A stretch of 64,000 bases of DNA, from assembly GCA_009996675.1 (NCBI GenBank), contig JAACZQ010000009.1:1-64000 (forward strand), written 5' to 3'. Of this stretch, positions 1 through 64,000 are shown one piece after another. The stretch is from Chitinophagaceae bacterium (lineage in GTDB: Bacteria; Bacteroidota; Bacteroidia; Chitinophagales; Chitinophagaceae). The translations under genes were made by a program, and so were the position numbers. The notes beneath the pieces are model-generated. The model saw nothing but the letters and a program-made list of their open reading frames with translations, did no database searches and was not told where the DNA came from. How positions within the stretch are numbered: the first letter of the stretch is position 1; the number at the start of each line of letters is the position of its first letter.

Positions 1-23
1 GTTTACTGGATTTATAATTGCCT

Positions 24-1211
24 ATGACCACAGGATATCGTATTTGGAAAAAGCTGATCAGAACCGGAGCCGGCAGGTTGCGCTTTGCCATGGCTACCAT
101 TGGTTTATCGGTAGCCTTATTGCTCATACTGGTAGCCGTCCAGTTACAGGTGAATTACAATACCTTGTTGAAAAATCCGCATAACCGCGACAGCATTGCC
201 AATTTCCTGGTGGTCAATAAACAACTCAACAATGAAACCCTGGGAAACAGTCGCCTGACTGATGCCGAGATCACGCATTTGCGCCAGCAACCCTTTACCG
301 AATCGGTTGGGCTGATGCGCAACAGTGCATTCAAAGCATCTATTCAAAGCATCTCCGACCGTTTCCCTTTTTATACTGATGTAGCTTTTGAATCTGTACC
401 CGATAGTTTCCTCGATGTAAACAGCAAGGATTGGCATTGGACAGCAGGAGAAGACATGGTTCCGATCGTTATCCCAACCATGTTCCTGGATATTTACAAT
501 TTTCAGTTTGCCTTGTCGCAGGGTTTGCCACAGTTAACTCCGGAAGTGGTTAAAATGATTGTGTTCCGGATTAACCTGTATACCCCTGCCGGGACTGCTG
601 TATCCATGCGTGGCCGGGTAGTGGGCTTCAGTGATCGTATATCATCAATGCTGGTACCCGAAAACTTTCTCAGTTGGGCCAACCGCAATTTTGGCAATGG
701 CGTTACGGTACAGCCTTCCCGTGTGATTCTTCGAACCAAGGATCCAGGCAATCCGGCTTTATCGGCTTATTTGCAGGAAAAGGGTTTAAAGACTGATGCC
801 GATAAAACCCGGTTCAGCCGGTACCGGCAGATTGTGGATGTGGTTGTAAGTATTTCCTGGGTAACGGGGCTCTTACTATTGCTGTTTGCGTTGCTGATAT
901 TCACTTTGTTCATTCAGCTAACCATTACAGCCTGCAGGGATGAAATCCGGTTATTGATCACGTTGGGTGCCTCGCCTAAACAACTGCAAAGGTTTTTGAT
1001 GCGTCAATTTTTTCCGCCCAATATCCTTATCATAGTGGTGGTATGTATTATCATCACCGTTTTGCAGTATGTGCTACAGCAGTTATTGGCTGGTCAGCAG
1101 GCCTATATACAGCGCTTTCCGGCGCCTGAGACAGGTATAACTGCCCTCTTTTTACTGGGATTGATCTGGTGTATAAACCTGACAACAATCAGAAAAAACA
1201 TAAAAAAATAA
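24..1211 (+). CDS. FtsX/MacB-like ABC transporter permease (likely continues an operon from outside the window)
   Basis: Four-TM permease layout: N-terminal TM, large extracytoplasmic domain, three C-terminal TMs (VSISWVTGLLLLLFALLIFTLF...). The ORF track starts at TTG 18; an ATG is available at 24. Confidence 0.7.
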   Translation: MTTGYRIWKKLIRTGAGRLRFAMATIGLSVALLLILVAVQLQVNYNTLLKNPHNRDSIANFLVVNKQLNNETLGNSRLTDAEITHLRQQPFTESVGLMRNSAFKASIQSISDRFPFYTDVAFESVPDSFLDVNSKDWHWTAGEDMVPIVIPTMFLDIYNFQFALSQGLPQLTPEVVKMIVFRINLYTPAGTAVSMRGRVVGFSDRISSMLVPENFLSWANRNFGNGVTVQPSRVILRTKDPGNPALSAYLQEKGLKTDADKTRFSRYRQIVDVVVSISWVTGLLLLLFALLIFTLFIQLTITACRDEIRLLITLGASPKQLQRFLMRQFFPPNILIIVVVCIIITVLQYVLQQLLAGQQAYIQRFPAPETGITALFLLGLIWCINLTTIRKNIKK

Positions 1212-1469
1212 AATTATTTATATTGATTTTAAATATTTTAAGCTTAATATATAAAAATATACGGTGAAAACACCGTGCCAAATTCCGTGTTTTAACGTGT
1301 AATTTTCAGTGATTAAAGTGCCTATACATAACAAAAAATGACGACTTTTGTACCGATTCGAAAGATTAAGTTGATAACTTGTCTTTTGGAGTAAAAGAAT
1401 TGAACCTAATAACCGAACTGTAATACCCATTTAAAGTAACCTTGATCAAAACCTATTAAAAACATTTCG

Positions 1470-1949
1470 ATGAAAAAGATGAAATCTTTAGGCGTAGTTT
1501 TAGCACTGTCAGTAGTTACCCTGCTGGGAGCCTGCCAGAAAGGACAGGAAGGTGTTACAACAAACGAGTCCGCTGCTGTAAAGTCGGGCAATGAAAACAT
1601 AACTGCTATTCAGGTAAGTGCCAGCAATATTCCTGGTATCATCAACACTGATGATGCATCTTCCATGGCTGCTGAATACGTAAATAAATATGGTAAAAGA
1701 TCTACCCAGTATGTTTCTTTCAATGTGAAAGATCTCCAGGCTTACCTGAACTACCTGAAATCTCAGGGTTCTCAGAAAATCTATGTAAACTTTGGTGTTT
1801 ACAATCAAAAAACTGCGACTCCTGGTAATGCTGGTAAACTGACTGTGTTCTTCACTGGCGACAAGAGAAGCAAAGGCAACGGTTCTGTAGGAAGCAACGA
1901 TGCTTTTGACGACAGCGAAGCCCTGAACCATGGTGGTATTTTCCCATAA
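1470..1949 (+). CDS. Small secreted lipoprotein of unknown function
   Basis: Signal peptide with lipobox (MKKMKSLGVVLALSVVTLLGAC); no recognised domain. Confidence 0.7.
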   Translation: MKKMKSLGVVLALSVVTLLGACQKGQEGVTTNESAAVKSGNENITAIQVSASNIPGIINTDDASSMAAEYVNKYGKRSTQYVSFNVKDLQAYLNYLKSQGSQKIYVNFGVYNQKTATPGNAGKLTVFFTGDKRSKGNGSVGSNDAFDDSEALNHGGIFP

Positions 1950-1975
1950 CTGATTTAATTGCAGAGTTTGATTAA

Positions 1976-2641
1976 ATGCATTTAGCTGCTATTTACTTTT
2001 ATTTTCAGCTATTAAGTTTAATCACCGCATTGATATTTTTGAAGAAAAGGGATAAGGTACTTTGGTACTTTATCCCTTTTTTACTGGTCACGGTGGTTAT
2101 TGAACTGATAGGTATCTGGTACACATACCGGGTTATCCGGAACTACTGGATGTATAATATATTCACCACATTCGAATATATTTTCTATGCATACCTGTTC
2201 CACCGGCATTTCCGTACCAATACTTTTCAGCAGATAGCCAAATGGTTTATCCCGGGTTATTTACTGGCGGTGATATTGAACCTGACTTTCATACAGGATG
2301 GTACTAAAACATTTCATACATACACATTCCTGTTAGGTGCTTTTTTTATTGTAGTTTTTTGTTGCTTTTTTCTGTTTGAATCGATACTGCCCGACCAGAT
2401 CAACCACAAGCTATCCATGCAGCCTTTTTTCTGGATATGCATCGGATTGTTGATATTTTATCTGGGTTCTGTGATCATTAACGCCTTGTTTGAATACCTT
2501 CGTAGTAACGATTTGCAGAAGCAGGGAATCCGGATTTATGGGATTATTAATAACAGTTTGAACGTAATTTTATACTGCTCATTTAGCATAGCATTTTTCT
2601 TATGCCACAAAAACAGGAAGACATACTCATCACCATCGTAA
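1976..2641 (+). CDS. Polytopic membrane protein of unknown function
   Basis: 221 aa with about 6-7 hydrophobic segments; 3' end overlaps the histidine kinase start by 40 nt. Confidence 0.7.
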   Translation: MHLAAIYFYFQLLSLITALIFLKKRDKVLWYFIPFLLVTVVIELIGIWYTYRVIRNYWMYNIFTTFEYIFYAYLFHRHFRTNTFQQIAKWFIPGYLLAVILNLTFIQDGTKTFHTYTFLLGAFFIVVFCCFFLFESILPDQINHKLSMQPFFWICIGLLIFYLGSVIINALFEYLRSNDLQKQGIRIYGIINNSLNVILYCSFSIAFFLCHKNRKTYSSPS

Positions 2642-3396
2642 TCGCTTCAGTTTTCCTGGTATTGATTGGATTTTTCTTATTGCTGATCGTGTTTGTTTTT
2701 CTCCGCCGGCAAAGAAAGTTTCAGCAGGAACGGGACGAAATGAAAAACCGGTTTGAACAAACGATCCTGAAAACCCAATTGGAGATACAGGAACAAACAT
2801 TTACCCATATCAGTCGCGAAATTCACGATAATATCGGGCAGGTACTAAGCCTCGTTCGTTTGAACATGAGTACTTTCAGCACCGTTACCACTGAACACGA
2901 AAAATTTGAACATACCGACGAATTGCTGGGCAAAGCCATCAAAGACTTACGCGATCTCAGTCATAGTTTACAAACCAACCGCATCCACGATATTGGCATT
3001 GTAGAATCCATTCGCCAATTACTGCTGACACTGGAAAAAACAGGCAGGTATAAAACCAAATTCTCCATTGTTGAGAATTACACGGGAATGGATAAAGACA
3101 CAGACCTGATTCTTTTCCGCATGATTCAGGAAGTAGTGAACAATATCCTGAAACATGCCAAAGCTGATACGATAACCATTGATATTACCGGGAATGAAAA
3201 AGAAACCACACTGATTATCAGCGATAATGGAGTAGGTTTTGATACAGAGAGATTGAAGACAGTTGGGCCTGGCATTGGTTTACAGAATATATTCAACCGG
3301 GCTAAGATGATTAATGCCACTGTTGATATAAAAAGTGAGCCCGGAAACGGAACAGCCATTATATTGCATGCAAAACAGAAATTGCCGCTCGTATGA
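2602..3396 (+). CDS. Sensor histidine kinase, HisKA_3/NarL-NreB type
   Basis: Single N-terminal TM, ISREIHDNIGQVLSLVRLNM phospho-acceptor helix, ATPase motifs VVNNILKHAKA and ISDNGVGFD; no separate sensory domain. Confidence 0.9.
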   Translation: MPQKQEDILITIVIASVFLVLIGFFLLLIVFVFLRRQRKFQQERDEMKNRFEQTILKTQLEIQEQTFTHISREIHDNIGQVLSLVRLNMSTFSTVTTEHEKFEHTDELLGKAIKDLRDLSHSLQTNRIHDIGIVESIRQLLLTLEKTGRYKTKFSIVENYTGMDKDTDLILFRMIQEVVNNILKHAKADTITIDITGNEKETTLIISDNGVGFDTERLKTVGPGIGLQNIFNRAKMINATVDIKSEPGNGTAIILHAKQKLPLV

Positions 3397-4046
3397 CCAA
3401 CGTAGCATTAGTTGATGACCATGAATTACTGCGCACCGGCCTTGCCTCAATGATCAACTCATTCGAGGGTTATAAGGTTATCATGGAAGCGGGTAATGGC
3501 AAGGAGTTTATCGAAGGATTGAAATCCAGCAAGATAACTCCGGCCATTGTTTTGCTGGACATCAATATGCCCATGATGGATGGCTTTGAAACAGCGGAAT
3601 GGATCAAGCTGAATATGCCCGATACCAAAGTACTGGTGCTGAGTATGCTGGAGAACGATATTGCCATCATCCGCATGCTTAAAAATGGTGCCAGGGGATA
3701 CCTGCTGAAAGACAGCAAACCTAAAATCTTCAAACAGGCGCTGGAGAATATCCGCGATACCGGTTACTTCATCAATGAACTGGTGAGTGATAAACTCATG
3801 CATTATATCAGCAACGAAGACTCCTATATCGGTGATGGCGCTGCACTCAGCAACCTCACCGAGAATGAAACCATTTTCCTGCAATGGATCTGTTCTGATA
3901 AAACCTACAAGGAAATCGCCGAGGAAATGCATATCAGTCCGCGTACCGTTGATACTTACCGCGACAACCTATTCAAAAAGCTAGATATCAAAACCCGGGT
4001 AGGCCTGGCCATTTTTGCCATCAAACACGGTATCGTTAGTATTTAA
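3393..4046 (+). CDS. NarL/LuxR-family response regulator
   Basis: Receiver domain (VALVDDHELLRTGL, VLLDINMPMMDG) plus LuxR HTH (LTENETIFLQWICSDKTYKEIAEEMHISPRTVDTYRDNLFKKL). Confidence 0.93.
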   Translation: MTNVALVDDHELLRTGLASMINSFEGYKVIMEAGNGKEFIEGLKSSKITPAIVLLDINMPMMDGFETAEWIKLNMPDTKVLVLSMLENDIAIIRMLKNGARGYLLKDSKPKIFKQALENIRDTGYFINELVSDKLMHYISNEDSYIGDGAALSNLTENETIFLQWICSDKTYKEIAEEMHISPRTVDTYRDNLFKKLDIKTRVGLAIFAIKHGIVSI

Positions 4047-6201
4047 TCCCGTTACCTGCTTCCCATAAATTACGGTATACCCCGGCTTGCTGCATCAATA
4101 CCGCATGGGTACCTTGCTGAACCAGTTTTCCTCCCGACAATACCAGCACCTCATCGCATTGCTGCAATACCTGCATCCGGTGTGCAATAAAGACAACCGT
4201 TTTTCCCTGGGCTACATACCACTTAATCGTTTGCATAACAGCTTCTTCCCCGGGTCGGTCCAGCGATGCACTGGCTTCATCGAGTAACAGAATATCCGGT
4301 TTGCGGTACAATGCTCTTACCAGGGCCAGCTTTTGTAATTCACCGCCGGAAAGCTGTATACCGCGATCCTGCAATACCGTATCATATCCATCCGGTAACT
4401 GATCAACAACAACATGCAAACCGGTTCGCTGTGCCAGCTCCTGTATATAACCCATTTCCGCAGGCTGATCCAGGCAGATGTTTTCCAGTAAAGTACCTGG
4501 CAGCAGGTGAACCTGTTGTGGTACCGTGCTGATCCTTTGTCGTAAATAGCAGGTATCCATCAACGCTATATCAATATTATTGATGGAAATCTGTCCGGCT
4601 GCCAGTGGGTATAATTTTAAAAGCATGGCAAAAACCGTTGATTTCCCGGCCCCGCTTTCACCCGTTATACCCGTAAGTCTCGCGGGTTGAATGATCAGGT
4701 TCAGGTCTTCAAATAAAACACGCCTGGGTCCGTGCTGAAAATCTACACCCCTAAACACAATAGGTCCGAGACATAGCTGATCGGGTAGAACAATCTTTTG
4801 TTTGGCATACAGGGCTTCTTCCTCCAGATCCAGGATATCCAGCAGGCGGTCTGTAGCTATGGCATTTTCCTGAATCGATTTACTGGCACCGATGAGCATT
4901 TGTACCGGACCCGTAAAGTATTCCGCAATGGCATAGAAGGATAATAATGTCCCGGCCGTTAATGCCTGCCGCAACACCATATCGGATCCTACCCATAATA
5001 CCAGGATGGTAATGGTTTTGGTAAACCCTTCCGTCATATACCCGATGGTATTATTACCCCTGCCGGTCCTGCCCATGGTTTGGATCAGGTCCAATGCCCG
5101 GCTTTCCACCCGGTCGACAGCCATTTGCTGTGTGCCGAATTTCTTATGCGTAGTTACACTTTGCAAGCCATCTACCAGCGCTGCTTCGAGGGAGGCCAGT
5201 TGTTCCATTGATACGCGCTGCCACCGGCGGTTAAACCGGTTACCGATCCAATAGATGATGCCATAAACAGGCATCAACAGCAAGAGCATCAACGCCAGTT
5301 GGCGTTGATAGATAAACATCAATAGCAATGAACTGAGGAGTATACAACTGTTCACAATCCATTGCATGATGGTTTCGCTCATGAATTGCCGGATACGCCC
5401 TGCATCATTTACCCGGCTGATGATTTCACCAATACGCATCGAATCAAAAAAACGCTGGGGCAGGTGCATCAGGTGACGGTAATAGCCCATCAGTAAACCC
5501 GCATCAACATGCTGCCCGATCTGTATACCCATATAACTCCGTATGGTACCCAGTACTACCTGTATCCAGATAATAAATAGCAATAGGCTGCTCATGCCAT
5601 TGAGCAGACTGGTATCGGTTCCCGAAAGCACGATATCCAATAACCATTGCAGGTAGATGGCCATGGACAGGCCCAGCAAAGTATATATCAATGCTCCAGC
5701 CAAGGATGACCAGAGCAGGTGCCGGTGGGGCTCCATCAGGTACCATAACCGGCGAAAACCTAAGCGGGTTTTGCCAGCGCCTGGCTCCAGTGCCGGAGCT
5801 TCCGGTAATAACAATATACCAGACCAGCGTTGCGCAAATTTTTTCAACGGCCACCATTGTAATAAACCGGTAGCCGGATCCATGATGCGTATCCTGTTTT
5901 CCTGTACGGTTGCAATAACTACAAAATGTAACAAGCCATTCTCCATTTGCAGGTGCGCAATTGCCGGAAGCGGAATTAATAACAAATGGTCGCTTGTTGC
6001 CCGTACAGCTTTGGCTTCCATCCCCATTTTCCGGCAGGCATTAATCATACCCAACATATTGGTTCCCCGGCCATCTGTACCCGCCCACTGCCGTATGGTC
6101 GCAATTGTATAACGTACATTATAACTGGCGGCAACAGCTACCAGACATGCCGGTCCGCAATCCGTAGCATCCTGTTGCTTTATGCAGCTGATTTTTTTCA
6201 T
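4036..6201 (-). CDS. Peptidase-containing ABC transporter (PCAT) with C39 peptidase, TM and ATPase domains
   Basis: C39 motif CIKQQDATDCGPACL, HFVV and DPATG; Walker A GESGAGKST, signature LSGGE, Walker B ILLLDEASASLD. ATG 6201 overlaps the HlyD stop as ATGA, so it is preferred over the track start 6234. Confidence 0.95.
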   Translation of the reverse strand: MKKISCIKQQDATDCGPACLVAVAASYNVRYTIATIRQWAGTDGRGTNMLGMINACRKMGMEAKAVRATSDHLLLIPLPAIAHLQMENGLLHFVVIATVQENRIRIMDPATGLLQWWPLKKFAQRWSGILLLPEAPALEPGAGKTRLGFRRLWYLMEPHRHLLWSSLAGALIYTLLGLSMAIYLQWLLDIVLSGTDTSLLNGMSSLLLFIIWIQVVLGTIRSYMGIQIGQHVDAGLLMGYYRHLMHLPQRFFDSMRIGEIISRVNDAGRIRQFMSETIMQWIVNSCILLSSLLLMFIYQRQLALMLLLLMPVYGIIYWIGNRFNRRWQRVSMEQLASLEAALVDGLQSVTTHKKFGTQQMAVDRVESRALDLIQTMGRTGRGNNTIGYMTEGFTKTITILVLWVGSDMVLRQALTAGTLLSFYAIAEYFTGPVQMLIGASKSIQENAIATDRLLDILDLEEEALYAKQKIVLPDQLCLGPIVFRGVDFQHGPRRVLFEDLNLIIQPARLTGITGESGAGKSTVFAMLLKLYPLAAGQISINNIDIALMDTCYLRQRISTVPQQVHLLPGTLLENICLDQPAEMGYIQELAQRTGLHVVVDQLPDGYDTVLQDRGIQLSGGELQKLALVRALYRKPDILLLDEASASLDRPGEEAVMQTIKWYVAQGKTVVFIAHRMQVLQQCDEVLVLSGGKLVQQGTHAVLMQQAGVYRNLWEAGNGIKY

Positions 6202-7370
6202 CCGCCAGATGCATTTTGTGGTACATGCAACCATTCATACACGCGGCCGGTGAGTAATTGCCACAATGTTTTCCGGGTCAGCAAAAAACGAGCCTGCAAT
6301 GACCAGCCATATTTGATATAGTGGCGCTGGCCGGAAGGACTCTGCAGATAAGACTGATCGAGTGTACAACGTACCCGAAATAAAGGCTTACCCTGTACCA
6401 ATACCGCATCATGATCCATCGACCATACCCTTCCTTGTAATACACCGAACACACGGGGATCATATGCATCAACACGCAGCGACACCGGCTGGCCAGGATA
6501 TAAATGTGGTATCACCGCAGGCGAAGCCCAACATTCTACCGTAATACTATCCTGTGGAATAATCGTGGCAATGACTGCCCCCATTTGCAGTATGGAACCC
6601 GGTTCTATGGCTTGCAGCAGTTGTAATTTCCCATTGATGCCTGCCCGTACAATATGATTATCCCTTTCCACAGCCCCAAGCCCCAATTGCGTTTTCCGGG
6701 AACTGATCTCTGCTACCAGCTGTAACTGTTCACGCCCCCATTGTTCCCGTTGTTTCTGTTCCAGACTTTTTAATGCCAGTAAGGCTTGCATATACGCCGT
6801 CTCACGATCATGCATATCCATACGGGGAATAATTCTTTCGCCAGCCAATTGCTCCATTGCCGCCAACTGTATCTGCAAACCCGTAATCTGTTGCTTCAGC
6901 TCGTTACGCTGCGACTGGAATGACGCGTACTGCAGCCGATAATTTTCGGTTTTTATATCAGTGATGCGGATTGCATCGCAAGTACTATCGGCAAGTAATA
7001 CCCAGAGGTCTTTTTGCTGATCCAGTAAACGGGTTAACTGCACCGAATCCTGTTGCCATTGCCACTGTCCCCCCGGGTTCGCTACCCAAAGCAATGTATC
7101 CGCTTTTGATACGGCTCTGCCATCCCAGACACGGCTCACCAACACCTGTCCGCTTACCGGCGACCGGATATCAAACCGATCGGATACGGGCCTTGTGGTT
7201 CCTGGCAAACTCGTTTGCAGGGGGATGGAACAGAAAGGCAGTGCCATCAATGCCAGAATCAATAAGAATAATAGCACCAGGTAGCAAACCCTGCCCAGTT
7301 TCGGCAAATGTGACAGGTACCAGCGTAACCGCTGCTGTTCACGATAAGGTAGAAAATCCATCGGTTCCAT
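6198..7370 (-). CDS. HlyD-family membrane-fusion (periplasmic adaptor) protein
   Basis: One N-terminal TM, barrel-sandwich segments (FDIRSPVSGQVLVSRVWDG / IVRAGINGKLQLLQAIEPGSILQMG), long coiled-coil region; directly upstream of the C39 ABC gene. Confidence 0.92.
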   Translation of the reverse strand: MEPMDFLPYREQQRLRWYLSHLPKLGRVCYLVLLFLLILALMALPFCSIPLQTSLPGTTRPVSDRFDIRSPVSGQVLVSRVWDGRAVSKADTLLWVANPGGQWQWQQDSVQLTRLLDQQKDLWVLLADSTCDAIRITDIKTENYRLQYASFQSQRNELKQQITGLQIQLAAMEQLAGERIIPRMDMHDRETAYMQALLALKSLEQKQREQWGREQLQLVAEISSRKTQLGLGAVERDNHIVRAGINGKLQLLQAIEPGSILQMGAVIATIIPQDSITVECWASPAVIPHLYPGQPVSLRVDAYDPRVFGVLQGRVWSMDHDAVLVQGKPLFRVRCTLDQSYLQSPSGQRHYIKYGWSLQARFLLTRKTLWQLLTGRVYEWLHVPQNASGG

Positions 7371-7371
7371 A

Positions 7372-7812
7372 TCACTGGTTTAACAGGTAATTGACTACAA
7401 ATGCCGTGAGATTATGCAGCATATGCACCAGACAGGTATGCCAGATAGCTGGCCAGTTGCGTATATGACTCACCATATACACCAAACCATATACCGTTCC
7501 CGATAACAGGGTTTTTACCATATAGGGCACAGAATAATGATGTAGCACCGAGAATACCAGGATACTCAATACCAGGCCGGGCCAGTACCGTTTCAACCAT
7601 TGGTGGCTGTAGCTGATCAATAAATGTTGTACCAGATAGGTTTCAACAATCGGACCAGCCAGTACGCCCACCACAAAGGCAAAATTCACTTCTGCGTCTT
7701 GCACTGATGATTGCTTCGACGGAAATAATATATAGCCAAATACAATCGATAGCGTTACCACCAGCAGATAAGCATAACCGATCAATTCGAATTTTCTGAT
7801 TCGCTGTATCAT
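7372..7812 (-). CDS. CPBP-family (Abi/CAAX-like) intramembrane protein
   Basis: Polytopic; CPBP-like motifs GPIVETYLVQHLL, FSVLHHYSVPYMV and HMLHN. The track start 7869 lies inside a hairpin; MIQRIRKFEL at 7812 is preferred. Confidence 0.7.
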   Translation of the reverse strand: MIQRIRKFELIGYAYLLVVTLSIVFGYILFPSKQSSVQDAEVNFAFVVGVLAGPIVETYLVQHLLISYSHQWLKRYWPGLVLSILVFSVLHHYSVPYMVKTLLSGTVYGLVYMVSHIRNWPAIWHTCLVHMLHNLTAFVVNYLLNQ

Positions 7813-7854
7813 AATTAATTGTATGCGTGAGGAAATACATCCCGGATAGAAAAC

Positions 7855-7876
7855 GTGGCCCTTATACAAGGGCCAC
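7855..7876 (-). terminator. Intra-operon hairpin (partial terminator/attenuator candidate)
   Basis: Perfect 9-bp stem GTGGCCCTT-ATAC-AAGGGCCAC, 11 nt past the peptide-1 stop, followed on the minus strand by GTTTTC. Confidence 0.6.
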
Positions 7877-7886
7877 GGAAGAAGCC

Positions 7887-8084
7887 TTACTTCTTCAGGT
7901 TGGGGGGAAGCGAACTTTGATAGGCAGAAGCCTGGGTCACGAACTCATAGTAACACCTGGAGATCACTCCTGTTACATAAGCAATATCGGCCCAGAAACT
8001 ACCTCCCTCTACGGCCAGCATTTCTACCGAACTGAGTGGCTGCATACAACTATTCGCCTGCTGCACCACAGATTTGTTTTTCAT
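7887..8084 (-). CDS. Double-glycine leader peptide precursor 1 (bacteriocin/pheromone-like)
   Basis: 65 aa; leader ...PLSSVEMLAVEGG matches LSxxE[LM]xxxxGG; 37-aa core SFWADIAYVTGVISRCYYEFVTQASAYQSSLPPNLKK; upstream of CPBP-HlyD-C39 ABC genes. Confidence 0.75.
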   Translation of the reverse strand: MKNKSVVQQANSCMQPLSSVEMLAVEGGSFWADIAYVTGVISRCYYEFVTQASAYQSSLPPNLKK

Positions 8085-8108
8085 AACAATCGATTTTAAA
8101 ATGATGAA

Positions 8109-8306
8109 TTACTTGTCGGCAAAATGCCAACCACGCGAAAAACCCTGTTTGATATCATCCCAATGCGCCAGCGCATCAACGATGATGGTATCCCGCAGAA
8201 GCTTACCGAACAAACTCCAGATAGCGCCTCCTTCTGTTGATACCAATTCCGCCCTGCTCAAAAGCTGCCATTCCATGGCTGCAGGATTTGTCTGGATCTT
8301 TTTCAT
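8109..8306 (-). CDS. Double-glycine leader peptide precursor 2 (bacteriocin/pheromone-like)
   Basis: 65 aa; leader ...LLSRAELVSTEGG; 38-aa core AIWSLFGKLLRDTIIVDALAHWDDIKQGFSRGWHFADK; 24 nt upstream of peptide 1. Confidence 0.75.
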   Translation of the reverse strand: MKKIQTNPAAMEWQLLSRAELVSTEGGAIWSLFGKLLRDTIIVDALAHWDDIKQGFSRGWHFADK

Positions 8307-8418
8307 AACAGTTGTTTTGAATTGATGTCTCGTTTTAATGACCTGTACGGGGTCATGGGCATACAGACAATCATCCCATTCCGCGAACGGAGAATCTGAT
8401 CATCATCACATACCGTTA

Positions 8419-8679
8419 TTAAGGAGGATCTGCAGGCTCCTCCTTCGTTGCCGAATAACAAAATCCCAACTTGAAACAACCATCCTCCTCATAATAGTAG
8501 GTCTTCTTGTATTTATTGTACCGGATCGGCGCACCCAGTCGCTTCATGATACTCAGATACGCAAAGAGCGTGGTCTGTGATATGTCCAGCTTTAACGCCA
8601 TTGCAGCCGGACTACCAGTACACCGCCGCAGGATCAGCTCATCCATCTTTTGGAGATTACTTATTGCCAGTCGGGTCAT
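8419..8679 (-). CDS. Small HTH transcriptional regulator heading the peptide cassette
   Basis: HTH-like SPAAMALKLDISQTTLFAYLSIMKRLGAPIRYNKYKKTYYYEEDGCFKLGF. ATG 8679 is preferred over 8913 because of its TGTTATGA start context and because the longer form overlaps the divergent porZ. Confidence 0.65.
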   Translation of the reverse strand: MTRLAISNLQKMDELILRRCTGSPAAMALKLDISQTTLFAYLSIMKRLGAPIRYNKYKKTYYYEEDGCFKLGFCYSATKEEPADPP

Positions 8680-8805
8680 AACAGTGTGTTTTGATACAGC
8701 CAAATTAGTATGCCGACGGACCCCAAAAAATAGTAGAACTACCTGTTTTTGATACGACAAATACCTGTTTGTTGTACCTAAGATTTTATCCATTAACTTT
8801 AATTG

Positions 8806-11103
8806 ATGCAAGCAAGAATGCTGATCTATAGCCTGTTGTTGTGCGTATACGGTTCCCTCAACGCGCAAATACCGCCCATTGGTCAATGGCGCGAACACCT
8901 GAACTACCAGCAAGCCATCCAGGTAGTGAAAGGCGGTAACCGTATTTTCTGTGCCACCAGCAGCGCCCTCTTCAGCCTCAACACCAGCCTGGATGTGCAG
9001 CGATACAGTAAAATCACCGGCCTGAATGAAGTAGGCATCAATACCATCGGATGGGATGAGCAGGGCAACCAGCTACTCATTGCCTATACCAACAGCAATA
9101 TGGATGTGCTGAAAGATGGTATCGTACATAATATCGGCGATATTCAACGCAGTACCCTCCCCGGGGATAAAACCATCTTTCGCATTTTTACGGCGAATGG
9201 ATTGGCTTATATCAGTACCGGCCTGGGTATTGTTGTTGCCGATCTTACCAAATATGAAATCAAAGACAGCTGGATCATTGGTAACAATGGCAGCAAAACA
9301 CGCGTATTTGATTTCGCCAGTACTACCAATGCTTATTTTGCTGCAACAGAAGAAGGCTTGAAAACCTGTCTGCGCAATAACAATCCGGCCGATTACCGCA
9401 ACTGGAACCTGCTGAGCAATAGCAGTAACCTGCCCGCTGGCAGCTGTGAGCAGGTAGCTATTTTCAACAATGAAATACTGGTACGCAAAAACGATTCCCT
9501 CTTCCTGCGCAACGGACAAAACTGGCAGTTATGGTATACCGATGCAGCCTGGCCAATAACCGCAACAAATGTTTCGGGTAATAAAGTGCTGGTTTCGCAG
9601 CGTACCCCCGGCGGTGCAGCCCGCGTGATTGTGCTGAATGCCAATGGCGGTATAGATCAGATCATAACACAGAACGGCGTTATTTCTTTTCCCCGTTCTG
9701 CTTTACAAGACGGCAATTACACCTGGGTGGCCGATCAGTTTGGAGGACTATCAAGATTTGGCAATGGTACAGAACGTTTTATTCCCAATGGTCCGCCCGG
9801 TACAGCCACCGGAGAAATGGTGAGTAATGGCAAACACCTGTATGCCACGGCCGGCAGCATCAATGAAGCCTGGAATTATTTATTCAACAGAGAGGGTGTA
9901 TTTGATTTCAGTAATGAACAATGGAGCTACCAGGGTTATTTCAATAAACCGGTGCTGGACTCCGTGCTTGATTTCATCACCGTTACCATCGACCCGCGTA
10001 ACGAACAGGTATGGGCCGGCAGCTATGGTGGCGGACTGGTTCGTTTCAATAATCAACAAATCACTATCTTCAAATCAGCCAACAGCAGCCTGCGTCCTGC
10101 TATTGGAGATCCCGGCAGTATACGTGTCAGTGGCCTGGCTTTCGACAGTAAACAACAACTCTGGGTCAGCAATTACGGCGCCGCACAAAACCTTAGTGTA
10201 CGCAAAACCGACAGCAGCTGGAAATCCTTCAGCATTCCTTTTACGCATCTTGAGAATGCAGTTGCACAGATAGTAGTGGATGACCTCGATCAGTTATGGA
10301 TACAGAGTCCTAAAGGGAATGGATTGTTTTGTTATAACCCCGGTAATAATATCGATTTGCTGAATGATGATCAATGGAAATATTACCGGCAAGGTGCGGG
10401 ACTCGGTAATTTACCCAGCAACAATGTGTATTCGCTGGTGAAAGATAAGAACGGGTATATCTGGGTGGGAACCGACCGGGGTATTGGTATTATCCAGTGC
10501 CCTGAAAATGTTTTCGGGCAAGGCGGGTGTGAAGCCATTCAGCCCATTGTACAACAGGATCGTTTTGCGGGTTTATTATTCAAGGATGAACGGGTACAAT
10601 CCATGGCTGTGGACGGTGCCAACCGAAAATGGGTAGGCACCAAAAACGGTGTCTGGCTGATATCCCCAAACGGAGATAAAATCATTTATCGTTTTACCGC
10701 AGAAAACAGTCCCTTACTCAACAATGATGTTCGTAAAATAACTATTGATCCCCTGACGGGTGAAGTATTCATTGCCACATTGAATGGCATCTGCAGTTTC
10801 AGAAGTACCGCTACCGAAGGCGGCAGTAAAAACCAGGATGTACAGGTATTTCCCAATCCCGTACCGCCAGGTTACAATGGTACAATTGCCATACGCGGAC
10901 TGGTCAATAATGCTTTGGTTAAAATTACGGAACTCAATGGCCGGTTGGTATTTCAAACCCGCGCATTGGGCGGACAGGCGGTTTGGGATGGCCGGCATTA
11001 TACCGGTACCAAAGCCGCCAGTGGTATTTACCTGGTGATTGTGCGTGATGATAGTGGTGCAGAACGCATGGTAACCAAACTCATCATCACACAGGGAAGA
11101 TGA
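8806..11103 (+). CDS. porZ: PorZ-like two-propeller protein with T9SS type A sorting domain
   Basis: IGQWREHLNYQQAIQV N-terminus, two-component-regulator propeller repeats (YIWVGTDRGIGII) and C-terminal sorting domain VQVFPNPVPPGYNG...IYLVIVRDDSGAERMVTKLIITQ. Track start 8803 is TTG; ATG at 8806. Confidence 0.85.
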   Translation: MQARMLIYSLLLCVYGSLNAQIPPIGQWREHLNYQQAIQVVKGGNRIFCATSSALFSLNTSLDVQRYSKITGLNEVGINTIGWDEQGNQLLIAYTNSNMDVLKDGIVHNIGDIQRSTLPGDKTIFRIFTANGLAYISTGLGIVVADLTKYEIKDSWIIGNNGSKTRVFDFASTTNAYFAATEEGLKTCLRNNNPADYRNWNLLSNSSNLPAGSCEQVAIFNNEILVRKNDSLFLRNGQNWQLWYTDAAWPITATNVSGNKVLVSQRTPGGAARVIVLNANGGIDQIITQNGVISFPRSALQDGNYTWVADQFGGLSRFGNGTERFIPNGPPGTATGEMVSNGKHLYATAGSINEAWNYLFNREGVFDFSNEQWSYQGYFNKPVLDSVLDFITVTIDPRNEQVWAGSYGGGLVRFNNQQITIFKSANSSLRPAIGDPGSIRVSGLAFDSKQQLWVSNYGAAQNLSVRKTDSSWKSFSIPFTHLENAVAQIVVDDLDQLWIQSPKGNGLFCYNPGNNIDLLNDDQWKYYRQGAGLGNLPSNNVYSLVKDKNGYIWVGTDRGIGIIQCPENVFGQGGCEAIQPIVQQDRFAGLLFKDERVQSMAVDGANRKWVGTKNGVWLISPNGDKIIYRFTAENSPLLNNDVRKITIDPLTGEVFIATLNGICSFRSTATEGGSKNQDVQVFPNPVPPGYNGTIAIRGLVNNALVKITELNGRLVFQTRALGGQAVWDGRHYTGTKAASGIYLVIVRDDSGAERMVTKLIITQGR

Positions 11104-11131
11104 GTTTGGTTGGCAGTAATCGCCCTATCTA

Positions 11132-13570
11132 TTAATCGTCGTCCTTATCCCGCTTGTCCAGTTGTCTGAAAAAAGCAGCCCTTCTTGGTCCCGGGAACGG
11201 AATCTTATCCCCCTTGATGGCATGCCATAATACAATATTGAATTCCAGATCGGGCACCGCATCTTCCTTGGCCAGGTTGAACAATTCGGAACGACGCTGC
11301 CATTCATTGGTTACGTTGTTTTTCTCGTTCAGGTTTACATAAGGTTGTATGGAGGCAAAAGCTGTTGTATTGGCTTCTTTGGAAAAGCAGCGCCACATGG
11401 GTGTAGCTGCGGCATCAAACTGTGTCATGGGAGGTATCCCCAATATCAGTTCCATGGTACGCAGCATGGAAGAAGTTGAATACGGTGTATGATCTACATA
11501 ACGGCGTTTCACAAAACCACCCGCCACATAGGCTGTACTCCGATGTGCATCTACGTGATCGGCTCCGTTCTGTGCATCGTCTTCAATAATAAACACTGCT
11601 GTTTCTTTCCAGATGGGACTCTGACTTAAATGTTCAATGAACAGTCCCACTGCATAATCATTGTCCGCCACATGTGCAAATGGCGTCGGACGTCCCTTGC
11701 GCAAGCCTTCGGTATGGTCATTGGAAAAACGAACCGAATTAAACCTGGGTACCGCACCTACACGCAATAATGAATCGAATTCGCGCTTCCACTGATAAAA
11801 ACGGGTTGTATCTTTCACGCTGTTGTTATAACCGGTATAATATGGGCAATAATGTCCTTTTAATACCGGAATATTGGGCTTATAGTCATCAGCAAACTCG
11901 CCATAGGTGCGATAGCTTACACCGGCCTTGCGACAATGATCCCAGATAAAGCCACCTTTATTATTAGCCGCTTCGCGATGGCCTTCTGCATCATAGGGAC
12001 CGCCCCTGCCTCCATAACTGTTCACCCAGTTCTTTTCCAGGAAATCGGTTGCATAGGCGCCCATGGTCCAGTTATGCCCGTCTGCACTCACTTCCCCATC
12101 CACATAAAAATTATCGAGTAATACAAATTCTCTGGCAAGCTTGTGCTGGTTGGGTGTAATGTTTTCACCAAACAGTACGAGGGAAGGATCGCCGTTTCCT
12201 TCCTTGATATCACCCAGTACCTGATCATAGGTTCTGTTTTCCTTGATCACATAAAATACATATTTGATGGGACTGGGATCGCCCACTTTACGCGGAATAG
12301 GGTTACCTTCCTCACCTCCCGGTTCCATTTCAGTGGTTTTATTGTAACGGGTATTGCGATATACCTGGCGTGCGTACACCGACATCTGTGCAGCTGTAGG
12401 TTTATCAATAATACTCATGGTTCCCTTGAAGAGTCCCGCAATGTATTGCACCTGTTTGGGCAGATTGGGATCTCCCTGCTGGTAAATCACCTGCTGCGAC
12501 TTACCCAATGGATCAGGACCAAAGGGATTGGCCTGTGAAGAAAACCCTTTTCCATTGGCTACATAAATGCGATTGGATACTACTTTCACCGCAGTTGGGT
12601 ACCATCCTACCGGAATAAATCCGAGACTTTTACTGGCAGCCGGCTTGCTCACATCAAAAACAGCGAGACAATTATTATCGGCATTGGCTACATACAATGT
12701 TTTTTCATCGCCACTCAATGCCAGTCCGTTTGAAGTTGAACCCGGAGGCGCATCGGGATACAATGCGGTATTCAGTGTTTCAATAACTTTCCCGCTTTTG
12801 GTATCAATAACAGATACGTTGTTATCGTTGGCATTGGCTACATACAAACGTTTTCCATCTTTGGTAAGAACCAGATCGTTTGGATTATCGCCCACACGTG
12901 TTGTACGCACCAGTTGTTTGATTTTGGTATCAAAAGTATATACGAGGTCACATCCCCAGCAACTGATATAAAGCTTCCCGGCATCGGGTGAAAGTTTACA
13001 GGCATACGCTTCTCCGGCCAGCGGAATATTCTGCAGTATTTTTTTGGTGCGCAGATCAATGATGTATAAACTATTGTCTTCTTTGGTTACTACATACAGC
13101 AGTTGCGCCGCGTCGTCAATATCCATACCTGCTGGTCCGATCCGGTTGGGCCATTTTGCACCCAGCACCAGGCTATCGGACAAAGTCAGTTTACCGTCTT
13201 TAACATCGTAAACATTAACCTGATTATTATGACCACCGGATGCGTACAATTTCTTGGCATCGGCACTAAACACTAACCCATACCAGCTACGGTCAATGAT
13301 CTTGGTATCGAGGATTGTTTCCTTAACCGGATCGATGAGCTGAATACTTTGTACACTCTGACCATTATTGGTAACCGCCATGAGTTTACCCGATTTGCTG
13401 ACGGCAATATTCAGGGGCAGATCGCCCAGGGGCAGGCTTCGTCCGGCGGGCGACAGGCTCCAGCCATTGGGTAATACTGTTAATTCTTTGGTTTGTTTGG
13501 GTTGCGCCTGGAGTTGGACACCCACCAGCAGGGTTAGTACCGGAATGATTATTTGCTTCAACATGTGCAT
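11132..13570 (-). CDS. YncE-like beta-propeller / alkaline phosphatase (phosphoesterase) family protein
   Basis: Signal peptide; repeated DGKRLYVANANDNNVSVIDTKSGKVIETL propeller units; C-terminal YVFYVIKENRTYDQVLGD and IEDDAQNGADHVDAHRS phosphoesterase motifs. Confidence 0.88.
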   Translation of the reverse strand: MHMLKQIIIPVLTLLVGVQLQAQPKQTKELTVLPNGWSLSPAGRSLPLGDLPLNIAVSKSGKLMAVTNNGQSVQSIQLIDPVKETILDTKIIDRSWYGLVFSADAKKLYASGGHNNQVNVYDVKDGKLTLSDSLVLGAKWPNRIGPAGMDIDDAAQLLYVVTKEDNSLYIIDLRTKKILQNIPLAGEAYACKLSPDAGKLYISCWGCDLVYTFDTKIKQLVRTTRVGDNPNDLVLTKDGKRLYVANANDNNVSVIDTKSGKVIETLNTALYPDAPPGSTSNGLALSGDEKTLYVANADNNCLAVFDVSKPAASKSLGFIPVGWYPTAVKVVSNRIYVANGKGFSSQANPFGPDPLGKSQQVIYQQGDPNLPKQVQYIAGLFKGTMSIIDKPTAAQMSVYARQVYRNTRYNKTTEMEPGGEEGNPIPRKVGDPSPIKYVFYVIKENRTYDQVLGDIKEGNGDPSLVLFGENITPNQHKLAREFVLLDNFYVDGEVSADGHNWTMGAYATDFLEKNWVNSYGGRGGPYDAEGHREAANNKGGFIWDHCRKAGVSYRTYGEFADDYKPNIPVLKGHYCPYYTGYNNSVKDTTRFYQWKREFDSLLRVGAVPRFNSVRFSNDHTEGLRKGRPTPFAHVADNDYAVGLFIEHLSQSPIWKETAVFIIEDDAQNGADHVDAHRSTAYVAGGFVKRRYVDHTPYSTSSMLRTMELILGIPPMTQFDAAATPMWRCFSKEANTTAFASIQPYVNLNEKNNVTNEWQRRSELFNLAKEDAVPDLEFNIVLWHAIKGDKIPFPGPRRAAFFRQLDKRDKDDD

Positions 13571-13651
13571 GCATTTTATGCAGGTATAAAGCTATGCATA
13601 AAAACACGCAACCTTGTAACCTAAACGTTATGAATTCGGTGAATACCGGTT

Positions 13652-14263
13652 TTATTGTTTATTGTAATCATACGAGCGCTGAACAAAGAACTTCAGGCTG
13701 CCGCGCTCGCCGGGACGAATGGTGTACATGACCTGCCGCATTTTCCCCGTAGGTGTTATCACCTGTGTGGTTGAGTCGGTGGTATACAGGGGGAAACGGC
13801 GGATCAGTTGTCCTTCCATCAGCATAAACTGGTCATAGCCTTTATACCCATCCCGCAATTTGGGATCGTCTATAATATCGGGGAAAAGTATGGGTTTAAC
13901 AGAAGTGTTGGCATCGGAACTGATCCCAACCACATTTCCTTTGGGGATGGAATCATTGGTCACCAGGTAAATGACCAGGTCGGGAAAATTATCGCGGTTC
14001 AGGTCATCTACTTCCGCCCTGGCCACACGCCCCTTCACTTCAAAACTGAATTCGCGCATATTGGCATCAAATCCCAGCGGCTCAACAGTCAGCATATTTT
14101 TTTCCGGGTTATTGTTCCGGGTAGTAACCCGATAACCGGCTTTACCCACTTTCATGGTGGTATCAAATCGCTTGGATTGCGCCTGTACACCCAATAATGT
14201 CATCAGGGCAAATCCCAATAAGAACAGCTGCTTGCTTCCTGCCATGGATATTTTTGTGGTCAA
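13652..14263 (-). CDS. Secreted protein of unknown function
   Basis: Signal peptide (LFLLGFALMTLLGVQAQ) and a conserved-looking soluble domain. Confidence 0.6.
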   Translation of the reverse strand: MTTKISMAGSKQLFLLGFALMTLLGVQAQSKRFDTTMKVGKAGYRVTTRNNNPEKNMLTVEPLGFDANMREFSFEVKGRVARAEVDDLNRDNFPDLVIYLVTNDSIPKGNVVGISSDANTSVKPILFPDIIDDPKLRDGYKGYDQFMLMEGQLIRRFPLYTTDSTTQVITPTGKMRQVMYTIRPGERGSLKFFVQRSYDYNKQ

Positions 14264-14278
14264 GATAATTAAAATTAA

Positions 14279-17200
14279 TTACATGTTCCGGCGATACTGT
14301 CCCCCCACTTCATAGAGGGCATGTGTAATTTGTCCGAGTGAACAGTATTTCACCGCTTCCATCAGGGCGTCAAACAGGTTTTCATTGCGAATAGCCGTTT
14401 GTTTGAGTAATGCCAGCTGTTCATTAACCTTGGCATCATTGCGCTTCCAGAACGCATGCAGGTTTTGAATCTGCTGCTCTTTTTCTTCTGTAGTGGATCG
14501 AATGACTTCACCGGGTAATATTGTAGGACTTCCTTTTTTATTGAGGAAGGTATTCACCCCAATCAATGGCAATTCGCCGGTATGTTTCAGGGTTTCATAA
14601 TGCAGGCTTTCTTCCTGGATTTTATTCCGCTGGTACATACGCTCCATAGCACCCAGTACACCACCCCTGTCTGTAATCCGCTCAAATTCTAACAATACGG
14701 CTTCTTCTACCAGGTCTGTTAATTCTTCTATAGCAAAACTACCCTGGATAAAATTCTCTGTTTTGGCCGATCCCAGTTCACGGTTAATGATCAGTTGTAT
14801 CGCCATTGCCCTGCGCACACTTTCTTCAGTTGGTGTGGTGATGGCTTCATCGTAGGCATTGGTATGAAGGCTGTTACAGTTATCATAAATGGCATACAAA
14901 GCCTGCAGTGTGGTTCTGATATCGTTGAAATCTATTTCCTGCGCATGCAAACTGCGTCCGCTGGTCTGGATATGGTATTTCAGTTTCTGTGAACGATCAT
15001 TCCCCTTGTATTTGTTCTTCATGGCTTTTGCCCAGATGCGGCGTGCAACACGGCCAATCACACTGTATTCAGGGTCCATGCCATTGCTGAAGAAAAAAGA
15101 GAGATTGGGGGCAAAATCATCAATATGCATACCGCGGCTCAGGTAATATTCCACATAGGTGAATCCGTTCGCCAGTGTAAATGCCAGCTGCGTAATGGGA
15201 TTGGCGCCTGCTTCTGCAATATGGTAACCACTGATGCTGACGCTATAAAAATTACGCACTTTGTGATCAATGAAATAAGATTGTACATCTCCCATCAGCT
15301 TCAAGGCAAATTCTGTTGAGAAGATACAGGTGTTCTGTGCCTGGTCTTCTTTCAGAATATCTGCCTGTACGGTTCCGCGTACCTGGGACAAAGCCTCTGC
15401 CTTAATGGCTGCATATACATCGGCCGGTAATACTTCATCACCACTCACACCCAGCAAGCGAAGTCCCAATCCATTATTACCCTCCGGCAATCTTTCGGGT
15501 GATGCGGGATTGTAATAAACCGGCTGTGGCAGGTGTTTGTATTTCTGACTAATGATGGCATTGACCCGCTCCCACTGTTTGTTTTCGTCGATCCATTTTT
15601 CACAAAGCTGGTCAATCGCAGCATTCATGAAGAAAGCAAGCAATATGGGTGCCGGACCATTGATGGTCATACTCACCGATGTTTTGGGATCACAGAGATC
15701 AAAGCCACTATATAGTTTCTTGGCATCATCCACAGTAGCAATACTTACACCACTATTACCAATCTTACCATAGATATCCGGACGCACAGCCGGGTCTTCT
15801 CCGTACAGTGTTACACTGTCGAACGCTGTTGACAATCGTATCGCCGGTTGTCCGAGTGATACATAGTGAAAACGCTTATTGGTTCGTTCCGGTCCGCCTT
15901 CACCGGCAAACATGCGTGTGGGATCTTCGCCCTGGCGCTTGAGTTCAAATACGCCTGCGGTATAGGGAAATTCGCCCGGCACATTTTCCTGTAATTGCCA
16001 GCGCAGGATATCGCCCCAGTCTTTGTAGCGGGGCAGTACTACTTTGGGTATACGGGTTTTGCTGAGAGAAGTAGTGGTAAGTGGCTGGCGGATCACTTTG
16101 CCGCGCACTTCGTATTCAAAGAAATCGGCCTTGTATTTGGCCACCAACCGGGGCCATTCTTCAATCAGTGCTTTGCATTGGGGGTGTAACTGCGCTTCCA
16201 GGTCTTTCTTCACTGCGGCAACCCCTTCTTTCAACCCGTCTTTCAGGGTTTCCAGCGTACCGGTGAGTTGATACAACCGAGTAGCAATGGCTGATTGTTC
16301 TGCCACCCACGCATCATAGCTGCGGTTATTCTCGGCAATTTCAGCAAGGTAGCGCACCCGTTTGGGTGGTATGATCTGCGACTGGGTAGTGGTTTCCGAG
16401 CTATGGCCATGCAAAGCGATTTCACCAAATGAAACAGCGGTTTTACGCTGGATCGCCAGTAAGAGTTGTTCAAACAATTCATTCACACCTGCATCATTGA
16501 ATTGTGCAGCAATGGTTCCTACAACCGGCAGTTCTTCATCTTTAGCCGACCATAAGCCATGGTTGCGTTTATATTGTTTGCGTACATCATGCAGTGCATC
16601 CAGTGCCCCTGCTTTATCGAATTTGTTGATACAGATGACATCTGCATAGTCGAGCATATTGATCTTCTCCAGTTGAGAAGCTGCGCCGTATTCGGGTGTC
16701 ATCACATATAAGCTAACATCACAGAAATCGAGGATAGAAGCATCGCTCTGTCCCACACCTGCCGATTCGAGGATGATAAAATCAAAAGCAGCTTCCCGGC
16801 AGATATCAATGGCTTCCTGCACATGTGCACTGAGCGCTGTATTATCATCACGGGTAGCCAGGCTGCGCATATAGGCTCGGTGATGAGAGATGGCATTCAT
16901 GCGGATACGATCGCCCAGCAACGCACCACCGGTTTTTTTCTTGGAAGGATCAACCGATATCACAGCAATGGTCTTATCCTGAAAATGCTGAAGATAGCGA
17001 CGCACAATTTCATCGGTCACAGAACTCTTTCCCGCACCACCGGTTCCCGTAATACCCAATACCGGTACTTTTTGCACGGGTGAGCCCGTTGCAGGAGCAG
17101 CACCATTTTCTGCATTGGTGATCTTACGGGCAATGGTACGGATGTCTTTTACTTCACCCAGTGTCATAGGGGTCTTGTATACACCTGTTCCGTTTAATGG

Positions 17201-17623
17201 GAAGTCACACTGACGGATCACATCTTCAATCATTCCCTCAAGACCCATCTGGCGGCCATCGTCGGGACTATAAATCCGGGTAATACCGTAATGGTGTAAT
17301 TCGCGTATTTCTTCCGGCAATATGGTACCACCGCCTCCGCCAAAGATTTTGATATGCCCGCAGCCATTCTGTTCCAGCAGGTCGCGCATGTATTTAAAGA
17401 ATTCAACGTGACCGCCCTGGTAACTGGTGATGGCAATACCCTGAGCATCTTCTTCAATGGCACACTCCACAATTTCCTGTACACTACGATTATGTCCCAG
17501 GTGAATGATTTCAGCACCTTTGGATTGCAGGATCCGGCGCATGATATTAATGGCAGCATCATGCCCGTCGAATAAACTGGCAGCGGTAACAATACGAATC
17601 TTATGGTTTGGCGTATACGACAT
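14279..17623 (-). CDS. icmF: Fused isobutyryl-CoA mutase (B12-binding + MeaB-like G-protein + mutase)
   Basis: 1114 aa; N-terminal B12 domain ([32 protein letters not shown]), central G3E GTPase ([17 protein letters not shown]), C-terminal acyl-CoA mutase ([35 protein letters not shown]). Confidence 0.93.
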
Positions 17624-17721
17624 GTCCTCTGTTTAACTGGAGGTCAAAATTACAATTTTCGGGGCTAATGGTTAACGTTTGTTAGTTTTTAAATAGCTTA
17701 GGTTTACAGAAAGCATTATTT

Positions 17722-18684
17722 ATGGCATTCCGGGTACTGAAAGAAGTGCAGGATGGAGATATTATTTTCCGGTTAATGGATACCGATACCGGCACCGAAG
17801 CGGTTATCTATGCCTGGGGGGCATTACTCAACGCATTCCATATTCCGGTATCGGGAACAGTACAGAATATCGTTGCCGGTTTTCACTCAGTGGCAGATGC
17901 CCGCCAACAGATGCATGCCGGTTTCAGCAGCGCCAAACTGAGTCCATATGTATGCCGCCTTCGCCAGGGGCAATACCATTTCCGCAACCAGTTATGGCAG
18001 GTTAATGGTTTTTACCTGGGTGAGCATGCAATACACGGGCTTTTATACAATGCACCTTTTGACCCTATTACGGCCGAAGCAGATAGTGAAGGCGCGAGGG
18101 TGGTTTTAGCATACCACTACCCCGGATCCGATCCCGGTTATCCTTTTCCATACACCTTAAAAGTTGGCTGGGAGTTGAAATCCGACAGAAGACTTACGGT
18201 AACCACGACAGCCAGTCAGAACGGCCAGGAAGCCATTCCTTTTTCCGATGGCTGGCACCCTTATTTTACCCTGGGGGGAACGATTGATGATTGTGCGCTG
18301 CAAACCAATACCAACCTGCAGGTGGAATTCAGCAATGATTTATTGCCCACAGGCCGCTTATTGCCTGATACGCGGTGGAAAGCGGGTCTATTACTAAAGG
18401 ATATTACGCTGGACAATTGTTTTGTAACGGGCAATACAGAAAATGTATATGCAGTGCTCAGCAATGATACAATTCAACTCAGGATAGCAGCAGATGCGAG
18501 TTATCCGTATCTGCAACTCTATACACCACCCGACCGGCGGCGTATTGCTATAGAGAACCTGAGCGCAGCACCCGACACATTCAACAATGGTATGGGGCTG
18601 GTGATGCTGGAGCCGGGTAAACCCTTATCCTTCACCACCAGCTACCAGATAAGTCTTACAGATCCACCACGGCAATCATACTGA
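17722..18684 (+). CDS. Aldose 1-epimerase family protein
   Basis: AIHGLLYNAPFDP, PFSDGWHPYFTL and LQLYTPPDRRRIAIENLSAAPDTFNNG motifs. Confidence 0.88.
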   Translation: MAFRVLKEVQDGDIIFRLMDTDTGTEAVIYAWGALLNAFHIPVSGTVQNIVAGFHSVADARQQMHAGFSSAKLSPYVCRLRQGQYHFRNQLWQVNGFYLGEHAIHGLLYNAPFDPITAEADSEGARVVLAYHYPGSDPGYPFPYTLKVGWELKSDRRLTVTTTASQNGQEAIPFSDGWHPYFTLGGTIDDCALQTNTNLQVEFSNDLLPTGRLLPDTRWKAGLLLKDITLDNCFVTGNTENVYAVLSNDTIQLRIAADASYPYLQLYTPPDRRRIAIENLSAAPDTFNNGMGLVMLEPGKPLSFTTSYQISLTDPPRQSY

Positions 18685-19042
18685 TCTCCACGTTAACGCC
18701 GCGTGGCAGTCCCTTTACAGCTACGGTTTCCCGGGCAGGGAAATCACCTTTGAAAAAAGAGCCATACACTTCATTCATCTGGGCAAACAGGCTCATATCG
18801 CTGAGGAAAATATTGGTTTTTACAATATGCTCGAAAGTCAGATGGGCTTCTTCCAGAATAGCAGCCAGGTTTTGCATGACCTGGCGGGTTTCGCTTTGTA
18901 TATCACCAGTAGCCAGCTCACCGGTTTCGGGGTTCATGGCTACCTGTCCGCTGATGAACAGCATACCATTGGCTTTAACAGCCTGGCTATAAGGGCCAAT
19001 GGGAGCAGGCGCTTTCGCGGTTTGAATGATTTGTTTTGACAT
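18656..19042 (-). CDS. RidA/YjgF family enamine deaminase
   Basis: APAPIGPYSQAVKANGMLFISGQVAMNPETGEL...FPARETVAVKGLPRGVNVEISMIA. Start moved to MSKQIIQ (19042); convergent overlap with the epimerase. Confidence 0.95.
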   Translation of the reverse strand: MSKQIIQTAKAPAPIGPYSQAVKANGMLFISGQVAMNPETGELATGDIQSETRQVMQNLAAILEEAHLTFEHIVKTNIFLSDMSLFAQMNEVYGSFFKGDFPARETVAVKGLPRGVNVEISMIAVVDL

Positions 19043-19106
19043 ATACAACAGTTTAGTGGCGGCAATTTGCTGCTTTTCTATCAACCTGCCAACCTAAATT
19101 TGCGGC

Positions 19107-19718
19107 ATGAGAATCCTCATCAGGGCCAGTGAACAACAACAGTCATACCTCCAGTCCGGTTTTCCGGAAGGAACCCTTGTATCCTGGTATCAGCCCGGAT
19201 GCAGCTTTACCGATGCCGATGCATTTATAGACCTGCTCTACGACAGCGAAGGCCCGGTTTTCACCGATGGCAGTCTAATGCCCGTATTCCTGTGTGCCGT
19301 GAATGCCACCCGCCAGGAGTTACCGGAAGGCATACACCGCATCAATGCATGGCCGGGATTCCTCGAAAAAAAATCGGTGGAGATCGTACCCGGTACAGCC
19401 TGGGACCAGGCAGCACCAGTACTGAAAGCACTGGACTGGAATTTTGTGACAGTACCGGACCAGCCCGGCATGATCGCACCCCGTGTAGTGGCCATGATCA
19501 TCAATGAAGCCTACTATGCATGGGGGGAAGGTGTAAGCAGTAAAGCCGATATTGATACCGCCATGAAACTGGGTACCAACTATCCATACGGTCCCTTTGA
19601 ATGGGCCGGACGAATTGGTCTTCCCCGTATAGCCGCTTTATTGCAGTCTTTACAGGAAGCAGATGAACGTTATACACCCGCACCAGCCCTGTTAGAGGAG
19701 GCAGGTTTAGTATCCTGA
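19107..19718 (+). CDS. Stand-alone 3-hydroxyacyl-CoA dehydrogenase C-terminal-domain protein
   Basis: PGMIAPRVVAMIINEAYYAWGEGVSSKADIDTAMKLGTNYPYGPFEWAGRIGL; N-terminus lacks GxGxxG. Confidence 0.8.
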   Translation: MRILIRASEQQQSYLQSGFPEGTLVSWYQPGCSFTDADAFIDLLYDSEGPVFTDGSLMPVFLCAVNATRQELPEGIHRINAWPGFLEKKSVEIVPGTAWDQAAPVLKALDWNFVTVPDQPGMIAPRVVAMIINEAYYAWGEGVSSKADIDTAMKLGTNYPYGPFEWAGRIGLPRIAALLQSLQEADERYTPAPALLEEAGLVS

Positions 19719-19719
19719 T

Positions 19720-20397
19720 ATGGCCTATATCCTAAACATCGATACCGCAACCGATTTTGCCAGTGTATGTATCAGTGCAGATGGTACCATACTGGCCATG
19801 GAGCAAAATGCCACGCAACAGCAGCATGCTTCTTTTCTGCAACCGGCTATTCAAAAAATGACAAAAACCACCGGCATCAGCCTGTCTATGCTGGATGCCG
19901 TATCGGTTAGTGCCGGTCCGGGTAGTTATACCGGCTTACGGGTAGGTATGGCCAGTGCCAAGGGTATCTGTTATGCGCTCCAAAAACCACTGATTACCAT
20001 CAATACCCTGCAGGTGATGGCCTATGCTGCCAGAGAAGCCAATACCGATGCCGATACGTTCTTTTACTGCCCTATGATAGATGCCAGGCGAATGGAAGTA
20101 TTTACGGCTGTATACAATGCCAGCCTGGAGCCCGTATGGGAGCCACAAGCCATGATACCCACCGAAGAATCCTTCGAAACCCTGTTCAGGCAAGGCTTTA
20201 TTTGCTTTTCCGGAAACGGTTGCGAAAAATTAAAGCCAATTTTAAGCAAGCCCCATGCCCGCTTCTCTGAGGCGCAACACCACGCCGGACACCTGGCAGC
20301 CCTTTCGCATGAAAGCCTTGCCAGGCAAGCATTTGCTGAGATTGCCTATGCCGAACCTTTTTATGTGAAAGCATTTTTCGATACCCGCAAATCCTGA
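19720..20397 (+). CDS. tsaB: tRNA threonylcarbamoyladenosine biosynthesis protein TsaB
   Basis: ILNIDTATDFASVCIS, VSAGPGSYTGLRVGMASAKGICYALQKPLI. Confidence 0.93.
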   Translation: MAYILNIDTATDFASVCISADGTILAMEQNATQQQHASFLQPAIQKMTKTTGISLSMLDAVSVSAGPGSYTGLRVGMASAKGICYALQKPLITINTLQVMAYAAREANTDADTFFYCPMIDARRMEVFTAVYNASLEPVWEPQAMIPTEESFETLFRQGFICFSGNGCEKLKPILSKPHARFSEAQHHAGHLAALSHESLARQAFAEIAYAEPFYVKAFFDTRKS

Positions 20398-20517
20398 AAA
20401 ATAAGCCCCGGAGCACCTGCCAGGCCGTTGTATGCAAAAAATAACATATAAAAAGTAAATAGTTCTCCTATCTTTACGAATGGAATTGTAGTTTGTAAAC
20501 CCCCAATTTATCTAGAC

Positions 20518-20853
20518 ATGAGTCAGACACTACAGGCCGTTGTATTATCCAATGGTAAATCACCTATTAAGGTAGATTTCCTGCACACGAAGAAAGCAGC
20601 CCTAATTCTTCGGTCTATCAACCACAAGCTGCGCCAGCAAATTGTAAAACTGCTGGACGAGCACCAGAAAATGACCGTTACGGAAATTTATGTGAAGCTC
20701 CGACTGGAACAGTCCGTTGCCTCACAGCACCTGGCCATTTTGCGAAGAGCCGGTATTGTAAGCACCAACAGAGATGGCAAGTTCATCTTTTATTCGGTGA
20801 ATTACACCCGTCTGGCAGAAGTGGTTGGATTTGTGGAATCACTGGTAAACTGA
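20518..20853 (+). CDS. ArsR-family winged-helix regulator
   Basis: LILRSINHKLRQQIVKLLDEHQKMTVTEIYVKLRLEQSVASQHLAILRRAGIVSTNRDGKFIFYSVN. Confidence 0.9.
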   Translation: MSQTLQAVVLSNGKSPIKVDFLHTKKAALILRSINHKLRQQIVKLLDEHQKMTVTEIYVKLRLEQSVASQHLAILRRAGIVSTNRDGKFIFYSVNYTRLAEVVGFVESLVN

Positions 20854-20895
20854 CAATTTGCCCGGATACCGGAGCTTTAAGCCGCTTGCGCTGGG

Positions 20896-20922
20896 TTGGC
20901 CTGATCCTTGACACTATCTTTG
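20896..20922 (+). promoter_or_regulatory. Bacteroidetes-type promoter candidate
   Basis: TTG-N16-TATCTTTG (consensus TAnnTTTG) 20 nt upstream of the ATG of the MBL-rhodanese gene. Confidence 0.5.
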
Positions 20923-20941
20923 CTGCATAAATTAGTAAAGC

Positions 20942-22357
20942 ATGTTTGTTAAGCAATTATATACAGGCTGTCTCAGTGAAGCGGCTTATTATGTTGAAAG
21001 TGATGGTATTGCTGCTGTCATTGATCCTTTGCGGGATATTGAAGAATACCTGCAACTGGCCAAAGAACGCAATGCCAGCATCCGCTATATTTTCGAAACC
21101 CATTTTCATGCCGATTTTGTGAGTGGTCACCTCGACCTTGCTGCTGCTACCGGAGCAACCATTGTGTATGGTCCCGGTACTGAAACCACATTCCCGGTAC
21201 ATGTTGCCCAAGACGGTGAAAAGTTTACCATCGGTAAAATATCACTCGAAGTGCTGCATACACCTGGTCATACGCTGGAGAGCAGCTGTTATTTACTGAA
21301 AGATGAAAACGGAAAGAATAAAGCCGTTTTCACCGGTGATACTTTGTTTGTAGGTGATGTAGGACGTCCCGATCTCGCCCAGAAAGGCAATGATATTACC
21401 ATGACCGATCTGGCCGGTATGCTGTATGATAGCCTTCAGCAAAAAATCATGCCCCTCGAAGATGATGTAATCGTTTACCCGGCCCATGGTGCAGGCAGCA
21501 GTTGTGGTAAAAACCTTGGCCCGGAAACATTCAGCACGATTGGTGAACAAAAACAATCCAATTATGCTTTGCAGGCAGCCGATAAAGAAGCATTCATACA
21601 GGCAGTAACAGACGGACTTGCAGCTCCCCCGCAATATTTTCCCATCAATGCCCGTATCAATAAAGAAGGATATGAAAGCTTGGATGCGGTATTGAATCAG
21701 GGTATGCAGGCATTGGATATTGCCGCTTTTAAAACGGCCGCCGCCGACCCCGATACGCTTATCCTCGATACACGTCATGCTGGTATTTTCACACAAGGTT
21801 TTGTACCCGGATCCATCAGCATCGGTCTTGAAGGCAGGTTTGCCGAATGGGCCGGTAGTTTATTGCCCTTCACCAAAAATCTGTTGCTGGTAACTGAAGC
21901 CGGCATGGAAAAAGAATCCATCATACGCCTGGCTCGCGTGGGCTTCAGCCGGTTTGCTGGTCACCTGGCGGGTGGTTTTGAAGCCTGGACCAATGCCGGT
22001 GAAAAAACAGATATGCTGATTGATGTAGAAGCAGATGAAATGGCGATGGACTTACCCTTCGATCCCAATATGGTGATTGTAGATGTGCGCAAAGAAACAG
22101 AATTCGGCAACGGACATATCCGCGAAGCCATCAATATACCATTGAGTGAACTCACAGATCCCGGCAGTATGGCCGATCTCGAAGAGAACCACAATATCTA
22201 TGTGCATTGCGCCGGTGGTTACCGCAGCGTAATTGCCTGCTCCCTGCTCAAACGCGAAGGCATCCACAACCTCCGCAATGTTACCGGTGGCTGGAGCGCC
22301 ATCAAAGAATTGTCGGATAAGTTTACCATTGAGAAAGACGCAACGGTAGTGAATTGA
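20942..22357 (+). CDS. MBL-fold persulfide dioxygenase with two rhodanese domains
   Basis: MBL motif THFHADFVSGH and GDTLFVGDVGRPDL; second rhodanese YVHCAGGYRS carries a Cys; first rhodanese (LLVTEAGMEKES) does not. Confidence 0.9.
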   Translation: MFVKQLYTGCLSEAAYYVESDGIAAVIDPLRDIEEYLQLAKERNASIRYIFETHFHADFVSGHLDLAAATGATIVYGPGTETTFPVHVAQDGEKFTIGKISLEVLHTPGHTLESSCYLLKDENGKNKAVFTGDTLFVGDVGRPDLAQKGNDITMTDLAGMLYDSLQQKIMPLEDDVIVYPAHGAGSSCGKNLGPETFSTIGEQKQSNYALQAADKEAFIQAVTDGLAAPPQYFPINARINKEGYESLDAVLNQGMQALDIAAFKTAAADPDTLILDTRHAGIFTQGFVPGSISIGLEGRFAEWAGSLLPFTKNLLLVTEAGMEKESIIRLARVGFSRFAGHLAGGFEAWTNAGEKTDMLIDVEADEMAMDLPFDPNMVIVDVRKETEFGNGHIREAINIPLSELTDPGSMADLEENHNIYVHCAGGYRSVIACSLLKREGIHNLRNVTGGWSAIKELSDKFTIEKDATVVN

Positions 22358-22446
22358 GGGGGTAGTCAGTAGTGAGTAGGATGATTTTTGGGGGTACTGC
22401 AATCACTCAACCAAAAACCACAGACCAAAAACCAAAAACTCATTCC

Positions 22447-23328
22447 TTATATCATCAGGTGTTTATACTTTTCTGCATCTGCTGACCATTTCCAGCGGCG
22501 GTGACTCCAGAGATAATTATCGGGGCGTTTACGCACGGCGGCTTCTACTTTATTCACCAGTAAACGGGTGAGCGCACCTTCGGGATAGCTATTGGGATCG
22601 GTGGTTACCAGCTCCATGTCAACACGATAATGGCCTCTCTTCGTTTTGTAAAAATCAACATACACAACGGCCGTATTATTCATTTTAGCGCCTTTCTCGG
22701 GTCCGCGTGCAAATGGAGCAGGCTTGTCAAAGAAATTGGTCCAGTAGGCTTTGGCAGGGTTCCCTGGGTTCTGATCTGCTACCAGAATCAGCGCATAACG
22801 GTTCCTGGCATATTGGTTAAAATTGTTCTTGAACTCCGTTGCCGGAATCAGCAAAGTGCCAAATCTTGTGCGCAGACGATGAATGATGCGGTCAAAGACC
22901 TTATTCGTTAATGGCATATACACCACCACAAAAGGAAAGCGACAATCCAGTGCTACACCTACGTTTGCAAACTCCCAGTTGAAATAATGCCCGGTAACTA
23001 CCTGTACATTCTGATGACCGGCATACAAGTCATTCAGCACATCGATATTAACGGCAAAACGCTTGCGTAATTCTTTTTCGCTGATGGAGAAGAGTTTAAT
23101 GGTCTCAATAAAAGTGTCAACAAAATTGTGGTAGAATTTTTTGGCGATGGCAATGCGCTCAGCCTCCGTTTTTTCAGGGAAAGCGATCAGCAGGTTATTC
23201 ATCACTATTTTTTTGCGATAGCCAAAGACATAGTATATCAACAGGTAAATACCATCTCCGATAGCGTATAACAACCACCAGGGCAGGAGTGATAATCCAT
23301 AAAACAGGGCGAAAACGATATAATACAT
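22447..23328 (-). CDS. LpxL/HtrB-family lysophospholipid (lipid A) acyltransferase
   Basis: VVTGHYFNWEF, LVADQNPGNPAKAYWTNFFDKPAPFARGPEKGAKMNNTAVV. Start taken as MYYIVFALFYG (23328), since the longer ORF overlaps its neighbour. Confidence 0.88.
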   Translation of the reverse strand: MYYIVFALFYGLSLLPWWLLYAIGDGIYLLIYYVFGYRKKIVMNNLLIAFPEKTEAERIAIAKKFYHNFVDTFIETIKLFSISEKELRKRFAVNIDVLNDLYAGHQNVQVVTGHYFNWEFANVGVALDCRFPFVVVYMPLTNKVFDRIIHRLRTRFGTLLIPATEFKNNFNQYARNRYALILVADQNPGNPAKAYWTNFFDKPAPFARGPEKGAKMNNTAVVYVDFYKTKRGHYRVDMELVTTDPNSYPEGALTRLLVNKVEAAVRKRPDNYLWSHRRWKWSADAEKYKHLMI

Positions 23329-23380
23329 AAACACAGTACTTACAACAGGGCACAAGGTAGCGAAAAAGCCATTGTAGCGC

Positions 23381-24829
23381 TTAAGCAAGCGCCGAGCGCT
23401 CCTGTTCAGCATAGTTGTCCAGCACCATGGTCATACCCAGACAAAGCCAGAACAGGCTTCCTATTTTATCTGTTTCAACCATATCACTACTGGCATTAAT
23501 GGTTAGAATCATCACCAATACCACAGCCGTTACCAGGGCTACTGTTCTGTGAAAAACACTCAGCAAACAGTGATAGCAGCGTTGCAAACGCATCAAGGCA
23601 AACAAAATCATCCCGCAGAAAATAAGTAGTCCGGGCAAACCCTGCTCCAAAGCCGTGAGCAGGTAATAATTGTGTACAGTGGAATGTTCAGGATTATTAC
23701 TCACCCAGGTTTCAAAACGCTTAACGGTATAAGGACGGTAATGGTGGTAAAAACTGGCGGGACCAAAGCCTGTCACCGGTCTTTCAGCAAACATTTTGGC
23801 ACCGGCTACCCAGCGATAAAATCTTTCGGCATTGGATACATCTTTACCCGATACCGTTGCGGATAAATGTTCCGTAAAATCGGTGTGAAAGATGGTCCGG
23901 TCGTGATCGGGAGCCAGCTTAAAATACCGCTGATCCGTTACCAGCCATACCACCGATACCAATACCGCACCTGTGAGGAGTACGGCTACCATTGCCATCC
24001 ATTTTTTACGGATGATCCATACCGCAGCCCCGCCGGTTAGCAATGCCAGCCAGGCCCCGCGGGAATAGGCAAAGAGCAGCGCCAGCAATGTCAGAACCAG
24101 GGCGAGCAATATCCAGGACCTGCCCTTCCGGTACCGGGGCCAGAGATACCATACTGCCCATAAAACGGGCAACAGGCAAACCAGCATGGCAGCATAGTTT
24201 ACGTGGTTACGGAAAAATGGGAAGAGGTGTTTATTGATACTGGCAAAACCAAAACCCGAGCCCCCATGCCTGATCATGGTAATTGCTACAACTGCACCCA
24301 TACTCAGTAAAACGTATTTCGCCCAACGTGTTATTTGCAATGGCGTGTGCAGCCATACAGATGGTAAAATGGCAAAGGGAAAAATGTACCAGCACTTAGC
24401 CAGCAGGAATTTAAAAGCGGGTAATTTATCTTCCGCAAAAACCGTACTGATGCCAATCCAGGTTACATGCAATAATATCAACGTGAATAACGGATGCCGG
24501 CTAACAGCAACGGGAAAAGTATATGGCCGGTGACACCAGAGCAGCAAAGCCATACCCGTAAGCAGCAACATCAATATTTCATCGGGGAAATCAATACCCA
24601 ATGCCGGTGTGATATTCAACTCGGTAGATAAGGGCAATACCATCCATAACAGCAAATAAAGTTTCGCAGGCGTATGAACCAGATTGGTAAGTGCCAAGGG
24701 AACAACTAAATAAAGCAATGGCAAAAGCAGGTACCACCATTCATAGGTCAACAGATACACAGCGCCCGAGAGCAGGAAGATAAGAAAGCCCAGTCCAATG
24801 CGTTGTGTATAGCTGAGGGTGGTGAGCAC
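23381..24829 (-). CDS. O-antigen ligase/Wzy-like polysaccharide polymerase family membrane protein
   Basis: Polytopic; YSRGAWLALLTGG and GFGPASFYHHY...NPEHSTVHNYYLLTALEQGLPGLL, typical of the O-antigen ligase domain. Confidence 0.85.
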   Translation of the reverse strand: MLTTLSYTQRIGLGFLIFLLSGAVYLLTYEWWYLLLPLLYLVVPLALTNLVHTPAKLYLLLWMVLPLSTELNITPALGIDFPDEILMLLLTGMALLLWCHRPYTFPVAVSRHPLFTLILLHVTWIGISTVFAEDKLPAFKFLLAKCWYIFPFAILPSVWLHTPLQITRWAKYVLLSMGAVVAITMIRHGGSGFGFASINKHLFPFFRNHVNYAAMLVCLLPVLWAVWYLWPRYRKGRSWILLALVLTLLALLFAYSRGAWLALLTGGAAVWIIRKKWMAMVAVLLTGAVLVSVVWLVTDQRYFKLAPDHDRTIFHTDFTEHLSATVSGKDVSNAERFYRWVAGAKMFAERPVTGFGPASFYHHYRPYTVKRFETWVSNNPEHSTVHNYYLLTALEQGLPGLLIFCGMILFALMRLQRCYHCLLSVFHRTVALVTAVVLVMILTINASSDMVETDKIGSLFWLCLGMTMVLDNYAEQERSALA

Positions 24830-24833
24830 TCGA

Positions 24834-25691
24834 TTATTTTTTGCGATCGCTTAATAATACCAACACTGTTCCGAACAACAGAGCCGCCAGTCCGGATGCC
24901 AGTATGACCATGGGTTTATCCGGACGCTCGGCACGTACTGCCGGTGACGCTGCTTGCAATACATGTAATAAAGCCGGTAACTGGCTGCTGATTAACTGCA
25001 ACTCGGTCTGCGTTTTACGATACTGCTGTAAGTCCTGCAAAACAGATTGCTGGTGCGCCAAGAGCAGGGCTGCTTGCGGAGCATCGGCCCGCCGCATACT
25101 ATCGGCCAGTGAACGATAAGTTTTTTCCGCTTCTACAATAGCATGGTCCAATTGTTCCCGGTTGGTCTGGTAATAGGTTAGCAATATAGCTGAACCCGTT
25201 TTTTCAATCAGCCGGATCATGGCATTTACAATATTGGCAGAGAGTTGCTTATCTTTTGTCCAGATATAAATTTCCAGCTGCCCTTCGTCGGTCCGGATAA
25301 AACGAAGGTCTTGTTGCAATCGTTTGGCTGCTTTGGCAATTTGTATGGGCAGGCTATCGCCGCTGGTCTGGTAATAGTTAACCAGATCAAATTCAGTAAC
25401 CAGTTCCTGGTAATGATCCCCCAGCATACCCATGCCCATCAGGCGGTCGAGGTCATCCCCGGAACCGAACTGGGAATAGAGTTCACGGATGTTTTCGTGA
25501 AAGAGGCTGGCTTTATCGGCCAGTAAAGGATTGGCGGCCACCAGCCGGGCGGACGATTTATAATAGGGCGGAACAATAAATACGGCTACTGTTGCCAGCA
25601 CCATGGTGGTGAGCACCAGGAACAACAATGTTTTCCACCTGGCTTTGAGTGTGGCGATGGCACCCACCGCGTTGAATTCAGCGCTTTGCAT
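24834..25691 (-). CDS. Wzz-like chain-length determinant protein
   Basis: N-terminal TM, FIVPPYYKSSARLVA motif, coiled-coil middle, C-terminal TM. Confidence 0.75.
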   Translation of the reverse strand: MQSAEFNAVGAIATLKARWKTLLFLVLTTMVLATVAVFIVPPYYKSSARLVAANPLLADKASLFHENIRELYSQFGSGDDLDRLMGMGMLGDHYQELVTEFDLVNYYQTSGDSLPIQIAKAAKRLQQDLRFIRTDEGQLEIYIWTKDKQLSANIVNAMIRLIEKTGSAILLTYYQTNREQLDHAIVEAEKTYRSLADSMRRADAPQAALLLAHQQSVLQDLQQYRKTQTELQLISSQLPALLHVLQAASPAVRAERPDKPMVILASGLAALLFGTVLVLLSDRKK

Positions 25692-25720
25692 AGAACAAGT
25701 TACAAAAAGGAAACGGATGA

Positions 25721-26200
25721 CTAACGATCGGTATCGGGTAAAACCACCACATTGCGGTCGAGGCTTTCCTCCAGTGAAATAAAGGTTTCGGTTCTTTCAA
25801 TCCCTTTGATCTTTTGCAGTTCATCGTGTAAAACATGACGCAATTGCTGGATATCTTTACAAACGATTTCTGCAAAAATGCTGTAGTTACCGGTGGTATA
25901 GTTCAGCCGGACGATCTGGGGGATCTTTTTCAGTTCTTTGGCTACGGTATCGTAGAGGGAGCTTTTCTCGAGGTAAATGCCAATAAAGGCAATGACATCA
26001 TAACCCAGGGCTTTGAGGTCAACCGATAATTTTTTACCTTTCACGATCTTCAGCTCTTCGAGTTTCTTGATACGGACATGAATGGTACCCCCCGACACAA
26101 AGAGTTTTTTACCCAGGTCGGCATAGGATATTTCTGCATCCTCCATCATTTCCTGGATGATCTGGTAATCCAGTTTGTCAAGATTTAATTTCAGGGACAT
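25721..26200 (-). CDS. Lrp/AsnC family transcriptional regulator
   Basis: LDKLDYQIIQEMMEDAEISYADLGKKLFVSGGTIHVRIKKLEELKIV HTH and C-terminal RAM-like domain. Confidence 0.93.
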   Translation of the reverse strand: MSLKLNLDKLDYQIIQEMMEDAEISYADLGKKLFVSGGTIHVRIKKLEELKIVKGKKLSVDLKALGYDVIAFIGIYLEKSSLYDTVAKELKKIPQIVRLNYTTGNYSIFAEIVCKDIQQLRHVLHDELQKIKGIERTETFISLEESLDRNVVVLPDTDR

Positions 26201-26228
26201 TTTGGCAATCAATTTTAGAAATAATTCA

Positions 26229-26289
26229 TTCAATAATCAAATTTATTGAACAATTTCTATATTTTCAAAATATTTGTTGAAATATTTGT
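26229..26289. promoter_or_regulatory. Candidate Lrp/AsnC autoregulatory region
   Basis: Perfect inverted repeat TTCAATAA-N6-TTATTGAA (26229-26250) plus direct repeat AATATTTGT (26269 and 26281). Confidence 0.4.
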
Positions 26290-26377
26290 AATAAACAGGC
26301 TATTTATCGTAATATTGTGTTGTCAAATAATGACAGTCCACCCGGACTTCAACGCTTGATTCAGTTCTTATCAATAC

Positions 26378-26545
26378 TGTGGGGTGATGAAATTTTCGGC
26401 AGACATGCCCTCTTGTCTCGGGGGTGAGGATAACAGGATAAACTTAGCATAGAGCCCCCAACGGTTCCGTTGGGGTCCAGGGTCGACCACTGAACTTTGT
26501 GCTTCTGCTAACTGCCTCGTGGAGGTTCGATCCCTCCCCCTACAG
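26378..26545 (+). ncRNA. tRNA-like / possible compact tmRNA-like RNA (candidate)
   Basis: 5' TGTGGGG pairs with 3' CCCTACA (7 bp, one G.U); perfect T-arm GGAGG-TTCGATC-CCTCC adjacent; D-region ATTTTCGGCAGACATG resembles the tmRNA GGATTCGACAGGCATG; followed by a rho-independent terminator. Confidence 0.4.
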
Positions 26546-26813
26546 CATTAAGCCACGCAGCAATGGGTGGCTTTTTTTATTGTCGTAATCGATGCTTCTG
26601 CTAACTGTCCGCCTCAGGCGGATTCGATCCCTCCCCCTACAGCATTAAGCCACGCAGCAATGGGTGGCTTTTTTATTGTCGTAATCGATGCTTCTGCTAA
26701 CTGTCCGCCTCGGCGGATTCGATCCCTCCCCCTAAAGCACTAAGCCACGCAGCAATGGATGGCTTTTTTATTGTTGCAATCGATGCTTCTGCTAACTGTC
26801 CGCCTCAGGCGGA
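26501..26813 (+). repeat. Tandem direct repeats (93, 96, 95 bp plus a partial fourth copy) of the RNA 3' end and terminator
   Basis: Units start gcttctgctaactg at 26501, 26594, 26690 and 26785; each full unit carries ttcgatccctccccctaMagcaYtaagccacgcagcaatggRtggctttttt. Confidence 0.9.
26550..26578 (+). terminator. Rho-independent terminator after the tRNA-like RNA
   Basis: AGCCAC-N10-GTGGCT followed by a run of T. Confidence 0.75.
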
Positions 26814-26835
26814 AAGGCTTTTCATTAATCAACAC

Positions 26836-27654
26836 TCACCGCTCTTCTCTCCCCAGCCACAGCAATGCATTTAGCAATAACCGATTCTGCACCACACTGC
26901 TGAAGGAAGAGGATAAAGCCTTATTGGTTCCGCCATAATCCATATCGTTATGCCCCATATTCATATATATCATACGGTATTTGCTGTTCGTCCACACCAC
27001 CGGGTAATAGCCACTATGCCATATTTCATGGGCTTTGGGACCGGTGCCCAGGGGAAAACTGGCTGAGTCAATGGATAAGAGAATACAGATATCTGGGTTA
27101 TATCGAAGGTCTTTTTCCCAACGATACCATTCATTGGGTGCAGTGCGGAAAGTGTCCGGAATATTTTGTAAAACCGGGTGACCAGCACCCTCCTTCCGCA
27201 AGATGGCTGCCGTAGGCCGCCAGGTATTACTCAGGTATTGTCCGGTTCCGAGTAAGCGGTTATGATACCAGTCCCAGTCCTGCGGATAAGCCGAGGGTGT
27301 TAAGGCAAAAGCCGAAAAATGAAACCCGATAAACCCACCACCCTTTTCCATATAATCCTCAAAAGCAGCCCTTTGTTCCGGTGCTTCGGGGCGGGTATCC
27401 AGGAAAAGAACCACCTGGTATGATTGCAGGAAATCGGCATTAAGATGTTGCCAGTTACTGGTAGTATCGTATTGAAAATGATATTTCTTAGCCTGCTCCG
27501 GGAACCAACGATTCGCTTCTGCCACAAATGAAATATGCGCCGGGTCGTTTTTCCCCGTAAAAAATGCAATCACTTTAAATGGCTTTTGTCCCGCTACCGC
27601 AGTACAGTAAAGGGAAATAAAGAGCAGGGATTTGAAAGCAGCAGAACGCAGCAT
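26836..27654 (-). CDS. ThuA-like domain secreted protein
   Basis: Signal peptide; GGGFIGFHFSAFALTPSAYPQDWDWYHNRLLG and PVVWTNSKYRMIYMNMGHNDMDYG motifs. Confidence 0.9.
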   Translation of the reverse strand: MLRSAAFKSLLFISLYCTAVAGQKPFKVIAFFTGKNDPAHISFVAEANRWFPEQAKKYHFQYDTTSNWQHLNADFLQSYQVVLFLDTRPEAPEQRAAFEDYMEKGGGFIGFHFSAFALTPSAYPQDWDWYHNRLLGTGQYLSNTWRPTAAILRKEGAGHPVLQNIPDTFRTAPNEWYRWEKDLRYNPDICILLSIDSASFPLGTGPKAHEIWHSGYYPVVWTNSKYRMIYMNMGHNDMDYGGTNKALSSSFSSVVQNRLLLNALLWLGREER

Positions 27655-27765
27655 CGGGATTTCTGTTAATGGTCTTTTAAAGATAGTAAAACCAGGGCTT
27701 GTACTTTTTTGAAACAGGGTTCTTTCAGCAGATCGTTTTATTTTAGCAGCCCGAAGAACCCTGAC

Positions 27766-28584
27766 ATGAGCAGCTCCGCTAAATCTTTTACTTATACCCT
27801 GGTTGCATCGGTGGTCACATTTGGATTGATGTCGGCCCTGGTAACCCGGTCTTCCGTAACCAAAGGCCCCGGCATAGCATCCTTTGCCGCAACGGAAGAG
27901 CCTGTAAAAAAGAAATTACCGCTTAAATACATCTACCTGAGCTTCGATGATGGCCCCCTGCATGGGAGCGATCGGATCGACAGTATTGTCAAAGCCGAAC
28001 GCATTAAAATCAGTGTATTCCTGGTGGGACGACAGTTGCAGGTGAGTAAACAGCTGGGGGAATACGTTAAAATGTATGAGGAAAATCCTTTTGTGGAATC
28101 CTATAACCACAGTTATTCGCATGCAAACAGTCATTACCAATCCTATTACAAAGACCCTGTTCAGGTACTAAACGATATCATCAAAAACGAAGAGGCTTTG
28201 AAGCTTCATTTCAAAATTGTACGTTTACCCGGACGGAATATCTGGCGTGTGGGTAACCGCAAAAGAGATGATGGTAATAGTGGTGCGGCGGCGGCAGATA
28301 CCCTGGCCGCACATGGCTATACGTTATACGGATGGGACCTGGAATGGCGGCACGACCCCAAAACAGGCAAACCCACGCAAACAGCCGATTCCATAGCCCG
28401 TGCAGTGGAAAGTCGTTTAGAAGCCGGAGGCACATTCACCAAAGACCATATTGTTTTACTCATACATGATGAAATGTTCCGGGAAGAACTGGCTGGCAAT
28501 GAGCTATACCAACTGATCCGGAAACTGCGCAGCCATGAGAATTATGTGTTTGAACACCTGCGTTTCTATCCCACCAAACCATAG
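27766..28584 (+). CDS. Polysaccharide deacetylase (NodB-like)
   Basis: YIYLSFDDGPLHGSDRIDSIV, ESYNHSYSHANSHY, VRLPGRNIWRV. ATG 27766 gives a better N-terminus than 27709. Confidence 0.85.
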   Translation: MSSSAKSFTYTLVASVVTFGLMSALVTRSSVTKGPGIASFAATEEPVKKKLPLKYIYLSFDDGPLHGSDRIDSIVKAERIKISVFLVGRQLQVSKQLGEYVKMYEENPFVESYNHSYSHANSHYQSYYKDPVQVLNDIIKNEEALKLHFKIVRLPGRNIWRVGNRKRDDGNSGAAAADTLAAHGYTLYGWDLEWRHDPKTGKPTQTADSIARAVESRLEAGGTFTKDHIVLLIHDEMFREELAGNELYQLIRKLRSHENYVFEHLRFYPTKP

Positions 28585-28613
28585 GATAGCCGCCGGGTTT
28601 TAAATAACCAACC

Positions 28614-29177
28614 ATGGCACTTACCAAAACTGCACGCATCCTGCTCACCGGTGCCAATATCTGGTACTTTGGCGAAGGCATGATGGGACCACTGTTTGCG
28701 GTATTTGCAGAAAAAGTAGGTGGCGATATTTTAGACATTACCTGGGCCTGGGCCACTTACCTCGTTATCACCGGACTGCTCTATATTCTCGTAGGCAGGC
28801 TGCTCAATAACAAACCCTACCAGGCCAAAGCCATGGTACTGGGTTACAGCCTCAATGCTTTGTTCACTTTCGGCTACCTGTTTGTACATTCTCCCCTGCA
28901 GTTATTCCTGGTGCAAGCCGGACTGGGTATGGCCGAAGCCATCGGAACCCCGGCCTGGGATGCACTGTATGCTAAAAGTCACAGTGAAGAGATGGACAGT
29001 TATGCCTGGGGGCTTTCAACCGGGCAATCACAGATTGTTACCGGTATTGCTTTTGCTATTGGCGGATTGATTACCCATTTTATCTCCTTCGAACTCTTAT
29101 TCATCACCATGGGCACTATTCAGGTGATGGCCGCACTGGCAACGGCAAGGATTCTGTTCATCAATAAAAGCAGCTAA
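28614..29177 (+). CDS. Short MFS-like membrane protein
   Basis: 187 aa with about 5-6 TMs (GANIWYFGEGMMGPLFAVFAEKVGGDILDITWAWATYLV). Confidence 0.6.
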   Translation: MALTKTARILLTGANIWYFGEGMMGPLFAVFAEKVGGDILDITWAWATYLVITGLLYILVGRLLNNKPYQAKAMVLGYSLNALFTFGYLFVHSPLQLFLVQAGLGMAEAIGTPAWDALYAKSHSEEMDSYAWGLSTGQSQIVTGIAFAIGGLITHFISFELLFITMGTIQVMAALATARILFINKSS

Positions 29178-29192
29178 AGTTTGTACCATCAT

Positions 29193-31772
29193 TTATCGGC
29201 CATTTTGTAATGGAAGAAACGTAAACATCCACTTTTGTACATTCTGCCAATCGCGCCCCTTGAATGAACCCATAGGTAATTTAAGCAATACGGTGTTCCA
29301 TCCTTTTTTCAACTGTAATGGATAAGGTGAACGATACTCATATCCTTCGTCGATTAAAGGTATTTCAGAATGCCCTATTTGTCCTCCCCTTTTCCAGTCA
29401 GGTGCAACTATTTCTTTCCCATTCAGCCACACTTTGCTCGAACGGGCATCCCAGGCATTTTTAGGTGGTGAGTCTGTTGCCGTGGATCTTGACAGATTAT
29501 TGAATCCAATCCAGAAGTTCTGCAGCTGATCCACATCACTCCAGATTTTTGTAGTGGCATAGTAAGTTTGATTTTCCTGCGGATTTTTCAATGCCCCCTT
29601 AATCAATGGAGCCCACCAATGTCTTAATACAACCGTCCCGCCAATTACAGATTGCTTAGGCTCTGCAAGAGATGAGCTATCCTGCCAGATGGTTTTTTCA
29701 ATAGCAAACTGCTGGTTCAATTTTCCCTGATTATAATAAGGGCCATAAATTGACCATTGCATTTGTGTTTGTTGTGCATAAGGGAAGGGTTGTTTTTTAA
29801 AATATAGTGTTTGGTGGTCAAGTAATTTCTGTTCAAACAAGCGAAAGCCATTTTCGTCGCCGTCCGAAATATTAGCAACCCATCCTTCTTGTCCGCCACC
29901 CACCCAGCTTCTTTCGGCAAAACTAACCATACCTGGATATACCGGATTCATACGCAAAACATCTGTTTCAGCGGCTTGCCTTCTATCGTTCCATACACAA
30001 AGTATACCGCCAAGTGCCTTGTCATCACCAGCCTTTTTACCCGCTATACGTCTGTTATAAATAGTAACGACTGATTCCAGCGGATCCATATGATTTAGGT
30101 ATAAGTGACGGGAATCGATATAGGCTATTTGTGTATCTGCTGTAATACGTTTTAAATCATCCATCCATAACTGCCTGATGACACTGGAACTAAAATTTCC
30201 ACCAGGCTCCCAGCCGATTACTTTTTTTCCGCTGGATTCCAACAGTGCAATTACTTCCGGAACAAATTTAGGATTGGTAATTTTCACTTCATCGGCCCCA
30301 ATATGTATGTAGGGAAGATCAATATAGGTATCACAGAACTCTGTTAGTATTTTTTTTACGATAGCCAAACCTGAATCTGTTTGCATATCTGTTTTAAAAG
30401 CCCGCTTAAATGCGGCGCTGTGGCCAGGCATATCTATTTCAGGAACAAACTGAATATGTCGTACCCGGCAATAGTCAATCAACTCTTTAATCTCTTCTAC
30501 TGTATAATACATCCCCTTATCTCGCAACATGTTATCAGGTGCTGTCAGAGCCGGATATAATTTACTTTCAAAGCGCCAGGCAATATCCTCCGTTGCATGA
30601 AAATGAAAAACATTTAACTTATACAATGCCATTCTATTTATCATTTCTTTCAGCAGTGGGATAGAAATATAATTTCTGCCAACATCAATCATAAATCCTC
30701 GAACGGGAAACGCAGGATGATCTTTTATAGTACAGGTGTTGACATAAACACCATCTTGCATTAATTGTTTGAGTGTTTGTATTGCATAGAAAATTCCATT
30801 ATTATCAACGGCCGTTATCAATATTTTTTTTGATGATACTGTTAACTGGTATGCACCTGTTGGTTGGGAAGGGACAACTGATTTTACAAGTGATATTTGA
30901 ATATAGGGTGAAATAGTATCTATAGTTGTTACCAAGCTTGTCTTTATTCCCAATTGCTGCATACTCTGTTGCAGACTGATGGCTTCACCTATGACTGCCG
31001 AATCCTGTACTACTATATTATGGCTCTGATATAATGGGAAATACTCATTACCCCATTCAAGCTTATCAGGCGTTGGAATAATAGCTGGCTTAAGAGAAAC
31101 ATCATATACGTAAGGATATAAAACCGATTTCCAAAGCAAATATCCTTTTCCATTCAAGTGCAGTCCATCATTTGTGTATTCCGGGTTTAATTTGTCGGAC
31201 TGTGCACAAAATCTGTCGTATAAATTAATAAACGAAAAGCGGGTTTTATCCGATTTCCTACTCAGCAAAGCGTTCGCTTCCTTGATTTCTGAAACGCGAT
31301 TACTATGTCCATTGAATTTTTTAAAGTCGCCATTTACCGGTAAAATACTCTCTACAAATATCTGAGTAGCGGGGCTTTGTTTATTGATAACCTGAACGAT
31401 CAGATGAATATTTTTCACCAAACTATCGGGAGTAATTCCTCTGGCAAGATCATTCACACCAATCATCAGAAACACTTTGTCTGGCTTATGTAAAGCAATC
31501 TGGTTGATCCGATAAAGTACACCAGCTGAAATATCACCACTGATTCCCCTATTTTTTATTCGAATGTCATCAAACAATTCACTCCATTCACCTCCCTCAG
31601 TAATACTATCTCCGATAAAAAAAATCTCCTGCCCGGTTTTGGGCAACATCTGAAACTGACTCGAACGCTGGTAATAATAAGTATTAAATAAGGTATTGGC
31701 TTCATCCCGAACAGGTTGTGCAGCCAGGTTAATAACCATGTAAAGAGAAATACAGAGAAATCGAAATTTCAT
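29193..31772 (-). CDS. GDSL/SGNH esterase fused to GH20 beta-N-acetylhexosaminidase
   Basis: N-terminal IFFIGDSITEGGEW, MIGVNDLARG, NDGLHLNGKGY; C-terminal GH20 FPVRGFMIDVGRNY, FVPEIDMPGHS, IHIGADEV. Confidence 0.9.
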   Translation of the reverse strand: MKFRFLCISLYMVINLAAQPVRDEANTLFNTYYYQRSSQFQMLPKTGQEIFFIGDSITEGGEWSELFDDIRIKNRGISGDISAGVLYRINQIALHKPDKVFLMIGVNDLARGITPDSLVKNIHLIVQVINKQSPATQIFVESILPVNGDFKKFNGHSNRVSEIKEANALLSRKSDKTRFSFINLYDRFCAQSDKLNPEYTNDGLHLNGKGYLLWKSVLYPYVYDVSLKPAIIPTPDKLEWGNEYFPLYQSHNIVVQDSAVIGEAISLQQSMQQLGIKTSLVTTIDTISPYIQISLVKSVVPSQPTGAYQLTVSSKKILITAVDNNGIFYAIQTLKQLMQDGVYVNTCTIKDHPAFPVRGFMIDVGRNYISIPLLKEMINRMALYKLNVFHFHATEDIAWRFESKLYPALTAPDNMLRDKGMYYTVEEIKELIDYCRVRHIQFVPEIDMPGHSAAFKRAFKTDMQTDSGLAIVKKILTEFCDTYIDLPYIHIGADEVKITNPKFVPEVIALLESSGKKVIGWEPGGNFSSSVIRQLWMDDLKRITADTQIAYIDSRHLYLNHMDPLESVVTIYNRRIAGKKAGDDKALGGILCVWNDRRQAAETDVLRMNPVYPGMVSFAERSWVGGGQEGWVANISDGDENGFRLFEQKLLDHQTLYFKKQPFPYAQQTQMQWSIYGPYYNQGKLNQQFAIEKTIWQDSSSLAEPKQSVIGGTVVLRHWWAPLIKGALKNPQENQTYYATTKIWSDVDQLQNFWIGFNNLSRSTATDSPPKNAWDARSSKVWLNGKEIVAPDWKRGGQIGHSEIPLIDEGYEYRSPYPLQLKKGWNTVLLKLPMGSFKGRDWQNVQKWMFTFLPLQNGR

Positions 31773-33295
31773 CGGATGCTGATTTTAAATGTCGATGCTG
31801 GCAGGCCTTCCGAATTAATCAGATTACCAGTAGCATAGGGCTGCCAGGAATAGTATACCAGTTTAGGTTTTGTTTTATGATCTACTGTTAATATGACTTT
31901 ACTACCGGCTATTTTTGCTGACTTGATTTTACTATCGGGAATTGAAAATCCGGCAACTGGATCATTGTTATTGGTTTTCAGTGATGAACCAACATATTGA
32001 AATTGAATAATGACCTTCCCTGCTGTATATTTAGCAACTGTAGGCAGCGGACCTGATACAATTTGCTTCTGTTTATATTCATTAAGCAGTGCCCATCTGG
32101 CCAGCCTTTTCCCCACTTCACGTTTATTGGTTGGATGTACATCATTCAACGCTCCAATATCGCTGGTAACAGCCATGCCGGTACGCGGAATATACGCAAG
32201 CATTTTTCTTTGTTCATTTCGAAATTCAGGCCAAAGCTGACTTTTGTACGAGGTAGTATCTATTGAAGACAATTGCACAAAATAAAAAGGTAATGAAGGG
32301 TTCTTCCATTTGTTTCGATAGTCTTGCACCATCAGTGCTGTTAACCTGCCATATTCTTCTACCCTTGCCATTTCTTGTGCATTGCTTTCTCCCTGGTAAC
32401 AAATAATACCACAGATAGGCAGGTTAATGCGTGGATGTATACCTGATGCATATGCAAAACCAGGCTTATATGCGTGGTTCTTACCCATTTCATCGGAAAT
32501 AACATTAGGCAGTGCCCCAACATTTTGTTCACCCCGATCCCGAACCCATACCGGAATGGAATTATTCTTTAGCCAGTTGCCAGTCACTTTTGTGGCGAAT
32601 TGTTTATTTTGCTGTAATGCTCTGATATCTATAAAAGTTTCCAAAGGAGCTCCACCAATGGAAAGATTTATCAGTCCTACTGGCACACCTGTTCTTGTTA
32701 TAATTTCCTTCCCAAAATAATAAGACACTGCGCTCATATTTTTCCGGCTATTACTGTCGCACTCTTCCCAACAGCCTTGATAAAACCGGGTCGTATTCAA
32801 ACTTGCTAATACCGAGTCTGTATAAGGCTTAGCATAAATATTTTTACCGGCATAAACCGGATTATAAATACGCAGGTTTGGAGGGGCTCTTTCTGATTTT
32901 TCTTCACTGAAAAATTGTTCATTTATCAAAGGCCATTCCATATTACTCTGCCCTATGCAAAGCCAAACATCACCTACCAGAATATTTTGTACTGTAACAG
33001 AATCAATACCAGCAGTAACAAGCAAAGTAGCGGGGCTCCCATTGGCTGGCTGTGATTTTAATACCAAGAGCCAGGTTGAATCAGTTTTGATTTTTCCTGT
33101 TATTTTATCGCCATGAAAGCTCACTGAAACACTGGTTCCCGGATTACCTTTACCCCAAACTGTAATGGGCTTATTGCGTTGCAATACCATATTGGTTGAA
33201 AAGGCCGGATCAATTTGTAAAGACACCTGTGCAGATGAGGATGTCAGAAAAAATATACCTGCATGGAAGAGTAACAGCATTAAAGACCTGTTCAC
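31769..33295 (-). CDS. Sialate O-acetylesterase-like protein
   Basis: GDVWLCIGQSNMEWPL, ICGIICYQGESNAQ, DIGALNDVHPTNKREVGKRLARWAL. Confidence 0.88.
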   Translation of the reverse strand: MNRSLMLLLFHAGIFFLTSSSAQVSLQIDPAFSTNMVLQRNKPITVWGKGNPGTSVSVSFHGDKITGKIKTDSTWLLVLKSQPANGSPATLLVTAGIDSVTVQNILVGDVWLCIGQSNMEWPLINEQFFSEEKSERAPPNLRIYNPVYAGKNIYAKPYTDSVLASLNTTRFYQGCWEECDSNSRKNMSAVSYYFGKEIITRTGVPVGLINLSIGGAPLETFIDIRALQQNKQFATKVTGNWLKNNSIPVWVRDRGEQNVGALPNVISDEMGKNHAYKPGFAYASGIHPRINLPICGIICYQGESNAQEMARVEEYGRLTALMVQDYRNKWKNPSLPFYFVQLSSIDTTSYKSQLWPEFRNEQRKMLAYIPRTGMAVTSDIGALNDVHPTNKREVGKRLARWALLNEYKQKQIVSGPLPTVAKYTAGKVIIQFQYVGSSLKTNNNDPVAGFSIPDSKIKSAKIAGSKVILTVDHKTKPKLVYYSWQPYATGNLINSEGLPASTFKISIR

Positions 33296-33297
33296 AA

Positions 33298-34500
33298 CTA
33301 ACGGTTAAATTGTCTTGAATTTTGTAAAACTTCTTGCATTAATTGTGCACAATACCATTCTTGCCGGGGCAAATGAAAAGGACCTTTGAATAAATTCCCC
33401 TTGGCTGTTTGTGCAATAGTCCCATCTCTGTGCAGATACCCGAACCATTCGCCATGTGTTTTATCGAGGAATTTTTCATAGGCATACTCATGTATCTGCT
33501 TATGCCACCGCGCATATTTTTCATTTTTTGTAAGCACATAAGCAAGCAGTGTTGCGATGATGGCTTCATTATGTGGCCACCAGAATTTCATATCTTGCCA
33601 ATACTCCTGAACAGGCTTATTGAATACATCGCGATAATATAAAATTCCGCCATACTCCTGATCCCATCCTCGTTCCCACATATAATCCAGCATGGCACAA
33701 CCTAATTTTATTAATCTTTGATCATTGCCTCTGCATTTAGCTTCATGCAGTATAAACCAGGCCCCTTCAATTGCATGGCCCGGATTCAGGGTCCTGCCAT
33801 CGATATGATCAATGATAGATCCATCTGGCGCAACCTGCTCCATAACGCATCGGATATCGTGTTTCACAAAATATTTTTCTATCTCCGCAATAAACTCCAT
33901 AATCAGTGCATCACAGTCAACATCCGGCAGATTGTAACGCAATTGCTGTGCAGTATTTAACAGGATCATAGGAACTCCTATTCCTTTCGACGGCCTGGTA
34001 TTCGTGTATTTGGCGGGCAATAATTCCGGGTGCCTGGCATACTCGACGCATCGGCTGAATATTTTTTTAGCAAGAGCAGCAGCTTCTTTGTCCCCACTTG
34101 CTTTGGCATAGGCGGCAGCTGCGATAACATAAAAGGTTTCTGAAAAAAAATATCGCCGTTTACGAATAGGTTTACCATCACGGGTTACGTGAAAAAACAT
34201 CCGTCCATCGGTATCAAAGCAATATTTATTAAGAAATTCAAACCCGATCCGGGCTGCTTCTAACCAGCTTTCTCTTGGTTCAATAGTATTGTAAAGTGTA
34301 GAAAGCATCCAAACGGCTCGCCCTTGTATCCAAACAGCTTTATCGTCGTCTATCAATGTTCCGTCAGCATCCCGCATAAACATAAATCCACCATATACTT
34401 CATCGACAGATCTCGGGAACCAAAATGCCATCGTTGAGTCTACTAATTGCTGATGATAAAATCGTTGCAATCGTTCAATATCTGTCAGTGAATAATGCAT
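33298..34500 (-). CDS. AGE family epimerase (N-acylglucosamine 2-epimerase-like)
   Basis: GRAVWMLSTLYN, RTLNPGHAIEGAWFILHEA, MKFWWPHNEAIIATLLAY. Confidence 0.88.
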   Translation of the reverse strand: MHYSLTDIERLQRFYHQQLVDSTMAFWFPRSVDEVYGGFMFMRDADGTLIDDDKAVWIQGRAVWMLSTLYNTIEPRESWLEAARIGFEFLNKYCFDTDGRMFFHVTRDGKPIRKRRYFFSETFYVIAAAAYAKASGDKEAAALAKKIFSRCVEYARHPELLPAKYTNTRPSKGIGVPMILLNTAQQLRYNLPDVDCDALIMEFIAEIEKYFVKHDIRCVMEQVAPDGSIIDHIDGRTLNPGHAIEGAWFILHEAKCRGNDQRLIKLGCAMLDYMWERGWDQEYGGILYYRDVFNKPVQEYWQDMKFWWPHNEAIIATLLAYVLTKNEKYARWHKQIHEYAYEKFLDKTHGEWFGYLHRDGTIAQTAKGNLFKGPFHLPRQEWYCAQLMQEVLQNSRQFNR

Positions 34501-34512
34501 AACCCTTTAGTT

Positions 34513-36099
34513 TTACGGAAGTATTTCTTTAATTGGAACCGGCACAAATAACAGGCTCTTCACACCTTCGTACAATATTCCTATGGTTTGATTATCAATT
34601 CTGGTCAATGAAGAATAACCAAATCCTATACGCTCGTCGATCAACAATCGATACCGGTCTGGCCAAGTATTTCCTTTATCCAGGCTGGCTCTAATACTCA
34701 TATTATACCTGCCAGATATGGTATTGGGATTACTGAAGAAGAGTACTTCCTTTTTGTTGTTTTTGTACATAATATTCTGTGTAATAATAGACGCCATACA
34801 AACAGGGTCAATTAATGTATTATAAGAACTTGGATGTTCCGTCCAGCTTTGTCCCAGGTTAATGGTAGTGGCAACACTTCGGAAAGCACCGCGGTTATCA
34901 CGCATATTCAGCATCAGCTCTCCAGGCGCAATTTCTACCACCTGACTTTCGGTGGTGTTTTCCTTAGGTCCTTTGATATGGCCCGTCCAGTTCGCCCCAT
35001 GATCTTTGCTGTATATTATCGTCGAATACGGTTTTCTGTTTTCGTCCCAGTACTGAGCGGCAAATACCAGCGTCCCATCTTTCATAGCTATGCCAGTTCC
35101 AGGACCGTTGAAAAATAAATGCCAACCAGGGTTTTTAACCACAGGTGTGATGGAAACCGGTTTAGTCCAGGTTAAGCCATCATCCTGACTACTTACTATT
35201 ACCAACTGTCCGGTGGTATCGGGCGATAGACCTGGTTTTGATCCGGCGATTGATCTGTTACCTTTACTCCACAAAGCAGCTACCCATATTGTTTTTGTAA
35301 CCGGGTCAAATAAGATGGCCGGATCACCCACTCCATTATTCTCATGTGGTTCGCCCATATCCATAATAACACGCATAGGCTCCCAGGTTTTGCCACTATC
35401 GACACTTCTGCTCAGGCCTACGTCGATATTACCTGGAAGATCTGCGCTGTTTTTATAACGGATATCATACACAGCCAGCAAACTGCCTTTATCTGTTTGC
35501 ACGATTCCTGGAATACGATACGTATTTACAGCATCATCCCCCTCCTTGCGAACCGCAATACCTATTCGCTTTGTATAACCTTTACCTAATGCAAGTACCG
35601 GAATAAGTACTTTTTTATTCACCACTACCGATGTGCAGGTTAAGGTAAGGGTTTGATCAATAGAAGCAGAAGGCTTCAAAATCACATTAAGCCAGTAATT
35701 GCTTACACCTGTTTTCAATGACTTTTTAATTTCAATTGCAAAAGACTTTGCCCCGGGCTTTACCTTGGTTAACATGTTTTGCTTATGAAAAGGTTCTGCT
35801 CCTGTTTCATATACTTCGATAAATTCAATACTCTCAAAGCCATTTTTATCAAGCAAACATTGTATAGTCTGGAGATACTGTTCTGAAGCTGTTGTTAATG
35901 GGTTATATATGGACAACTGAATAGCAGGATTATTATCATAGTTTTTAAAAACAGGCATTACCTGGCTATACATCTTCGCAGTGATGGATTGACCCCCCTG
36001 TGCTTTTATTTTCGGCAAACACATTAGCAGTGTCAGCACTATATAAAATAGCCGATAATGAAGCACACGTATATAACTCGATACATAACTATTTTTCAT
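34513..36099 (-). CDS. GH33 exo-alpha-sialidase
   Basis: RIP motif (NTYRIPGIVQ) and four Asp boxes (SVDSGKTW, SQDDGLTW, SKDHGANW, SLDKGNTW). Confidence 0.93.
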   Translation of the reverse strand: MKNSYVSSYIRVLHYRLFYIVLTLLMCLPKIKAQGGQSITAKMYSQVMPVFKNYDNNPAIQLSIYNPLTTASEQYLQTIQCLLDKNGFESIEFIEVYETGAEPFHKQNMLTKVKPGAKSFAIEIKKSLKTGVSNYWLNVILKPSASIDQTLTLTCTSVVVNKKVLIPVLALGKGYTKRIGIAVRKEGDDAVNTYRIPGIVQTDKGSLLAVYDIRYKNSADLPGNIDVGLSRSVDSGKTWEPMRVIMDMGEPHENNGVGDPAILFDPVTKTIWVAALWSKGNRSIAGSKPGLSPDTTGQLVIVSSQDDGLTWTKPVSITPVVKNPGWHLFFNGPGTGIAMKDGTLVFAAQYWDENRKPYSTIIYSKDHGANWTGHIKGPKENTTESQVVEIAPGELMLNMRDNRGAFRSVATTINLGQSWTEHPSSYNTLIDPVCMASIITQNIMYKNNKKEVLFFSNPNTISGRYNMSIRASLDKGNTWPDRYRLLIDERIGFGYSSLTRIDNQTIGILYEGVKSLLFVPVPIKEILP

Positions 36100-37342
36100 A
36101 AAAAAGATTTTCATTTTTTCCCGGAGTCAAGAAAAACAATTGCAGCATGATAGCCACCAGAACTACCGCACCCAGTATAACAAAGTCGGACACGATATTA
36201 CCAGCATCAATGGATTTGCCGAGCTGGTTAGTAATGAAAGCTCCTGCAAATACACCAGTCATATTCATAATACCATATGCCGTTGCTCTTTTTTCAGGAG
36301 GGACGATCTGACAAAGTATCGGCATATTATTAGCATCGAACACACCGTATCCAATACCAAAAAGTATTGCAGCCAACACTGAACTGGCTATCGATCCACC
36401 AACAGCAATCAAAATCAGTGCAGGTATTGTAAGTCCAAGGCCAATAGCACTGGTAAAAATTCTTCCTCTGGCATGTGTCTGTACCCATCGATCCGAAATC
36501 GTTCCGCCAACCAACACTCCGATAAGTGAAGAAACAGCAATAGTAATTGTTGCCAGCGGACCTGCCTGTGACATTGGTATCTGCAAATTTTGCGATAACA
36601 GTGTGGGCAACCAGTTTTTAATAGCCCAGCCGGGCAAACTTGGAGAAGCGAAATAAATAAGTATAATCCAGAAAGACATATTGGACAATAACACACCCAG
36701 TACTTTTCCGGTATGTGTGAATAATGAACTCTTTTTTTGTGCTTTGTCTATCAATTCATTTCTTCTGATCGCGCGTTTTTCCCGCAGCAGGAATCCCAAT
36801 ACCACTGCATAAGCAATTCCAATAAAGCCCAGGTAATGAAAAGTTTCTTTCCAGGAGAATATACCGGCGATGGTTCCTCCAAATCCACCCAGGGCCTGCC
36901 CCACATAGAATCCTGTCATATGTAAACCAATGGCCAGTGAAAGTGTTTTACTGCCATGATAGTCAGCAATCAGTGAAAGTGCTGCCGGAATATACAAAGC
37001 TTCACTAACGCCCATCAGAGCACGTAGTACATACAATTGATTAAAGTTGGTAGCAAAGCCCATAGAAAAGGTTACAGCACTCCACACAAACAAACTCACA
37101 ACAATCAGCCACTTCCGGTTTATCCTATCAGCTATCAGTCCAGAAAAAGGACTCATCAGCCCGTATATCCATAAGAATACCGACATCAGGTATCCGAAAT
37201 AAGTAGCTGTTTGTAATTCCTTAATATCTATTTCCATCGCCGGCCTCATTGTACTGATCATTTGTCGGTCGAGGTAGTTCAACAGTGCCACTATCCACAA
37301 TAATCCAACAACGACCCAGCTATATGTTTTTGATATTGCCAT
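36089..37342 (-). CDS. MFS transporter, probable sialic acid/sugar-acid permease
   Basis: 12-TM MFS; LNYLDRQMISTMRPAM, GLIADRINRKWLIVVSL; position inside the sialic acid cluster. Confidence 0.85.
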   Translation of the reverse strand: MAISKTYSWVVVGLLWIVALLNYLDRQMISTMRPAMEIDIKELQTATYFGYLMSVFLWIYGLMSPFSGLIADRINRKWLIVVSLFVWSAVTFSMGFATNFNQLYVLRALMGVSEALYIPAALSLIADYHGSKTLSLAIGLHMTGFYVGQALGGFGGTIAGIFSWKETFHYLGFIGIAYAVVLGFLLREKRAIRRNELIDKAQKKSSLFTHTGKVLGVLLSNMSFWIILIYFASPSLPGWAIKNWLPTLLSQNLQIPMSQAGPLATITIAVSSLIGVLVGGTISDRWVQTHARGRIFTSAIGLGLTIPALILIAVGGSIASSVLAAILFGIGYGVFDANNMPILCQIVPPEKRATAYGIMNMTGVFAGAFITNQLGKSIDAGNIVSDFVILGAVVLVAIMLQLFFLTPGKNENLFYEK

Positions 37343-37366
37343 AAGTACTTTTTTCGCAACTACTTT

Positions 37367-38515
37367 CTAAAATTGTGCTGCATATAATTTAGGTGATCTG
37401 ATACCGGGTTTTGTTTCGCCACCAGCTATACATATCTTATTTCCTTTTTTAATCAGTATGGCTGTAACAGGAAAAGTGATGTTGGCATTTCCGATTTTTT
37501 CACACACATTATTTCGAGTATTGTACATTAACACTTCATTGCTAAAACCGGGATGTTTTAGTTGCAATTGCTTTTTTTGCGCACTCAATTTCTCTTTCTC
37601 AGCTGGGTCACTGATTGTACTAATTACCTGCATCAGTTTTTCTACTTCATGAAACACTTTCCCCTGATCGCCACCTAAAACAGCAATAGTATGGTCGTTG
37701 ATAGCCACACCGGTTCCAGCAGAAAGAGCAAAAGGCAGTGGCGTCATTTTTGTCCATTCTCCCGCAACAAGATCATAGGAAATAACTGTATTAAACAAAT
37801 CACTGACCCCGTTACTGTTTTTTTTACGGCCGCCCAATAGCAGGATAGCATCATGCCCCATTTTAGTTTTTTGCAGTGCCATAACCATATGGGAAACCGG
37901 ATAGGGCGATTTCGCCACCAGCAACCAGCCTTGTTCTGGATGGTGCATATCCAACATAAACAATTTATCAGATACTGCCGAAAGGCCTTCTCCACCTGCT
38001 AAGTAAACACGATCATTGAAACAAATCATGCCTGCATTAGCCAGGGGTTCGGGCAATGAAGGCATTTTTTCGAAAACAATGCCCTGTGATGATTGATCTG
38101 CTTTCATCAGTACTACTTCGTTGGTAAGGCCCTGAGAATTTTCGCCTCCGGCATATATAATGCCTTTTGAAGTGACGCAACTGGCTGCATAGGCAATAGG
38201 CTGAGGAAGACGCAACATCAATTTTTGCATGAATTTTCCATCCTTCCCTGCTTCCCAAACATATACCTGATCGTAATACGCTTTTTTACCTCCATCCCAG
38301 GGCATAGTATTCGGAAAGTCAGATCCCCCACCAGCAATAATCAGTTCACCCAAACTACCACCCACCATACCGGCCAGTCCTTTTTTACCAAGTTCCAGAG
38401 GCTTGCCAGTTGTTGTCGTAAGTTCCCGCCACTGCAACAGTCCCGCCGGTAACTTTTGCGACAGGCCGGACAAAGAAGCAACCAATGCACACATAAATAA
38501 TAATATTCTATTCAT
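37367..38515 (-). CDS. Kelch-repeat protein, NanM-like N-acetylneuraminate epimerase
   Basis: Signal peptide; kelch repeats (GIIYAGGENSQGLTNEVVLM, RVYLAGGEGLSAVSDKLFML); genomic context. Confidence 0.8.
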   Translation of the reverse strand: MNRILLFMCALVASLSGLSQKLPAGLLQWRELTTTTGKPLELGKKGLAGMVGGSLGELIIAGGGSDFPNTMPWDGGKKAYYDQVYVWEAGKDGKFMQKLMLRLPQPIAYAASCVTSKGIIYAGGENSQGLTNEVVLMKADQSSQGIVFEKMPSLPEPLANAGMICFNDRVYLAGGEGLSAVSDKLFMLDMHHPEQGWLLVAKSPYPVSHMVMALQKTKMGHDAILLLGGRKKNSNGVSDLFNTVISYDLVAGEWTKMTPLPFALSAGTGVAINDHTIAVLGGDQGKVFHEVEKLMQVISTISDPAEKEKLSAQKKQLQLKHPGFSNEVLMYNTRNNVCEKIGNANITFPVTAILIKKGNKICIAGGETKPGIRSPKLYAAQF

Positions 38516-38517
38516 GA

Positions 38518-39468
38518 TTAGATACTGCCTGATCTACTAAAATCTGGTATTGCTGAACAAAATTGAAAAAAGCCGATCGATTCAGCATCTTTTACAAAAA
38601 GTTCAAATTCTTTTATACTCATATTATTTACCGGCAATCTGAATTTGCCACAATCAAAGCCCAGTAGTTTCATATAAGATTTCCCTGTGGCGATACCACC
38701 ATATTTACCGAGTAACCGAATCATTTCGATCGATTGTAACTGAAGTTGTCTGGCTTTGTCGAATTGGTTGTCATTAAATGCCTGTATCAGTTCATAATAG
38801 AGCGGTGCTGCGTAATTAAACGTACTTCCAACAGCACCCTCTGCGCCAACGGCCAATGCAGACAGCATATTTTCATCTCTACCCCAAAGCATGTCATATT
38901 TGCCGTTCTTGAAACTGAGACAGGATTGAAAGTCCATAAAGTCTTCATGTGTGTATTTGATACCACAGAAATTGGGCAAGTGCCCGTCGATTTCTTTTAA
39001 TAAATCATACATTGGAATATCAACTCCATTCAATACTGGTATATGGTAATAATAAAACGGCATTTCGGGCACTACCGAAGCTACTTCCATACAAATTTTT
39101 GCCAGTGTTTGGGCATTGGATGGTTTAAAATAGAATGGGGCCGTGAAAGATATGGAGTGTATAGATAATTTATTCGCTTTGATGGCCAGCTCCTGGCACT
39201 CACCGATACTGGTTCCTCCCAGTAATAACATTATTTTAAAGTCAGGGTCCTGCCTGGTACAATCAGCCCAAGCTTCTGTTACCAGCCATTTTTCTTTGGC
39301 GGTCAATGAAACTCCCTCACCCGTAGACCCGCAAATAAAAGCACCTTGTACATTATTCTGCTTTAGCAAATGATAATACTTTGGAATCAGGTCGTACGCA
39401 ACAGAACCATCCTCACGCATAGGGGTAAATGGTGCGGCCACTAACCCTTTGATCTTTTTTTCTTTCAT
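38518..39468 (-). CDS. nanA: N-acetylneuraminate lyase / DHDPS-family aldolase
   Basis: GLVAAPFTPMREDGSV, GAFICGSTGEGVSLT, YYYHIPVLNG, GIKYTHEDFMDF; start MKEKKIKGLV at 39468. Confidence 0.88.
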   Translation of the reverse strand: MKEKKIKGLVAAPFTPMREDGSVAYDLIPKYYHLLKQNNVQGAFICGSTGEGVSLTAKEKWLVTEAWADCTRQDPDFKIMLLLGGTSIGECQELAIKANKLSIHSISFTAPFYFKPSNAQTLAKICMEVASVVPEMPFYYYHIPVLNGVDIPMYDLLKEIDGHLPNFCGIKYTHEDFMDFQSCLSFKNGKYDMLWGRDENMLSALAVGAEGAVGSTFNYAAPLYYELIQAFNDNQFDKARQLQLQSIEMIRLLGKYGGIATGKSYMKLLGFDCGKFRLPVNNMSIKEFELFVKDAESIGFFQFCSAIPDFSRSGSI

Positions 39469-39498
39469 AACGTATAAAATAAGTAAAAAAAGGGGAAA

Positions 39499-39519
39499 AA
39501 CCAGGGGCCGGGCCCCTGG
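39499..39519 (-). terminator. Strong GC-rich hairpin between susD-like gene and nanA
   Basis: Perfect 21-nt palindrome ACCAGGGGCC-G-GGCCCCTGGT followed on the minus strand by TTTTCCCCTTTTTTT. Confidence 0.65.
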
Positions 39520-39546
39520 TGAATCTGACAAACAACACTACATAAC

Positions 39547-41082
39547 TTAATAACCAGCTGTTTGTGTTAACAATGGATCATTGTTTAACATCGTCATAGA
39601 TATTGGAAGTAATAATTTAGCCTGTGTAGTAGGTGACAGGTAAATGGGATTAATATTCGCATACACGTAAGCATCACCAGCCCTGCGCAAAGCCCACCAC
39701 CTGCGCCCTTCTCCCAAAAATTCGCGAAGGTACTCTTCCAGTATAGCATTCATGTTATTGTCAACTGTACTATTGACATATACAGGGAAGCTTGAGCCAT
39801 AAGCCCTTCTTCTGATAGCATTGATTTCATTAGAGGGATCTTCACCCAGTTTGGTTTTCGCCTCAGCCAACAGTAACAGAACATCTGCATAACGATAAAT
39901 TGATAAATCGTTGTTGAATATCTGTGTTGTACCAGAAGTTGTACCAATCCATTTAGTGAGTAATACGCCACGTATGCTATACGGTGCTGATGTTGAATAC
40001 ATAATACTAATGGATTTGGAAATACGTTGATCAGCCGGTCCACCGGTAAGACGGTTAATCATATTCTGATTCAGACCCACACGATTGGATCCATTAACAT
40101 ATGGATATACAGAAGATACCGTAGGTGTAGGTGCCTGAGCCAGCGATAGTGTTGTGGCCTGTATACTGTTTACTGTAAAGCTGGAGAATGCAGTTAACTG
40201 CGCCTGCTGTAATTCAAAGTTGAGTGCAAAAATAATTTCCTGATTATTTGTTTTTTTAACCGGATCAAAAATATCCGAATAATTCGTTACCAGGTTCAGT
40301 GAAGCACCCTGAAGACGCTGTACTTCTTCCAGAGCTGTTTTAGCAGTGGTTAAATCCGGGTTTCCACCGTTCAAATGTGTGGCAGACCAAATAAACACAT
40401 CCCCTTTTAAAACGAGACTCGCTACACGGCTCCAATATACCCGTTTATCAGTTGAGAGGACATTACTCGTACCAAACAAGGTTAAAGACTGATCAATATC
40501 TTTTTTAACCTGCATCATGATGCTATCTGCTGGCGTCCGACGCTTATAAGTTTCGGCAGCATTGTTAATGGTTTCGATAGGCTGCGTACTCAAAGGAACT
40601 GCCCCCCAGGTTCTGACCATATTATAATAGATATAGGCCCTCAATCCATACATTTCTGCCAATGCTTTGGTTTTTTCAGCATCCGGCAAGCTGGTTTTAG
40701 GATAAATATCAATTACATTATTGAGGTTATAAATGAGATTATAAAATCCAGCCCAGTCAGTAAAAGGCACATTCAGTGCGCTGATATTATGACGGTAAAG
40801 ATTTTGTAAGGCAGGGTCTACAGACTCTGTAAAAAGTCCGTCAGTCCATATTTCAGAACGCATTTCACCCAATTGGAAAAGTGTACCTGCATAAGCCCTT
40901 AAGCGACCATATATACCATGATACAGGGTTCTTGCAGCGTTGGGGTCGCGTAATGCTTCTGCTTTACTGATGACATCCTGAGGAACTACTTCGTCAAGTT
41001 TCTTGGAACAGGAAAAAGCTCCAAGTAGAACCATCCCCATCAACAGCAGGGTATGGAAGTTTTTATATCTGTAGCATTTCAT
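39547..41082 (-). CDS. SusD/RagB-family outer-membrane lipoprotein
   Basis: Lipobox LLGAFSC; SusD motifs (YGLRAYIYYNMVRTWGAVPL, YRYADVLLLLAEAKTKLG, REFLGEGRRWWALRR). Start MKCYRYKNF at 41082. Confidence 0.93.
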   Translation of the reverse strand: MKCYRYKNFHTLLLMGMVLLGAFSCSKKLDEVVPQDVISKAEALRDPNAARTLYHGIYGRLRAYAGTLFQLGEMRSEIWTDGLFTESVDPALQNLYRHNISALNVPFTDWAGFYNLIYNLNNVIDIYPKTSLPDAEKTKALAEMYGLRAYIYYNMVRTWGAVPLSTQPIETINNAAETYKRRTPADSIMMQVKKDIDQSLTLFGTSNVLSTDKRVYWSRVASLVLKGDVFIWSATHLNGGNPDLTTAKTALEEVQRLQGASLNLVTNYSDIFDPVKKTNNQEIIFALNFELQQAQLTAFSSFTVNSIQATTLSLAQAPTPTVSSVYPYVNGSNRVGLNQNMINRLTGGPADQRISKSISIMYSTSAPYSIRGVLLTKWIGTTSGTTQIFNNDLSIYRYADVLLLLAEAKTKLGEDPSNEINAIRRRAYGSSFPVYVNSTVDNNMNAILEEYLREFLGEGRRWWALRRAGDAYVYANINPIYLSPTTQAKLLLPISMTMLNNDPLLTQTAGY

Positions 41083-41110
41083 AATCGTACTAATTTGATG
41101 GTTTAACATT

Positions 41111-44100
41111 TTAAAGTATTGCCCGTACACCTATGGTTAATCTTCTGGGTAGTGGAAATTTACCCTGATCAACCCCACCAACTTCCGGGAAGTTTCCGCT
41201 GTAGCCTGTGAAGTATGCGAGGTTACTACCAGTAACATTTATACTTAGTTTTTTAACCTTATTACCCAGGTATTTACTGAGCAGTTTTGCAGCGAAATCG
41301 TAGCTAATGGTTAACTCACGCATCATTACATAATCTCCCTTTTCCCAAAGTTGTGCTGCCGGGTTATTACCGCTGGCGTCTGTAGCATAGTTACGACCAT
41401 GATTAGCCCAGTAAAATCGTGGTAAGGGGGCATTGGGATTAGAAGGTGTCCAGGTGTTCAGTACTTCCGTGGTTGAGTTTTGAGAACCTTGTACCTGACT
41501 TAATCCCCTTACGATTTCATTATTGAGGATCACAAAGCCAAATGCATAATCGAACCCGGCATAAAAGTTAAATCCTTTATAGCTTGCAGAGAGGTTAAAT
41601 CCGCCAATGTATTGTGGTGTAGTTCTGCCTACATATACAAACTGCCGGCTGTCGATTGTATCGTTTTTAAAAACCTGATACCAGCTGGCATCACCCAACT
41701 GCTTAATGTTTTTGTTGGAATAGGCCATAAAGGCATTGTATACGCCAGCATCTTTTGCGATATCGCCGGCTGATCTGTAAACCCCACTCCATTTGGGAGC
41801 CCATACCTCATCTAACCCAATCCTTTGTCCTTCAATCAATCCACCAACCTGCATAAGCTTTCCCGGATTATTTGGATCCCATACCTGAATAGTACCCTGC
41901 CTGTTGCCGGGCAATCCGTTATAAGGAAGCTTCTTTGCATAGCTTTTTACATTATAAATATTTACGCCAAACTCAAGACTCAGTCCACCTACTTTTTTGG
42001 GCTCAAGAATTTTAGTATTTACTGCAACTTCAAAACCTCTGTTTTGTAACTGTCCGAGGTTTGTAGAGAAGCCATTGAATCCGGTTTGTGAAGAAATACC
42101 CAAAGAAGCAATCTTATCAAATACATTGCGAACAAAATAATCGGCTGTTACCATTATACGGTTTTTCCAGAAGCCAATATCCGCACTCAGGTTAAAGCTG
42201 CTTGCCCTTTCCCACCTCACGTTTGAATTAATATAAGAAGCCACATAGGTTCCTCCGAAACCGTTATAGGTTCCTGCGTTATTAAATACCTGCGCTGTAC
42301 TGAAATAACCCAGCGAAGCACTGTTACCATTCACCCCGAAACTAATCTTGGGCTTGAACAGGCTAACATATTTGCTTATGCCGGATTTTTGATAAAAGGG
42401 CTCACTGTGCACATTCCATGCCGCTGAAACGCCTGGAAATGTTCCATAGTAATTATTACTACTGAGTTTGCTTGAACCTTCTACACGTACAATACCGGTA
42501 AAGAGATAACGGTTCTTGTATGCATAGTTCATGCGAAGAATACCAGAAGTGATTCTCTCCCATGCATCAAAGTTAGAGGATGCACCAGCGGGATTTACAA
42601 TAGTTGTACCCAATACACCTGGTGGTGTTGAAGCTGTTAGCCAGGGAATGAGATCAGTTGGTGATCCTTGAGCAAAGCCAGAGTTTACATAGCTTTTATA
42701 GTCCTGAAATTCTGCGCCTGCCAGTACAAACAGTGAATGCTGACCAAAGGTTTTATTATACTGCAAAAACGCATTGGTGGTATATTGTGTAATACGGGTA
42801 TTATTGAAGCTCGCCGTTCTATTGGTATTGAATGCGCCATTGTTACCCTGCTGATAAGCTTTGGTAAAGAAATTATTATTGGTATATTGAAAATACCCTG
42901 AGCCACTAACCAATACTTTCAGGCTGGGCACGATGGAATATTCCAAGTTCACTGCCCCCATAAAACGTTGCTGGTTGGTTGTATTTTTTGTGAGATTACT
43001 CCAGTATAAGGGATTGCCAAGCGTAACATCATTGGGTCCGGGAAGAATAGCTCCTGATGTATCGTTTTTATAACGAACTGTTGGTGCTACTCCTATAAAG
43101 CGCTGCATCAAACCACCGGAAGCTCCGCCTTCAGGATCTACACTTTGAAACCCTCCATAAGGCAGGCCCTGGTCTACCATATACCCAGACATATTGGTAG
43201 TGATTTTAAAGTCACGACCAATATTCAATCCGCCATTAAAGTTGATATTGTTCCGGTTCAGTTTTGAACCGATGAGCATTCCATTGTCTTTTACTGTACT
43301 CAATGAGAGGGCAAAATTGCCCTGGTCATTGGCACCCGAAAAATTGATATTATGCTCTACTGTATTTACTTTTTGCAGGAGCATGGCTTCTCGTTCTTTC
43401 ACACCCAGATCGGTATACAGAATACTGTCCATAATACCCGGATTGAAAGGGTTAGGATCTAACAAAAGATTCCAGCCGGCCTTACCCAGTAAATTTCTGT
43501 TTTGGTTGGTAACGAGTTGTGTAGAATATAAGCCAGAAGCAGAAGTCCATCCGCTATTCACAGCCCAGCCCCATGCACCAACCAATTGACCACGGTCTGT
43601 ATTCATGGCATTGGTATTATTATCGAGTGAATCGGCTCTGAAACGAGCCTGTAAACCCAACCGGTTCATCCGGATATAATCGGCTCCACTCAGGTATTCT
43701 GATGAATTACCCCTGATAAAATTGGTGGTGTGACTAAAATTATACGCTACCTGCGATTTTCCTTTTTTACCTTTTTTGGTGGTGAGCAGTATCACCCCAT
43801 TGGCTGCACGTGCACCATAAATGGCCGATGTAGCCGCATCTTTCAACAGATCGATGGATGCTACATCATTCATATCAATTCCGTATAGGGATGGAACAAT
43901 AATACCATCTACAATAAACAATGGCGTACCGCCTCCACCAAATTCAGTACCCCCACGGAAAGAGATTGCGGGAGATGTTCCAGGCTGACCGGTTCTTTGC
44001 TGAATACGCAGGCCCGGGGTATTACCCTGTAAAACGGTTGCTACGTTAGTGGAGGGACTGTGTTCGAATGCGCGACTATTTACAGATGCAACAGAGCCGG

Positions 44101-44458
44101 TTAATTCTTTACGGGTCTGGGTACCATAACCCACCACAACCACTTCACCCAGCACATCTACTTTTTTGGTAAGCCGTACTGAATAATCAGTGGCTGATCC
44201 AATTTTTATTTCCAGATCATTAAATCCGGTATAAGATAAAATCAGTGTTGCACCCACTGGAGCATCCACTGAAAATTCACCCAGATTATTGGTTTGTGTG
44301 CCCTGGGTTTTCCCCTTGATCAGCACCGATACGCCGGATAGGGGCTGTGATTCCTCATCCGTGATCTTCCCTTTTACCCGTTTGGTTTGACCAAAGGTCG
44401 AGGAAAGAAGAAAAAGACATATAAGCAGCATACATGTCTTCACTAAAGCAGCTTTCAT
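41111..44458 (-). CDS. SusC/RagA-family TonB-linked outer-membrane protein
   Basis: CarboxypepD_reg-like domain, plug (VVVVGYGTQTRKELTGSVASV), signature GTPLFIVDGI, SIDLLKDAATSAIYGARAANGVILLTTKKG. Confidence 0.95.
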   Translation of the reverse strand: MKAALVKTCMLLICLFLLSSTFGQTKRVKGKITDEESQPLSGVSVLIKGKTQGTQTNNLGEFSVDAPVGATLILSYTGFNDLEIKIGSATDYSVRLTKKVDVLGEVVVVGYGTQTRKELTGSVASVNSRAFEHSPSTNVATVLQGNTPGLRIQQRTGQPGTSPAISFRGGTEFGGGGTPLFIVDGIIVPSLYGIDMNDVASIDLLKDAATSAIYGARAANGVILLTTKKGKKGKSQVAYNFSHTTNFIRGNSSEYLSGADYIRMNRLGLQARFRADSLDNNTNAMNTDRGQLVGAWGWAVNSGWTSASGLYSTQLVTNQNRNLLGKAGWNLLLDPNPFNPGIMDSILYTDLGVKEREAMLLQKVNTVEHNINFSGANDQGNFALSLSTVKDNGMLIGSKLNRNNINFNGGLNIGRDFKITTNMSGYMVDQGLPYGGFQSVDPEGGASGGLMQRFIGVAPTVRYKNDTSGAILPGPNDVTLGNPLYWSNLTKNTTNQQRFMGAVNLEYSIVPSLKVLVSGSGYFQYTNNNFFTKAYQQGNNGAFNTNRTASFNNTRITQYTTNAFLQYNKTFGQHSLFVLAGAEFQDYKSYVNSGFAQGSPTDLIPWLTASTPPGVLGTTIVNPAGASSNFDAWERITSGILRMNYAYKNRYLFTGIVRVEGSSKLSSNNYYGTFPGVSAAWNVHSEPFYQKSGISKYVSLFKPKISFGVNGNSASLGYFSTAQVFNNAGTYNGFGGTYVASYINSNVRWERASSFNLSADIGFWKNRIMVTADYFVRNVFDKIASLGISSQTGFNGFSTNLGQLQNRGFEVAVNTKILEPKKVGGLSLEFGVNIYNVKSYAKKLPYNGLPGNRQGTIQVWDPNNPGKLMQVGGLIEGQRIGLDEVWAPKWSGVYRSAGDIAKDAGVYNAFMAYSNKNIKQLGDASWYQVFKNDTIDSRQFVYVGRTTPQYIGGFNLSASYKGFNFYAGFDYAFGFVILNNEIVRGLSQVQGSQNSTTEVLNTWTPSNPNAPLPRFYWANHGRNYATDASGNNPAAQLWEKGDYVMMRELTISYDFAAKLLSKYLGNKVKKLSINVTGSNLAYFTGYSGNFPEVGGVDQGKFPLPRRLTIGVRAIL

Positions 44459-44481
44459 AAATCGTAGATTTGGTGTAAATG

Positions 44482-44500
44482 TATTATGTATGACATAATA
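44482..44500. promoter_or_regulatory. Candidate GntR/FadR-type operator
   Basis: Perfect inverted repeat TATTATGT-ATG-ACATAATA between the divergent susC-like and GntR genes. Confidence 0.55.
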
Positions 44501-44530
44501 AACATAGAAACTTGTTTTATCTTTGACAAA
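44499..44530 (-). promoter_or_regulatory. Candidate promoter for the susC-like gene
   Basis: Minus strand TTTG-N20-TATGTTTA, close to Bacteroidetes -33/-7 consensus, abutting the palindrome. Confidence 0.5.
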
Positions 44531-44632
44531 TAAAAGTTTTGGCTAATAATTATAGCTTGATATTCAACGATTTGCAAGACTGGAAAGAAAGCCGGATATT
44601 GGTAAGGCAATGCTGTCGCAAATTTTACGCAC

Positions 44633-45343
44633 ATGAAATCATCGGTTAAAGACAAAATCATCGGAATTTCTATCGATAACAGCTCACTGGTGGATAAGGT
44701 AGAGAGTAGTCTGGTGGAGTTATTGCAACAGAAGAAACTGAAAGTTGGGGATTCCATTCCAAAAGAAATTGAACTGGCAGAAATGCTTGGCGTAAGCAGA
44801 ACCGTGATCCGCGAGGCATTGCTTCGCCTGCGAATGATGGGATTGATCGAATCCAAGAAGAAAAAAGGATCCGTGATTACGAATCCGGATCTATTCGGCA
44901 ACATGAGTAAGAGCATGAACCCACATATCCTGGATCAGGATACACTGAAAGATATGTTCGAATTACGCCTGGTACTGGAGGTTGGAATGGCTGACCTGCT
45001 TTTCAACAGAATTAAGAAAACAGATATAGAAGAACTGCGGCAGATTGTAGAGAATGAACCACCGGTTACACAATATCACTTATTCAATATTGAACATGAG
45101 ATTGCTTTTCATGGTAAACTGTATGAAATTACAGGTAACAATGCCATGAAAAAATTTCAGAAAATGTTACTCCCCATTTTTGACTATGTACACCAAAGTG
45201 GACTACTAAAAAAACAGCCGCTGTTCGAAACCTTCGTATCCCACAAAGGCCTTGTTGATATATTAGATACAGGTACCGTAGATGATTTCAGAATGGGCAT
45301 GCGCAATCACCTGGAAAATCATTTCCGCAGAATCTTTGGATAA
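44633..45343 (+). CDS. GntR-family (FadR subfamily) transcriptional regulator
   Basis: VGDSIPKEIELAEMLGVSRTVIREALLRLRMMGLIESKKKKGSVI wHTH plus all-helical FCD domain. Confidence 0.93.
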   Translation: MKSSVKDKIIGISIDNSSLVDKVESSLVELLQQKKLKVGDSIPKEIELAEMLGVSRTVIREALLRLRMMGLIESKKKKGSVITNPDLFGNMSKSMNPHILDQDTLKDMFELRLVLEVGMADLLFNRIKKTDIEELRQIVENEPPVTQYHLFNIEHEIAFHGKLYEITGNNAMKKFQKMLLPIFDYVHQSGLLKKQPLFETFVSHKGLVDILDTGTVDDFRMGMRNHLENHFRRIFG

Positions 45344-45536
45344 AGTCCCGATCCGGCATTTTGCACAACAGACACAGATTGTGCAAAACATTTATATCGT
45401 GTAATAAACCGACAGTTTTTATTTACATACCCACCTTTCAACCAGCCTACGAAGGCTTTTGTACTTTATTGACTGCATATCTGCCTGCGACTTTGCACTT
45501 TTAGGTTGCATCATAAACAGCTATAAAACTATTCCC

Positions 45537-48005
45537 ATGCGCTTTTTAACGCTTTTCGCAGCGCTATGCTTTGCTACTATGCAGGCATCCGCCCAGGCAG
45601 AAACTCCCCGCATTTCCGGTTCGGTTACAGATGGTCAGGGTAAGGGCCTGGCTTCAGCCACCGTTTCTTTATTAAACAGCAAAGATTCTTCACTGACCAA
45701 ACTGGCTGTGTCCAATGAATCGGGGGCATTTGAACTGGTGAGTATTAAGCCCGGTAATTACCTGGTATCGGTATCACTGATTGGGTACCAGAAATATGTC
45801 AGTGCTAAATTCAGCTATACCGGGAACGAATACCGCTTGCCCGCCATTGGTCTCCAGGCCAGTGCCGGTAAGATCAATGAGGTAACCGTTTCAGCCCGTA
45901 AGCCTTTCATTGAAAATAAGATCGATAAAACCATCATCAATGTAGAAGCCTCTCCCACCAATGCCGGTGCCAGCGCCATGGAAATCCTGGAAAAATCGCC
46001 GGGTGTGAGTGTGAGCAATGAAGGCAATATCAGCTTGCGCGGCAAAGCCGGTGTGATTGTAATGCTGGATGGTAAACCCACTTATATGTCTGCCACAGAT
46101 CTGGCTAACTTATTGCGTAATATGCCCGCTGCAGAACTGGATGTAGTGGAAATTATGACCAACCCCTCTTCCCGTTTCGATGCATCGGGAAACTCAGGCA
46201 TCATCAATATCAAAACCAAGAAAGGTCGCAACAATGGCTTCAATGGTAATTTTACCCTGGGTGCAACGGCCAGCCTGTTCAAACCGGAAGATGCTCTCTA
46301 TGTAATTCCCAAATCACAGAATAGCTTTAATTTCAACTATAAACACAACAAGCTTAATTTCTTCGGCTCTTACCTGCCAAATTTCTTCCGCGGCCGTCAA
46401 AATCTCAGCCTCCAACGTAATTTTTATGATAACATGGGTAATCCCAACGGTTCTTCGGAGCTCTTAACACGTTTCCGCTTCGGCAATTTCAACCAAACCC
46501 TTCGTTTGGGTCTCGATTACCAGGCCAATAAGAAAAATGTATTCGGTGTGGTGATCAGTGGCTTTTCCTTTGAAGGACGCCCCACACCCTATACCAGCTC
46601 CACCATTAAAGACAATAATGGTAATATCTTATCGCAGCTGATATCCAATACCAAAAATATTTCCAGCTTCCGCAATTTCACCGGTAACCTCAACTGGAAA
46701 CACAGTTTTGATTCCACCGGCCGCGAGCTTACAGCCGACCTGGATTATGTAACTTATAACAATACTTCTGATTTAACACTCACTACTGATGCATTCAACG
46801 GCAGTGGCAACCAGATAGGCTCTACTATTTTGCTTAAAGGACACCTGCCCTCTTTAATTAATATCTGGTCATTGAAGTCAGATTATGTACAGCCCTTTAA
46901 AAATGGCCGTTTGGAAGCAGGAGTTAAAAGCAGTATCGTAACCAACGACAATGAAGTACAGTATACGCGTCAGTTGCCTGATAAAAGCTGGATCCCCGAC
47001 AACAGATCCAACCATTTCATTTACAAGGAAAATATCAATGCAGCCTATATAAACCTCAATAAGCAGATCGGTAAATGGTCGCTGCAAGGTGGACTGCGTA
47101 TTGAAAATACCATTGCAGAAGGCAAGCAGGTGTCGAATGACTCCACTTTCAAACGCAATTTCACCAACCTGTTCCCAACCGCTTTTGTGAGTTATGCTTT
47201 TGATAAAAAGAACCAGCTCACGCTTTCTTATGGCAGGAGAATCACCCGACCCAATTACCAGGACCTGAATCCTTTTACTTTCTTCCTGGATTCATTGACA
47301 TACCGTGTAGGAAACCCTTATCTCTTACCCCAGTTCACCCACAATGTGGAATTATCCTATGCATATCAGTCACGCTTCATTGTTACCTTAAATGTGAACA
47401 GCACCAACAATGTGATTTCACAGATCCTCCGGCAGAATTCGGTGGATAAGATCACGTATAATACCAGTGAAAACGTAGCCCGTTTTTCCAATGTGGGTAT
47501 ATCCATCACGGCGCCGGTACGTTTCAATGCCTGGTGGTCGGCCAATTTCTTCACCAATATTTTTAATAACCACTACAAAGGCATTTATAATACCGAACCA
47601 CTGGATGTATCCTATACTTCCTTTGCGGTAAATATTTCCAACAGTTTTGTATTGAATAAAAAGACCGGATGGAATGGCGAAATCAGCGGCTTCTATCGAC
47701 ACAAAAATGTAGATCAGCTTACCGTATTCGACCCGGTTACATTCCTCACGCTCGGCGTACAGAAGCAGGTATTACAGGGTAAGGGGTCACTGCGTTTCAA
47801 TATACGTGATCCCTTTGCCTGGCAGCAGTTTAAAGGACAGGTGCGTTACAGCGATGTGGATGTAAGGCCCCATGCCAAACCAGATGCCCGTTCGGTAACC
47901 CTAACTTTCTCCTACCGTTTTGGTAAGAATACCCCCGGTTCTCAACCCCGTCGCCGTAACAATGGGGCACAGGAAGAACAGGGACGTGTAGGTCAGGGCA
48001 ACTAA
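45537..48005 (+). CDS. Outer membrane beta-barrel/TonB-dependent receptor-like protein with CarboxypepD_reg-like domain
   Basis: PRISGSVTDGQGKGLASATVSLL; plug NAGASAMEILEKSPGVSVSNEGNISLRGKAGVIVMLDGKPTY; barrel; start MRFLTLFAALC at 45537. Confidence 0.88.
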   Translation: MRFLTLFAALCFATMQASAQAETPRISGSVTDGQGKGLASATVSLLNSKDSSLTKLAVSNESGAFELVSIKPGNYLVSVSLIGYQKYVSAKFSYTGNEYRLPAIGLQASAGKINEVTVSARKPFIENKIDKTIINVEASPTNAGASAMEILEKSPGVSVSNEGNISLRGKAGVIVMLDGKPTYMSATDLANLLRNMPAAELDVVEIMTNPSSRFDASGNSGIINIKTKKGRNNGFNGNFTLGATASLFKPEDALYVIPKSQNSFNFNYKHNKLNFFGSYLPNFFRGRQNLSLQRNFYDNMGNPNGSSELLTRFRFGNFNQTLRLGLDYQANKKNVFGVVISGFSFEGRPTPYTSSTIKDNNGNILSQLISNTKNISSFRNFTGNLNWKHSFDSTGRELTADLDYVTYNNTSDLTLTTDAFNGSGNQIGSTILLKGHLPSLINIWSLKSDYVQPFKNGRLEAGVKSSIVTNDNEVQYTRQLPDKSWIPDNRSNHFIYKENINAAYINLNKQIGKWSLQGGLRIENTIAEGKQVSNDSTFKRNFTNLFPTAFVSYAFDKKNQLTLSYGRRITRPNYQDLNPFTFFLDSLTYRVGNPYLLPQFTHNVELSYAYQSRFIVTLNVNSTNNVISQILRQNSVDKITYNTSENVARFSNVGISITAPVRFNAWWSANFFTNIFNNHYKGIYNTEPLDVSYTSFAVNISNSFVLNKKTGWNGEISGFYRHKNVDQLTVFDPVTFLTLGVQKQVLQGKGSLRFNIRDPFAWQQFKGQVRYSDVDVRPHAKPDARSVTLTFSYRFGKNTPGSQPRRRNNGAQEEQGRVGQGN

Positions 48006-48021
48006 TTAATTTTCAATTATT

Positions 48022-48057
48022 AAAAGCCGGTTGGATGAGTTGTCCAACCGGCTTTTT
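48022..48057 (+). terminator. Rho-independent terminator
   Basis: AAAGCCGGTTGGA-N7-TCCAACCGGCTTT followed by TT. Confidence 0.85.
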
Positions 48058-48142
48058 GATTCATTTTATCGTTTTTTTCACATTCCCGGCTTTATACGGC
48101 CTCATAATTGCGTGTCTTAGTTTAGAACCAAACACTGAACCG

Positions 48143-48451
48143 ATGCAACATTACACACTCCAGACACGTTTTGTGACCCGCGAATCCATGGGTAACCGCC
48201 TGCTGAATATCCTGCAACAGACTTATAATATCATCGCTTATGCCCATGGCTGTCATTTATACCTCATCAACCAGGATTCGGAAGACAGCGACTACATACT
48301 GGTAACCGAACTCTGGGATTCTCAGGAAAGCCATGCGATTTCACAAAGCCTGGATCGTTGCAAAGAACTGATGTCGCAGGCCAGTCCGCTCCTGGCTGCC
48401 GAACCCGAAACCAGGGTCCTCCGCGCCGTAGCCGGTAAGGGGTTGATTTGA
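48143..48451 (+). CDS. Antibiotic biosynthesis monooxygenase (ABM)-like small protein
   Basis: YTLQTRFVTRESMGNRLLNIL...LVTELWDSQESHAISQSLDR; the upstream part of the ORF is a terminator, so start is MQHYTLQ. Confidence 0.65.
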   Translation: MQHYTLQTRFVTRESMGNRLLNILQQTYNIIAYAHGCHLYLINQDSEDSDYILVTELWDSQESHAISQSLDRCKELMSQASPLLAAEPETRVLRAVAGKGLI

Positions 48452-48580
48452 GATGGCAGATTTCGGATGTCCGATGTCTGATCTCAGATGTCAGATGTCA
48501 GAACTCAGATTTGGGGTTCCGTAATCTGTTATCAGGCCTCATTAACTCCAACTTCAAACCTCCAACTTCAACCAAAAACC

Positions 48581-48615
48581 ATAAACTATAAACTATAAAC
48601 TATAAACTATAAACC
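48581..48615 (+). repeat. Heptamer tandem repeat (ATAAACT)x5, last copy ATAAACC
   Basis: Direct reading of sequence. Confidence 0.95.
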
Positions 48616-48640
48616 ACCCCCTCATACTTACCTTTGCAGC

Positions 48641-49360
48641 ATGGGGCATAAAAAGTTAATTCGTTTTGAAGCCATTCGTCAGTTCGGGAATGTACTGGAG
48701 TATCCGAAAGACATGCCGGGTAACTGGCCCGGATTCTTTGGTAATCATAACCCGATTACCCTGGAACTGGCCTGTGGGAAAGGAGAATATGCAGTGGGAC
48801 TGGGTCGCATGTACCCCGATCGTAATTTTCTGGGCATGGATCTCAAGGGTAACCGTATCTGGCGTGGTGCCAAAACGGCCCTGGATGAAGGTTTGAAAAA
48901 CGTAGGGTTTGTGCGTTCGCATATCGATAAGATCACCGATTATTTTGCGCCTGGTGAAGTAGCAGAGATCTGGATCACTTTCCCCGATCCGCAACTCCGG
49001 CTTTCCCGTGCCAAAAAAAGATTAACCCATCCCCGCTTCCTGCGCCTGTACCAGCAGGTTATGGGCACCAATGGACTGGTACACCTGAAAACCGATAGTC
49101 CAGATCTGTACCGGTTTACATTGACCGTTATTCAATTGTTCAAGCTTGAACTCCTCGATCATTCAGATGATGTATACAAACGAGCTGTTGTAGCACCGGA
49201 ATTACAAATCAAAACCTATTACGAGTCACTCGACATTGCGCAGAGCAGCCGTATCCATTATATTTGTTTCAGGCTCAACCAGGCATTACCGGTGGAGCAG
49301 GATGAAATGCTAAAACAACTGATCAGTGAGCAAGCAGCTGAACAATCTCCCACTGAATGA
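48641..49360 (+). CDS. trmB: tRNA (guanosine(46)-N7)-methyltransferase
   Basis: ITLELACGKGEYAVGLGRMYPDRNFLGMDLKGNRIW, WITFPDPQLRLSRAKKRLTHPRFL. Confidence 0.95.
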   Translation: MGHKKLIRFEAIRQFGNVLEYPKDMPGNWPGFFGNHNPITLELACGKGEYAVGLGRMYPDRNFLGMDLKGNRIWRGAKTALDEGLKNVGFVRSHIDKITDYFAPGEVAEIWITFPDPQLRLSRAKKRLTHPRFLRLYQQVMGTNGLVHLKTDSPDLYRFTLTVIQLFKLELLDHSDDVYKRAVVAPELQIKTYYESLDIAQSSRIHYICFRLNQALPVEQDEMLKQLISEQAAEQSPTE

Positions 49361-49544
49361 GGGCGTAGATTTTTACTACGATGAACATGGTTATGTTGTG
49401 TTCACAGAACAGTATCACCTGAATAAAGGTTACTGCTGTGGGCATGGTTGCCGGCATTGCCCCTATGATTACGAATCGGTTCCCGAACCCCGTCGCAGTC
49501 AGTTACTCGATCAGAAGCGTAGCACTTCCACCCCAAAAGCGTAA
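49326..49544 (+). CDS. Small cysteine-rich DUF5522-like protein
   Basis: GVDFYYDEHGYVVFTEQYHLNKGYCCGHGCRHCPYDYE; overlaps the trmB 3' end. Confidence 0.75.
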   Translation: MSKQLNNLPLNEGVDFYYDEHGYVVFTEQYHLNKGYCCGHGCRHCPYDYESVPEPRRSQLLDQKRSTSTPKA

Positions 49545-49567
49545 ATTGGTTGAATAAATAATAGACT

Positions 49568-49966
49568 TTGCCCAAAAAGCCATCGCGAAAAACCGGAACC
49601 GAAAAGCCACGTACCGTATTACCCACCGGAGCCAGGGATCACTCCTTTTTTGAACAGGTATATGAAGTAGTGCGACTCATTCCCAAAGGACGTGTAACAT
49701 CTTATGGCGCTATTGCGGCCTACCTGGGTTCCCGCATGAGTGCCCGCATGGTAGGCTGGGCTATGAATGGCGCATCACATATCAAACCCAAAGTACCCGC
49801 ACACCGCGTTGTAAACCGCAATGGCATGCTCAGCGGCAAAGCCCATTTTGCTACGCCTACCTTAATGGAAGAATTACTGGCCAAGGAAAAAGTTAAAGTC
49901 AAGGACGATACAATCGTCGACTTTGACAAGAAGTTCTGGGATCCAGCAGTAGAGTTAGTGCTGTGA
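49568..49966 (+). CDS. MGMT-family alkyltransferase-like (ATL-type) protein
   Basis: PKGRVTSYGAIAAYLG, RMVGWAMNGA, KVPAHRVVNRNGMLSG; Cys of the PCHR motif replaced (PAHR); TTG start. Confidence 0.85.
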   Translation: MPKKPSRKTGTEKPRTVLPTGARDHSFFEQVYEVVRLIPKGRVTSYGAIAAYLGSRMSARMVGWAMNGASHIKPKVPAHRVVNRNGMLSGKAHFATPTLMEELLAKEKVKVKDDTIVDFDKKFWDPAVELVL

Positions 49967-50033
49967 GTTATAAGCTGTGAGCTATGAGTTAAATAGTTGT
50001 TTTGCTCACAGCTCATTGCCCGAAGCCCATAGC

Positions 50034-50618
50034 TTAGGAATAATAAGGACTAATCATCCAATACACCACTGGCCCGGTAATGGCAACATACAACCACAGC
50101 GGCCAGGTAATTTTAGCCAGTTTTTTATGTTGGGGATATTCACCGGTGAGGGCACGGTAGGCTGTAAAGAGAATAAAAGGCAGAATGATGGCAGCCAGGA
50201 AAATATGGGTACTCAGGATGATGAAATAAACGGTCCGTACACTGCCCACAGCAGCTTTCTCCATATCAGATACAATACCATCGTGATCGGTATCACCAAA
50301 GCGTGCTTCTCCGGCCAGTAAATGGTGGGCAATATAAGAAAGCAGGAAAATCACCGATAAAATGAGGGCTGTAAACATCAGGCGCTTATGCAGCAGGTAT
50401 TGCTTTTGTTTAACAACGATCAGTGCCGCCACCAGTAGAACAGCAATAGTGGCATTGATGAATGCATTGGCTTTGGCAAAAATATGCACATCGAAATTCA
50501 ATCCCAGGTCAAGTTTCACCCGCCCCAGAATCACCACTGCGGTAAATACCACTACAGAAAATATACCAATCAGCCACTTGGCTTCTTTGTCGTTCTTGGC
50601 AATAGAGGGTTGTAACAT
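50034..50618 (-). CDS. DUF420-family membrane protein
   Basis: Polytopic with conserved His (HIFAKANAFINATIAVLLVAALI, HKRLMFTALILSVIFLLSYIAHH). Confidence 0.8.
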   Translation of the reverse strand: MLQPSIAKNDKEAKWLIGIFSVVVFTAVVILGRVKLDLGLNFDVHIFAKANAFINATIAVLLVAALIVVKQKQYLLHKRLMFTALILSVIFLLSYIAHHLLAGEARFGDTDHDGIVSDMEKAAVGSVRTVYFIILSTHIFLAAIILPFILFTAYRALTGEYPQHKKLAKITWPLWLYVAITGPVVYWMISPYYS

Positions 50619-50665
50619 ATCGGTTCTTAGGGTTGGGTTTCAGATTAATAATGCAGTTGTATCAA

Positions 50666-51478
50666 TCAGCCATTGGTTTTTTTACGTTGACGCAGGTAGA
50701 GTACAAAAAAGATTACCAGCATAACAATGATCAGCCAGAGCCAGGTGAGATCAATGATCTCCATGAATACAGTGCTCTTCTTTTTGGTATCCTTCTCCAG
50801 CATCAGCAGGCCAATATCGCGGGCCAGTTTGGTGAGTGAAGCAGAATCCAGTCCATTATAGTATCCCCGAACATACCGGTCCTTATCGAGTAATACAAAA
50901 CGGGAAGTATGTACGAAATCCGGACTGATGGGTTCATCACTGAATTTATCTACCCGCAGTTCTTCAAAAGCAAACCGGTAAATAGAATCCTTATTACCCG
51001 TGAGCATCCACCAGTTATCATGATTTACGCCAAAACGATCGGCATAGTTTTTCAATACAGTAACCGAATCGTATTCGGGATCAACCGTGAATGATACAAA
51101 CTGAACAATGGAAGTATCAATTTTGTTGCGGACTTCACCGCCCTTGATAAAAGACTGTTGCAGTTTAACCATATTACGCGTCATCTGCGGGCAGATGCTG
51201 CGGCAGCTGGTGAAGAAGAAATCCACCACCATAATTTTACCCGGCTTACCATATAAATGCACGGTATCTCCGAGTTGATTCTGCAGGGTAATATCCGCCG
51301 TTTTATGCCAGATACTGTCGGTGATCATCTTGCCATTCTCCACACGGCTCACCACGGTATCCAACAGGTATTTGCGCGGCATATCCACGGCATTTTCACT
51401 GCTGTATTTCAGTGCCAGGTAACAGATCACCGGTACCAGTACTGCCAGCATCAACCCGAGTATCGCTTTTTTATTCAT
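50666..51478 (-). CDS. SCO1/SenC/PrrC copper chaperone
   Basis: MVVDFFFTSCRSICPQMTRNM (CxxxC), FVSFTVDPEYDSVTVLKNYADRFG, conserved His FVHTSRFVLLDK. Confidence 0.93.
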   Translation of the reverse strand: MNKKAILGLMLAVLVPVICYLALKYSSENAVDMPRKYLLDTVVSRVENGKMITDSIWHKTADITLQNQLGDTVHLYGKPGKIMVVDFFFTSCRSICPQMTRNMVKLQQSFIKGGEVRNKIDTSIVQFVSFTVDPEYDSVTVLKNYADRFGVNHDNWWMLTGNKDSIYRFAFEELRVDKFSDEPISPDFVHTSRFVLLDKDRYVRGYYNGLDSASLTKLARDIGLLMLEKDTKKKSTVFMEIIDLTWLWLIIVMLVIFFVLYLRQRKKTNG

Positions 51479-51487
51479 GGTCTCAGT

Positions 51488-51517
51488 ATAAAAAAACCAT
51501 CGCCATGAGCGATGGTT
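51488..51517 (-). terminator. Intra-operon hairpin
   Basis: AACCATCGC-CATGA-GCGATGGTT followed on the minus strand by TTTTT. Confidence 0.6.
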
Positions 51518-51550
51518 AGTAAATAAAATTATCGGTATCAGTAACTGATA

Positions 51551-52003
51551 TTAGTGTTTGCTTTCCACCGCTCCTTTATTCTCCGCTGGTTTCTCTCCGG
51601 CACCATGGGTAGCTGCACCATGTTCTTTCTTCTCTACTTTGATGGTGCTCTGCTCACGGTAATGCGGATCGTAAGTATTACGCAGGTTGCGGAATGAATT
51701 ACCATCATACAGGAAGGCAATGATAAACCATACAAACAATGCCAGGGGCACTACGATGGTCATGATCATGTTGCGGATCTCATGTTTCAGGTGCATGAAA
51801 TAACCTACAATATAGAAAGCCTTGGCTAACATGAGAATAACGATGGCTCCTTTAATGGCATTACGCAGGCCATCATGTTCCATGCCAATCATCCAGAAGC
51901 CCAAAGCCAGTTCAACAATTGTTAATACGGTCAGTATGATCGTAACCTTCTTGATCTCGCTGGTACCGTTGCCGTGTGTTTCGTGTGTGGTAGAATGTGA
52001 CAT
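51551..52003 (-). CDS. Cytochrome c oxidase subunit IV-type protein
   Basis: Three TMs, KAFYIVGYFMHLKHEIRNM, typical of COX4_pro/CyoD-like subunits; context. Confidence 0.85.
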   Translation of the reverse strand: MSHSTTHETHGNGTSEIKKVTIILTVLTIVELALGFWMIGMEHDGLRNAIKGAIVILMLAKAFYIVGYFMHLKHEIRNMIMTIVVPLALFVWFIIAFLYDGNSFRNLRNTYDPHYREQSTIKVEKKEHGAATHGAGEKPAENKGAVESKH

Positions 52004-52043
52004 ACAATATCTTGATTAACGTAAACGAATGGTAATGGTTAAA

Positions 52044-52724
52044 TTAAAGCAGGTAGAAACAGGTGAATACGAATACCCATACCAGGTCTACAAAGTGCCA
52101 GTATAAGCCGGCTTTTTCAATCATCAGGTAATGGCCACGCTGTTCAAACTTATCCATCAGGGTCATGATCAGCATAACAATATTGATCACCACACCGGAG
52201 AATACGTGGAAACCGTGGAAACCGGTGATGGTAAAGAAATAGTTGGTGAAATTGGTTGAAGAAGCGGTACCATCAGCATTCAGGAAAGGATTACTACCCC
52301 ACCAGGCACCTTCGTGGAACAGGTGAGTCCATTCCCAGGCCTGACAACCCAGGAAAGCCAGACCACCAATGATGGTCCATATCAGGTTACGCACTACGCC
52401 TTTTTTATCCATCTTATGACCGGCATGTACCGCCAGTACCATGGTAACGGAACTGATGATCAGGATGAACGTCATGATACTCACAAACACCAGTGGTGCA
52501 TGAACGCCTTCCGGTGCAAAAGGAAAACTTCTGAACACTTCGTTGGGGTCAGGCCATCCATTGGTAGAGAAGCGGATGGTACCATAAGAGATCAGGAAAG
52601 CACCAAATGTAAAAGCATCACTCATGAGGAAATACCACATCATAAGTTTGCCATATTCTACATTGAAGGGACTCTTTCCGCCGCCCCACAGTTTGCCGGT
52701 TGTTGCAGTTGTTGTAGTTGACAT
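52044..52724 (-). CDS. Cytochrome c oxidase subunit III
   Basis: KLMMWYFLMSDAFTFGAFL, FTITGFHGFHVFSGVVINI, GLYWHFVDLVWVFVFTCFYLL. Confidence 0.93.
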   Translation of the reverse strand: MSTTTTATTGKLWGGGKSPFNVEYGKLMMWYFLMSDAFTFGAFLISYGTIRFSTNGWPDPNEVFRSFPFAPEGVHAPLVFVSIMTFILIISSVTMVLAVHAGHKMDKKGVVRNLIWTIIGGLAFLGCQAWEWTHLFHEGAWWGSNPFLNADGTASSTNFTNYFFTITGFHGFHVFSGVVINIVMLIMTLMDKFEQRGHYLMIEKAGLYWHFVDLVWVFVFTCFYLL

Positions 52725-52802
52725 GATCGTTCTGAAAATTTCGTTTACAAAAATATTGGCTGTTGTTCAAAAAAGGTGCATAAAACCCATTTTTTTCTTG
52801 AA

Positions 52803-53378
52803 CTAGCCGATCCAATTATAGAATACAAACAGGTATATCCATAAAATATCTACAAAGTGCCAGTAAGTCGCTGCCATTTCAACAGGTACACTGGAATACG
52901 ACTTCACCCGCTTATTGAATGCACGGGCAAAAATGACCAGTAAAGCTATTACACCACCCAGCACATGCAGCATGTGCAAACCGGTGATCACCAGCAGGAA
53001 GGAGGCAGCTGAATTGCTTTTAGCGCCTACCAGGGCAATATTCCGGGCTTCCAGGTCGCGGAACCCCAGGTATTGCAGCAGGATAAACAATACACCCAGG
53101 ATCGCCGTAATGGTAATCAGGTTGCGGTAACGCCCCATTTCCCGGGCTTTGAAGGATTTCACAGCCAGGTGTATGGTTATACTGCTGATGATAATCACAG
53201 CAGTGGAATACCAGAATAATACAGGCAGATCAAATTCCAGCCAGCTACTCTGGTTCTTCTTCACAATGTACGCACTCGTTAAGCCTGCAAACGCCATCAC
53301 AATACTCCCCATTGCCACCCAAAGGGTGAACTTATGCGGATGGATGCGTTTGGGTTGGTCTGCGGAACTTGTCATCAT
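52803..53378 (-). CDS. Second cytochrome c oxidase subunit III-type protein
   Basis: FLLVITGLHMLHVLGGVIAL, MAATYWHFVDILWIYLFVF. Confidence 0.92.
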   Translation of the reverse strand: MMTSSADQPKRIHPHKFTLWVAMGSIVMAFAGLTSAYIVKKNQSSWLEFDLPVLFWYSTAVIIISSITIHLAVKSFKAREMGRYRNLITITAILGVLFILLQYLGFRDLEARNIALVGAKSNSAASFLLVITGLHMLHVLGGVIALLVIFARAFNKRVKSYSSVPVEMAATYWHFVDILWIYLFVFYNWIG

Positions 53379-53452
53379 TTTTTACTATTTAAGTTTCCCA
53401 ACGGGAAGGGAAAGGTGAAACGGCTAATTTAACTTTTCACTGCTCTCATTCC

Positions 53453-54352
53453 CTACGCCCCCTTATCTGCCAGCAAAGCCAGCAAAACAATGGGTAAATA
53501 AATATAACTGCTGAACATCACGCGGCGGGCGGCTTGTACATCCATGTCTTTGTACAGACGCAGGCTCTGTACAACCATGAACAGATTACAAGCCAGCACA
53601 ATCCACATACTCACTTCGCCGGTGAGTCCGAAATAATACGGCAATATGCCCACAGGTATCATCAGTACAGAATACATAACGGCCTGCATGGCGGTAAAAC
53701 GCGTGGGTCCCTTATCGGAGGGCAGTAACTTGAATCCGGCTTTGCTGTAATCGCTGTGCGCTACCCAGGCAATAGCCCAGAAATGGGGAAATTGCCAGAG
53801 AAACTGTATGCCGAATAAGATCCATCCGCCCGCACTGAAATCATCATTACCCGCAACCCAGCCAATCAAACAGGGTAATGCCCCGGGAAAAGCCCCCACC
53901 AATACCGCTACAGAATTGATTTTCTTCAGCGGTGTGTAGATATAGGCATATAAAAACAAACTAAAAGCCGAAAGCAATGCGGAAGACAGGTTGAAAAAAT
54001 ACCACATCATCGCTACGCCAATCAAACCCGCAATCAGTGCAAACATATAGGCTTCCTGTTGCTTCATCCGTCCATTCGCTACCGGCCTTTTACCGGTACG
54101 CTTCATCATGGCATCCGTATCTTTTTCCACGGCCTGGTTAATGGCATTGGCACTGCCGGTGACCAGCATGCCCGCAATAAACAGGGCCACAATCATACCC
54201 ATGTCATACGCCACCACCTTGGGTGCCAGCAAATAACACACCACACAGGAAAACACCACGGTAAAGCTCAAAGTGAACTTCACCAACTGGAAGTAATCCC
54301 GCAGTTTCGCCGCAAGCGAATAGGAAGTTGATGCTGGTGTGTCTGCTGCCAT
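53453..54352 (-). CDS. ctaB: Protoheme IX farnesyltransferase (heme o synthase)
   Basis: NAINQAVEKDTDAMMKRTGKRPVANGRM, NSVAVLVGAFPGALPCLIGW, FLWQFPHFWAIAW. Confidence 0.95.
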   Translation of the reverse strand: MAADTPASTSYSLAAKLRDYFQLVKFTLSFTVVFSCVVCYLLAPKVVAYDMGMIVALFIAGMLVTGSANAINQAVEKDTDAMMKRTGKRPVANGRMKQQEAYMFALIAGLIGVAMMWYFFNLSSALLSAFSLFLYAYIYTPLKKINSVAVLVGAFPGALPCLIGWVAGNDDFSAGGWILFGIQFLWQFPHFWAIAWVAHSDYSKAGFKLLPSDKGPTRFTAMQAVMYSVLMIPVGILPYYFGLTGEVSMWIVLACNLFMVVQSLRLYKDMDVQAARRVMFSSYIYLPIVLLALLADKGA

Positions 54353-54403
54353 ATAAAGTACCGGTAAACGCTATGCGCTGTACACGGATATTTTACGCGA
54401 TTA

Positions 54404-54432
54404 AAAACAATGCTCCCGTTTTCGGGAGCATT
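54404..54432 (-). terminator. Terminator downstream of ctaD
   Basis: AATGCTCCCG-TTTT-CGGGAGCATT followed on the minus strand by GTTTTTAA. Confidence 0.75.
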
Positions 54433-54474
54433 GAGCTATGTAATCAGTTCCTGTTTAAGAGAACTGTATATTGA

Positions 54475-56292
54475 TTAGTGATGGCTCTCATCAGCTCCCA
54501 CAGGTGTAGTTTGCGGAATGAAATCCTTGCCGTCCTTACCATAATCATAAGCCCAGCGGTGTACTTCCGGAATCTCACCTTCCCAGTTACCGTGACCAGG
54601 ATGGATGGGGGCAGTCCACTCCAGTGTGGTGGCATCCCAGGGATTCTGCTTGGTAACTTTTCTACCCTTGAAAATAGAATAGAAGAAGTTGAACAGGAAC
54701 AGAAGTTGTACTGCAAACACAATCATGGCTACGGTACTGATAAACCTGTTCAGCTCAGCAAATTGCTTGAAGCTTTCCCAGATGCTGTAATCGTAGTAAC
54801 GACGGGGCATACCGGCCAGACCCTGGTAGTGCATGGGCCAGAAAATCAGGTAAGCACCGGCAATGGTTACCCAGAAGTGAATATAACCCATGGTATTATT
54901 CAGGTAACGGGCATACATTTTAGGGAACCAGTGGTAGATACCGGCAAACATACCGAACATAGATGCCACACCCATTACAATATGGAAGTGCGCAATTACG
55001 AAATAGGTATCGTGCAGGTGAATATCCAGCGCAGAGTTACCCAGCCAGATACCGGTCAGACCACCGGAGATAAACAGGCTCACAAAACCAATCGCAAACA
55101 TCATAGCCGGTGTGAAGCGGATATTACCTCTCCACAAAGTGGTGAGCCAGTTGAATACTTTGATGGCAGAGGGTACGGCAATCAACAGGGTCAGCAACAC
55201 GAAGATGGAGCCCAGGAAGGGGTTCAATCCGGTTACGAACATGTGGTGTGCCCATACCAGGAAGGCCAGTACCGTGATCGCAAAAATAGATCCGATCATG
55301 GCGATATAACCAAAGATGGGTTTGCGGGAATTGATCGACAATATCTCGGAAACCATACCCATCGCCGGTAACAGGATGATGTATACTTCAGGGTGACCCA
55401 GGAACCAGAACAAGTGCTGGTACAGGATGGCGCTACCACCCTCATTGGGTAATGCACCTACACCATTGATGAAAATATCAGAAAGGTAGAAGCTGGTGCC
55501 AAAATTGCGATCAAAGATCAGCAGGATGAAACCAGAGAACAGTACAGGGAATGACAATACACCCAGTACAGCCGTAAAGAACAGGGCCCAGATGGTCAGG
55601 GGCAAACGGGTCATACTCATACCCTTGGTACGCATGTTCAGTACAGTAGCAATATAGTTCAGACCACCCAGCAGTGAAGACACTACGAAGAGGGCCATGG
55701 AAATCAACCAGAGATCCATACCTGTTTTCGAACCGGGAGAAGCATCACCCAGGGCACTCAGGGGAGGATAAGCCGTCCAGCCACCGCTGAAGGGACCGGT
55801 TTCCACAAACATGGAAGACAGCATAACAATACTGGCAGCAAAGAAGAACCAATAGCTCAGCATATTCATGAACGGAGAAGCCATATCACGGGCACCAATC
55901 TGCAGGGGAATGAGGAAGTTGGCAAAAGTTCCGCTCAAACCGGCTGTCAGTACAAAGAATACCAGTACAGTACCGTGCGTGGTTACCAGCGCATAATAAG
56001 CTTCAGGGGTAATACGGCCACCTTTGGCCCATTTACCCAGGATATCTTCCAGCCAGGGGAAAGTAGCATCCGGATAACCCAGCTGCAAACGGAAGAGTAC
56101 ACTCATCAAACCACCCAGTACAGCCCAAACCATACCCGTGATCAGGAATTGCTTGGCAATCATTTTGTGATCCTGACTGAAAACATACTTGCTGATGAAT
56201 GTTTCGTGATGATGATGCTCATGATGATGATCACCATGCACCTCGTGCGCGGCTACCGCTCCATGGGCATGCACTACTGCTTCGTTACTCAT
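54475..56292 (-). CDS. ctaD: Cytochrome c oxidase subunit I
   Basis: WFLGHPEVYIILLPAMG, LDIHLHDTYFVIAHFHIVMG; His-rich N-terminus. Confidence 0.96.
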   Translation of the reverse strand: MSNEAVVHAHGAVAAHEVHGDHHHEHHHHETFISKYVFSQDHKMIAKQFLITGMVWAVLGGLMSVLFRLQLGYPDATFPWLEDILGKWAKGGRITPEAYYALVTTHGTVLVFFVLTAGLSGTFANFLIPLQIGARDMASPFMNMLSYWFFFAASIVMLSSMFVETGPFSGGWTAYPPLSALGDASPGSKTGMDLWLISMALFVVSSLLGGLNYIATVLNMRTKGMSMTRLPLTIWALFFTAVLGVLSFPVLFSGFILLIFDRNFGTSFYLSDIFINGVGALPNEGGSAILYQHLFWFLGHPEVYIILLPAMGMVSEILSINSRKPIFGYIAMIGSIFAITVLAFLVWAHHMFVTGLNPFLGSIFVLLTLLIAVPSAIKVFNWLTTLWRGNIRFTPAMMFAIGFVSLFISGGLTGIWLGNSALDIHLHDTYFVIAHFHIVMGVASMFGMFAGIYHWFPKMYARYLNNTMGYIHFWVTIAGAYLIFWPMHYQGLAGMPRRYYDYSIWESFKQFAELNRFISTVAMIVFAVQLLFLFNFFYSIFKGRKVTKQNPWDATTLEWTAPIHPGHGNWEGEIPEVHRWAYDYGKDGKDFIPQTTPVGADESHH

Positions 56293-56358
56293 ACGCTGAT
56301 TTTAAAAGTTCTCTCAGTTTTATATAACAACCCGACGGGCGGGACTGTTGATCAATGT

Positions 56359-57435
56359 TTATAATTTAACAACCGTTTTTTTGTCAGCCACGGCTGGTTT
56401 TACCTGGGCTGTTTTGGTGGTGCTGTCTGCCGCCGGTTTATTGGCCGGATCCTTATCGGGGAATTGGGTCAGATAATACGCTTTCTGCTTAATCATCCAG
56501 GCATCAAATTCATCCTGATCAACCACTTCAATCACCCCTTTCATGGAATAGTGACCATTACCACACATCTGATCACAGCTGATCTCATACTGGAAATTGG
56601 GGTTACCGGTCATTTCCTTCATTTCCTTGGTAGTATACTTAGGCGTAAACCAAAGTGTAGTAGGAATACCCGGTACCGCATCCATTTTCATGCGGAAATG
56701 AGACAGACCCACATCGTGGATCACATCGCGTGAACCAATCACCAGTTTAACCGGTTTGCCTTTTACGAGGTACATGGTTTGTTCCATTACCACATCATCA
56801 TGCCCCAGTTCATCTTCCCAGATCATACCCAGGCTATTGGTGGCATTATCAATGTTTTTGTAATATTTTTTACCGAAAGCACCATCCTTACCGGGGTAGC
56901 GGTAAATCCAGCCGAATTGTTTACCGGTTACTTCCACCACCATCGCATTCTGGGGAGGCTCGCCGGTGAACAGGAACCAGTTACGCAGACCAATTACCAC
57001 CAGTACCGTCAGGGCAATAGCAGGGATAACAGTCCAGATCACTTCCAGTTTATTGTTGTGGGGGAAATAAAACACTTTGCGGTTTTCATTCTCCTGGTAT
57101 TTGTAAGCAAACCAGAACAGCAGAATCTGGGTAATGATGAACACAATACCGGTAACAGCCAGGGTCACCCACAGCATGGAATCCACACGGGCACCCTCCA
57201 CACTGGCTGCATCATGCGGCAGCAGGGTCTTACCATAGTACAGTTTGTTACAGTACCAAACACCGATCAGTCCCAATACCAGGAAACCAATCATCAGAAA
57301 GCCGTTGATCTTGTTGTTCTGCTTACGGCTCACTTCTTCGCCCTTCAGTACAGCCACATATTCGCTGGCTTTTGCAATCTGGAAGATCACAACAAAGATC
57401 AGAACGATTACCGCTATTGTTAAAAACATTGTCAT
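56359..57435 (-). CDS. ctaC: Cytochrome c oxidase subunit II
   Basis: Two TMs; CuA ligands CDQMCGNGHYSM and DVIHDVGLSHFRMKMD. Confidence 0.93.
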   Translation of the reverse strand: MTMFLTIAVIVLIFVVIFQIAKASEYVAVLKGEEVSRKQNNKINGFLMIGFLVLGLIGVWYCNKLYYGKTLLPHDAASVEGARVDSMLWVTLAVTGIVFIITQILLFWFAYKYQENENRKVFYFPHNNKLEVIWTVIPAIALTVLVVIGLRNWFLFTGEPPQNAMVVEVTGKQFGWIYRYPGKDGAFGKKYYKNIDNATNSLGMIWEDELGHDDVVMEQTMYLVKGKPVKLVIGSRDVIHDVGLSHFRMKMDAVPGIPTTLWFTPKYTTKEMKEMTGNPNFQYEISCDQMCGNGHYSMKGVIEVVDQDEFDAWMIKQKAYYLTQFPDKDPANKPAADSTTKTAQVKPAVADKKTVVKL

Positions 57436-57518
57436 AATGCTATCAGTATTTAATCAATTTGATCCGCCTTGGGTGGACAAATTTCCAAATTTTCAAATGC
57501 TCAATTTTTCAAATGCTA

Positions 57519-58748
57519 CTACACCTGGTGAATCACACTCTCTTTCAGGAAAGGATGATGTTTTGAGATCAGCGGCTTACTGGCCAGTGCACGTCCCACA
57601 AAGAAAATCATCAGACCGGCAAACAAACTCAGCAAACCAAAATCCAGCCAGCCCAGGGTTACATGTTCCTTCGACAGGCTACCCATGACCATCTGGTAAA
57701 AATCAATCCAGTGACCAAAAATGATCAGTACGGCCATGAATGTTACCAGTGTATAATTTCGTTTGGTAGAACGCTTCATCAATATCAATAAAGGACACAC
57801 AAAATTGATGATCAGGTTCAGGAAGAATATGCCTTTATACGGCCCCTGAACACGGTGCTTGAAATACACGGTTTCTTCCGGAATATTCGCATACCAGATC
57901 AGCATATACTGCGAGAACCACAGGTAGGTCCAGAAAATAGAGAACGCAAACATAAACTTACCCAGATCATGCAGGTGCTCCTGTGTAGTAAGCTCCAGGT
58001 ATCCTTTGTTCTTCAGGTAAATAACCCAAAGGGCAATGAGCGACATACCGGATACAAAAGAAGAAGCAAATGTATACCAGCTGTACATGGTAGAATACCA
58101 GTGTGCATCAATACTCATCATCCACAACCAGGGAATGGTAGAACCTACGGTGAGGGCAAACCATACGATGAAAAGAGCAGCACGGATGGTATTTCTCCAG
58201 ATATAGGAAGCACCTTTTTCATTGTCCATCGGTGCTTCATCTGCTTCCTTACTGATCTGGCGCATTCTCCAGCCCAGCAGACTCCACAAACCAATGGCCA
58301 GGGTAGTCCAGATGATGAAAAAAGTAGGATTCAGGAAACCGGCTTTACCCTTCAGAATGGGGTCATTAGCCACGGCTTCACTGTCCAGCCAATGGTAAAT
58401 ATGGTGTTTATGTCCAACAACAACATAAATCAATACAGCAAAAGTAATGGCACCAAAAATGGGAACCATGGTAGAAATGGCTTCGGGAATACGGCGGAAC
58501 GATTGCTGCCAGCCACCCATAGCCAATGTGGTAACACAGATAAAGAACATGCTGGCATTACATACCAGGGTCCAGAATATGGTATTGTACATCAATTTAC
58601 CCCAGAATTGTACCTGCTCATGCTCATCGGAACTGAACCCCTTGGTAACCAGGCCGGCGATCAGGGCAACCAGACCGATTCCGATCAGGGCCAGCGACCA
58701 TGTTTTCATTTTTCCAGGTACTTCAAATTGTGTTTTGATAGATGCCAT
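57519..58748 (-). CDS. actF: Alternative complex III subunit ActF (quinol:cytochrome c oxidoreductase membrane subunit)
   Basis: 10-TM protein (MFFICVTTLAMGGWQQSFRRIPEAISTMVPIFGAITF, FWTYLWFSQYMLIWYANIPEET); operon position. Confidence 0.88.
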   Translation of the reverse strand: MASIKTQFEVPGKMKTWSLALIGIGLVALIAGLVTKGFSSDEHEQVQFWGKLMYNTIFWTLVCNASMFFICVTTLAMGGWQQSFRRIPEAISTMVPIFGAITFAVLIYVVVGHKHHIYHWLDSEAVANDPILKGKAGFLNPTFFIIWTTLAIGLWSLLGWRMRQISKEADEAPMDNEKGASYIWRNTIRAALFIVWFALTVGSTIPWLWMMSIDAHWYSTMYSWYTFASSFVSGMSLIALWVIYLKNKGYLELTTQEHLHDLGKFMFAFSIFWTYLWFSQYMLIWYANIPEETVYFKHRVQGPYKGIFFLNLIINFVCPLLILMKRSTKRNYTLVTFMAVLIIFGHWIDFYQMVMGSLSKEHVTLGWLDFGLLSLFAGLMIFFVGRALASKPLISKHHPFLKESVIHQV

Positions 58749-58812
58749 CTTGAATCTTTTATATCAGTGTTTGTTTCCTCAGTACCGCCGGGGCGGATAC
58801 AATACTTTCAGT

Positions 58813-59436
58813 TTATTTGGCTGCAGGAGCAGGCGCTGCGGCACCGGCTTTTGCTTCTTTTTGTTTGTCCTTGATAAAACGGATCACCATCCAGCGCTGC
58901 TTACGGCTCAGTTGTGATGCATAAGAGCCCATCAGATTCTTACCATAAGTAACAGAATAGAACATCTGACCATCCGGCATCACCGATACAATCGGATCAG
59001 CAATCAGGTTCTTGGGAGCAGATGGATATGGACCATCCCCATTCTTCCACAGGGGACCATTGCCATCCAGTTTCTTACCATGACAAATACCGCAATTGAT
59101 CTGGTACAAACGCTCAGCTTCCACCAGGTCGGCAGCGCTCAAAGAATCGTAAGGATTCTTTACGGCACGGGATGCATAGTAATTGGTGGTATCACCAGGC
59201 TGATCCTTGGCAATATGGAAAGGCATTTCCTCGCCACGGGCAATCGTACCCGCAACAGGCATAGCGGTATAGTTAATGCCTTTCTCCGTCAGGTTACTGT
59301 GATCGGCATAAGTTTCATACGCGCGGCTATAAGCCATATCCGGCATATAAATCGTACCAGGTTTGCGTTTTACATCACTGCAGCTCACGATGGTGGCTAC
59401 AGCAGCAAATAAGGCTATGACAGATAATTTCTTCAT
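58813..59436 (-). CDS. actE: Alternative complex III mono-heme cytochrome c subunit ActE
   Basis: Lipobox (TIVSC), CxxCH heme site INCGICHGKKLDG. Confidence 0.9.
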   Translation of the reverse strand: MKKLSVIALFAAVATIVSCSDVKRKPGTIYMPDMAYSRAYETYADHSNLTEKGINYTAMPVAGTIARGEEMPFHIAKDQPGDTTNYYASRAVKNPYDSLSAADLVEAERLYQINCGICHGKKLDGNGPLWKNGDGPYPSAPKNLIADPIVSVMPDGQMFYSVTYGKNLMGSYASQLSRKQRWMVIRFIKDKQKEAKAGAAAPAPAAK

Positions 59437-59454
59437 CGTTCTTCGGTTCAAAAG

Positions 59455-60045
59455 TTAAGCAGCAACGGTTTCTTTGGTTTCAAAAGGCATTTCATCTTTG
59501 TCGTAACGACCCAGCCACCAGCCATCTTCCGCTACCTGTACATTGGTTTCCACAGCACCATTGCTGCGCAGGAAAGCCTGCAGGTCTTCGGTATTGGTTT
59601 TATCCGTACACTCAATCACCATCACAAACAGGTCATCAGTAGCACGGGCATGGAAATGATGCTTCTTTACAAAAGGGGCCAGCTGACACAGGTAACAGAA
59701 TGTAAGCACCATACCTACGGCTGCAAACAATACCGTTAATTCAAACATGATGGGCACCCAGGCCGGTAAGGCAAAATGAGGCTTACCACCAATATTCAAA
59801 GGCCAGTCACGCGTAAAAATCCAGCTGATACAGCTCAACGCAGTGGTGGTACCGGTAATACCATAGATAAAGCCCGCTGTATGCAAACTGGTCTCCCGTA
59901 ATCCCAATGCATGATCCAGTCCATGTACCGCAAATGGTGTGTACACATCATGGATCTTATATCCCGATGTACGTACTTTCTTCACCGCAGGAAACAGCAC
60001 TGCTTCATCATCAAAACAGCCTACTACGAATTTCTTTTTTGCCAT
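59455..60045 (-). CDS. actD: ActD, DUF3341 membrane protein
   Basis: VVGCFDDEAVLFPAVKKVRTSGYKIHDVYTPFAVHGLDHALGL. Confidence 0.92.
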   Translation of the reverse strand: MAKKKFVVGCFDDEAVLFPAVKKVRTSGYKIHDVYTPFAVHGLDHALGLRETSLHTAGFIYGITGTTTALSCISWIFTRDWPLNIGGKPHFALPAWVPIMFELTVLFAAVGMVLTFCYLCQLAPFVKKHHFHARATDDLFVMVIECTDKTNTEDLQAFLRSNGAVETNVQVAEDGWWLGRYDKDEMPFETKETVAA

Positions 60046-60213
60046 TTTTAAAGCTTTTAGCTTCTAGCTACACGCTGCAAGCAATTCATTTGTTTACAGC
60101 TTTCGCTTTTCTTTTTTATGATGCCTATTTCAAGACCGTAAAACAACCATTCCCGTTTCACGTCTTTTATTTTTTTGATCCACTCACTACTGACCACTCA
60201 CCACTCACTGCTC

Positions 60214-61656
60214 TCAATGATGCGCATTCGCATGCACAAACTCTTCCAGTTTCTGCTCTTCAATATTGCTCATATTGTCCTTATAGCTCTCACCGGATGT
60301 CTTCAGTACATACTTGATCTCAGCAATCGCAATCACAGGGAAATATTTCGCAAACAGGAAGAAGCAGGTAAAGAACAATCCGAATGTACCGGCATAGAAA
60401 CCAATTTCCCAGATAGAAGGACTGTAGTACACAGACCAGCTGGAGGGCAGGTAATCGCGGTACAGGGAGGTTACGATGATCACAAAACGCTCGAACCACA
60501 TACCAATATTCACGATAATACTCATGAAGAAGGTAACAAACAGGTTACGGCGCATTTTGCGGAACCAGAAAATCTGCGGGCTCAGTACGTTACAAGCCAT
60601 CATACCCCAGTAGCTCCAGCCATAAGGACTGAACAGGTAAGCACGGCTGTACCAGAAGGTGTAACCTTCGTATTTGTTCTGGCTGTACCAGCCCATGAAC
60701 AATTCCGTTAAATAAGCCACACCCACAATCGAACCGGTTAATACAATCACCTTGTTCATCGCTTCAATGTGACCCATAGTAATATAATCCTGCATACCAA
60801 ATACCTTACGCACAATCACCATCAGGGTCTGCACCATGGCGAAACCGGAGAAGATCGCACCCGCTACGAAATAGGGCGGGAAGATGGTGGTATGCCAGCC
60901 AGGTATTACAGAAGTAGCAAAGTCAAAGGATACGATGGTGTGAACCGACAGTACCAGGGGGGTACTCAAACCGGCCAGTACCAGGGAAAGGCTTTCATGA
61001 CGCTGCCAGTGTTTGGTAGAACCGGTCCAGCCGAAAGAAGCAATACCATACAAACGCTTACGCAGCTTGGTGAAAGCACGGTCACGTACGGTAGCAAAAT
61101 CGGGAATCAGACCTGAATACCAGAACAACAGGGAAACGGTAAAATAAGTAGAGATCGCAAATACATCCCACAACAGGGGTGAGTTAAAGTTCACCCACAA
61201 AGGACCGCGGGTATTGGGATAAGGCAGTACAAAGAAAGCCATCCAAACACGACCCATGTGGAAGATGGGGAACTGACCCGCACACATTACCGCAAAGATG
61301 GTCATGGCTTCTGCCGCACGGTTTACACCCGTTCTCCAGCCCTGGCGGAATAACAACAGGATCGCAGAAATCAGCGTACCCGCGTGACCAATACCAACCC
61401 ACCATACGAAGTTGGTGATATCCCAACCCCAGCCGATGGTCTTGTTCAGGTTCCACTGGCCAATACCATAGGTAACCTCACGGTACACACTGTACACACC
61501 AAATAACAGAAGGGCCACTGAAATATAGAACCCGATATACCAAAGCCTGGAAGGCTTGGCTTCAATGGGGCGAACGATGTCCTCGGTTACCTGATGGTAA
61601 TTCTTCTCACCGTACACCAACGGTTCCCTGAGCTGTGATTCGTACTTTAAATGCAT
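60214..61656 (-). CDS. actC: ActC, NrfD/PsrC-family membrane subunit
   Basis: WNLNKTIGWGWDITNFVWWVGIGHAGTLISAILLLFRQGWRTGVNRAAEAMT. Confidence 0.93.
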   Translation of the reverse strand: MHLKYESQLREPLVYGEKNYHQVTEDIVRPIEAKPSRLWYIGFYISVALLLFGVYSVYREVTYGIGQWNLNKTIGWGWDITNFVWWVGIGHAGTLISAILLLFRQGWRTGVNRAAEAMTIFAVMCAGQFPIFHMGRVWMAFFVLPYPNTRGPLWVNFNSPLLWDVFAISTYFTVSLLFWYSGLIPDFATVRDRAFTKLRKRLYGIASFGWTGSTKHWQRHESLSLVLAGLSTPLVLSVHTIVSFDFATSVIPGWHTTIFPPYFVAGAIFSGFAMVQTLMVIVRKVFGMQDYITMGHIEAMNKVIVLTGSIVGVAYLTELFMGWYSQNKYEGYTFWYSRAYLFSPYGWSYWGMMACNVLSPQIFWFRKMRRNLFVTFFMSIIVNIGMWFERFVIIVTSLYRDYLPSSWSVYYSPSIWEIGFYAGTFGLFFTCFFLFAKYFPVIAIAEIKYVLKTSGESYKDNMSNIEEQKLEEFVHANAHH

Positions 61657-61772
61657 CTGGTCTTTATTTGATAGATCATGACCGCTAAGTCATGGTCCAT
61701 AGTTTTTGAGATCTTTGTCAGTAGTGTGTAGTGAGTGCTTATTTACTCACTGCTGAATACGCACTATTCACT

Positions 61773-64000
61773 TTATGCGTGCTCCGCCTGTTTTTTCGCT
61801 TCATGCTTTCCTTCACCATGCGCCGATTCTGTGTTTCGCACTTTCGCCAGGTAAGTAACACCCGGTAACACGTGCAGTTGCTCCAGTACGTAGAACTGAC
61901 GGTTGGGGTTATCGGTACGTACCATGGTAATCGCACTGTGCTTATCATTGGCATTACCAAACGTAATGGCGTTGGTAGGACAAGCCTGCTGACAAGCCAC
62001 TTTCACATCGCTGTCGCTCAGCGGACGGCTGTCTTTCTTCGCTTTCAGCTTGCCTTCCTGCAGACGCTGTACGCAGAAGGAACATTTTTCAATCACACCG
62101 CGTGAACGAACCGTAACATCCGGGTTCAGTACCATACGGGTGAGGTCGTCGTTCATGTTCAGCACCACATCATTCACCTTGCCTTCCTGGTTATTGGGGA
62201 AGCTGTCGGCGCCGGTGTAGTCGGCCCAGTTAAAGCGACGAACTTTATACGGACAGTTGTTGGCACAATAACGGGTACCAATACAACGGTTGTATGTCAT
62301 TTGGTTCAGACCTTCAGAACTGTGGTTGGTAGCAGCCACCGGACAAACGTTCTCACAGGGAGCATTGTCGCAATGCTGACACATCAGCGGCTGGAATACC
62401 ACATTCGGGTTATCCATATCGCCGCTGTAATAGCGGTCGATACGCAGCCAGTGCATTTCATGGCCACGCATTACTTCGGGCTTACCAACGACAGGAATAT
62501 TGTTTTCCGCATTACAAGCCACCACGCAGGCGCCGCAACCGGTACAACTGTTCAGATCCACACTCATACCCCATTTGATACCGGGACGGTCGTATACGGG
62601 ATAGATGGTACCCTGACTTTCAAATTTCTCCAGTCCACCCCAGGGTTTCAGTTCCGCTTCACGCTCTTCACGGATTTCAGTGGGGTGTTTTTTATAGTCG
62701 GCCAGGGTCAGTTCCTTCATAACCTCGGTACGGTTACCCTGGGTAGTATCATAACGGCTATGCGTTTGGGTGAGGGCTACGGGGTATTTCTCACCGGTTA
62801 CCGCGATCTCTGCATTGCTGTTGTGGAAGCTTACGCTGGAACCATTGAGGGAAGCCAGGGGGAAGGCATTTTTACCAACACCTTCAGCTGCTTTACCCAT
62901 TTTAGCGCTGCGGCCATAACCTAAGGCAATACCAATGGTTTCGGGATGGGTACCGGGGATGATCAGGGCAGGTAATTCAATGCTCTTGCCATTCACGGTT
63001 ACTTTCACCACTTTCTTGGGCGGATTTACTTCATAAGCATCTGCCTGACCACCATTGTTGAGGTCGATATTCAATAAAGTACGTGCCAGTGCGGGGGAAA
63101 CAATAACATAGTTATCCCAGGTAGCACGGGTAACGGGATCGGGCAGTTCCTGCAACCAGGGGTTGGCAGTACCCTGACCGGCACCAATACCTACTTTTTC
63201 ATAGAGAACCAGTTCATAAGCACCTACTTTTTTGGTAGCTGTGGCAGCCGTTACCGCATTGGCAACAGCAGCGCCGTTGAAGCTGCCGGGTTTGGTGGCA
63301 GACTCACCCAGGCTGATCACACCATCCTGCAGGGCTTTATCCCAACCTGCCTGTCCGCCCAGTTTGGCAGCCCAGAAATCCTTCAGGAAAGCCAGGTAGT
63401 CATTCGCAGCACCGCTCCATTTGAGCAGGCTGTCCTGCCACTGACGGGTTTTGAACAGGGGATAGATAGTAGGTTGAATGAAAGAGAAATGACCGGTTTG
63501 CGGCTCGGCATCACCCCAGCTTTCCAGGTAATGATGATCGGGTACCACATATTTACACAGTTCAGCAGTTTCATCTACTTTACCGGCAAAAGAAATGGTT
63601 GTTTTTACTTTCTGCAGACCAGCTTTGAACTTATCCGCATCAAACCAGGTATAAGCAGGGTTGGCACCGTATACCAGCAGGGTATTCACGGAACCGGCAT
63701 TCATATCGGCTACCAGTTGGGCGAAATCGGCATCCACACCCTGACGGGCATTGCTCATTACACCCCAGTTAATGGTTGTACCACCGGCACCCACAGCATT
63801 GTTGATGGCATTCACAATGATCTGAACATTCACATCATCGCTACCGCTCACCACCAGTGCAGCACCTTTATTATCGTTCAGGGCCTTGGCCGCTTTTTGA
63901 ATACCGGCTTTCAGCTTTTCATCTTTGATACCGTTCACACCCTGACCATTCACTGCGCTCAGCAGGGCTGCAGCGATGGCGCCGGTTTCAGAGGGACGGT
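61773..64000 (-). CDS. actB: ActB, molybdopterin-oxidoreductase-like iron-sulfur protein, 5' end outside the window
   Basis: Ferredoxin motifs CTGCGACVVACNAENN, CQHCDNAPCENVCPV, RYCANNCPYKVRRFNW. The track start 63953 is an in-frame GTG; the frame stays open to base 64000 (PSETGAIAAALLSAVNGQG...). Confidence 0.93.
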   Translation of the reverse strand, partial: RPSETGAIAAALLSAVNGQGVNGIKDEKLKAGIQKAAKALNDNKGAALVVSGSDDVNVQIIVNAINNAVGAGGTTINWGVMSNARQGVDADFAQLVADMNAGSVNTLLVYGANPAYTWFDADKFKAGLQKVKTTISFAGKVDETAELCKYVVPDHHYLESWGDAEPQTGHFSFIQPTIYPLFKTRQWQDSLLKWSGAANDYLAFLKDFWAAKLGGQAGWDKALQDGVISLGESATKPGSFNGAAVANAVTAATATKKVGAYELVLYEKVGIGAGQGTANPWLQELPDPVTRATWDNYVIVSPALARTLLNIDLNNGGQADAYEVNPPKKVVKVTVNGKSIELPALIIPGTHPETIGIALGYGRSAKMGKAAEGVGKNAFPLASLNGSSVSFHNSNAEIAVTGEKYPVALTQTHSRYDTTQGNRTEVMKELTLADYKKHPTEIREEREAELKPWGGLEKFESQGTIYPVYDRPGIKWGMSVDLNSCTGCGACVVACNAENNIPVVGKPEVMRGHEMHWLRIDRYYSGDMDNPNVVFQPLMCQHCDNAPCENVCPVAATNHSSEGLNQMTYNRCIGTRYCANNCPYKVRRFNWADYTGADSFPNNQEGKVNDVVLNMNDDLTRMVLNPDVTVRSRGVIEKCSFCVQRLQEGKLKAKKDSRPLSDSDVKVACQQACPTNAITFGNANDKHSAITMVRTDNPNRQFYVLEQLHVLPGVTYLAKVRNTESAHGEGKHEAKKQAEHA

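Follow-up and report, generated by a model that had tools for sequence, protein, structure and literature searches.

The 64-kb stretch of DNA analysed here (the window) carries a complete cassette for the export of two double-glycine (GG) leader peptides, and with a probability of about 0.7 we read it as encoding a class IIb-like, unmodified two-peptide bacteriocin together with an immunity protein of the CPBP family. In the proposed mechanism, the precursors pepB and pepA would be made together and each would be cut after the GG motif by the C39 domain of the ABC protein, and the cores (38 aa and 37 aa) would leave through the ABC-HlyD pair and a TolC-type outer-membrane protein whose gene lies elsewhere. 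The mature peptides, both largely helical, are predicted to act jointly on the membranes of closely related bacteria, and in pepB the motif GxxxG is a putative helix contact. Self-immunity would come from the CPBP protein, located in the inner membrane of the producer, and the small regulator REG may control the cassette. This design of exporter, two-peptide toxin and membrane protector has been described chiefly in lactic acid bacteria, which are Gram-positive.

The cassette, its exporter and its peptides

All six ORFs that the initial annotation had placed on a single strand, with the last pair overlapping as ATGA, are borne out at base level on the minus strand, and the cassette is real and complete in the window. 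The transcription order is REG, pepB, pepA, CPBP, HlyD and C39-ABC:

8419-8679, minus strand: REG, small winged-helix/HTH regulator, 86 aa (translation; sub-threshold HTH_11; winged-helix model of moderate confidence)
8307-8418, minus strand: REG-pepB spacer with the conserved non-coding element GAATGGGATGATTGTCTGTATGCC at 8358-8381 (comparison of same-site cassettes)
8109-8306, minus strand: pepB, GG-leader precursor, 65 aa (conserved in 12 aligned members)
8226-8306, minus strand: pepB leader, 27 aa
8112-8225, minus strand: pepB core, 38 aa, AIWSLFGKLLRDTIIVDALAHWDDIKQGFSRGWHFADK
7887-8084, minus strand: pepA, GG-leader precursor, 65 aa (conserved in 13 aligned members)
8001-8084, minus strand: pepA leader, 28 aa
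7890-8000, minus strand: pepA core, 37 aa, SFWADIAYVTGVISRCYYEFVTQASAYQSSLPPNLKK
7372-7812, minus strand: CPBP (PF02517) membrane protein, 146 aa, predicted immunity protein (Pfam; motifs in 14 relatives)
6198-7370, minus strand: HlyD-type periplasmic adaptor, 390 aa (HlyD_3, 2.2e-12)
4036-6201, minus strand: C39-peptidase ABC exporter (PCAT), 721 aa (Pfam; catalytic triad; best solved match 4ry2)

The HlyD stop and the ABC start form the ATGA overlap, with the ABC ATG at 6201; a 732-aa form of the ABC protein corresponds to an in-frame start further upstream. In Pfam searches the ABC protein matched Peptidase_C39 (8.6e-32), ABC_membrane and ABC_tran, all above gathering scores, and the C39 triad (Cys15, His92 and Asp108) is invariant in seven aligned relatives. 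Along its entire length the protein also resembles solved C39 peptide exporters, the best match being 4ry2, an ABC-type bacteriocin transporter (6e-127). With the defining domains and the triad in place, it is classified from its sequence as a C39 peptidase-containing ABC exporter (PCAT). For these protein families, cleavage after GG and export via HlyD and an outer-membrane partner are established. The whole-length match and the intact triad are shared with the exporters PCAT1 and ComA, from which the present protein differs in that it would work with an HlyD adaptor suited to a double-membrane envelope. The window gene is the one full-length C39-ABC match in the source genome (a 3.25-Mb, 95%-complete assembly), the other matches covering ABC domains only. 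Plasmid carriage was rejected, transporter relatives on plasmids being only distant (<60% identity).

Both small ORFs adjoin the C39 transporter and carry the residues by which GG leaders were defined (L at -12, E at -8, L or M at -7, a hydrophobic residue or T at -4, and G at -2 and -1). The strict GG-leader pattern was matched by these two ORFs alone in the window and by none in 60 block-shuffled windows. As initially annotated, the leaders are canonical and the cores comprise 37 aa beginning SFW (pepA) and 38 aa beginning AIW (pepB), the AIW peptide preceding the SFW peptide in transcription order. The pepA cores end in YQxSLPxNLKK, a C-terminus that 13 aligned members share in the form (E/A)YQxSLPxNLKK, and the pepB cores end in W(D/E)xIKxGxxxGW (12 aligned members). 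A strict GxxxG motif occurs in nine of ten pepB cores, lying near the C-terminus in the window pepB, and in two of ten pepA cores; all ten pepA cores contain a small-xxx-small motif. Amphipathic segments are present in both cores, whose net charge ranges from -2 to +3 and which are less cationic than typical class IIb peptides.

When all peptide relatives were searched against NCBIfam and Pfam, class IIb models scored below threshold and mostly via the leader, a relative of the window peptides reaching 22.9 bits against a cut-off of 37 for NF038034 and 17.8 against 21.5 for TIGR03949. No window peptide or isolated core reached the cut-off of the lactococcin G alpha/beta or cerein 7B families (NF038035, NF038034 and TIGR03949), the isolated cores gave zero matches to NCBIfam bacteriocin models, and weak matches to BlpC/ComC models fell within the leader. 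A PDB sequence search with the pepA and pepB profiles returned nothing and the PHROGs search gave zero matches. Judged by these models, both cores lie outside every curated bacteriocin family tested.

Distribution, regulator and chromosomal site

The comparison of relatives covered about 1,600 genomes and 80 named loci, and the neighbourhoods of the relatives and the named loci were searched with peptide and CPBP profiles. A strong transporter relative is present in 32 of 249 family genomes and strong pepA matches (E<1e-15) in eight of 399, while a pepB search of 395 class genomes gave no strong match outside the family. The order pepB-pepA-CPBP-HlyD-ABC recurs in eight Sediminibacterium loci, two of Flavihumibacter and one of Hydrotalea, with more diverged two-peptide versions at L057, L098, L099 and L112. 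Named Sediminibacterium carriers include S. salmoneum and S. magnilacihabitans, which, like the carrier F. cheonanensis, are culturable. By their alignments, pepA and pepB form two conserved peptide families. The initial annotation had proposed a dedicated two-peptide GG export cassette, unless related transporters were to lack conserved small GG ORFs; homologous ORFs of this kind are present beside homologous transporters in several genera, and the proposal is well supported. The source genus is most likely Sediminibacterium (Chitinophagaceae), because G396, of the same GTDB genus as the source, shares identical pepA and pepB with Sediminibacterium sp. C3 (L093).

REG matched only HTH_11 in Pfam, below threshold; its model is of moderate confidence (pLDDT 74), and the fold search gave weak, generic winged-helix matches only. 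Homologues occur in 34 of 249 family genomes, mostly away from transporters, and across the family relatives adjoin unrelated genes, at times also small secreted peptides. Among the cassettes, REG is found only in the four at the chromosomal site of the window (the window, L056, L113 and L090) and is missing from most. The earlier description of a cassette with its own regulator thus holds for these four and fails elsewhere, and REG is best viewed, from its distribution, as an accessory drawn from a general small winged-helix family and not as a core cassette part. All four cassettes lie beside a homologue of the gene starting at window position 8803 (the 8803-type gene), L056 without pepB, and in the window and L056 a response regulator lies on the other flank. 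The element at 8358-8381 is conserved among cassettes at the same site and is a candidate operator or 5' UTR. A structured RNA in this element was rejected, with fold z-scores near 0, no covariation and no Rfam match.

A two-component system (histidine kinase/response regulator) adjoins the cassette at 2602-4046, and this neighbour, the use of GG-C39 export for pheromones too and the weak BlpC/ComC matches in the leader are what speak for a pheromone pair, in which the exported cores would be signals sensed by the adjacent kinase and response regulator or via REG. However, the system is also conserved in two sister genomes of the genus, G167 and G089, whose corresponding site holds no cassette. 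The response-regulator and 8803-type genes are 40 bp apart in G167; in G089 a further small gene separates them and the distance is ~0.9 kb. The occupied and empty versions of the site show that the cassette is gained or lost as a whole, and since the kinase and response regulator are kept in the cassette-less sisters, they belong to the site and not to the cassette; synteny in G089 and G167 rules them out as a cassette part. The kinase and response regulator are also absent beside most other cassettes, and the general lack of REG further weighs against signalling through that protein.

Exchange and co-divergence of the peptides and the CPBP protein

Two Sediminibacterium MAGs, L091 and L092, are identical over 1,970 bp upstream and again from HlyD codon 28 through ABC, and between these stretches one ~1-kb block (pepB core, pepA, CPBP and the HlyD N-terminus) is a different allele, with 50-75% identity to L092 at 6955-7944 in L091 and then 100% again. 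The ABC proteins are 100% identical, compared with 34% for CPBP, 49% for the pepB core and 65% for the pepA core. The left edge of the block lies in the two glycine codons of pepB, that is, at the double-glycine cleavage site, so that the two alleles share the leader and differ in the mature peptide. L094 has both cores the same as L092 and a different CPBP variant (71% identical). Because L091 and L092 are MAGs, a mixture of strains in the assembly may have added to the appearance of a swap, although L091, L092 and L094, as three separate assemblies, carry distinct alleles. By sequence, related strains exchange the peptide and CPBP genes as one block, the L091 and L092 loci being MAG contigs.

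Across 12 loci, the distances of pepA, pepB and CPBP correlate with one another at r 0.69-0.75, compared with 0.36-0.45 with the transporter, and partial Mantel tests controlling for ABC gave 0.64 for pepA-CPBP, 0.69 for pepB-CPBP and 0.64 for pepA-pepB (all p<0.001). In L056, which is close to L113, pepB is deleted, and between these two loci pepA shows a dN/dS of 1.35 for the N-terminal half of its core, where 19 codons carry 14 nonsynonymous changes, against 0.11 in the leader and C-terminus. Either relaxed constraint or diversifying selection could account for this; such fast change after pepB loss would be expected, in this single case, if the peptides work together. The initial annotation had offered a bacteriocin pair or a pheromone pair. 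The bacteriocin pair with CPBP immunity is preferred because of the block swap, the peptide-CPBP correlation and the pepB loss with its pepA core change, and the occurrence of the two-component system without the cassette points the same way. Signalling peptides are considered quite improbable, since the swapped block has a co-varying CPBP gene and no co-varying receptor.

The CPBP-like protein, to which the initial annotation assigned no immunity role, matches the Rce1-like/CPBP family PF02517 at 1.3e-7 (32.2 bits against a gathering score of 22.4), as do all CPBP members (14/14). The motifs ETxxxQ, FxxxH and HxxxN are invariant in 14 relatives, with the E, H, H and N residues all kept; FxxxH and HxxxN are as expected, whereas the first motif is ETxxxQ in 14/14 and not the EExxxR of the PF02517 motif set. 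The structure model is confident (pLDDT 92), and a profile sequence search of the PDB and a fold search with the model gave no Rce1-type match. CPBP proteins have been linked to bacteriocin clusters and to immunity before (PMC9298176 and PMC4985602, both citing Kjos 2010), and members such as SilX and SagE can process peptides instead (PMC9298176). For the present protein a role in self-immunity appears likely, with peptide processing as the main alternative.

According to this alternative, toxic peptides would leave through the same exporter, the CPBP protein would be a second-step trimming protease, and immunity would reside elsewhere or be absent. The invariant E, H, H and N residues and the precedents of SilX and SagE fit such an enzyme, co-swapping could also reflect an enzyme matched to its substrate, and absent immunity has a parallel in bacteroidetocin producers without self-protection (PMC6671954). 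This reading is nevertheless unlikely, given the altered first motif, the locus L075, which keeps both peptides and the exporter without an adjacent CPBP gene, and the L056 CPBP gene, which is still under purifying selection (dN/dS 0.12) after pepB loss, the last a weak point because ABC is under purifying selection too. Since L075 lacks CPBP, the protein cannot be the immunity protein of every member, and this locus, the strict GxxxG in only two of ten pepA cores, the near-neutral charge and the lack of a CPBP fold match were counted against the bacteriocin reading.

Comparison with known systems

Like the class IIb bacteriocins lactococcin G and plantaricin EF/JK, the cassette combines two small, apparently unmodified GG-leader peptides encoded together with a C39-ABC exporter, a predicted membrane immunity protein in the operon and a GxxxG motif, whose strict form is seen here in most pepB cores but few pepA cores. 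In plantaricin loci the immunity protein is of the CPBP/Abi type. The class IIb anatomy (two different peptides, exporter and putative immunity gene) is conserved across genera, and the cassette contains no modification enzyme. In contrast to class IIb systems, the host belongs to the Gram-negative Bacteroidota, an HlyD adaptor is present, the cores are near-neutral, and the lactococcin-G-beta and cerein-7B NCBIfam models match below cut-off, mostly by the leader. In plantaricin JK, the peptides interact through GxxxG and the operon holds immunity genes (PMC4985602).

The known GG-exported bacteriocins of Bacteroidota, the class IIa-like bacteroidetocins of Bacteroidales, are single 42-aa peptides with four cysteines and a thiol oxidoreductase and lack an immunity gene (PMC6671954), whereas the cassette has two peptides, a CPBP gene and no disulfide machinery. 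Membership in this group was rejected on the cysteine count, which agrees with that given initially (a single cysteine in the pepA core and none in that of pepB), and on the absence of a thiol oxidoreductase gene from the cassette. The Cdz system of Caulobacter crescentus is likewise Gram-negative and comprises two small, type-I-exported peptides and an inner-membrane immunity protein, and its killing is contact-dependent (PMC5380434); by analogy the present peptides could remain at the surface of the producing cell and kill the cells that it touches. We regard this as very unlikely. Cdz peptides are aggregating glycine zippers, whereas the window cores are not glycine-zipper rich and lack the extended GxxxGxxxG by which a Cdz-like system was sought; CdzI, a small TM protein, is not of the CPBP type, and a CaaX protease near cdz is dispensable there (PMC5380434).

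The cassette is best filed as a two-peptide bacteriocin system of Chitinophagaceae that resembles class IIb. A literature search, mostly without subscription journals, found no described two-peptide bacteriocin from Bacteroidota. We tentatively hypothesize, at somewhat below even odds, that Bacteroidota have a new class of two-peptide bacteriocin whose mature toxin pair and CPBP immunity protein would be exchanged between strains as one allelic block. On its left side the block would begin at the leader/core junction, so that interchangeable toxin-immunity alleles would be served by an unchanging leader and exporter. The family offers sequence-matched toxin and putative immunity alleles, and the natural swap predicts that immunity is allele-specific.

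A conserved element upstream of pepB

A 34-nt non-coding element lies 5' of pepB, the gene for one of the two GG-leader precursors, and is near-perfectly kept from Sediminibacterium through Hydrotalea. Besides L091, it is present in the compared loci L092, L093, L094, L117, L142, L096 and L215.

L091, 6807-6840: 34-nt element GAGTTCACGGTAGCGGGANTTNTGCGTGACGCTG, 5' of pepB
L215, about 150-183, reverse strand: copy of the element

Among 299 Chitinophagaceae genomes there is one further match, with 3 mismatches and in a different genus, which sits 5' of a gene for a small secreted Cys-containing peptide. An RNA-fold signal was looked for in the element and none was found; it is a candidate operator or unusual 5' UTR.

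Relatives of the cassette regulator REG directly adjoin genes of small secreted Cys-containing peptides at two loci (L047, with three consecutive such genes, and L048). These neighbourhoods suggest that this small HTH family may often be located with secreted-peptide genes.

The cysteine of the pepA core

The sole Cys of the pepA core falls within an RCxxEF motif conserved in the three intact loci at the same chromosomal site (the window, L090 and L113) and absent from the other pepA members. Covalent homodimers of pepA through this residue are possible.

Window, 7941-7958, minus strand: RCxxEF motif, pepA core

Small peptides at other loci

L055, reverse-complement 3546-6105: tandem GG-leader peptides with lipobox-like cores
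L057, reverse-complement 5582-5698: 38-aa ORF flanked by a CPBP gene and HlyD

Tandem GG-leader peptides at L055, L053 and L102 have cores with a hydrophobic N-terminus up to a Gly-Cys pair like that of a lipobox (IIPLLIIGAILLVGGC...); the arrangement looks like a lipoprotein signal placed behind a C39 leader. The L057 ORF lacks a GG leader and has a TM-like stretch followed by a terminal pepB-type motif, DWEDAKQGFLDGYNSQ; it is possibly an immunity mimic. Eight other Chitinophagaceae C39 loci (L058, L059, L061, L062, L064, L065, L069 and L070) adjoin Gly/Ala/Leu-repeat-rich GG peptides, which resemble the Cdz glycine-zipper peptides of Caulobacter.
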